From: a virus
Strand: one strand, 5' to 3'
IMG/VR virus record: IMGVR_UViG_3300006737_000099
Coordinates: 1-31,961 of that record
Length of the DNA: 31,961 bases
This document shows positions 1 to 31,961 of the stretch, in pieces. Under the pieces are notes generated by a model. That model was given only the letters and a program-made list of their open reading frames with translations. It searched no databases and was not told the DNA's origin. Position 1 is the first letter of the stretch. Each line of letters starts with the position of its first letter. Position numbers and translations under genes: made by a program.

Positions 1-1
1 T

Positions 2-217
2 AAAGAAAACACTGAAGCATACCAATGGTGTATAAAACATGGTGTGAAAATATACTCCGTGCCTTGCGGTAAAGGTTTTAACAATAAAACCTGTTGGATA
101 GAGGTAAATGTAAACGGAAGAAAACAACAAAGCCCAAATACTTATGGTCCAACTGAATTATGGCCTAAAGTTATGGAACTATATAAATTTTATTATGATA
201 AAAACATTCGCAAATAA
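2..217 (+). CDS. Phage protein of unknown function, C-terminal part only
   Basis: An open frame enters from the left edge and ends at TAA 215-217, giving the last 71 residues of a protein whose start lies outside the window. The visible part is mixed alpha/beta with many aromatic and basic residues (motifs KIYSVPCGKGF, TCWIEVNVNG, PTELWPKVMELYKFYY). I do not recognise a domain with confidence; it recalls short unknown proteins of Bacteroidota phages. It overlaps the next gene's preferred start (ATG 195) by 23 bases in another frame. The longer alternative start for the next gene at 144 would lie deeper inside this frame, which argues against it. Confidence 0.6.
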   Translation, partial: KENTEAYQWCIKHGVKIYSVPCGKGFNNKTCWIEVNVNGRKQQSPNTYGPTELWPKVMELYKFYYDKNIRK

Positions 218-905
218 ATTTAGAAATGCCAATGAAGCATTTGAGTACTGGTATCAGTGCATCAATATTTATGGCACGGAATTTGCAGGCACTAAAGCTT
301 TATTTAATGTAGGCTTTCAAATGGATAACCCAGATGAAGTCGATATCAAATCTAGCTTTCGTAAATGGAATAAAGACTACGCATCAGCAGAGTTTCAATG
401 GTATTTATCCGGCGATCCTAACATTAGCAAGCTAGGAGATATATACGGTAAAGTACCTAAGATATGGACTAAGATGGCTAATGAACTTGGTCAAGTTAAT
501 TCTAACTACGGAGCTCAATGGGAAAGACGTGGTCAATTAGACAACGTTATTAAAATGCTAAGACGTGATCCTAACACTAGACAAGCTACAGTATCTATAT
601 ATGATGGCAAAGAAATGGATCAATATAAATATGATACACCTTGTACTTATGCAATACAGTTCACAGTTGTAAACGACAAACTGAACATGTGCGTGACGAT
701 GCGATCTAATGATCTCTGGTATGGTTTCTGCAACGATCAGTATTGTTTTGCAAGATTGCAACAAATGGTCTCAGAGGAGACAGATTATGAATTAGGATCT
801 TACTATCATTTTGCTCACAATCTACATCTTTATACTAAAGATCAAGATAAATGGCCTGAAACACCTGATAGTCTGTTACAAAGAAAAGCTAGGATTTATG
901 GATGA
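195..905 (+). CDS. Thymidylate synthase-family enzyme, probable dCMP hydroxymethylase
   Basis: A 236-residue member of the thymidylate synthase fold, which transfers a one-carbon unit from methylene-tetrahydrofolate to C5 of a pyrimidine deoxynucleotide. The catalytic nucleophile is Cys150 (DTPCTYAIQF) and the phosphate-binding RSND motif is at 170-173. Thirty-one residues after the Cys lies Asp181 (GFCND). In bacterial TS the equivalent position, also +31, is Asn (Asn229 in L. casei), while in T4 gp42 dCMP hydroxymethylase it is Asp179, +31 from Cys148. PKIW and NSNYG (101-105) also recall gp42. This favours dCMP over dUMP as substrate; the product (hydroxymethyl- or methyl-dCMP) cannot be told. 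ATG 195 is chosen over 144 because it limits overlap with the upstream gene and gives a family-like length. No Shine-Dalgarno is visible. The ATG of the next gene overlaps the stop. Confidence 0.85.
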   Translation: MIKTFANKFRNANEAFEYWYQCINIYGTEFAGTKALFNVGFQMDNPDEVDIKSSFRKWNKDYASAEFQWYLSGDPNISKLGDIYGKVPKIWTKMANELGQVNSNYGAQWERRGQLDNVIKMLRRDPNTRQATVSIYDGKEMDQYKYDTPCTYAIQFTVVNDKLNMCVTMRSNDLWYGFCNDQYCFARLQQMVSEETDYELGSYYHFAHNLHLYTKDQDKWPETPDSLLQRKARIYG

Positions 906-1728
906 TAAAATAGAATATTTTTTGTACCATATTCCGGGTAAAAAAATAGGGGTAACACGTGATCTTATATCTAGAGTTGTTGACCAGCAAGGCTACAACT
1001 TAGACGAAATAGAAGTTCTAGATCAAAGCTCAGATATCGATTATATATCTGACCGCGAGTTAGAACTTCAACAGTCTTACGGCTATAGGGTTGATAGACA
1101 GAAATACAAAGACTTATATATTAATAAAATTAAATTAAATACAATGAAAATCAACGCAACAGAGCAAACATCAACATTTCCAGTTCCATTAAGCAAACTC
1201 AAAGGAAGGCTAATGGATGAAATGGGTAAAGAGTGGGAAACACTATATGGCAAATTCCAGGTCAGTAAACACACATTAGATTGGTTAGTTAAAAACGCTA
1301 GAACATCAATGTACGACGCTAATAGATGTTACATTTACAATAAAGCTTTCTTTGAAAAATTCGTAAATGCAAAAAAGGACGACTATAATGAGTATCTCAA
1401 ACAGAAGTTCGATCAACAAACTGAAGCTAACGAAAATCGTTTCGATAAAATCAGAGATTGGGCATCTAATAGAGGCTTATACGATAAAGGAGACACCAAA
1501 ACGCAATTTGCTAAACTCATGGAAGAGTCTGGCGAACTAGCTAGAGCTGTGCTCAAAGATGATAAACCAGAATTTGTAGATGCAATAGGCGATATGGTTG
1601 TAGTACTTACAAACCTAGCTTACTTAGGTGGTACTAACATTGAACATTGTATTGATTCAGCGTATGAAGTGATTAGAAAAAGATCTGGTAAAATGGTTAA
1701 CGGAACATTTGTGAAAGATGATAAGTAA
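898..1728 (+). CDS. GIY-YIG-like domain fused to MazG-type NTP pyrophosphohydrolase
   Basis: Starting at ATG 898, which overlaps the previous stop by 8 bases, this is 276 residues. An in-frame ATG at 811 would put 29 extra residues inside the upstream gene. Residues 5-70 look like a GIY-YIG fold: YFLYH strand, KIGVT at 16-20, Arg21/Arg26, and Glu54 in a helix (RELELQQSYG). The canonical GIY and YIG tyrosines are not both present, so nuclease activity is doubtful. Residues 90-170 are a helical segment I do not recognise. Residues 180-270 are MazG-like, with EESGE at 209-213 and EFVDAIGD at 225-232 (Glu225, Asp228, Asp232) forming the Mg-binding ExxE...ExxD signature. MazG enzymes cleave (d)NTPs to NMP and PPi. 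Next to a probable dCMP-using enzyme it could supply dCMP from dCTP, but this is inference. A shorter protein from ATG 1144 is possible. Confidence 0.8.
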   Translation: MDDKIEYFLYHIPGKKIGVTRDLISRVVDQQGYNLDEIEVLDQSSDIDYISDRELELQQSYGYRVDRQKYKDLYINKIKLNTMKINATEQTSTFPVPLSKLKGRLMDEMGKEWETLYGKFQVSKHTLDWLVKNARTSMYDANRCYIYNKAFFEKFVNAKKDDYNEYLKQKFDQQTEANENRFDKIRDWASNRGLYDKGDTKTQFAKLMEESGELARAVLKDDKPEFVDAIGDMVVVLTNLAYLGGTNIEHCIDSAYEVIRKRSGKMVNGTFVKDDK

Positions 1729-1999
1729 GGAGATAACATTTAGAGATCCAGTTGTTGAAGCAGTAGTAGACAAGTTTGTATCACGATCAGACGTAGGTTT
1801 TGAAAAGTATAAAAGAACATTACACGATGAGAGAACACAAGGTCATAAAGATTTAGCTGGTTATCTTAACGATGTACAAGAAGAGCTTATGGATGCTATA
1901 TTATATATTCAAGCAGCTAGAGAAGAACTAACAGACTTAAAAAAATATAATAAGTCTTCAGCTCAAATGGATATGATAGATCAACATGGCACGTTTTAA
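1718..1999 (+). CDS. Small MazG-like helical protein
   Basis: A 93-residue, mostly helical protein. VVDKFVSRSDVGFEKY at 16-31 followed by QEELMDAILYIQAAREEL at 54-71 resembles short phage proteins related to the all-alpha NTP pyrophosphatase (MazG/dCTPase) superfamily. EELMD is consistent with one half of the metal site, so the protein may act as an oligomer. It overlaps the preceding MazG fusion by 11 bases and the following endonuclease gene by 14, so the three are probably translationally coupled. Having two MazG-related proteins side by side hints at division of labour in trimming nucleotide pools. The superfamily assignment is from motif resemblance only. A non-enzymatic structural role is the main alternative. 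Confidence 0.65.
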   Translation: MISKEITFRDPVVEAVVDKFVSRSDVGFEKYKRTLHDERTQGHKDLAGYLNDVQEELMDAILYIQAAREELTDLKKYNKSSAQMDMIDQHGTF

Positions 2000-2432
2000 G
2001 CGCAAACGTGGACCTGTTCGAGCTAAAAAAGTAACTGTAGATAACATAGATTTTAAATCAGGACTCGAAGCTTATATGTATAAAGCTTTGAAGAACGCTA
2101 AGATAAAAGCAACATACGAGGGGACAACATTTGAATTAGTCCCCTCATTTGTCTCAGTTAACGACAGTTATGAAAGAACAGGAAACGGAAAAGGAGAGTT
2201 TAAATATAGGGGTAATAAAAATGTGCTTAACATTAAGTATACGCCTGATTTCATTGGCACTAACTTTGTCATTGAATGCAAGGGTAGACCTAATGAGTCT
2301 TTTCCTTTGCGCTGGAAACTATTTAAAAAGCTCATGGCACAGGACTATCCGAAAACAACGTTATATAAACCACAAAATCAAAAAGAATGCGACGAAACGA
2401 TAAAGCTGATACTTGGAAATCAAAAGCATTAG
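1986..2432 (+). CDS. T7-type endonuclease I (Holliday junction resolvase)
   Basis: This 148-residue protein matches phage T7 endonuclease I, a PD-(D/E)XK enzyme that cleaves four-way and branched DNA. The likely metal ligands are Glu28 (SGLEAY), Asp88 (YTPDF), Glu97 and Lys99 (IECKGR), corresponding to T7 Glu20, Asp55, Glu65 and Lys67. The spacing between the last three is almost identical. The segment between Glu28 and Asp88 is about 25 residues longer than in T7. The Lys/Arg-rich N-terminus (residues 3-15) probably contacts DNA. In T7 the enzyme resolves replication concatemers before packaging and degrades host DNA; a similar role is likely here. The start overlaps the previous gene by 14 bases, and the 3' end overlaps a small unlisted gene. 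Confidence 0.88.
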   Translation: MARFKRKRGPVRAKKVTVDNIDFKSGLEAYMYKALKNAKIKATYEGTTFELVPSFVSVNDSYERTGNGKGEFKYRGNKNVLNIKYTPDFIGTNFVIECKGRPNESFPLRWKLFKKLMAQDYPKTTLYKPQNQKECDETIKLILGNQKH

Positions 2433-2548
2433 CACGTAGGAAATACAATGAAAGACAAATTGATAAGTTTATTAATTGGAGCATAAATCAAAAAGGTTAT
2501 TTGAAATATAAAGAGTTAATAGAATATCAAGAAAAATATAAAAACTAA
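2387..2548 (+). CDS. Small basic protein (53 aa) overlapping the endonuclease gene end
   Basis: An ATG at 2387 inside the end of the endonuclease gene opens a frame of 53 residues ending at TAA 2546-2548. The product begins MRRNDKADTWKSKALAR and is Lys/Arg/Tyr-rich and helical. It fills what would otherwise be a 117-base gap in a tightly packed operon, and its stop lies one base before the next ATG. That spacing, and the lack of any other explanation for the gap, support it as a real gene. No domain is recognised. The alternative is an untranslated spacer; another frame in the gap gives only a 12-residue peptide. Confidence 0.55.
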   Translation: MRRNDKADTWKSKALARRKYNERQIDKFINWSINQKGYLKYKELIEYQEKYKN

Positions 2549-2549
2549 A

Positions 2550-2762
2550 ATGAAAGAAAGTAAACTGCTTGAAATGCAAAATAAAATTGTGGCATTAACT
2601 AATGTTATGCAACAAATTATTAACGAGATAAGTCATTTAAGAGAACTATCTGTAGGTACTTTAGAGACCGTAAAACTTCTACCTGGTTATGAAGAAGCTA
2701 TAGATAAATTAAAATCAAATATATTAGAGAATAAAGAAGAAGAAAAAAAGTTAGAAGTATAA
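2550..2762 (+). CDS. Small coiled-coil protein of unknown function
   Basis: A 70-residue, charged, heptad-patterned protein (KLLEMQNKIVALTNVMQQI, then ISHLREL, ending in a Glu/Lys-rich tail). It is likely a short coiled coil that oligomerises or binds a partner. It starts one base after the preceding small gene and ends 18 bases before the ribonucleotide reductase gene, so it is a member of the metabolic operon. No family is recognised. There are no cysteines, membrane segment or signal peptide. Confidence 0.6.
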   Translation: MKESKLLEMQNKIVALTNVMQQIINEISHLRELSVGTLETVKLLPGYEEAIDKLKSNILENKEEEKKLEV

Positions 2763-2780
2763 TTATTTAAAGATTACTAT

Positions 2781-4643
2781 ATGGAGTTATCAAATGAAAT
2801 ATTATCCGATATCACAGTGTATATGAAGTATGCTAAGTATATGCCTGAACTAAACAGACGTGAGTCATGGAATGAATTAGTTACAAGGAATAAAAACATG
2901 CATATTAAAAAATATCCTGAGTTAAAAGAAAATATAGAAGAAGTTTATAAATTAGTTTATGAAAAGAAAATTTTACCAAGCATGCGATCGCTTCAGTTCG
3001 GAGGTAAGCCGATTGAAATATCACCTAATCGTGTGTATAACTGCGCTTATTTACCTATCGATCATATTGACTCGTTTAGTGAAGTAATGTTCTTACTACT
3101 TGGCGGAACAGGTGTAGGTTACTCCGTACAACAACATCACGTTAAAAAACTAGAACCAGTAAATAAACCGTATACAAAAAGAACTAGAAGATTTTTAGTA
3201 GGAGACTCCATAGAAGGTTGGGCAGATGCTATAAAAGTTCTTATGAAGTCTTACATGGGAGAAAGAAGACAATCAACAATTGACTTTGACTTTTCTGATA
3301 TAAGACCTAAAGGAGCACAGTTAGTAACATCAGGAGGTAAAGCTCCTGGTCCTCAACCATTAAAAGAGTGTATATTAAAAATAACAGGCATATTAAACAG
3401 TAAAGAGTCTGGAGAGTCATTATCTACTATAGAAGTGCACGATATTGTTTGCCATGTAGCAGATGCAGTACTTGCTGGTGGTATACGTAGAGCAGCTTTA
3501 ATTAGCTTATTCTCTGCTGACGATGATGAAATGATTTCTTGCAAGTCAGGTAATTGGTGGGAAACAAATCCACAACGTGGCCGTGCTAATAATTCAGCAT
3601 GCTTAATGAGACATAAGATAACTAAAGAGTTTTTTATGGACTTATGGAAACGCGTAGAGCTTAGTAATGCTGGTGAACCTGGTATTTACTTTAACAATGA
3701 TAAAGATTGGGGAACTAATCCTTGTTGTGAGATAGCTCTAAGACCTTATCAGTTTTGTAACTTATGCGAGGTTAATGCTTCTGATATTGAATCACAAGAA
3801 GATTTAAACACGAGAGTAAAAGCTGCTGCATTTATAGGTACGCTACAAGCTGGCTATACTAATTTTCATTACTTAAGAGATATATGGAGAGAAACGACTG
3901 AAAAAGATGCACTGATAGGTGTATCAATGACAGGTATAGGATCAGGCGTTGTACTTGGTTATGACATGAAAAAAGCTGCTGATGTAGTTAAAAGAGAAAA
4001 CTCAAGAGTTGCAAAGATAATTGGTATCAATCCTGCAGCACGATGCACGACCGTGAAGCCTGCTGGGACGACATCTCTTGCATTAGGAACATCATCTGGT
4101 ATTCATGCATGGCATAACGATTATTATGTCCGTAGAATCAGGGTTGGTAAAAACGAAAGTATATATAAATACTTAGCTAACAACCATCCAATGCTAGTTG
4201 AAGATGAGTATTTTAGACCTCATGACACTGCAGTAATTAGTGTACCACAAAAAGCGCCTGAAGGTTCTATACTTAGAACTGAATCACCTTTTCAATTACT
4301 TGAGCGTATAAAGAAAGTGGCTCAAGAGTGGGTACTACCTGGTCATAGAAAAGGATCTAACACTCACAACGTTTCAGCTACTGTTAGTTTAAAAACTGAA
4401 GAGTGGGAAGATGCTGGTGAGTGGATGTGGAACAACAGAGATTGCTATAATGGTTTGTCTGTACTACCATTTGACGGTGGAACTTATACTCAAGCTCCTT
4501 TCGAGGATATTGATGAAGGAACTTATATAAATAGGTTACAACATTTAAAAGATATAAATTTAAAAGATGTTATCGAAACTGAAGACAACACTGACCTTAG
4601 TGGTGAGCTTGCTTGTGCTGGTGGCGCTTGTGAAATTAACTAG
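2781..4643 (+). CDS. nrdJ: Adenosylcobalamin-dependent (class II) ribonucleotide reductase
   Basis: A 620-residue monomeric class II reductase of the Lactobacillus leichmannii RTPR type, reducing ribonucleoside triphosphates to deoxyribonucleotides using a B12-generated thiyl radical. The catalytic NPCCE motif is at 313-317, with Cys315 as the thiyl position and Glu317 as general base. Cys326 lies 11 residues later, as Cys419 follows Cys408 in RTPR. Cys88 (YNCAY) would be the other active-site disulfide partner. The C-terminal tail has Cys612 and Cys617 around AGGA, the swinging dithiol that re-reduces the active site (Cys731/Cys736 in RTPR). No intein or frameshift is seen. Class II enzymes work with or without oxygen but need host or environmental B12. 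The last 77 bases are overlapped by the next gene in the +1 frame. Confidence 0.95.
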   Translation: MELSNEILSDITVYMKYAKYMPELNRRESWNELVTRNKNMHIKKYPELKENIEEVYKLVYEKKILPSMRSLQFGGKPIEISPNRVYNCAYLPIDHIDSFSEVMFLLLGGTGVGYSVQQHHVKKLEPVNKPYTKRTRRFLVGDSIEGWADAIKVLMKSYMGERRQSTIDFDFSDIRPKGAQLVTSGGKAPGPQPLKECILKITGILNSKESGESLSTIEVHDIVCHVADAVLAGGIRRAALISLFSADDDEMISCKSGNWWETNPQRGRANNSACLMRHKITKEFFMDLWKRVELSNAGEPGIYFNNDKDWGTNPCCEIALRPYQFCNLCEVNASDIESQEDLNTRVKAAAFIGTLQAGYTNFHYLRDIWRETTEKDALIGVSMTGIGSGVVLGYDMKKAADVVKRENSRVAKIIGINPAARCTTVKPAGTTSLALGTSSGIHAWHNDYYVRRIRVGKNESIYKYLANNHPMLVEDEYFRPHDTAVISVPQKAPEGSILRTESPFQLLERIKKVAQEWVLPGHRKGSNTHNVSATVSLKTEEWEDAGEWMWNNRDCYNGLSVLPFDGGTYTQAPFEDIDEGTYINRLQHLKDINLKDVIETEDNTDLSGELACAGGACEIN

Positions 4644-5148
4644 TTGTAATAAAATAACAAATAAAGAAAAAGAATTTACTATAAAAAAAGGAAGACATAG
4701 GTCGACATATGCTTTGAATTATAGTAAAGATACAATGTTCGGTTGGAGCATTGAGTTTGATTCTAGCGCTATCTACAAAACAGTGGATAGCGTTAATCAA
4801 CTAGATATAAATAAGTTAATAGGATGGAGCGATTGCTCAACAAACCATATGGAGAACTCTATAAGGTTTGGCTGGCGATGGTTAAACGATAGTTTAGAAA
4901 TACACTGGTTTAAGCATGAGCATGGCGAGTTTAGCTTTGATCTTATAAAAAGAGTTAGTATATGTGAAGAGCATTACTACGAAATGACTATATCAACTTG
5001 GGACTACAAGTTATCTGTAGATGGAACATATGTACATATACCTAAGAATTGTCCTGATGAGTATAGGCGATATCAGCTCTACCCATACTTCGGTGGAGAT
5101 GAACCCGCACCACACAAAATAACTATTAAAATTAAAAAAGATGTGTGA
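4567..5148 (+). CDS. Candidate phage lipoprotein, signal peptide overprinted on nrdJ 3' end
   Basis: From ATG 4567 the product is 193 residues with a type II signal peptide: basic start (MLSKLK), hydrophobic run (TLTLVVSLLVLVALV) and lipobox LTSC with Cys27. A Lys at -5 relative to that Cys is unusual. The rest is Trp/Tyr-rich beta structure ending in the motif LYPYFGGDEPAPHKITIKI, which recalls secreted lipoproteins of Bacteroidota; I know no function. The first 77 bases lie in the +1 frame of nrdJ, so VLVALV is read from the codons for the reductase CAGGAC tail. Later starts exist (GTG 4630, just before the Cys; an internal ATG near 4732) but would remove the signal. If exported, it could be an outer-membrane superinfection-exclusion protein; that is inference. 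It is the last sizeable gene before the terminator. Confidence 0.65.
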   Translation: MLSKLKTTLTLVVSLLVLVALVKLTSCNKITNKEKEFTIKKGRHRSTYALNYSKDTMFGWSIEFDSSAIYKTVDSVNQLDINKLIGWSDCSTNHMENSIRFGWRWLNDSLEIHWFKHEHGEFSFDLIKRVSICEEHYYEMTISTWDYKLSVDGTYVHIPKNCPDEYRRYQLYPYFGGDEPAPHKITIKIKKDV

Positions 5149-5179
5149 ATTATGTGAAGGTCTTTGTCAAGGCTGCTAA
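5141..5179 (+). CDS. Possible 12-residue Cys-rich micro-ORF
   Basis: ATG 5141 opens a 12-residue frame reading MCELCEGLCQGC and ending at TAA 5177-5179, ten bases before the operon terminator. It overlaps the lipoprotein stop by 8 bases, as other junctions in this operon do, and follows an A-rich leader (AAAAAAG). Four cysteines in a CxxCxxxCxxC pattern could bind a metal or act in redox chemistry. The length is too short for coding statistics, so this may be chance. Confidence 0.25.
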   Translation: MCELCEGLCQGC

Positions 5180-5188
5180 ATAACAAAA

Positions 5189-5214
5189 GGGAGGTCTTGC
5201 GGCCTCCCTTTTTT
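5189..5214 (+). terminator. Rho-independent terminator between convergent operons
   Basis: GGGAGGTC, loop TTGC, GGCCTCCC form an 8-bp stem (two G-U-type pairs next to the loop) at 5189-5208, followed by TTTTTT at 5209-5214 on the + strand. On the - strand the same stem is followed by TTTTGTTA, so it can also stop the virion operon coming from the right. Confidence 0.9.
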
Positions 5215-5229
5215 GGTTACAGGAACGTT

Positions 5230-5248
5230 GGGTATGGTGCCCATTTTT
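5230..5248 (+). terminator. Possible weak backup hairpin terminator
   Basis: GGGTATGGTGCCC can form a 5-bp stem including one G-U pair with a 3-base loop at 5230-5242, followed by ATTTTTT on the + strand. It lies inside a perfect 6-bp inverted repeat, AGGAAC at 5221 and GTTCCT at 5253. It is too weak to be sure of and may simply back up the strong terminator just upstream. Confidence 0.3.
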
Positions 5249-5256
5249 TATTGTTC

Positions 5257-5550
5257 CTAAAATCTACTACAACACCAGCGTTTTCTAGCTGCTTTTCCTC
5301 TTTCTCCATCCCAGCTTTTTGATCTACTACAAAATGCTTTCTGTCTTTTGTAAGCTTTAGTACCAGCTTTTACATCACATTTAGTTACAGCTGTTTTAAG
5401 CTTACTTCCAGGATTTTCTTTTCTATATTGTTTAACTCCCTTACTAGTCATACCAGCACCTTCTTCTGTAGACCTAAAAGTTCTGCCTTTACCTTTAGTT
5501 GTCTTACGCATTTTTAAAGGAGAGTTTCTACCTGTACATTTTAAAGCCAT
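5257..5550 (-). CDS. Small Lys/Arg-rich Cys-containing phage protein
   Basis: The start is placed at the ATG whose complement ends at 5550 (MALKCTGRNS), giving 97 residues. An upstream ATG at 5601 would add 17 residues inside the neighbouring gene. The protein is very basic, with motifs EGAGMTSKGVKQYRKENPGS, KLKTAVT and FCSRSKSW followed by ERGKAARKRW. I recognise this pattern from small unknown proteins common in marine phages; no function is established to my knowledge. It is the last gene of the virion operon, one base after the gene upstream of it and about 50 bases before the terminator. High positive charge suggests DNA or RNA binding, possibly as packaged cargo; this is inference. Confidence 0.8.
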   Translation of the reverse strand: MALKCTGRNSPLKMRKTTKGKGRTFRSTEEGAGMTSKGVKQYRKENPGSKLKTAVTKCDVKAGTKAYKRQKAFCSRSKSWDGERGKAARKRWCCSRF

Positions 5551-5551
5551 A

Positions 5552-5833
5552 TTATTTTCTTTTACGTTTAGTTTTGCTACTAGAAGCTCCACAAGGTTCA
5601 CCTGTAGCTACATTGATCCAGTTTTCTTTTTCAAACCAGTCTCTAAGCGTTGCTCCTTTTTTACGAGCGCCTTTTACATTTGATTTACTAGATCTTTTAT
5701 AATCACCTTTTGATGCGGCAGATTTTTTAGCTCTTACAACTTTGTCTTTTTCTGCTTTGCTCATTGATCTTACTTTGCTAGCAGGTAAACAAACTTTTTT
5801 AGTGCCTCCACCTTTAACTTTACTTTTTGCCAT
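5552..5833 (-). CDS. Small Lys-rich protein of a family shared by phages and giant viruses
   Basis: Starting at the ATG at 5833 (MAKSKVKGGG) this is 93 residues; the longer start at 5875 would overlap the preceding small gene more deeply. Two parts are visible: KKVCLPASKVRSMSKAEKDK, a motif with a KAEK helix, and a C-terminal module GARKKGATLRDWFEKENWIN followed by TGEPCG. The second module recalls short domains in marine phages and giant viruses, of unknown function. The protein ends in a SKTKRKRK tail. It overlaps the preceding 50-residue gene by 14 bases and is followed after one base by the next basic protein, so the cassette is translated as a unit. Confidence 0.78.
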   Translation of the reverse strand: MAKSKVKGGGTKKVCLPASKVRSMSKAEKDKVVRAKKSAASKGDYKRSSKSNVKGARKKGATLRDWFEKENWINVATGEPCGASSSKTKRKRK

Positions 5834-5972
5834 CTTTATTTTTTTTATCGCAAGACTTGTCTTGTTTGTGACCAAAGCCTTTTTTCTTAAGCTTTAAATG
5901 ATCTTCAAATGTTTCAGCCATTATGCCTTCACATTTTTTGTACATCATATGAGGTTTAAATTTTTTTGCCAT
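5820..5972 (-). CDS. Tiny basic phage protein (50 aa) with HMMYK motif
   Basis: A 50-residue frame from the ATG at 5972 to the stop at 5820, starting MAKKFKPHMMYKKCEG and ending in a KKNKDGKK tail. The pattern HMMYK...A...EDHLKLKKKGFGH matches very short proteins I recognise from many phages; function unknown. Its start is two bases from the end of the preceding gene and its end overlaps the next by 14 bases, so it fills the gap exactly. Two cysteines and several histidines (CEG, GHKQ, SCDK) could bind a metal, but a site is not evident. Confidence 0.75.
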   Translation of the reverse strand: MAKKFKPHMMYKKCEGIMAETFEDHLKLKKKGFGHKQDKSCDKKNKDGKK

Positions 5973-5974
5973 TT

Positions 5975-6142
5975 TTATTTCTTTTTCTTTTTACCCATGC
6001 TACCTGGTCCACCCGCTTTAGTACACTTAACTCCCCATCCTGAAGCGTAAGCACTTGGCCATACGTCAAACTTTTTCTTAGCAGCAGCTTTACATGCTGC
6101 AGATATTTTAGTTCTTTTTATATTACTTCTTTTTGTTGCCAT
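5975..6142 (-). CDS. Tiny basic phage protein (55 aa) with WPSAYASGWGVKC motif
   Basis: A 55-residue frame from the ATG at 6142 (MATKRSNIKRTK) to the stop at 5975. It has KISAACKAAAKKKFDVWPSA, then a YASGWGVKCTKAGG segment, and a KKKKK tail. The PSAYASGxxVKC pattern recurs in small proteins of marine phages and large DNA viruses; no function is known to me. It overlaps the end of the membrane protein gene by 20 bases and is followed after two bases by the next small gene. It is the first of four tiny basic genes that close the virion operon. Confidence 0.75.
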   Translation of the reverse strand: MATKRSNIKRTKISAACKAAAKKKFDVWPSAYASGWGVKCTKAGGPGSMGKKKKK

Positions 6143-6401
6143 GATGTATATCTTTTTCTAATTGTTTTAAATCTTCTCGTAGCTCTTTGACTTTTAATTC
6201 TAGAGTTAATATATGGCCTTCTGTCCATTGTTGTTTAAGATCATATTCTAATCGTTTAACTTCTGCAGGAGGTAACTTTTTTGCCTCTTCTATATCTGAT
6301 TCTAAGGTATAGTACATTCCCATTATTGTCGATGTAAAAACAACTATACTAACAATTGTCTTTAAATCTAGTTTGAACTCAGTGTTTTCACCTATCTTCA
6401 T
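6123..6401 (-). CDS. Single-pass membrane protein with coiled coil; holin or spanin candidate
   Basis: A 92-residue protein with a charged N-terminus (MKIGENTEFKLDLK), one membrane segment at about 15-33 (TIVSIVVFTSTIMGMYY), and a charged helical tail (residues 55-88) likely to form a coiled coil. The layout, a short cytoplasmic end, one transmembrane helix and a long coiled coil, fits an inner-membrane spanin or a class III-like holin. Similar proteins occur in flavobacterial phages, usually unnamed. Its ATG overlaps the giant gene's stop (4 bases) and its end overlaps the next small gene by 20. No lysozyme or amidase is visible nearby, so the lysis role rests only on topology. Confidence 0.75.
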   Translation of the reverse strand: MKIGENTEFKLDLKTIVSIVVFTSTIMGMYYTLESDIEEAKKLPPAEVKRLEYDLKQQWTEGHILTLELKVKELREDLKQLEKDIHHGNKKK

Positions 6402-9400
6402 TTTTCTAGTTCTATAAGTTTATTAACTCTATCTTTTTCATATTTCAAAGCTCTTATCTGAGCTTTAGTTAAACCTAGTTCAAGTAGTTTATCTACTTGA
6501 TCCTTCTTAGTTAGTGCTTTATATCCGTCAAACTTTTGTTGTTTAGCTATTTCTTTCTTTTCTTCTTCCGTTGGTTCTTCTCCGCTATGTTTCTTTATAA
6601 TAAGCTTAATCTTAGCATCTTCAGATTTAGCTTTCTTAATAGTATCACTATCTATACCTAAAGACTTCATTAACTTGATTTGCTGAGGCGCCGTTAAATT
6701 TTTTATAGTATCATAATCAGTAGAACCTACGGCCTCTTTGTATCTTGCTTCTTTCTTATCTTCTTTAGCTACTGCTTTTTCTTCTGGAGTTTTAGGTTTA
6801 GAATCTTCTTTATCTTCTAACTGCCATTCTGGCCAACCTAATAACATAGCTACTGATTTCCAAGTTTCTTGATCGTCTTCTAACGCTCCTTTAATATTAT
6901 TTATTTTACTAAATAATCTATCAAGAGGTATATTAGTTGTAGCAGTAATTACTTTAGCCAACGATTCATAAGCAGGATTATCTAAGCTAAAACCTTTTTC
7001 AAATACTTCTTCTCTACGTTTCTTGCTATCAAAAGGATAACCAGCACTTCTAAGTTTAGACAGCTTACTTTTTATAGCAGGTGAAAATTCTAATAGCTTT
7101 TGCCAAGCATCGCTATATTCTGGTCTATCTCTTTGTGATCTATCATATATGTTTATACCTAAGTTTTTAAGCACTTGAACAGTAACACCAGCAAAACCTA
7201 AACCTCTAAGCCAAGAATCCATCATACCATTAGCAGTATTAAATATTCTTTTTTCATCACTCTCACTCATTTCTTCATCATCATCTCCAAAGCCCATAGC
7301 AAACAAACCTTGTTGCAGTGCATTAAATAACATGTTTTGTAAGAAAGCATAGTAAGTTATTCTAGACAACCTAGTTCTATTACTTTGAGCTAGTGTTTTA
7401 CCAGGCATAGGTCTTCTATTAATTATATCTTGCATATCTCTTTTCTGTACTCTTACATATTGCATTGGAGTATTAACATACTGTAGTATAATTCTACCCA
7501 TATCACCTGATTGTTGTTGTGATATTTTACTTGGATCAGATGACTGTTGAGAAACTTCTGATGTTGCTTTAAACTCTTCCATAGCTTGAGCTTCAGCATC
7601 AGCTCTACTCATACCTTTTTTAAGTAAGTTATTAACTCTGTTTCTATAAAACATAGCACCACCAGAAGCTATAGCAAAACTATCAGCATACTTAGTTGGT
7701 ATATAACCTTTTTCTAATATGTAATTTAAAACTGCTTTAGCTTTATTCTTCGATGTTTTAGCAGCATCTGCAATCTCTGATTCTGATATATTAAGTTTTA
7801 AACCATTACGTCTATCAACTAAGTAATCAGAGTTCATAAGCATTGTAAAATCTTTCCAATACTGAGGTTGATTAGCAAAAGCTTTACCAGCATTAAGAGG
7901 ATTATTAAAGCTCCAGTTTATAAAGTTAGCAGCAGATATAGTTTGTAGCAATGCTGATCTAGCATTAAAGAACATTGTAACACCGGTAGATTGATTTATA
8001 TAATCTAAAACTTGATTACTTAATCTATTACCTCCAGCTATTCTGTTTCTACCAGCTTTCATCCTAGCTAAACTGTTACGTAAAGCTTCGACATACTTAG
8101 GACCTAATGCAGCTTCAAGCTTGTTCATATTATCTTTAGAGAATATAGTATCAACGTTAGCTTGCCACTCTTGTAAATACTTAGAACGCTTATTAGTATT
8201 TAACACATCTATTAAATCAGTAGTTAGAGTACCTAATTGCCACTCAGCTTTAGGTGTAGAATAGCCATCACCTTTAGTTATAGATAATAATTGATTTGCA
8301 AACACTTTTAATTTAGGATCATTTTCTACTATATCATTTAGCTCTTTAAAATCTTTTTTAGATAAACCAGGTATCTCTTGACCAGTCTTAGCCCATAAGT
8401 AAACTCTTACAGCTTGCTCATTAGTAAATCCTGATTTAGTTTTCTTACGTAAATCTCTAGGAACTTCTAACTGCTTCTTTAACGCTTTAAAGTCAGCCAT
8501 TAAATTAACTCTATCTGTCGCTAAGTTTTCCATAGCTCTAGCATAAGGTTTATTTAAAGCTTCATCAAAGAACTTCATTTGTTCTGTGCCTTGCTTGCCT
8601 TTACCTAACATAGCATAAAGTAGTCCTTGAAAATCTTCAGCTGATGGTGGTATAAAGAATTTACCTCTACCTTTTCTAGCACCTGCTAATTGAGCTTTAA
8701 CATCTGAATATATTTTAAACTTATCGATGCCTTTAGATTGTTCTATAATCTCATTAAACTCCATGTTTAAGTCTTTACTAAACTTAATCTTAGCTTGTTG
8801 AGTTTTAGATTTAACATCTAATACTTCTAATGCGTCTCTTACTGCTTTAACATTTTGTGTTGCATCATCAGCAAAATAAAAGTCATTATAACCTTCAGCT
8901 GCTTTATCAACTATCCAGTTTGATTTAGCAAATGGTGAGCTATTACCTAAGCCAGATATATTTTGAGCAGGTATGTTTAAACCTATAGCATCTAAAAACT
9001 CTTTAATAGCTGGTGATGCTTCTTGAGATCTTGCAGTTAGTACAAATATATCATCTGCTCCTCTTGCTTCTTGTATCTTTTTAGCAACTTCAAATAGTGG
9101 ACCTTTCTTACCATCTATTACTTTGTTAAACTCTGAAAAATCAAACTCAGCTCCGTCAGCTAATATCTCATCTCCTTTTTTAGCAAACTCTTCAGCAGTT
9201 AGTTTTTCAGTAGGTTTTATAGAAGACTTATCAAATATAGCTATGCTTTCTGTCCCTTTGCTAGATATTTGAGATCCATCCTCGTATCTAAAACCTTTAA
9301 AACCATCTTTAGCTAATTCTTTTTTAAGTTGTTCTACTTTTTCTTTTCCTATGTAATAATCCTCAAACCTAGAATCTATCATCTCATATAACAATCCTTC

Positions 9401-12400
9401 AGTTATGTCAATATCTAATTCTTTTAATTTATTTAAAACATATTGTTCATTAGCTAAAGCGTTGTCATTAACTGTTATTTCTTTAACATTACCTCTGTTA
9501 TTTTCAGCATATGCTTGAGCTTCTTTTATATCTGTAGCTAAAAATGTTAAGCCAGTTCTTTGGCCTAGTTTATCAAAAGACTTAGGGCTAGCATTGTAAA
9601 CTATGCTTTCACTAGGCATAGTATATAATACATTGCTTTTAGTTCTAGCTAATGTATCATCAAAATCAAAAACTCTTATTTTCTTAACTGGAGCATTAGG
9701 ATTACGAGCGTTACGTAAAGCTTCATCTAAACTAGCAGCTTTATTAAGAACATCTTCTGAAGTCATGTTCTCAGAATCTTTAGTGTCCATTACTTTAGGG
9801 CTATCAACTAGAGGTACATTTACTTTTTGATTAGTTTTGTTCTTAGAAACTTCTACAGGTAAAGCAATATCTAATTCAGCTTTTGCTGTTTTAGCATCTA
9901 TTTTACCTATTATTTGTTCGTATATTAATCTAGCTTGTAGTGATACAATGTCTGGATTATTAATTAAATTATTAGGAACTTCAACATTATATCTCTTAGC
10001 ATCACTTATTCCCTCTCTAATTATATTATTTGGGTTTAAATGAAAATGTTCATTATATTTTCTTAAATCTGGACTAGGAACATTACTAAAATCACCTGTT
10101 TTCATGGCTATATCCATTTGTTCCTTCATATATGGATGTTCTTGTGATTTAGCATCATAAATGCTTCCATCTTCTAGCTTATATTTTCCATCTACTAATC
10201 TTTCTGAATCTTTAGTTATAGTTTCTTGATAGTAATTTTCAGCTTGCCATTTATTAAAAGCATCAAATATTTTCTTGTCTTTAGTAATAGCTTGTAAAGT
10301 ACGTTGAGCCCAAGGCCCAGCTTGATATATGTGTTCTTCTCTAGCATTATTTTTACCCGAACCTATTTCAACACCAATTAATTGAGCTAAATTTCTATAC
10401 ATTGCTGAATTAGCATTAGCATTATATAGCATAAAAGCAATTCCTGACAAAGAATTATTATTACTATCGTACATATTCTTTAAGCTATTTAATATAGCTT
10501 TAGATCCTTCTTTATGTTTACTTCTACTATCTATATTTCTTTGTAAATTTGGTGTTTTTTGTGGTAACGTAGCTGTTTTTATAGAATCTATTTTAGTATT
10601 AGACTTTAAATCTTTACTTTTAAATAAATCTAAAATATCTTGAAGCTGTCCTAATTTACCTTCATCTATAAGTTTTTGAGTTTCAGGTTTAGATTTTAAA
10701 GTTTTATTAATACTATTTATAAATAATTGATCTCTACCAATAGCGCCACCAGTTTTCTTTATACTTCCGTCTTGATTAAAAGAAACACCTTCATTACCTG
10801 ATGGACTAATAGTAGAAGACTTTAACAAAAACTGAGCACTATCACCAAATTCTTCAATTAACTTAGGAAAAAACTCATTCAACAAATAACTTACGCTTTC
10901 TATTCTACCTTCTCCTTTAGTTTCTAGCGGTCTAATACCAGCTTGCTCTTGTATATACTTAATATTTTCTTTAACTCCTTTTGTTTTAGGTTTAACTGCA
11001 TTTTTACTAAACATTACTCTAGACTTACCTTCAGTAATCTCAACTGGAGCATCGGGCATTGCTTCTCTTACAGCTTGGTTAGTAAGTAACTTGCCTGTTT
11101 GATCTACTAAAGCTTTAATTCTAGCACTAGTGTTTCTATCAGATACGTTTGGTTGGCCTGCAGGTGTGATCCCAAAGACTTCTAAGAACTCACTAGCTTT
11201 TATATTAGGTTTTTTATTCTGTGTCGCTAAACCTTGAGTACTGCCTGTTTTAGCAGCTTTAACTCTACGACCTTTGTTATAAAAAGGATCTAGTAATACT
11301 TTTTGTAATCCAGTAGATTTACCACTGATAGTTGTACCTTCAGGTAGCATAGCTAATAGTATATCAGCATTTTTTCTAATAAAAGCTTGAGCATTTTTAA
11401 CATCTGCTTTAGTTAAGTTACCTGGCTTAGGTGTAATACCAAACATACGTTGAGTATCGTCTGGTGCTAAATCTTTTAACGTCTTATAAGTTTTACCTTC
11501 TAAAACTGGTTTCATCTTCTTAACCTTGTCAGATATCTTTTTAGCATCGTCACCTAATCTTTCTGCTAGCTTAATACCTTTTCTTGTTTCAGTTCCAACC
11601 TCTTTTGATATCATTGCTTCTTCAGGAGTAGCATCTTCAGATTTAATATCAAATTCTTTTTCACCTTCTTTAACTGCTTGACCTAATCTCTTTGATGTAG
11701 GTTTTTCAGCTGATTCTACACCAAGCCTAGACGCTAGAGAATTCATTCTCTGCATACCTCTGTTAGCCATAAACCTATTGAAGTCTATAGGGTTACCGTC
11801 TTTATCTTTCCTCTTAGGATCAAACTCTTTAGCTATTTGTTGTAATTCTGTTTTAGCGCTTTCGATGTATGATTGTCTAGTTACTCCAGCTTTTTGTTTA
11901 ACATTAGCAGGTATAGGTTTACCAAATTTAGACCAAGCTCTGTTAGCAACCTTATCAACCATAGTTTGAACCTGCTTAGGATTTACATCTTTAGAAAAAG
12001 CAGTTTTAGATTTTTCGTCTTTAGCTGTTGTTGTTTCAGCTTGATCTTTAGCTTTAACTTTAGCATCACCTTTTATAATAGACTTAGCCAGACCTTGTAA
12101 TTGCCCAGTTTCAAATGATTGATTGTAGCTAGTAAGCATGTCAAATACATCTTTACCAGTTTCAATTTGATTATTACCATCATTTACTTTTTGAAATCTA
12201 CCAAATAACTTGTTATGCAAAGTTCTATCACCTTGTAAATTATTCATTCTCATGAAATCACTAAGGTTAGCCAGTTGCTCTTCAGCCATTTGCTCTTTAC
12301 TAAGACCTTCAGATTCGTAAGCGGCTCTTACAGCTTTAAAATTATCATAAGCTTTTTTATAATTATTTTTTACATAAGACTCTAATTCATCTACTAGTTC

Positions 12401-15400
12401 AACAGCTCGCGGATTATTTTTAATAAACTGCTTATACATTGTTTGATGACCTAGTTCATGAGAAGCTACTGTAGCATTATTCTTATTTAAAGCAAAGGTC
12501 ATAGGAACGTTTAAAGTTTCTTTAACCATTTTACCATCCTTTTGAGTCTCAATTTCTATATTGTCACCCCAAGCAAAACCATTATAGCTTTCGCCGTTAG
12601 CAGACTTTTCTTTTATAGCATTAAACTCTGTGGTAAGATTATCTTTTAACGCAGACTTTTGTTGATCAGTCAAGTCCATAGCATCTATTTTATCTAAACC
12701 TTGATCTAATGCAGACTTAGAGTTATCAGCCACTACGTACTCAACCATATCTAGAGTTCCGTTTTCTGTCCTTATTTTAGTTGATAAATCTGATTGTCTC
12801 TTAATATCAGCATTGAATGTAGCATCAGATAATATACGACTTCTAATAGCTTCACTTTTAGCTATACCATCTAACCGACCATTTACCATTATAGCTTTAT
12901 TCTCTTTGCTTATGTCAGGATTTTCGTTTATCTTGTCAATTTCACTTCTTAACTTATGCTCTTTATTATATTGATCAATCATGCCTTGACGATCAGAACC
13001 AGTCATATCTAAAGTTCTTTGCCTAACTTTATTCATGCTTTCCATTTGCTTGTCTAAAGTTTCTTCAATTTGAGATTGAAGCATACCAGCTGCACCATCT
13101 CTATCTCTTGGATCTTTAGCAAGTATAGCATCTCTTTGCTTAGATAAAGATATCATTTGAGCATTTAGTTTATTGGCTTGAGCAAACTCTGCTTCACTAG
13201 AAAAAGCAGTTGTAACCATTGAAGCTATTGCTGGAGGTCCTGAAAACATGTTACCCATAAAGAAACCAGCAGCCATAGAATCTGTCATGCCATCCATTAT
13301 AGAAACATCTTCTTTTCCTAACACAACTCTATCAGCAAAATTACTAGTTAACTGTACTATACCTTCTGCTCCAGCTTCTTTAAAAGAATCTTTACCAAAG
13401 TTATAACCTAATTTAGCTAACTGCTTGGGAGTTGTCATTTGTTTTAAAGTAGCGTTTATACCATCACCACTTAAGTCAAATGCTTTTTGAACATTTTTAA
13501 AACCACCTTTTAATATACCTAAACTTACTTTTTCAGTTAAGTATTCTGCACCACCTACCATTGCTCCTGTACCAAAGTACTCTAAAGCATTATAATTAAC
13601 TGGAGGAACTTTATATTTAGAATCTGGTGGGGTAACGCCACTTTCTTTCATGTCTGCTAATTCTTCAGCAGTCCACTCAACACCTTCCATCTCTTTGTTC
13701 ATCTCATACATCTTACCTCCAGCAGCGCTGCCAGCTAATACAAGTAGACCAGCAGGTGGAAAAGCTACGGTAAGAGCAGTGTTAACCATTTGACCTGAAG
13801 CTAGATCCATCATATACATACCAAAGTCACCTAATGAATCTACTTCACCAATAGAAGGAACAGGAGCATTTTGACCTTTTATAGCATTACCCATTTGATG
13901 AGCTGAATCCAACGCATTGCTCATAGACAAATTAGCTTTACCTTGGTTTCTAGCTAGTTCTTTTATAGTAGATTCTTCTTCTCCAAAAATTTTAGTTAAA
14001 CCTTCTTCACTTTCTATATCTAAACCACTCCATTTAATCATTTCTGGTAACGTTAGTTCATGGACTAAAGTACCAACACCAGCACCAACAGTCATAACAG
14101 AGGATAAAACATTGTTATTAACCATCTCAAGGTTATCGTAAGTTTTAAGTGTAAGATTTTTTATAGTATCATAATCATTTGATGGAATTGCTTTAGACCC
14201 TAGATCATCTATGTCTTTCTGGTATAGAGCTCTATCTACTTTTACTTTTTCAAATAATCTTGCATAATCAGAATATTCTTGATCAGAAACTTTCTCTCCT
14301 TTTTCTTGAAGATTTTTAAATTTCTCTTCATAACTGTTTATAGACTCAATTTCTTTTTTGATATTATCTCCCCGACTAACTATATTATTAACTTGACTAG
14401 CGTATTCTTTTTCTAATTCTTTTTGTTTAACTTCTAGTTTGTCATATATTTTTATTCTAGCGTCATAGTATTCTTTGCCTTGCTTACCACCAAAAACCGC
14501 ATTAGCTTGCATTGCCGCAGAACTCCAAGCTCCTTGTTCTTGTATTCTTTTTTTATCTTCTTCTGAAAGATTGCTAATGAACTTGTTTCTACCTTCCTCA
14601 GTCATAATATCAAAAGTACTTGACACAGCACTTCCAATATCGGAAAAAATTTGAGAGATTGAAGTATCTGTTCTATCTATACCAAAATCTGTCTCAACTT
14701 GTTCCATGACTTCAGCAGTTTGACCAGCTTTCCACTTAGTGTTTTTGTCCGCTATAGCCATTTTTATAGCCATTTCTTTAACGTCTTCTTTTCCAGGATC
14801 TTTGCCTTGATCTTTTAAACTTTTTTCTGCTGACTCTAAAAAAGCTTCATAAGGCGCAGTAATAGAGGCTTTAGGTATTGCTCCAAAAAATGGCGTGTCT
14901 ATTTGTGGAGCTGGAGTAGTTACTTCTTCAGTCCATTGTTCTACCATTTCATCTGAAGCGCCTGTATTAGTTATTTCAAAAAGTTTACTAGCAAAATCAT
15001 CCTGAACGTCTTCGTCTAGTTTAGCTCTTTTCTTAGCGTTAAACTCTTCTAATTTTTTTAATTTTTTTGCTTTTTCTTCATCAGATATAGTGTCGTTTCT
15101 CATCAACCTTAACTTGACTACTTGTTCAGCTTTATCTATTACCTCTTTTTCTTTTTGGTAATTTATAGATTTTTTAGTTTCTTCAGCTTGTTCCTCAGTA
15201 GGTTCTTCATCAACTTCAGTAACTTCAACACTTTCTGTAGTTTTACCTTTTCCTGATTTACCAGTTAACCCTCCGCTAAAAAAATCTGTTTTCATTACTT
15301 CTAATTCTGGCAAATCGTAATATGGTAACATATTTTTTCTAAGCCTAGCTAAATTAGAATCATCTTGCATTTCTGATTTAAAAGTATTAAAATCAGGTAG

Positions 15401-15454
15401 ATCAAAATGCTTTATACTATTATCGTAAAATCTTTTTAACTTTTCCTCGTTCAT
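6398..15454 (-). CDS. Giant 3018-aa internal virion (polyvalent) protein: metallopeptidase, HAD, ART-like
   Basis: A single uninterrupted frame of 3018 residues. The N-terminus has two imperfect repeats (FDLPDFNTFKSEM and YDLPELEVMKTDF). Hydrophobic stretches lie at roughly 445-460, 560-590 and 725-755. HELGH at 999-1003, with a likely third ligand in EEQLANLSDF at about 1058, marks a zinc metallopeptidase. DFDDT at 1930-1934, LTARS around 2140, Lys2177 and ADD around 2195-2197 form a HAD-type phosphatase; residues 1948-2085 inside it look like an ADP-ribosyltransferase-type domain. The C-terminal third is helical, contains NTPMQYVRVQKRD, and ends in two HeH/SAP-like repeats (2913 on). Position after the tail genes and this multi-domain layout fit a protein ejected into the host with the DNA. 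It is not an RNA polymerase: no DxDxD motif was found. A nine-residue motif (DYDTIKNLT) occurs at 427 and 2913. Confidence 0.88.
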   Translation of the reverse strand: MNEEKLKRFYDNSIKHFDLPDFNTFKSEMQDDSNLARLRKNMLPYYDLPELEVMKTDFFSGGLTGKSGKGKTTESVEVTEVDEEPTEEQAEETKKSINYQKEKEVIDKAEQVVKLRLMRNDTISDEEKAKKLKKLEEFNAKKRAKLDEDVQDDFASKLFEITNTGASDEMVEQWTEEVTTPAPQIDTPFFGAIPKASITAPYEAFLESAEKSLKDQGKDPGKEDVKEMAIKMAIADKNTKWKAGQTAEVMEQVETDFGIDRTDTSISQIFSDIGSAVSSTFDIMTEEGRNKFISNLSEEDKKRIQEQGAWSSAAMQANAVFGGKQGKEYYDARIKIYDKLEVKQKELEKEYASQVNNIVSRGDNIKKEIESINSYEEKFKNLQEKGEKVSDQEYSDYARLFEKVKVDRALYQKDIDDLGSKAIPSNDYDTIKNLTLKTYDNLEMVNNNVLSSVMTVGAGVGTLVHELTLPEMIKWSGLDIESEEGLTKIFGEEESTIKELARNQGKANLSMSNALDSAHQMGNAIKGQNAPVPSIGEVDSLGDFGMYMMDLASGQMVNTALTVAFPPAGLLVLAGSAAGGKMYEMNKEMEGVEWTAEELADMKESGVTPPDSKYKVPPVNYNALEYFGTGAMVGGAEYLTEKVSLGILKGGFKNVQKAFDLSGDGINATLKQMTTPKQLAKLGYNFGKDSFKEAGAEGIVQLTSNFADRVVLGKEDVSIMDGMTDSMAAGFFMGNMFSGPPAIASMVTTAFSSEAEFAQANKLNAQMISLSKQRDAILAKDPRDRDGAAGMLQSQIEETLDKQMESMNKVRQRTLDMTGSDRQGMIDQYNKEHKLRSEIDKINENPDISKENKAIMVNGRLDGIAKSEAIRSRILSDATFNADIKRQSDLSTKIRTENGTLDMVEYVVADNSKSALDQGLDKIDAMDLTDQQKSALKDNLTTEFNAIKEKSANGESYNGFAWGDNIEIETQKDGKMVKETLNVPMTFALNKNNATVASHELGHQTMYKQFIKNNPRAVELVDELESYVKNNYKKAYDNFKAVRAAYESEGLSKEQMAEEQLANLSDFMRMNNLQGDRTLHNKLFGRFQKVNDGNNQIETGKDVFDMLTSYNQSFETGQLQGLAKSIIKGDAKVKAKDQAETTTAKDEKSKTAFSKDVNPKQVQTMVDKVANRAWSKFGKPIPANVKQKAGVTRQSYIESAKTELQQIAKEFDPKRKDKDGNPIDFNRFMANRGMQRMNSLASRLGVESAEKPTSKRLGQAVKEGEKEFDIKSEDATPEEAMISKEVGTETRKGIKLAERLGDDAKKISDKVKKMKPVLEGKTYKTLKDLAPDDTQRMFGITPKPGNLTKADVKNAQAFIRKNADILLAMLPEGTTISGKSTGLQKVLLDPFYNKGRRVKAAKTGSTQGLATQNKKPNIKASEFLEVFGITPAGQPNVSDRNTSARIKALVDQTGKLLTNQAVREAMPDAPVEITEGKSRVMFSKNAVKPKTKGVKENIKYIQEQAGIRPLETKGEGRIESVSYLLNEFFPKLIEEFGDSAQFLLKSSTISPSGNEGVSFNQDGSIKKTGGAIGRDQLFINSINKTLKSKPETQKLIDEGKLGQLQDILDLFKSKDLKSNTKIDSIKTATLPQKTPNLQRNIDSRSKHKEGSKAILNSLKNMYDSNNNSLSGIAFMLYNANANSAMYRNLAQLIGVEIGSGKNNAREEHIYQAGPWAQRTLQAITKDKKIFDAFNKWQAENYYQETITKDSERLVDGKYKLEDGSIYDAKSQEHPYMKEQMDIAMKTGDFSNVPSPDLRKYNEHFHLNPNNIIREGISDAKRYNVEVPNNLINNPDIVSLQARLIYEQIIGKIDAKTAKAELDIALPVEVSKNKTNQKVNVPLVDSPKVMDTKDSENMTSEDVLNKAASLDEALRNARNPNAPVKKIRVFDFDDTLARTKSNVLYTMPSESIVYNASPKSFDKLGQRTGLTFLATDIKEAQAYAENNRGNVKEITVNDNALANEQYVLNKLKELDIDITEGLLYEMIDSRFEDYYIGKEKVEQLKKELAKDGFKGFRYEDGSQISSKGTESIAIFDKSSIKPTEKLTAEEFAKKGDEILADGAEFDFSEFNKVIDGKKGPLFEVAKKIQEARGADDIFVLTARSQEASPAIKEFLDAIGLNIPAQNISGLGNSSPFAKSNWIVDKAAEGYNDFYFADDATQNVKAVRDALEVLDVKSKTQQAKIKFSKDLNMEFNEIIEQSKGIDKFKIYSDVKAQLAGARKGRGKFFIPPSAEDFQGLLYAMLGKGKQGTEQMKFFDEALNKPYARAMENLATDRVNLMADFKALKKQLEVPRDLRKKTKSGFTNEQAVRVYLWAKTGQEIPGLSKKDFKELNDIVENDPKLKVFANQLLSITKGDGYSTPKAEWQLGTLTTDLIDVLNTNKRSKYLQEWQANVDTIFSKDNMNKLEAALGPKYVEALRNSLARMKAGRNRIAGGNRLSNQVLDYINQSTGVTMFFNARSALLQTISAANFINWSFNNPLNAGKAFANQPQYWKDFTMLMNSDYLVDRRNGLKLNISESEIADAAKTSKNKAKAVLNYILEKGYIPTKYADSFAIASGGAMFYRNRVNNLLKKGMSRADAEAQAMEEFKATSEVSQQSSDPSKISQQQSGDMGRIILQYVNTPMQYVRVQKRDMQDIINRRPMPGKTLAQSNRTRLSRITYYAFLQNMLFNALQQGLFAMGFGDDDEEMSESDEKRIFNTANGMMDSWLRGLGFAGVTVQVLKNLGINIYDRSQRDRPEYSDAWQKLLEFSPAIKSKLSKLRSAGYPFDSKKRREEVFEKGFSLDNPAYESLAKVITATTNIPLDRLFSKINNIKGALEDDQETWKSVAMLLGWPEWQLEDKEDSKPKTPEEKAVAKEDKKEARYKEAVGSTDYDTIKNLTAPQQIKLMKSLGIDSDTIKKAKSEDAKIKLIIKKHSGEEPTEEEKKEIAKQQKFDGYKALTKKDQVDKLLELGLTKAQIRALKYEKDRVNKLIELEK
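6698..6719. repeat. 22-base perfect repeat, copy 1 (in giant gene, 3' part)
   Basis: The same 22 bases (ATTTTTTATAGTATCATAAT then CA) occur here and at 14156-14177, in the same orientation and reading frame of the giant gene, about 7.5 kb apart. On the coding strand both encode DYDTIKN; the matching protein motif extends to DYDTIKNLT. Confidence 0.8.
14156..14177. repeat. 22-base perfect repeat, copy 2 (in giant gene, 5' part)
   Basis: Second copy of the direct repeat at 6698-6719. It covers residues 427-433 of the giant protein. Recombination between the copies would delete about 2486 codons in frame. Confidence 0.8.
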
Positions 15455-15464
15455 GAAATTTTAT

Positions 15465-16535
15465 TTAATAACCTTTTTTTCTAGTTGATTTTACAGCTTC
15501 AGGTAGCACTTCTAAAAACCCATCAAGCAAAGCTGGTTGAAAACCTGTATTGAAATTACCACTATTATTAGTATAAGCTATTTCATCATCAACTATAACT
15601 TTTTCACCCATACCTAACCAATGACCCTGCGCGTCTGGGTCTTCTTCATAAGATTTAAGTATTGCTTGACCATTTGGTGTTGTTTTATAAAAATCTTGTA
15701 CAGCAGTTTTATTATAAGTTATATTACCATCTTTGTCTACTGTTCCTAAATCTTTATCACCTTTTCTAATGGAATCATCAATAGTAGTTTGCATTTCACT
15801 ATAATCGAAAGGTTGTACAGTTCTAAAAAATGGATTACCATCAGCATGGCTTTTAACCATGTTGCTAGCATTGAATGAAGTAAACTCTAATTGTTGATCG
15901 TCAGTCATGTTGTTCATAGCATTTCCTAGCTCTTCTTCATTAACAACACTTATTCTAAACTCACCATTGTCATCTACGGTAAAATGCATGTTTGGGTCGT
16001 TTCTTTCTTGAGCTTCAAAAAATTTTATTAAATCAGGATTATAACCAGGAACTAAAGCTCCTTTTTCACCCGCACCTAAATCTCTAGCAGCTAAATATTC
16101 TTCACGAGCAAGAGACAAGCCAGTTAAAGTATTTTGCAAGTTGCCCATATACTCTGTACCTGAATTTATTTTAGCTGTTATTTCTGTTTGAGAAGCTTCA
16201 GGATTATCTTTTATCCAATCAGATATTTCATCTCTTTTTCCATCTAATAAATTTACTATCTCTTGTTTAAAAACATTTCTATTACCAGCGCCTAAGTCTT
16301 GTGAAAAGCTATTTATATCATCACTGATACCATCATAACCAGAATCAAACGTGCTACTAGCTTTTGATGATCTTTGCTTCAACAATGCTGCAGCTTCTTC
16401 TTCATCTCTAGCTTTTTTGCCATCTCTAGCTATTTTATCATTAGCAAAGCCTGTAACCATTCTTTGTATACCTGCTCCTAAAGCTCTTCCTTTAGTGCTT
16501 ATAGGTCTTTTGTCTGGATTTTCGTATGTTCCCAT
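15465..16535 (-). CDS. Probable internal virion protein of unknown function (356 aa)
   Basis: A soluble, acidic 356-residue protein without a signal peptide or membrane segment. The N-terminus is basic and Gly-rich (KGRALGAGIQRMVTGF) followed by a charged helix (KIARDGKKARDEEEAAALLK), the pattern seen at the start of many podovirus internal core proteins. The C-terminal half contains FFRTVQPFDYSEMQ and ends in KSTRKKGY. I do not recognise a catalytic domain. It lies between the gp14-like gene and the giant gene, 10-13 bases from each, where T7-like phages carry ejection proteins, so I call it a virion-internal protein from position. A tail-associated role is the alternative. Confidence 0.7.
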   Translation of the reverse strand: MGTYENPDKRPISTKGRALGAGIQRMVTGFANDKIARDGKKARDEEEAAALLKQRSSKASSTFDSGYDGISDDINSFSQDLGAGNRNVFKQEIVNLLDGKRDEISDWIKDNPEASQTEITAKINSGTEYMGNLQNTLTGLSLAREEYLAARDLGAGEKGALVPGYNPDLIKFFEAQERNDPNMHFTVDDNGEFRISVVNEEELGNAMNNMTDDQQLEFTSFNASNMVKSHADGNPFFRTVQPFDYSEMQTTIDDSIRKGDKDLGTVDKDGNITYNKTAVQDFYKTTPNGQAILKSYEEDPDAQGHWLGMGEKVIVDDEIAYTNNSGNFNTGFQPALLDGFLEVLPEAVKSTRKKGY

Positions 16536-16548
16536 TTCTTATTTAATA

Positions 16549-17211
16549 TTAAGGATTACCCATTGAAGTAAAATCAACACCGCTTAAAGCTGTTCCCGTA
16601 CCACTTAAAGAGTCGCTAATAGCTTGATCAGAAGCTTGCTCATATTCAGATTGCCTAGCTTGGGCATTTTCCATTTGGCTTTGCATTCTGTTTAATTGAA
16701 CTATATCTCTTTTTTCTTGTCTACCGTAAGCACCGATTTCTTCTGCTATAGCTTTTGCTTCTATATTAGCTTTATCGCTTTGTAATTGAGCTTCTCCTTT
16801 AGCTGCTGCTTGTGCGTTAGCAGCTTCTTGCTGCTCTATACTAGCTGCTACTTTAGACTTGCTTTGTGCCGCGGCTTGAGCCAAAGCTGTAGCTCCGCCA
16901 GCTCCTGCACCTGTAGCTCTAATAGTATCTAGTGTGTTTGCTAAGGCTTGATCAGTTTGCTCAGCTTGCATTTCAGCTGCTTGAGTAGCTACTGGTAAAT
17001 TAGCGTATGGATTAGACAGATCATTTTTCATTGCTCTAATTTCATCAGCTTTATTTATTACAGGTTGTCTACCTTGCTCAAAAAGCTTCATGCGGTTTTC
17101 AGTATCAGCAGCTTTTTTTGCTTCTTCTTTAGCTTTTTTATTTTGCTTGTGAGAATCTACTATTCCCGCGCCTAAACTTACAGCAGCTACGCCTACCATT
17201 ACCCATGCCAT
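16549..17211 (-). CDS. Internal virion protein, T7 gp14-like
   Basis: A 220-residue protein with an N-terminal hydrophobic segment (residues 2-18, WVMVGVAAVSLGAG), a Lys/Glu helix, then a long Ala/Gln-rich helical region (about 100-200) including GAGAGGATALAQAAAQSKSK and SIEQQEAANAQAAAKGEAQL. This matches the plan of podovirus gp14-type internal proteins, which leave the virion and help form a channel across the host envelope. It lies three bases after the cupin gene and before another putative internal protein and the giant protein, the place expected for an ejection module. Sequence identity to gp14 itself is not claimed; the call rests on architecture and position. Confidence 0.75.
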   Translation of the reverse strand: MAWVMVGVAAVSLGAGIVDSHKQNKKAKEEAKKAADTENRMKLFEQGRQPVINKADEIRAMKNDLSNPYANLPVATQAAEMQAEQTDQALANTLDTIRATGAGAGGATALAQAAAQSKSKVAASIEQQEAANAQAAAKGEAQLQSDKANIEAKAIAEEIGAYGRQEKRDIVQLNRMQSQMENAQARQSEYEQASDQAISDSLSGTGTALSGVDFTSMGNP

Positions 17212-17214
17212 AAC

Positions 17215-17706
17215 TTATTTTTTTAATTGTTTAAATTTTTCATACTCTAAATATGTAGGAGCTATAATATTTTCTTCTAGCTCTTCTAAATCTTCTGTGT
17301 TAGATGGATTAGCATGTATAGTCGTCCATACTAAGTCCGTCTCGGCATATAATGCTCTTTTAGTACCTGCTTTAGATATCATTGATAACGGTCCTTCTAG
17401 CTCTTCTATTCCATCTTCTGTTACCACAACCACTTTTCCTTTTAATAAAAAGTTAGGATGGTCATGCTTATGTATTTTGCCTACTATAAACATGCCTGCA
17501 GGTATAGTTATTTCTCTCACATATATACCATCAGAGAAAGTGTGTTTTAAAGGACATACTTTTGTAGAAGCTTTATCGTCGTATACAATAAAGTTTTCAT
17601 TATCTAAGTTTTGTAAATAACTTTGAAATTCTACAATTTGACTCTGCATAGCGAGATTAGGTTCTGCTATACTAGTATTTCTAGATATTAATGTTTCGTT
17701 TTTCAT
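17215..17706 (-). CDS. Cupin-fold protein in the virion operon
   Basis: A 163-residue protein with a single cupin barrel at about 60-135. Motif 1 reads GKIHKHDHPNFLLKG, with His79, His81 and His83 as candidate metal ligands and Gly90 closing the motif. Motif 2 includes His131 in VWTTIHANP. REITIPAGMFIVG upstream and KAGTKRALYAETD between the motifs are typical cupin strands. Cupins bind metals or small ligands and may be enzymes or structural parts. Similar stand-alone cupins occur in phage structural regions without known function. It lies between the tail and internal-protein genes, so it may be virion-associated or may assist assembly; the metal and substrate cannot be read from sequence. 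Confidence 0.8.
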   Translation of the reverse strand: MKNETLISRNTSIAEPNLAMQSQIVEFQSYLQNLDNENFIVYDDKASTKVCPLKHTFSDGIYVREITIPAGMFIVGKIHKHDHPNFLLKGKVVVVTEDGIEELEGPLSMISKAGTKRALYAETDLVWTTIHANPSNTEDLEELEENIIAPTYLEYEKFKQLKK

Positions 17707-17718
17707 TTAATTTGATTT

Positions 17719-19752
17719 TTAATAAGAGGATACTGAAAAAGTAGAAGACACTAAGAATAATTCTTTTTCACCACCAGGCTCTGTTGTGTTATCAGTAGAT
17801 AGTTGCACTGTAGAGTAATAACCCTTAATTCCTGACATAGATGATCCAAAAATTACTTCACCACCTCTAGCGACACTATTATTGATAAGATTAGCTACGT
17901 ATCTGTTCTCTTTTCTAACAAACCCAGCATATTCAAAAGGTGGTGTAACAGCGTTTGTACCTGTGTTAGTAGGTGTATTAATTTCATATCTTCCTTTAAG
18001 ATTACTTAGAATTAATGCCGCTGTGTCTTGGTTTTGTATATAACCTCCAACAGGTGTAGTATAATATTCGTAATTAAACCCTTCAAAATCAGATTTAAAA
18101 AAGTCAGCTTGCCAACCATTGCTACCTTCATAACCTAATGTTAAAAAGTTTTTATTTACAGATGGTTTTTGGTTTAAAACAAATTCTATACTAGCGTCAT
18201 ATCTTGTTCCATAATAATTAGTTCTATTATTAACAGTGACATTGTCATAATGCTGCCATATAGAGCCTTGATTAGTAGAATAAAACTTATCACGCATACT
18301 ATCCATAAACTGAGGCTTATAGCTATGTCTACTCACCCAACCTCTACTTGATTCACTATATGTTAATGTAGCGTAATTAGCCGTACCATTATTAGATTGT
18401 ATAGAAACTGCGTAACTATCATCGTGTATATCCCAAGCTCCGAATATTCTACCTATTTCTCTAGTTTCAAAACCTAAAGTAATCGCCGTTGTAGCACTTA
18501 TAGGAGGTGCTGGAGTCCAAAATTGAACATTATCTTCACCAAATATAAATATTGTTTCATTAACAATTGCGGTTACTGTTAATGTTCCTAAAGTACCTGT
18601 ACCTACAACAGTTACAACATCACCAACTTTATACCCATTCCCAGGAGTGTAAACAGTAGCACTAGTTATTCCACCACCTCCATCAACTCCAATAGTTACC
18701 GCTAAGTTTCCATCTCCACTACCTCCAGTTGTTCCATTTAAACCTGCTGTATATCCAGATCCCGCAGTAGTTATACTGGTAGTACTTGTAATACCAGCTG
18801 TAATAGGATCAACAGTTCCAACTAAAAATAAATTTCCGCCGGTTTTATTGTTTTCGACCGGTAAACCATTTAAATATATACTAGATCCAGCTTGAAAATT
18901 ACAAGCAACATCTCCAGATACAACAGGTATACTTAAATTACCATCAGCATCTACTGTTAGATTAAAACTTTGTTCGACTATAACTGGTCTATAATTAGTA
19001 GAAACAGTAGCTAAAGTATCTCTAAAGTAATCTCTCATACCATATGCTGATACAGGTGTGAAACCATCATTAGATAATCTTAAAACTAACCCTTGGTTTT
19101 GATCAACAAAATATTTTCTATTTCCAAAAACTGCGAAAGATTCAGGATTTTTACTAATTCCAAAAGCTCCAGCGTAAGGATATATTTGTCCAAGCACTCT
19201 AGTTAAAGCGCTTTCTTGAGCTCCTTGATCTCCAGAGTACACAGTATTTTTGTTTATAAGGATCTTATTAACCTTACTTTCTTGAAACACTATAACATTA
19301 GTATCTGCCGCATAAAGTTTTTGTATAGAACCATCAGCTGGGTTAAATCCTTTAGTAATATTTTCACCAATAGAAAATACATTAGTAGCATTAAAACCTG
19401 TAGCGTTGTTTAAAATACCAGAATAAATTAAAGAGCTTTGATTGTTTGGCTGAGCATTTGATTCTTCTACAGCATAAGCTCTTACTCCAAAATCAACACT
19501 AGTATTGTTAAATCCACCTTTTATTCTAGCTTCTTCTAAATACCACTGATTTCCAGTTCCATAAGTAACACCAGATCCAAAAGGAAAAGTTGGATAAACT
19601 GGACTTAAAGCTGTGCCATCATAAGCGCTTTTAGCGGGGTTCCAAGGAAGACCTGGCCAGTTGAAAGGAGCAGCATATGGAGAAACTAAATTACTTGAAG
19701 CTTTCTTTAATAAGAAGGAATTGTAGTATTTTACTGGTAATGCGTAAGCCAT
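17719..19752 (-). CDS. Tail structural protein with Gly-rich beta insert (677 aa)
   Basis: A beta-rich 677-residue protein. Residues 145-250 contain QESKVNKILINKN, LGQIYPYAGAFGISKNPESF and KYFVDQNQGLVLRLSNDGF followed by SAYGMRDYFRD, a pattern I associate with tail (muzzle/stabilisation) proteins of crAss-like and related marine podoviruses. An insert at about 318-398 is a Gly/Thr-rich beta segment (TTAGSGYTAGLNGTTGG, GNGYKVGDVVTV) of a type found in many phage virion proteins and probably surface-exposed. The C-terminal half has many aromatic residues and no recognised enzyme. It follows the 1046-residue tail gene by 33 bases. The two may form one tail structure; in some relatives similar parts may be fused. 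Confidence 0.75.
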   Translation of the reverse strand: MAYALPVKYYNSFLLKKASSNLVSPYAAPFNWPGLPWNPAKSAYDGTALSPVYPTFPFGSGVTYGTGNQWYLEEARIKGGFNNTSVDFGVRAYAVEESNAQPNNQSSLIYSGILNNATGFNATNVFSIGENITKGFNPADGSIQKLYAADTNVIVFQESKVNKILINKNTVYSGDQGAQESALTRVLGQIYPYAGAFGISKNPESFAVFGNRKYFVDQNQGLVLRLSNDGFTPVSAYGMRDYFRDTLATVSTNYRPVIVEQSFNLTVDADGNLSIPVVSGDVACNFQAGSSIYLNGLPVENNKTGGNLFLVGTVDPITAGITSTTSITTAGSGYTAGLNGTTGGSGDGNLAVTIGVDGGGGITSATVYTPGNGYKVGDVVTVVGTGTLGTLTVTAIVNETIFIFGEDNVQFWTPAPPISATTAITLGFETREIGRIFGAWDIHDDSYAVSIQSNNGTANYATLTYSESSRGWVSRHSYKPQFMDSMRDKFYSTNQGSIWQHYDNVTVNNRTNYYGTRYDASIEFVLNQKPSVNKNFLTLGYEGSNGWQADFFKSDFEGFNYEYYTTPVGGYIQNQDTAALILSNLKGRYEINTPTNTGTNAVTPPFEYAGFVRKENRYVANLINNSVARGGEVIFGSSMSGIKGYYSTVQLSTDNTTEPGGEKELFLVSSTFSVSSY

Positions 19753-19785
19753 AATTTATAATTACTTATTTATTTAATTTATTAC

Positions 19786-22700
19786 TTAAGAAACAGTTAC
19801 TTTAAAGTTTAGTGTTTTAGTAAAGTCGATAGGACCAACTGGTCTATCTCTAAATTTAACTACAATATCATATACACCTGTAGGGATAACCGTCGTGTTA
19901 TCGGCTCCATTGTGATACAGCTTAATAGTAGCTCTATTAGATGAATCAATAATTTGATTATTTAGAAAGAAATAATTTATAGCTTCACCACCGCTAATAA
20001 TTTGAGAAGTTATTTCAAATTCAACATCTTCACCCCATCTATTTTCATTAATACTTCCATTAGTAGCTATTATAGTATATAAACTAGTAGTAGCAGTAGG
20101 GGTAGTAGCTATATTTTCTACTGCTGCAGAAGCGGGTGCTACATATTGAGGTGCTACATTTAAAATATTAATATTAAAAGAATTATTAGTAGTTATTGCT
20201 GAAGCAGCACTACTACTAACCATCCTTATCGTGACCGTTAATTGAAATTCTAAACCAGTATTGTATCTTGCAGTCTGCGCGTAGTTTAAAGATGAAACTA
20301 CTTTTGCTGCAGTTACTAATTTGTACGTTCCACTTCCTATGCTAGTTAAAGAGTAATTACTAGTTACATCAGCACCTAATCCATTAATTACACTTACTAA
20401 TGTACCTGTAGATGTAGTTCTAGTAGCACCAGTAGAATTAACAGCTTTAAACACTTGTGTCGCGTCAGCGCCGATAGCTATATTTTCATATAGAATAGAT
20501 ACTGGTCCAGGTTGACTACCACTTCCAGAGTATATAGTATCTTCAAATTTAACTACTGATTCTGTATCTGAAGAAGTAATTAAAGTATTAAGTGACGCTA
20601 CATCTCCATTAGTTGTAGTTTCCCAAAATATTTCTAAAGCTGATTTTATAGGTTTAGTTTCGTAAACTCCTAAAAACGGAAACGCATTAGTAGCTAGTTC
20701 TCCTATTGTTATATCTTGAACTGAAGTTTGGGCTATAAGTGGCTTTGATTGATAATTATAGTAAACCGGATTATCTTTTGCTGGTCCAGAACTTGTACCG
20801 TCATATAAGCCTAAATCTGTAAGAGTACCTATAGTAGTAACATTATCTGGTTTTATAAAATTTGTAGGAAAAAAATGTTGTTTATTAACCATATCTGCAG
20901 CAGAAGAACCTGTAGTATCAGTATTAACTCTTAAAAACACATCTAAACTACTATTTTCTGGGACAGTAGAAACAGAATCTCTAAATAAAGCATCTTGCTG
21001 AGCATAGTAATCAGATATTTCTTCTTGCGTTCTTGGCTGAGATTTCATCCATTGTTCATCTGCTAATGACGAAAACATTTTAACATTTGTATTTCGCTTT
21101 GATGATCTAAATATTTTTTGATCAGGACCTAACTCTGTTAAATCTCTTGGTACTTTATCTATATTATCTCCATGTAGTACAAAATGTACAGTAGGATCTG
21201 ATGTTGAAGCACCACTGCCTGCTGACCCATCTGGATCAGTATATCCATTTAATATTCCTGGAAAATATATATTATAATATTCTTGTTCTTTTTGTTTTAC
21301 AACCACCCTGTATGTATACCATCCTAACGGATTAGTTGTACTATACAAGCCTGGATATCCTATGTTTCCTGGATCTTGATCAGGTATAGCACTTGCAAAG
21401 TTAACAACTAGATTATCACCTGGCCAAGTATCTGTAGCAGAAAACAAAGCAGGTGTAGCTCCTGAAGATCTATATGGATGATAAATAGTACTAGCGTTAT
21501 TAGTATTATTATCTTGAGATGACAATATTACATTTGATTGTCTACCAAAATAATCTTGCAAAACTATACCGACTTGGTAACTTCTATTTTGTTTAAGATT
21601 ATGGTTTGGATATTCTATTCTGTCAGGACTATCAGCTACTGCTTGTTTTGTGTTAGTACTTACATAATAGTTTAAATCAGCAGGTGAAGCATGCCTGTTA
21701 ATATAGTTCCCATAAATAATTCTATTACCACTTACCGTTTGAGCTAAAGCTTTGATTGGAACTACATCTGACACTCTTATTATTTCTGAACTCGGTAAAG
21801 TCTTGTATGGTTTAGTAGAGTTGTATATATATTCTAATGATCCGCTAGTAACCGTTTCAAAAGTAGATCTTTTAATTGTTTCTACAATTTTTATACTTGT
21901 TTCGTTAGATTCTTTGTATAATATGTCTATTTCAGATATGTGAAGATTTGTAAAAGCAAAGTTCCATGCGCCTACTCCATCTAATTGTTGCGGTACAGGT
22001 ATTTGCAGCAAAATTCTATTTACTTTATTTACCATGAAATCTACGTCAGTACCTACGTATGTTTTATCATCGTCATTTATTGCTGTAGAAGTAGCCACAG
22101 CTGGTATAGCTTCTCTATCGATAAAATAACCATCTTGTTCAGGTATAAAAGCGATTTGAGTAAATGGCGCTATTAAAGAATATTCACCATCTACAAATTT
22201 ATATCTATATGAAAATCTTACAAACTTGTCTTTTAAATATTCACTATCACCTCCCCAAGTAGCATCATAATAAGGGTTATTAGTTTGACCATCTGGTAAA
22301 TATTCGCTTATAACGTCTAGCATTGTGGAAACATCATTTCCACCAAATGTCTTATATAATTCTATAGCTTTATATGGCGCTGGTTTAGCTACTGATATTT
22401 GCTCTTCACGTGTGTAAAAACTAGAATTAGATAATGCTGAATCAATGTTTATTTTTCTTGGTTGATTTCTATTATCTGTCCAAAATAAATAATTTTCTAA
22501 TACATTAACGCCAGTTATAATATTTGTTTTTGAAAAATTAAGAAAAGTACCCTGAACTAATATAGCTTCGGTTTGGTTTCTAGCATCATACATACATATA
22601 TAACATTTAACATATGTAGCTAAAGCTCCAATACTTGTGTTTAAATTACTGGCAGAACCATCATCCCAATTTGTTATAAATACAAATAACCTTTCATTAA

Positions 22701-22926
22701 CGTCATCTACGCATTTACCAATAACCTCTAAATTACACGTAGTGCTTAAGCCAAAGTCCGCTATCTTAATATTTCCTAAAATATTTTCTAATGCTCCTAT
22801 ATCTGACCCTTCTGAAGTGTTTACACCTACATTTAAAGCATCTCTATATTCGCCATTTGGAAGTAATCTAGCATCAATATCTTTATTCATCTTAGACGCT
22901 AGAAATGTATTTTTAATTTCTGGCAT
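19786..22926 (-). CDS. Large tail stabilisation/muzzle-type protein (1046 aa)
   Basis: The N-terminus PEIKNTFLASKMNKDIDARL followed by LPNGEYRDALNVGV is a hallmark I recognise from large tail proteins of crAss-like and marine Bacteroidota podoviruses, probably beta-propeller in structure. The middle has repeated strand-turn motifs (ENYLFWTDNRNQPRKINID) and many aromatic residues. From about residue 765 (KPIKSALEIFWETT) the protein changes to cadherin/Ig-like beta modules, with Ser/Thr-rich repeats to the C-terminus (KTLNFKVTVS), suggesting a surface-exposed, possibly host-contacting end. No signal peptide or catalytic motif is seen. It starts two bases from the end of the upstream ring protein gene. 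The role is inferred from resemblance and gene order. Confidence 0.78.
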   Translation of the reverse strand: MPEIKNTFLASKMNKDIDARLLPNGEYRDALNVGVNTSEGSDIGALENILGNIKIADFGLSTTCNLEVIGKCVDDVNERLFVFITNWDDGSASNLNTSIGALATYVKCYICMYDARNQTEAILVQGTFLNFSKTNIITGVNVLENYLFWTDNRNQPRKINIDSALSNSSFYTREEQISVAKPAPYKAIELYKTFGGNDVSTMLDVISEYLPDGQTNNPYYDATWGGDSEYLKDKFVRFSYRYKFVDGEYSLIAPFTQIAFIPEQDGYFIDREAIPAVATSTAINDDDKTYVGTDVDFMVNKVNRILLQIPVPQQLDGVGAWNFAFTNLHISEIDILYKESNETSIKIVETIKRSTFETVTSGSLEYIYNSTKPYKTLPSSEIIRVSDVVPIKALAQTVSGNRIIYGNYINRHASPADLNYYVSTNTKQAVADSPDRIEYPNHNLKQNRSYQVGIVLQDYFGRQSNVILSSQDNNTNNASTIYHPYRSSGATPALFSATDTWPGDNLVVNFASAIPDQDPGNIGYPGLYSTTNPLGWYTYRVVVKQKEQEYYNIYFPGILNGYTDPDGSAGSGASTSDPTVHFVLHGDNIDKVPRDLTELGPDQKIFRSSKRNTNVKMFSSLADEQWMKSQPRTQEEISDYYAQQDALFRDSVSTVPENSSLDVFLRVNTDTTGSSAADMVNKQHFFPTNFIKPDNVTTIGTLTDLGLYDGTSSGPAKDNPVYYNYQSKPLIAQTSVQDITIGELATNAFPFLGVYETKPIKSALEIFWETTTNGDVASLNTLITSSDTESVVKFEDTIYSGSGSQPGPVSILYENIAIGADATQVFKAVNSTGATRTTSTGTLVSVINGLGADVTSNYSLTSIGSGTYKLVTAAKVVSSLNYAQTARYNTGLEFQLTVTIRMVSSSAASAITTNNSFNINILNVAPQYVAPASAAVENIATTPTATTSLYTIIATNGSINENRWGEDVEFEITSQIISGGEAINYFFLNNQIIDSSNRATIKLYHNGADNTTVIPTGVYDIVVKFRDRPVGPIDFTKTLNFKVTVS

Positions 22927-22928
22927 AA

Positions 22929-24074
22929 TTAATGTTTAATCCATTTAGATTTGTTTCTCATAACTTGAACAAATTGATTCAATTTAATTTCGCTTAATCT
23001 TATCTTAGCATTTCTAAGTGCAGCTCGTCTGTCTTTTTTATACCTTTGAACAATGTATTCTGGGACATTAATTCTTCCAGCTAGTATATTATATATTATA
23101 TGCATATATATTGCTTCCTCTGCTAGCTTAGGTATCTTAGTGTCATAATCTACTGACAATCCATCGGATATGTATTCTAATATAATAAGTTGACCAGCTA
23201 AGTTACTACTAAAAGAAAATTTACCTTCTCTATCATTTATAGTAAACCATCCATTAGTCTGTGAAGTTTCTGGATCTAAACCATATCTTCTACCATAAGC
23301 CACTTTATCCCAAGTCCAGTTGTACACACCAGCATTGTACATATCATTATTGTAAGCTCCTGTTAATTGGTTGTCGTCAGCAGTATCCCATCTTTCATTA
23401 GTTTGAGAACTACCTTCTAAATTTTCACCTAAATTATTCTGTGTAGGTACACCACTAGCATCTTGAACTGGCACAGTATAAGGATTACTAGTTAACGTGG
23501 TTGGGTATATAACATGTTTAACACCTAAGTCATCTATCCTAGACATTTCTACATAATTAACATAGTCTTGTGGTATTATAATAGATAAGCTAGGTGGTAT
23601 AGTAAGCTCTTGAGACTTTATAGATTTTAATGTGTCATAAGAAAACTCTTGCAAACCACGCTTAGCATGAAACACAACATCTGATCTTTTAACTCTAGGT
23701 ATTAATTTATCCATACCTACATAAGCTACCATAAAGTTATTTATAACGTCAGTTAAAGTAATATAGCTATAACTATTATTATTAGCCCATTTAGCACTAT
23801 CTAATAATTGTATAACAACTACTTCAGCTCCAGCCATAGCTGGTACAGTTACTATGTTGTCGCCAGATAATTGATATTGTGTCCCTACAGGAGCACCAGT
23901 CACTTGTGTCCACTCTACGTTGTCTACTAATAATTTAAAATTAGTGTAGCTAGTAGCTGTGGTAGCTATTAAAGCAACATCGCCAGTCCACGTAAAAGTT
24001 GTTTGAGCTGCTGTAGCTGTAAATGATTGTTGACCAGCATAGTATTGTTCGTTAGTTTCTGTTAGTAACCCCAT
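22929..24074 (-). CDS. Head-tail ring (connector) protein with N-terminal beta domain
   Basis: A 381-residue protein in two parts. Residues 1-95 form a beta domain (QSFTATAAQTTFTWTGDVAL, KLLVDNVEW, DNIVTVPAMAGAEVVVIQLL) like the N-terminal modules seen in phage tail fibres. Residues 100-381 contain VVFHAKRGLQEFSYDTLKSI and ELTIPPSLSIIIPQDYVNYV, which match connector/ring proteins of crAss-like and related podoviruses; the C-terminal third is helical and basic (RYKKDRRAALRNAKIRLSEI). Ring proteins stack beneath the portal and form the short tail tube. It is six bases after a second ring-type gene and just before the large tail protein. The beta domain may anchor a fibre; that is inference. Confidence 0.78.
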   Translation of the reverse strand: MGLLTETNEQYYAGQQSFTATAAQTTFTWTGDVALIATTATSYTNFKLLVDNVEWTQVTGAPVGTQYQLSGDNIVTVPAMAGAEVVVIQLLDSAKWANNNSYSYITLTDVINNFMVAYVGMDKLIPRVKRSDVVFHAKRGLQEFSYDTLKSIKSQELTIPPSLSIIIPQDYVNYVEMSRIDDLGVKHVIYPTTLTSNPYTVPVQDASGVPTQNNLGENLEGSSQTNERWDTADDNQLTGAYNNDMYNAGVYNWTWDKVAYGRRYGLDPETSQTNGWFTINDREGKFSFSSNLAGQLIILEYISDGLSVDYDTKIPKLAEEAIYMHIIYNILAGRINVPEYIVQRYKKDRRAALRNAKIRLSEIKLNQFVQVMRNKSKWIKH

Positions 24075-24080
24075 TTTTTA

Positions 24081-24791
24081 TTATCTTTTTTCGTTAGCTT
24101 GATCTTGCATTAATTCTTGTTGTGCAGCTTGTACTATATTAGGATCTCTTATTATCACCCCAGCATATTGTAGTATTTTTAATATACACTCTGTTTGTTG
24201 GCTATCACTTATTTCAAAATCAGTAGAAGTTCCACCATTATATAAGTATTGACCTAAACCTCCTACAGTATAACCCCAAACAGGATCACTTGGTTTTTTA
24301 ATATAGTTAAAACTAACGTCTGAAACGACAGGACCAGTTACAGCAGGAAATACTGTAAGTTTATCTTCTTTATATGTTGCTACGGGAAAGTTAGTGGTTG
24401 GTTGCAAAAGAGGAGATAATATCTGTTGTTGATAATCTCTTTTACTTAATATACCTATTTCAGGTGAGTTTGTTCCTTTAGTGTAAAAAGCAGAACCGAA
24501 TCTATGAAGATCTGTAGGTTGCGTATAAACGTTTATAGCTACAGCAGAAGCGTTTGCCGTTTTCTCAAACACTTGAAACTCTTCCCGTATATGATCCATG
24601 CGTGACGCGAACTCTACATCTGTTTTCGGCATGCGTATATACTGGTTATAATCTTCAAAAAAGTTTTCAAAGATTTCTAATTGCACCTGAGTAGCTAACT
24701 TATTAAATTCAACTGGAGTTAAATATCCTCTTTGTTCTTTATTAAGGATACTTAATACGGTTGTATATACAGTATTTACGTTTATTGCCAT
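24081..24791 (-). CDS. Head-tail adaptor/ring protein
   Basis: A 236-residue protein beginning MAINVNTVYTTVLSILNKEQ and continuing RGYLTPVEFNKLATQVQLEI, a motif I recognise as the start of head-tail connector (ring) proteins in crAss-like and similar Bacteroidota podoviruses. The centre is beta-rich (PTDLHRFGSAFY, DKLTVFPAVTG) and the C-terminus helical (CILKILQYAGVIIRDPNIVQ). It should sit between the portal and the tail tube. Its ATG follows the poly-U tract of an upstream hairpin terminator by only about a dozen bases, so it has almost no leader of its own and probably depends on read-through. No Shine-Dalgarno is present. Confidence 0.78.
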   Translation of the reverse strand: MAINVNTVYTTVLSILNKEQRGYLTPVEFNKLATQVQLEIFENFFEDYNQYIRMPKTDVEFASRMDHIREEFQVFEKTANASAVAINVYTQPTDLHRFGSAFYTKGTNSPEIGILSKRDYQQQILSPLLQPTTNFPVATYKEDKLTVFPAVTGPVVSDVSFNYIKKPSDPVWGYTVGGLGQYLYNGGTSTDFEISDSQQTECILKILQYAGVIIRDPNIVQAAQQELMQDQANEKR

Positions 24792-24802
24792 TTTAATATT
24801 TT

Positions 24803-24831
24803 TAAAAAAAAAGGGTGGCGAAATACCACCC
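24803..24831 (-). terminator. Hairpin terminator/attenuator before the adaptor gene
   Basis: On the - strand, GGGTGG, loop TATTTCG, CCACCC (24813-24831) is followed by nine or more T residues. It lies 17 bases after the stop of the 256-residue gene. The next ATG (24791) comes about a dozen bases after the T tract, leaving no room for a separate promoter, so it likely reduces rather than ends transcription. Confidence 0.85.
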
Positions 24832-24848
24832 TAATTTATAATCACTTG

Positions 24849-25619
24849 TTATTTGAGTTTTTTATCAATCGACTTGTAAATCTCTAAACCTTCATCTGTC
24901 TTGAACCACGCAGCCATTGCTGAGTAAGGATTTTCGTCAAATGGTACAGTCATTAATTTACGTCCATTACTAGCCCATTTAATAGTTCTTTGATCTGAAG
25001 ATATAGATATTACACCTGCTTCCCTTGCTTTTATAGCAAAATTTCTTAATATAATATTTTCATCTTGAGATAAATTTAAGAACAAACCTGGGTTTTGTCT
25101 AGCAAATAATAATAAATCTCTTTTTAATTCTTTAGTACTTAAATTAGAAACACTAGATCCAATTTCTACTCGTAGTATAGCTTCTCCTTGGTCTATATCC
25201 ATTGATCTAGCTAAACTAACAGCATCTGCTTCTAGTTCTAAATATTCTAATTGATCTACAGCTTCTACTTGTTTGTCTAATTCAGAAAATATAATCCCAT
25301 TATGTGGATGCTTAGCTAAAAATTCTTGTAAGCTTCTTTTCTCTTTAGGTACATGTAAAACACCATGTTCAAATACTATATGCTTTAAAGTTACTTGTCC
25401 TTTCTGCTCGTCTACAAATATACTTTGTTGATTAGTAGCATATCTAAGTTCTCTTTCATATCCTCTATCTTTGTCAAACCAAACTAGTGGATATTTTCTA
25501 GTGTGTTTGCTAGGTATTGTGTAACTTAAAGGTTCTTTGTTATTACTTAAGTAGTAATTTCTATCTTTATACTCCCAAGTATCTTTTACTTCAGGAGCTT
25601 TCTTTTCTTTTGTTTCCAT
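24849..25619 (-). CDS. Conserved phage protein of unknown function, head/neck region (256 aa)
   Basis: A soluble, highly charged 256-residue protein. Visible motifs are KHTRKYPLVWFDKDRGYERE (about 38-57), RYATNQQSIFVDEQKGQVTL, LEADAVSLARSMDIDQGEAI, KELKRDLLLFARQNPGLFL and SNGRKLMTVPFDENPYSAMA near the end. I recognise the pattern from genes next to capsid genes in marine phages, but know of no function. The alternation of beta (N-terminal half) and helix (C-terminal half) could suit a head-associated or DNA-end-binding protein. It is bounded by terminators on both sides, so its dose is probably set separately from capsid and tail genes. The start follows an AT-only leader (TTATTATATTATATT). 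Confidence 0.7.
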   Translation of the reverse strand: METKEKKAPEVKDTWEYKDRNYYLSNNKEPLSYTIPSKHTRKYPLVWFDKDRGYERELRYATNQQSIFVDEQKGQVTLKHIVFEHGVLHVPKEKRSLQEFLAKHPHNGIIFSELDKQVEAVDQLEYLELEADAVSLARSMDIDQGEAILRVEIGSSVSNLSTKELKRDLLLFARQNPGLFLNLSQDENIILRNFAIKAREAGVISISSDQRTIKWASNGRKLMTVPFDENPYSAMAAWFKTDEGLEIYKSIDKKLK

Positions 25620-25640
25620 AATATAATATAATATAATAAT

Positions 25641-25667
25641 TAAAAAAGACCCCGCCGAAGCGGGATC
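25641..25667 (-). terminator. Hairpin terminator/attenuator after the capsid genes
   Basis: On the - strand, GATCCCGC, loop TTCG, GCGGGGTC (25648-25667) forms an 8-bp stem with a stable UUCG tetraloop and one G-U pair, followed by TTTTTT. It follows the capsid and small head-protein genes and precedes the next ATG (25619) by about 22 bases, too little for a promoter. Confidence 0.9.
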
Positions 25668-25681
25668 TTATATTAGTTTAA

Positions 25682-25987
25682 TTAACTGTGAGATTGAATA
25701 CAGTCAGAAACCGCATAAGTAGAAGTATCAATTGATACAAGTTTACCTGGGTTTTCTTGTGATTCTCTAAGAGCATCAACTACCAATTTAATGAAAGTTG
25801 GTACTGCAGCTCCAACAGCCGCGTGAGTCAAAGTAATAATTTGATTCTCACTATAAACCATAGAGTAAGTAATTACAGTAGAAGTAGATCCTCCTGTAAC
25901 TGCTACTATGTTATCTGTTGGGATTGGTTTTGTAGTGTTTTCTGATCCTGTTCCAGAACCAGCCACTGTTACATAAATATAACTCAT
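25682..25987 (-). CDS. Small head-associated protein (possible decoration protein)
   Basis: A 101-residue beta-rich protein (MSYIYVTVAGSGTGSENTTK, NIVAVTGGSTSTVITYSMVY, IITLTHAAVGAAVP) with a short helix around FIKLVVDALRESQ. Similar small proteins lie directly downstream of capsid genes in several marine phages. It shares a transcript with the major capsid gene, 28 bases upstream, and the pair is closed by a strong hairpin terminator, so it should be made in large amounts. This and its size suggest a capsid decoration or stabilising protein. No homology is established here; another minor head protein is possible. Confidence 0.7.
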   Translation of the reverse strand: MSYIYVTVAGSGTGSENTTKPIPTDNIVAVTGGSTSTVITYSMVYSENQIITLTHAAVGAAVPTFIKLVVDALRESQENPGKLVSIDTSTYAVSDCIQSHS

Positions 25988-26015
25988 AATTTCTATCTTT
26001 TTAAATGTTAATAAA

Positions 26016-27506
26016 TTAAACTACTTTGAATAACACGAAGTTATTAGCAGCTTGTGTTACTAAACATCTTTCAGTTAAGAAATGTACAGACATTGCATCA
26101 ACACCAGAAGTATAAGCTCCACCTACTGAACCAGTGATCCAGTTTTTGTATCTTCTATCTTCTGATTCAGAAGCTCTATATCTTACATGTAAGAAAGGTC
26201 TTCTAATGTTTGATCCAAGCATTTGATCGTATACTGTAGAAGTTCCAGCAGGAACTAAAACACCATCAATAGCTTTAGATAAACCTCTTGTTGAAGCATC
26301 ATTTAGATATTTCCAATCAGTTTTGTAGAAGTCATAAGAACCTCTTCTGAAACCAGAAAACCCAAAGTTAAGCGCCATGTCTTCTTCATTGCCAAATAGA
26401 CCATAAGAAGCTGCAGCAGTAGAAGCATAACCTCCACCAGCCATAGCTGCGATCATATCATCAAAATCTAAAGCAGTTTGTCTTTGTAAGAAAAGCATGT
26501 TTTCTTCAATAGCACCTTGCTTATCTAAGTTTTTAAGGATCTCATCGAAATCTCCCATTGCACCAGAACCTGGAGCAGCAGCACCTGCAAAACCTTGATA
26601 TACATTACCTCTTGCTTCAATAGCAGCGAATAAACCTTCTGTACCTTTTAAGTTAACACTAGTTTGATTTGGCATAGCGACTGTGTGACCAGCTTTTTCA
26701 CCTTCAACTAATGACATCTCCATATAGTCTTCAAATCTTAGTCTTGTTTCAGACTCAGCTTTTAAATACCATAAGTATCCAGATGTTCCATCTTCAGTAG
26801 CTATTTCTACCCAACCGATTTGTGCAGCGTCAGAACCGTTTACTTCATACTTGTCTCTAATGATAATTGGAGAGTTGTGGTATTCAGTAAAACTTGGCTC
26901 AATAGATGTCATTGAAGCATCATCAGAACCTTTTCCAAACTCAGAACCATAAACAAATAAGTTTAAAGTACTAGCACCAGCCGTTTGTAAACCAGCAGGT
27001 AAAGCAGCACCAGCATAAGGTACAACTACTATTTCAGCAACTGTAGCTGGAGCAGTAGGTTGTGTTACGCTAGATACGATACATTTTGAAGTAATTAAAC
27101 CAGTAGCGTTATCAGCAACTAATATAGTTTGATTAGCTTTAATAGCTACAGTGTTGTTACCTCTACCACCAGTAGTTGGATTAGCATTAGCTAATTGAAT
27201 TTGAATAGTGTCAGTAAGAGCACCACCTTTAGCATTACACTCATTATAAGAAACGTGTAGTCTATTTTGTTCAGACCAAAGTACTTGATCAGATGTCATT
27301 GGCATTTCAGCGCCAACCATTCTTAAGAAACCTGATAATGTTCTATTACCATATCTCTCAACTTCAGCTTCGTAAAGCTCAGGCAGATATTGTTGTGCCC
27401 AATCGCTTGTACCATCAGCAAAGTTTAAGTAGTTGTTACTTAAAGCTTGCTTCTTTTGAGCTGGAATTAAACTTGCAGGAAAACTCCCACTTGTTGCAAA
27501 ACTCAT
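26016..27506 (-). CDS. Major capsid protein
   Basis: A 496-residue protein without signal peptide, beginning MSFATSGSFPASLIPAQKKQ. NYLNFADGTSDWAQQYLPEL and RYGNRTLSGFLRMVGAEMPM are an N-arm and helix; EDMALNFGFSGFRRGSYDFY and RPFLHVRYRASESEDRRYKN lie toward the end. Position directly after the scaffold gene, its length, and the terminated capsid/decoration transcript make this the HK97-fold shell protein of the crAss-like/marine podovirus type. The HK97 fold itself is inferred from family, not visible motifs. Leader AAAAATTAAAAATT-ATG has no Shine-Dalgarno. Confidence 0.88.
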   Translation of the reverse strand: MSFATSGSFPASLIPAQKKQALSNNYLNFADGTSDWAQQYLPELYEAEVERYGNRTLSGFLRMVGAEMPMTSDQVLWSEQNRLHVSYNECNAKGGALTDTIQIQLANANPTTGGRGNNTVAIKANQTILVADNATGLITSKCIVSSVTQPTAPATVAEIVVVPYAGAALPAGLQTAGASTLNLFVYGSEFGKGSDDASMTSIEPSFTEYHNSPIIIRDKYEVNGSDAAQIGWVEIATEDGTSGYLWYLKAESETRLRFEDYMEMSLVEGEKAGHTVAMPNQTSVNLKGTEGLFAAIEARGNVYQGFAGAAAPGSGAMGDFDEILKNLDKQGAIEENMLFLQRQTALDFDDMIAAMAGGGYASTAAASYGLFGNEEDMALNFGFSGFRRGSYDFYKTDWKYLNDASTRGLSKAIDGVLVPAGTSTVYDQMLGSNIRRPFLHVRYRASESEDRRYKNWITGSVGGAYTSGVDAMSVHFLTERCLVTQAANNFVLFKVV

Positions 27507-27522
27507 AATTTTTAATTTTTAG

Positions 27523-28719
27523 TTAAGTTGTTTTTTTTCTTTTTATTTTTAACTTAGAACTATCTACTCCATTTATTGCTTTTACTTTTAGCCCGTTTAT
27601 AAATATATCCCCTGAAGGTGAAGTGCGCGCTTCATTATTTATGTTTTTAGACTTAGCAGTTATATCTTTAACAGCATCGGCTTTGCCTTGCTCATAAAAA
27701 TGATTTGCTATACTATCGGCATTATCTGCAGTATAAAGTGCTTTATGATAACCTTTTAAATCTTTCACGCTTCCATCTTTGTTTAAGAACTTCTTAGTAA
27801 AGTTTGAAAGTTTAGATTGATTCTCAGCAACATCATTAGCGTTATTAACACTATACCTAAAACGTTTTTCACCAACTTTAAAATCGAAACCTTCGAATTC
27901 ATTGTTGAAATACTTATTGGTATTTTGTTTAAAGTCCTCATGATGTTTTTTTATCACACCTTGTTCTTTGTTATATCTATTGAAAAACTCCATTGCTTTT
28001 TGTTGTTCTTGAGTAGCGCCCGGTCTTAACTTAATCTCGTCGTAATACTTCTTTTTCGTTTCCTCCAAAAAGCTTTTGGCTTTTGCAATTTCTTCTTTTT
28101 TCGCGAGTTTCTTTTTTCTTATATCGCGATCTTCATCCAAATCTTCATCATAAATAAATTTATCTTCCATAAGGAATTTAACTTCTTCAGGATCAAGATG
28201 TGGCCTAGTCTTTTTATAATATTCATTTAGCAAAGCTTCTTCACTAATACTAGAGTAATCAGCGTTTAACCTTACATAGTCTTCTACTGTGCCTCCAGTA
28301 TCTTTCATAAAATCCACTAGTTTTTCTACATTTTCTGGTAGTTCTAATTTAGGATTTTCTTTTATCTCTTCTTTAATATCTTCAATTACTTTTTCTTCTT
28401 CTTTAATTTCTTCAGTAATTTCAGTTATAGTTGCTACTGGCTCTTCTTTTTTCTCTTCGGTAGCTTTCGGTTCTTCGGTGTGTGTTTCTCCCACTTCGAC
28501 GCCATCTTTGGAAAGTTCGCGTACATCCACCTTCGTTGTGCTTGACTCTGGAACGGCATCTTTTTTAATTTCTATTTTAGGTGTTTCTTCTTTCTTAGAT
28601 AAATCTACCTTTACTGTTTCTTCTGGTTTTCTATTAGCTAGCTTTTTAGGTTTCTTTTTAAGTTTAAATTCACCTTGCTCTAACTCACCAGTAGAAGTTT
28701 CTTTTATTTCTTCTGACAT
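27523..28719 (-). CDS. Capsid scaffolding protein
   Basis: A 398-residue, very charged protein. Residues 1-130 are low-complexity Lys/Glu/Thr repeats (EEKKEEPVATITEITEEIKE, KEEEKVIEDIKEEIKENPKL). The middle (about 130-270) is helical with VEKLVDFMKDTGGTVEDYVR, SEEALLNEYYKKTRPHLDPE and RDIRKKKLAKKEEIAKAKSF, a pattern seen in phage scaffolds. The C-terminus is basic (DSSKLKIKRKKTT), suited to contact the inner capsid surface as in other scaffolds. It sits between portal and capsid genes, where scaffolds normally lie. No protease domain is visible, so removal of the scaffold is probably by release or by another protease. The start follows the repeated AT leader TATTATATTATATT. Confidence 0.82.
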   Translation of the reverse strand: MSEEIKETSTGELEQGEFKLKKKPKKLANRKPEETVKVDLSKKEETPKIEIKKDAVPESSTTKVDVRELSKDGVEVGETHTEEPKATEEKKEEPVATITEITEEIKEEEKVIEDIKEEIKENPKLELPENVEKLVDFMKDTGGTVEDYVRLNADYSSISEEALLNEYYKKTRPHLDPEEVKFLMEDKFIYDEDLDEDRDIRKKKLAKKEEIAKAKSFLEETKKKYYDEIKLRPGATQEQQKAMEFFNRYNKEQGVIKKHHEDFKQNTNKYFNNEFEGFDFKVGEKRFRYSVNNANDVAENQSKLSNFTKKFLNKDGSVKDLKGYHKALYTADNADSIANHFYEQGKADAVKDITAKSKNINNEARTSPSGDIFINGLKVKAINGVDSSKLKIKRKKTT

Positions 28720-28744
28720 AATATAATATAATAGTTAATAAATG

Positions 28745-31159
28745 TTATTGTGGCATCATCTCGCCTTGTGCATCACCACCTAGATTATCAGGTTGATTTG
28801 ACTCAAAATCTGTAGGTAGTAAACCGTTTTTACGTTGATCGATCATTTTACTTTGTTGAGTTCCTTGCATTCTAACTCTTTCATCTTTTCGATCTTCAAT
28901 ATCTTTTTCTTTCTGCTTAGTAGCTTGCATATCCATCTGCTTTAATTGCATGTCATATCCAAACTGCTCAGCCATTAATTCTTTTCTTAGTTGGTACTCG
29001 CTTTGAGTTCTTTGAATATCAAATTGAGATTTAGCTTGCTCAAACTGAATGTTAGTCTCGTTTAAAGCTTGATTTTTCTGAACTTCAGCAAGTGCAGCAG
29101 CCTCACTAGCTTGAGCGTTAGCTTGAGCTTGAGCTTGAATTAATTGTTGTTTTTGTTGTTGTTCTAGCTTTTGCTTTTCTTGTCTACGTTTTTTAAGTAG
29201 TTCGTTAGCCAGCTTTAAATTGTTTATATTTCTAATATCTATAGCATCCTCTAAATCAATACCACCTTTTGATAACGCTACTTGTATATTTTGCTCTAGC
29301 ATTTGCTTCTCTTCTTCGTCTGGTTCTAAATCAATAAATATACCAAAATCATGTATACTTAATTTAGAAAGTTCATCCAGTGTATGTATATTATAATTAG
29401 ATATACTATTCTGTAGCGACATTCTAGTTAGTGGGAACATCAAAGCATCAGCAGCTCTAAGTGATATGTTTTCACATGTTTTAAGAGTTAAAAACAAACT
29501 ACCCTGTAGTATGTGTCTAGTAGCAGTATTGGAATTTGCCGCAGCTAACTTCTGTAATCCAACTAAAGATGATGGATCAGGTGTACTAGCATCTCTTGCT
29601 TCGTTTAACCCGGTTACATCTCTTATCATTTGCAAGTAATACTGATAGGTCTGTATTAAGCTTTGCATTTTAGCACCACCAGAAGAAGACTGTAATTCTT
29701 GTATTGGAACTTTACCTAAGTTTTGATCTCCATCTTGAGTCATTGATCTACCAACAATAGAACCAGTTTGGAAATACATATTTAAAGCTTCAGCTGGGTT
29801 GTAATTAGTACCATTACCAAGATCAACTTCTGCTAAACCATCCATATCTAAATATACACCATCAGGTACTATTCTAGACATTACTTGTTGCAGTTTAAGA
29901 TGAGTTAACTGAATCATATCAGCAAAACCTGTAATTCTAGACACGAGTGATTCTATGCGTCCTCTGTACATTCTAGGAGCGCATATATTGTAACTCATAT
30001 TAACTTTAACACTGTCAGAATAAGGTCTTGTCATATTCTCAGACATTTCCCATCTTAACATGTTTTCAAAACCTAAAATCTTAGCTCCACAATAAAGTGT
30101 TTCTATTGATCTATAAGCTTTTTTAAAGTTATCATTATCTTCTGCTTCTAAAAATGTATCTTGCTTTTCAATAACTTTTTCTAAACCAACGTTGGTTTTC
30201 TTTATTTTAAAAACTTGATTAGTATAAGACTTCCACTCAAAATATAAAACTTGAACAGTTTGACCATCTCTTTTACCGTTCCATTCTCTGCTATAGCTAC
30301 TATTACCTTCGTACTTTTGAATTTTTTCTAATTCACTGTTACTGATAGTAGGAAATTCTTTCTTAAGCTCAGGTAGACTAATGTTTTTAACTTCACCAAC
30401 GTAGTATAAGTCTTCAAAATTAGGATCTTCAGTATATGAGTATACTAAATTAACAGGATCAACATAGTCTAATACAATACCTTCAGATCTATTAAATGTA
30501 GTTTTAACAGCTCCAATACCTAGAACTGTTAAATCGTAGTTTAATCTTTTTCTAATTAAATGATATTTGTTTTTGTCTAGTACTTGGCTTATTAATTCTT
30601 CTTCAGCAATTTCTATAGACTGTTTATAGTTTAATTGCATATGAGCAGGAAGCTCATCTAAGCTTTTTGGAGAATCTTTATCTTTTTTACTTTTAGATAA
30701 GTCTATTTTAAAATTCTTTTTAACAGCTTCATCATATTGCTTTAAAAATATATCATCTATAATATTTTGAGCATACTGAGTTCTTTTTCTCATCGACTCC
30801 GGATCTTGAGCAAATGTTTTAACTTCGTAACTTCTTTGTGATATACCATTTACTACAATGTCAACAAACTTAGGTATAATAGGCACAGGTTTCCAGTCTA
30901 AGTTTAAATAAGATAAATCACCGTTTATAGACAATTCATCTTTATACTTTTGTATAGATTGTTCTCCTCTAGCATATAATCTTCTATTATGAAAGGTATT
31001 GTAGTTAGTCATAAACCTATAACCACCACCTCTGTAGTTGTTAAACCACTCTCCTTCAATAGCTCTACCAACGGCTAAACCATAATCCCATGAAGCTTTC
31101 TCAGCATCAGATACGATCTGATCTGGAAAAGTGCTATTCATATTAGTGTAAATTTGCAT
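28745..31159 (-). CDS. Portal protein (crAss-like/marine podovirus type)
   Basis: An 804-residue portal, forming the dodecameric ring through which DNA is packaged and ejected. Key motifs: FHNRRLYARGEQSIQKYKDE, SYLNLDWKPVPIIPKFVDIV and VNGISQRSYEVKTFAQDPES, which I recognise from crAss-like and marine Bacteroidota podovirus portals. Residues about 650-750 are a Gln/Ala/Lys-rich long helix (KLEQQQKQQLIQAQAQANAQ), fitting the C-terminal barrel that projects into the capsid. It starts directly after the terminase stop (TAA then ATG) and precedes the scaffold gene. A length near 800 matches this portal type better than the roughly 500-540 of T7-like portals. Confidence 0.88.
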   Translation of the reverse strand: MQIYTNMNSTFPDQIVSDAEKASWDYGLAVGRAIEGEWFNNYRGGGYRFMTNYNTFHNRRLYARGEQSIQKYKDELSINGDLSYLNLDWKPVPIIPKFVDIVVNGISQRSYEVKTFAQDPESMRKRTQYAQNIIDDIFLKQYDEAVKKNFKIDLSKSKKDKDSPKSLDELPAHMQLNYKQSIEIAEEELISQVLDKNKYHLIRKRLNYDLTVLGIGAVKTTFNRSEGIVLDYVDPVNLVYSYTEDPNFEDLYYVGEVKNISLPELKKEFPTISNSELEKIQKYEGNSSYSREWNGKRDGQTVQVLYFEWKSYTNQVFKIKKTNVGLEKVIEKQDTFLEAEDNDNFKKAYRSIETLYCGAKILGFENMLRWEMSENMTRPYSDSVKVNMSYNICAPRMYRGRIESLVSRITGFADMIQLTHLKLQQVMSRIVPDGVYLDMDGLAEVDLGNGTNYNPAEALNMYFQTGSIVGRSMTQDGDQNLGKVPIQELQSSSGGAKMQSLIQTYQYYLQMIRDVTGLNEARDASTPDPSSLVGLQKLAAANSNTATRHILQGSLFLTLKTCENISLRAADALMFPLTRMSLQNSISNYNIHTLDELSKLSIHDFGIFIDLEPDEEEKQMLEQNIQVALSKGGIDLEDAIDIRNINNLKLANELLKKRRQEKQKLEQQQKQQLIQAQAQANAQASEAAALAEVQKNQALNETNIQFEQAKSQFDIQRTQSEYQLRKELMAEQFGYDMQLKQMDMQATKQKEKDIEDRKDERVRMQGTQQSKMIDQRKNGLLPTDFESNQPDNLGGDAQGEMMPQ

Positions 31160-31961
31160 TTATTGTATTATTTTTGATGTTGATCCGTTATTATCATATT
31201 TTTTAAATCCAAGTTTAACTTGATTTTTAATAACATGGGGTATTGGTCTATACTTATTTTTGTTACAAGCCATAATTGCTAAACCAGAGCTAATAGAAGC
31301 ATCATGCTTAGTTCTATTATTAATGTTAAATTTAGCCCAGTCTTCTAGCGTATTCTGAAAATACATATCACCATGTGTTTCTCCATTGAAACCAACATGA
31401 TCTTCTATATAGGTTTCTATTGCTGCTGCATGCGCTTGTTTAATATCTTCACTAGAGTTAGGTATTCCACCTATTTCTTTTTCTGTAGTTGATAATTTAT
31501 TCCAAACTTTGTCAGGTCGGTTTATACTGAAACCTCTATAACCTCTACGTTTAAAATAATATAATAATCTTGGTTTATTATTTTCTGCAAGTATTGGCAT
31601 ACCGTAAAATATGCAAGCCATTAATACATCTTCAAAAAACGTTTCTGCAGTTTGTGGTCTTGATATATATTCTAAAAAAAAATGATTAGGTGGAACATCT
31701 TCCATACTAAATTTAGTAAGACCGTGTAAAGCTCCATTAGAACCTTTACCATCAACCGTACCTGATATATCGTAACTATCACAACCAAAAGCTCCAACGT
31801 GTTCATTACCAGGATACTTCTTACCATTCTTTATGATCACACTATTTTGAAGATTTTTAGGTGGCACCCAAGATATTAAAAATCTACCGTCTTTATTAGG
31901 GTAAAATATTACTTGAGTATCTTTAACTCCATTGCGCCATTGAAAGCTTCCTTTCGTTACA
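31160..31961 (-). CDS. Terminase large subunit, C-terminal nuclease part (5' end outside window)
   Basis: The frame runs through the window edge. The first in-window start-like codon is GTG at 31867, but coding sequence continues upstream without a stop (TKGSFQWRNGVKDTQVIF), so this is the C-terminal ~267 residues of a longer protein. GAFGCDSYDISGT holds the first acidic residue of the RNase H-fold nuclease that cuts concatemeric DNA; KHDASISSGLAIMACNK near the end holds the last, with SRPQTAETFFEDVLMACIFY between them, as in crAss-like terminases. The ATPase domain lies off the right edge. Its stop is followed immediately by the portal ATG. Confidence 0.85.
   Translation of the reverse strand, partial: VTKGSFQWRNGVKDTQVIFYPNKDGRFLISWVPPKNLQNSVIIKNGKKYPGNEHVGAFGCDSYDISGTVDGKGSNGALHGLTKFSMEDVPPNHFFLEYISRPQTAETFFEDVLMACIFYGMPILAENNKPRLLYYFKRRGYRGFSINRPDKVWNKLSTTEKEIGGIPNSSEDIKQAHAAAIETYIEDHVGFNGETHGDMYFQNTLEDWAKFNINNRTKHDASISSGLAIMACNKNKYRPIPHVIKNQVKLGFKKYDNNGSTSKIIQ

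Follow-up and report, generated by a model that had tools for sequence, protein, structure and literature searches.

Known enzymes of the thymidylate synthase fold that modify cytosine

The thymidylate synthase (TS) fold has been put to several uses in pyrimidine modification. The dCMP hydroxymethylase (dCH) of phage T4, gp42 (structures 1b49 and 6a9a), owes its hydroxymethylation signature to an Asp three residues before the catalytic Cys (Cys-3) and to a Ser/Tyr pair, activates its folate with Glu60, and regulates its cofactor site without the C-terminal tail of TS (PMC6400193). T4 also encodes a dNMP kinase, a dCTPase, a polymerase and glucosyltransferases. DNA of T4gt, in which 5-hydroxymethylcytosine (hmC) is unglucosylated, resists 81.9% of the Type II enzymes tested, and the 5-methylcytosine (5mC) DNA of phage Xp12 resists most restriction enzymes (PMC7653180). 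MilA, the CMP 5-hydroxymethylase of Streptomyces, accepts ribose CMP through Lys133 and Ala176, which replace the deoxyribose determinants (PMC5175136). Two structures, 9iqc and 9iqu, represent the AfhB enzyme of phage HY126; their titles name a riboflavin-dependent monooxygenase with dCMP and FAD in one case and the AfhB dCMP hydroxylase in the other. The dUMP hydroxymethylases are represented by SPO1 gp29 and a Kuttervirus enzyme. In a MetaGPA study, Asp at E. coli position 177 occurred chiefly in contigs whose cytosine was modified, position 147 was the other top residue, the PF01503 domain type co-occurred with TS-family genes on modified contigs, and an engineered TS showed that the selector Asp alone yields 5-methyl-dCMP (PMC8670742).

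A candidate dCMP hydroxymethylase in an uncultured phage lineage

Here, we compare these systems with a gene at the start of a viral DNA stretch of 31,961 nucleotides (IMG/VR record IMGVR_UViG_3300006737_000099), the whole of which is called the window. The gene probably encodes a folate-dependent dCMP 5-hydroxymethylase, which would convert dCMP to 5-hydroxymethyl-dCMP (hmdCMP) and so lead to hmC in the phage DNA. The gene and the codons that matter most are the following.

195-905, + strand: candidate dCH, TS fold, 236 aa (PF00303, E=9.9e-30; best PDB matches 1b49 and MilA; AlphaFold model)
390-392, + strand: Glu66, folate-activating Glu, equivalent to T4 Glu60 and E. coli Glu58 (alignment; kept in 80/80 relatives, lacking in the AfhB type; role from PMC6400193)
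501-509, + strand: Ser103-Asn104-Tyr105, equivalent to T4 Ser94-x-Tyr96 (alignment; hydroxymethylation signature, PMC6400193)
633-635, + strand: Asp147 at Cys-3, where true TS has Leu; equivalent to T4 Asp145, which activates water (alignment)
642-644, + strand: Cys150, catalytic nucleophile (alignment)
735-737, + strand: Asp181, cytosine selector, equivalent to T4 Asp179, MilA Asp186 and E. coli Asn177 (alignment; relatives)

The reading frame is translated without interruption, and its ATG at 195 agrees with the start in close relatives. Pfam (Thymidylat_synt), PHROGs (E=9e-45) and NCBIfam all label the protein broadly as a thymidylate synthase. The NCBIfam TS equivalog models nevertheless score it far below their cut-offs (84.5 versus 327 and 63.3 versus 108.35), and HMMER searches rank T4 dCMP hydroxymethylase (E=2.3e-18) and MilA (2e-17) as its best solved relatives. 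Identity to T4 gp42 is about 25%. The assignment to the hydroxymethylases is strong on grounds of homology. A single scan confirmed 508 IMG/VR stretches of the lineage.

The closest cultured relatives, at 45-46% identity, are proteins annotated as deoxycytidylate 5-hydroxymethyltransferase in Bacteroides phages BF503P1, BF503P2, BF503P4, BF486P2, BF486P3 and BF494P1. One BF503P2 copy has the residue set of the window protein; the BF phages differ in their 52-54-kb genomes and in a second TS-fold place. The two TS-fold paralogues of BF503P2 (L082:16471-20669) are both annotated as dCMP hydroxymethyltransferase; the second, a divergent copy without the folate Glu, follows an AAA_28 kinase-like protein and also neighbours a dUTPase.

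Active-site residues

An earlier note on this DNA had proposed, from a spacing of 31 residues between Cys150 and Asp181 and an ungapped alignment, that Asp rather than Asn occupies the selector site. The spacing was borne out, and both HMMER and MAFFT align Asp181 with T4 Asp179 and with Asn177 of E. coli ThyA, Asn180 falling one column earlier. The GFxND and NSNYG motifs that the note had likened to T4 occur literally in gp42, and they and the spacing are kept in 80/80 relatives. Profile, alignment and predicted structure agree on the TS fold and the catalytic Cys, and the likeness to gp42 extends to the selector Asp, Asp at Cys-3, Ser-x-Tyr, the catalytic Glu and the lack of a TS-type C-terminal tail.

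Thirteen residues (Glu66, Trp91, Ser103, Tyr105, Arg129, Asp147, Cys150, Thr151, Ser171, Asp173, Asp181, His211 and Tyr213) are invariant in 80/80 IMG/VR relatives, and the dCH active-site set is also invariant in an alignment of 64 sequences, so that the pattern is not a matter of chance. A panel alignment shows four features (Asp as selector and again at Cys-3, Ser-x-Tyr, and a Thr directly following the Cys) in the window protein, T4 gp42, Aeromonas phage 31 gp42, the one BF503P2 copy and phages ATCCB and VPE25. The TS of the panel, namely E. coli ThyA and three from phages, carry Asn as selector and Leu at Cys-3; their Ser position is filled by Pro or Arg, and His follows the Cys. SPO1 gp29 and the Kuttervirus enzyme share the catalytic Cys and Asp at Cys-3 with the window protein, but they combine these with a selector Asn and with Asn after the Cys, where the window has Asp and Thr. 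MilA resembles the window protein in its high structural score, its selector Asp and its Asp at Cys-3; a ribose substrate of the MilA type was ruled out, since Arg129 and Ser171 are of the deoxyribose type and not the Lys and Ala of MilA (PMC5175136).

Structure, phylogeny and competing assignments

The AlphaFold2 model of dCH (pLDDT 89.7, pTM 0.87; residues 145-148 poorly modelled) gave VIA-align Z scores of 23.1 for 9iqc, 22.9 for MilA, 22.6 for 9iqu, 19.8 for T4 dCH and about 19 for TS. On structure alone a dCH cannot be told from a TS, since T4 dCH and TS are tied near Z 19-20 and AfhB ranks first. In the phylogeny, true TS form their own group behind a 100/100 branch with a length of about 2.5, the window family lying outside, and AfhB-type proteins form a separate 100/100 clade. 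The deep branches among the hydroxymethylases, T4 gp42 included, are poorly supported, and a tree with the window family and TS on one side of a branch was not rejected (AU test, p=0.127); it is therefore the residues, not the deep topology, that carry the argument.

The general annotation of the family would make the gene an ordinary thymidylate synthase that supplies dTMP. This is barely credible in view of the residues (selector Asn changed to Asp, the His after the Cys to Thr151, and the Leu at Cys-3 to Asp), the scores below the equivalog cut-offs and the branch that splits off TS, and ordinary ThyA was ruled out on these three grounds. Nesting within dTMP-forming ThyA, which the earlier note had named as a refutation, was not seen, and its proposal of a dCMP-directed base-modification enzyme is well supported by the Asp181 selector and by the position outside ThyA. 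The highest structural score prompted another candidate, a flavin-dependent dCMP hydroxylase of the AfhB type producing 5-hydroxy-dCMP, which has the TS fold, the catalytic Cys and the selector Asp in common with the window protein. The Z gaps of 1-3 are small, however, sequence searches favour T4 dCH and MilA, and AfhB types fall in their own clade. Furthermore, where the window protein has Glu66, Trp91, Ser103, Asp147, Asp173 and Tyr213, all kept in 80/80 relatives, the flavin enzyme type (as in the Mosigvirus p000y protein, nearly identical to 9iqc/9iqu) has Phe, Ala, Thr, Glu, Asn and Phe. The AfhB pattern of Phe for the folate Glu, Glu at Cys-3, Thr-x-Tyr and Asn at the Asp173 position is thus absent from the window, and the candidate was rejected on these six residues; because the window family retains folate-type residues, a flavin enzyme is very unlikely.

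The AfhB pattern does occur in a protein of Rhizobium phage RHph_N34 (L097:1010-1786) annotated as thymidylate synthase, for which AfhB structures are the only solved relatives at E<1e-6. Judged by its sequence, this is probably a 5-hydroxy-dCMP enzyme; a dNMP kinase and an NTP pyrophosphohydrolase adjoin it.

Gene neighbourhood and gene content

The genes around dCH in the window are as follows.

2-217, + strand: small upstream gene, C-terminal part only, whose end runs into the dCH start (58 loci have a small gene of median length 89 aa at the same position; matched by position only)
898-1728, + strand: 276-aa protein ending in a MazG/PRA-PH-type nucleotide pyrophosphatase domain, candidate dCTPase (PF03819 and PF01503 above gathering cut-off)
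1718-1999, + strand: small operon gene (ORF list; relatives' loci)
1986-2432, + strand: DUF1064 nuclease-like protein with a weak Phage_endo_I match (Pfam; PHROG Holliday junction resolvase)
2781-4643, + strand: class II-type ribonucleotide reductase in the same operon as dCH (Pfam, NCBIfam)

In the relatives, dCH sits in a cluster of replication and nucleotide genes, ordered DNA ligase, sigma-like factor, Erf, exonuclease, Toprim primase/helicase, small gene, dCH, MazG-type gene, small gene, DUF1064 nuclease and ribonucleotide reductase. The last slot varies between the class II-type enzyme of the window and class I NrdA/NrdB (L035:8363-10132, L078:12345-13343) at about the same place. The ATG of the MazG-type gene at 898 overlaps the dCH stop by 8 nt, and a relative of its protein is present in 78 loci. 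This protein is a possible dCTPase, a role that is only inferred because T4 gp56 itself matches the MazG family weakly (best E 0.24). Its N-terminal ~200 residues (898-1500) had no Pfam match; the first 30 bear a likeness, by eye only, to a GIY-YIG nuclease motif.

Each of 40/40 long relatives has exactly one PF00303 gene, and none has ThyX (0/40). Fold, residue set, gene order and the lack of a detectable dTMP-type synthase are direct results of sequence and structure comparison. Profile searches of the same 40 long relatives, whose records may be incomplete so that a negative does not prove absence, yielded no family A/B DNA polymerase above cut-off, no T4-type dNMP kinase and, for the single glycosyltransferase family searched, no PF13692 protein; a dCMP deaminase was found in 2/40. 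No glycosyltransferase, carbamoyltransferase or DNA-modification kinase was among the top 25 families listed in scans of five long relatives. Of the accessory functions known from T4, only the MazG-type protein was recognised in the window lineage.

Apart from one environmental genome, MW202828, all matches to the portal protein come from phages that infect Flavobacterium, Cellulophaga, Tenacibaculum and Maribacter. Six such portal-matched records (MW202828 included, which has ThyX instead) and 25 further long IMG/VR portal relatives have no PF00303 gene. The portal tree groups the window with five carriers in a single clade (SH-aLRT 100), which amounts to one change of state. A host search returned mixed MAG labels, possibly binning errors. 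The window also encodes a predicted 3018-residue protein (6398-15454, - strand) with an internal HELGH metalloprotease-like motif, and similar giants recur in relatives. A GroEL-type chaperonin is phage-encoded in 5/5 long relatives examined (e.g. L101:14273-15823, - strand), and Flavobacterium elemo phages have matching GroEL genes.

Restriction-site footprint

Protection of the phage DNA should ease the selection that keeps restriction sites rare. Observed/expected ratios of C-containing palindromic 4-mers were determined in 12-kb segments, in a comparison that began with few genomes and was then widened to 53 carrier loci (window included) and 31 loci lacking the gene. The median ratio was 0.96 in carriers versus 0.78 in loci without dCH, and a strongly avoided palindrome was present in 1/53 versus 17/31, groups whose host restriction repertoires may differ. 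Because the carriers are one clade in the portal tree, the difference represents a single evolutionary contrast, and the Mann-Whitney value of 4e-11 does not count as independent evidence. Among gene-lacking genomes, GATC was seen 0 times versus 156 expected in MW202828 (50 kb examined) and 0 versus 170 in Panino. GATC, CATG, CCGG, CTAG or GGCC is wholly or nearly wholly missing from the dCH-lacking phages L117, L133, L118, L184, L189 and L200. The sole carrier locus with strong avoidance is the 13.7-kb contig L037 (CATG 0 of 21 expected, GCGC 3 of 12).

Relaxed avoidance in carriers agrees with protected DNA, and any cytosine modification would give such a footprint. It therefore does not discriminate against a dCMP methyltransferase that makes 5-methyl-dCMP for 5mC-containing DNA, as in phage Xp12 or in TS engineered from Asn to Asp, in the latter of which the selector Asp is enough. 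We regard this alternative as unlikely, because Asp147 at Cys-3 (Leu in true TS) and Ser103-x-Tyr105 make up the hydroxymethylation signature and because the alignment covers only E. coli TS residues 1-225 of 264, which means that the TS C-terminal tail is missing, as in T4 dCH. The case for a hydroxymethyl rather than a methyl product, as predicted from these features, is moderately strong; the earlier note had left both open, and its hydroxymethyl option is now favoured and its methyl option the less likely. Equally, hmdCMP might be made for a purpose other than DNA modification, such as draining the host dCMP pool. The kinase, polymerase A/B and glycosyltransferase family sought were not found in carriers, which is in keeping with this idea, but kinases and polymerases may be host-encoded or unrecognised and the loss of palindrome avoidance fits protected DNA; a use outside DNA modification is quite unlikely.

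A proposed pathway and its implications

In the hydroxymethylase that we favour, Cys150 would attack dCMP at C6, Asp181 would select and protonate the cytosine, and Glu66 would activate methylene-tetrahydrofolate. The exocyclic methylene intermediate would then be quenched by water held by Asp147, Ser103 and Tyr105, giving 5-hydroxymethyl-dCMP. The presumably co-transcribed MazG-type enzyme may remove dCTP. Kinases and the replicase of the host, or else phage proteins that escaped recognition, would put hmC into the phage DNA, where it would block restriction endonucleases. Incorporation into virion DNA is plausible, site avoidance and gene context pointing to modified cytosine only indirectly. 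Neither a T4-type dNMP kinase nor a family A/B polymerase that would carry hmdCMP into DNA was found in the long relatives. A literature search of incomplete coverage returned no report on the DNA bases of this lineage.

More tentatively, one can imagine a minimal hmC system, possible but by no means probable, in which the DNA is fully or largely hmC-substituted and unglycosylated, a dCMP hydroxymethylase is coupled to a MazG-type dCTPase, kinase and replicase come from the host, and acquisition of the pair released the lineage from the site avoidance of its relatives. Such a model needs no glucosyltransferase, given the resistance of unglucosylated T4gt DNA to most Type II enzymes.

The window protein adds a new and widespread member to an enzyme family already known. 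If its proposed function is true, cytosine replacement reaches a large uncultured podovirus-like lineage related to marine Flavobacteriaceae phages, and hmC would, as it does in T4, shield the phage DNA against the restriction enzymes of bacteria. With no recognised kinase or polymerase, the lineage raises the question of how hmdCMP could enter DNA by a route other than that of T4. Standard library preparation, Cas9-type tools and methods based on restriction can all miss modified DNA, so that such phages may be under-sampled. Carriers and their close gene-lacking relatives, which avoid restriction sites, also offer a natural comparison for the effect of base modification on genome composition.
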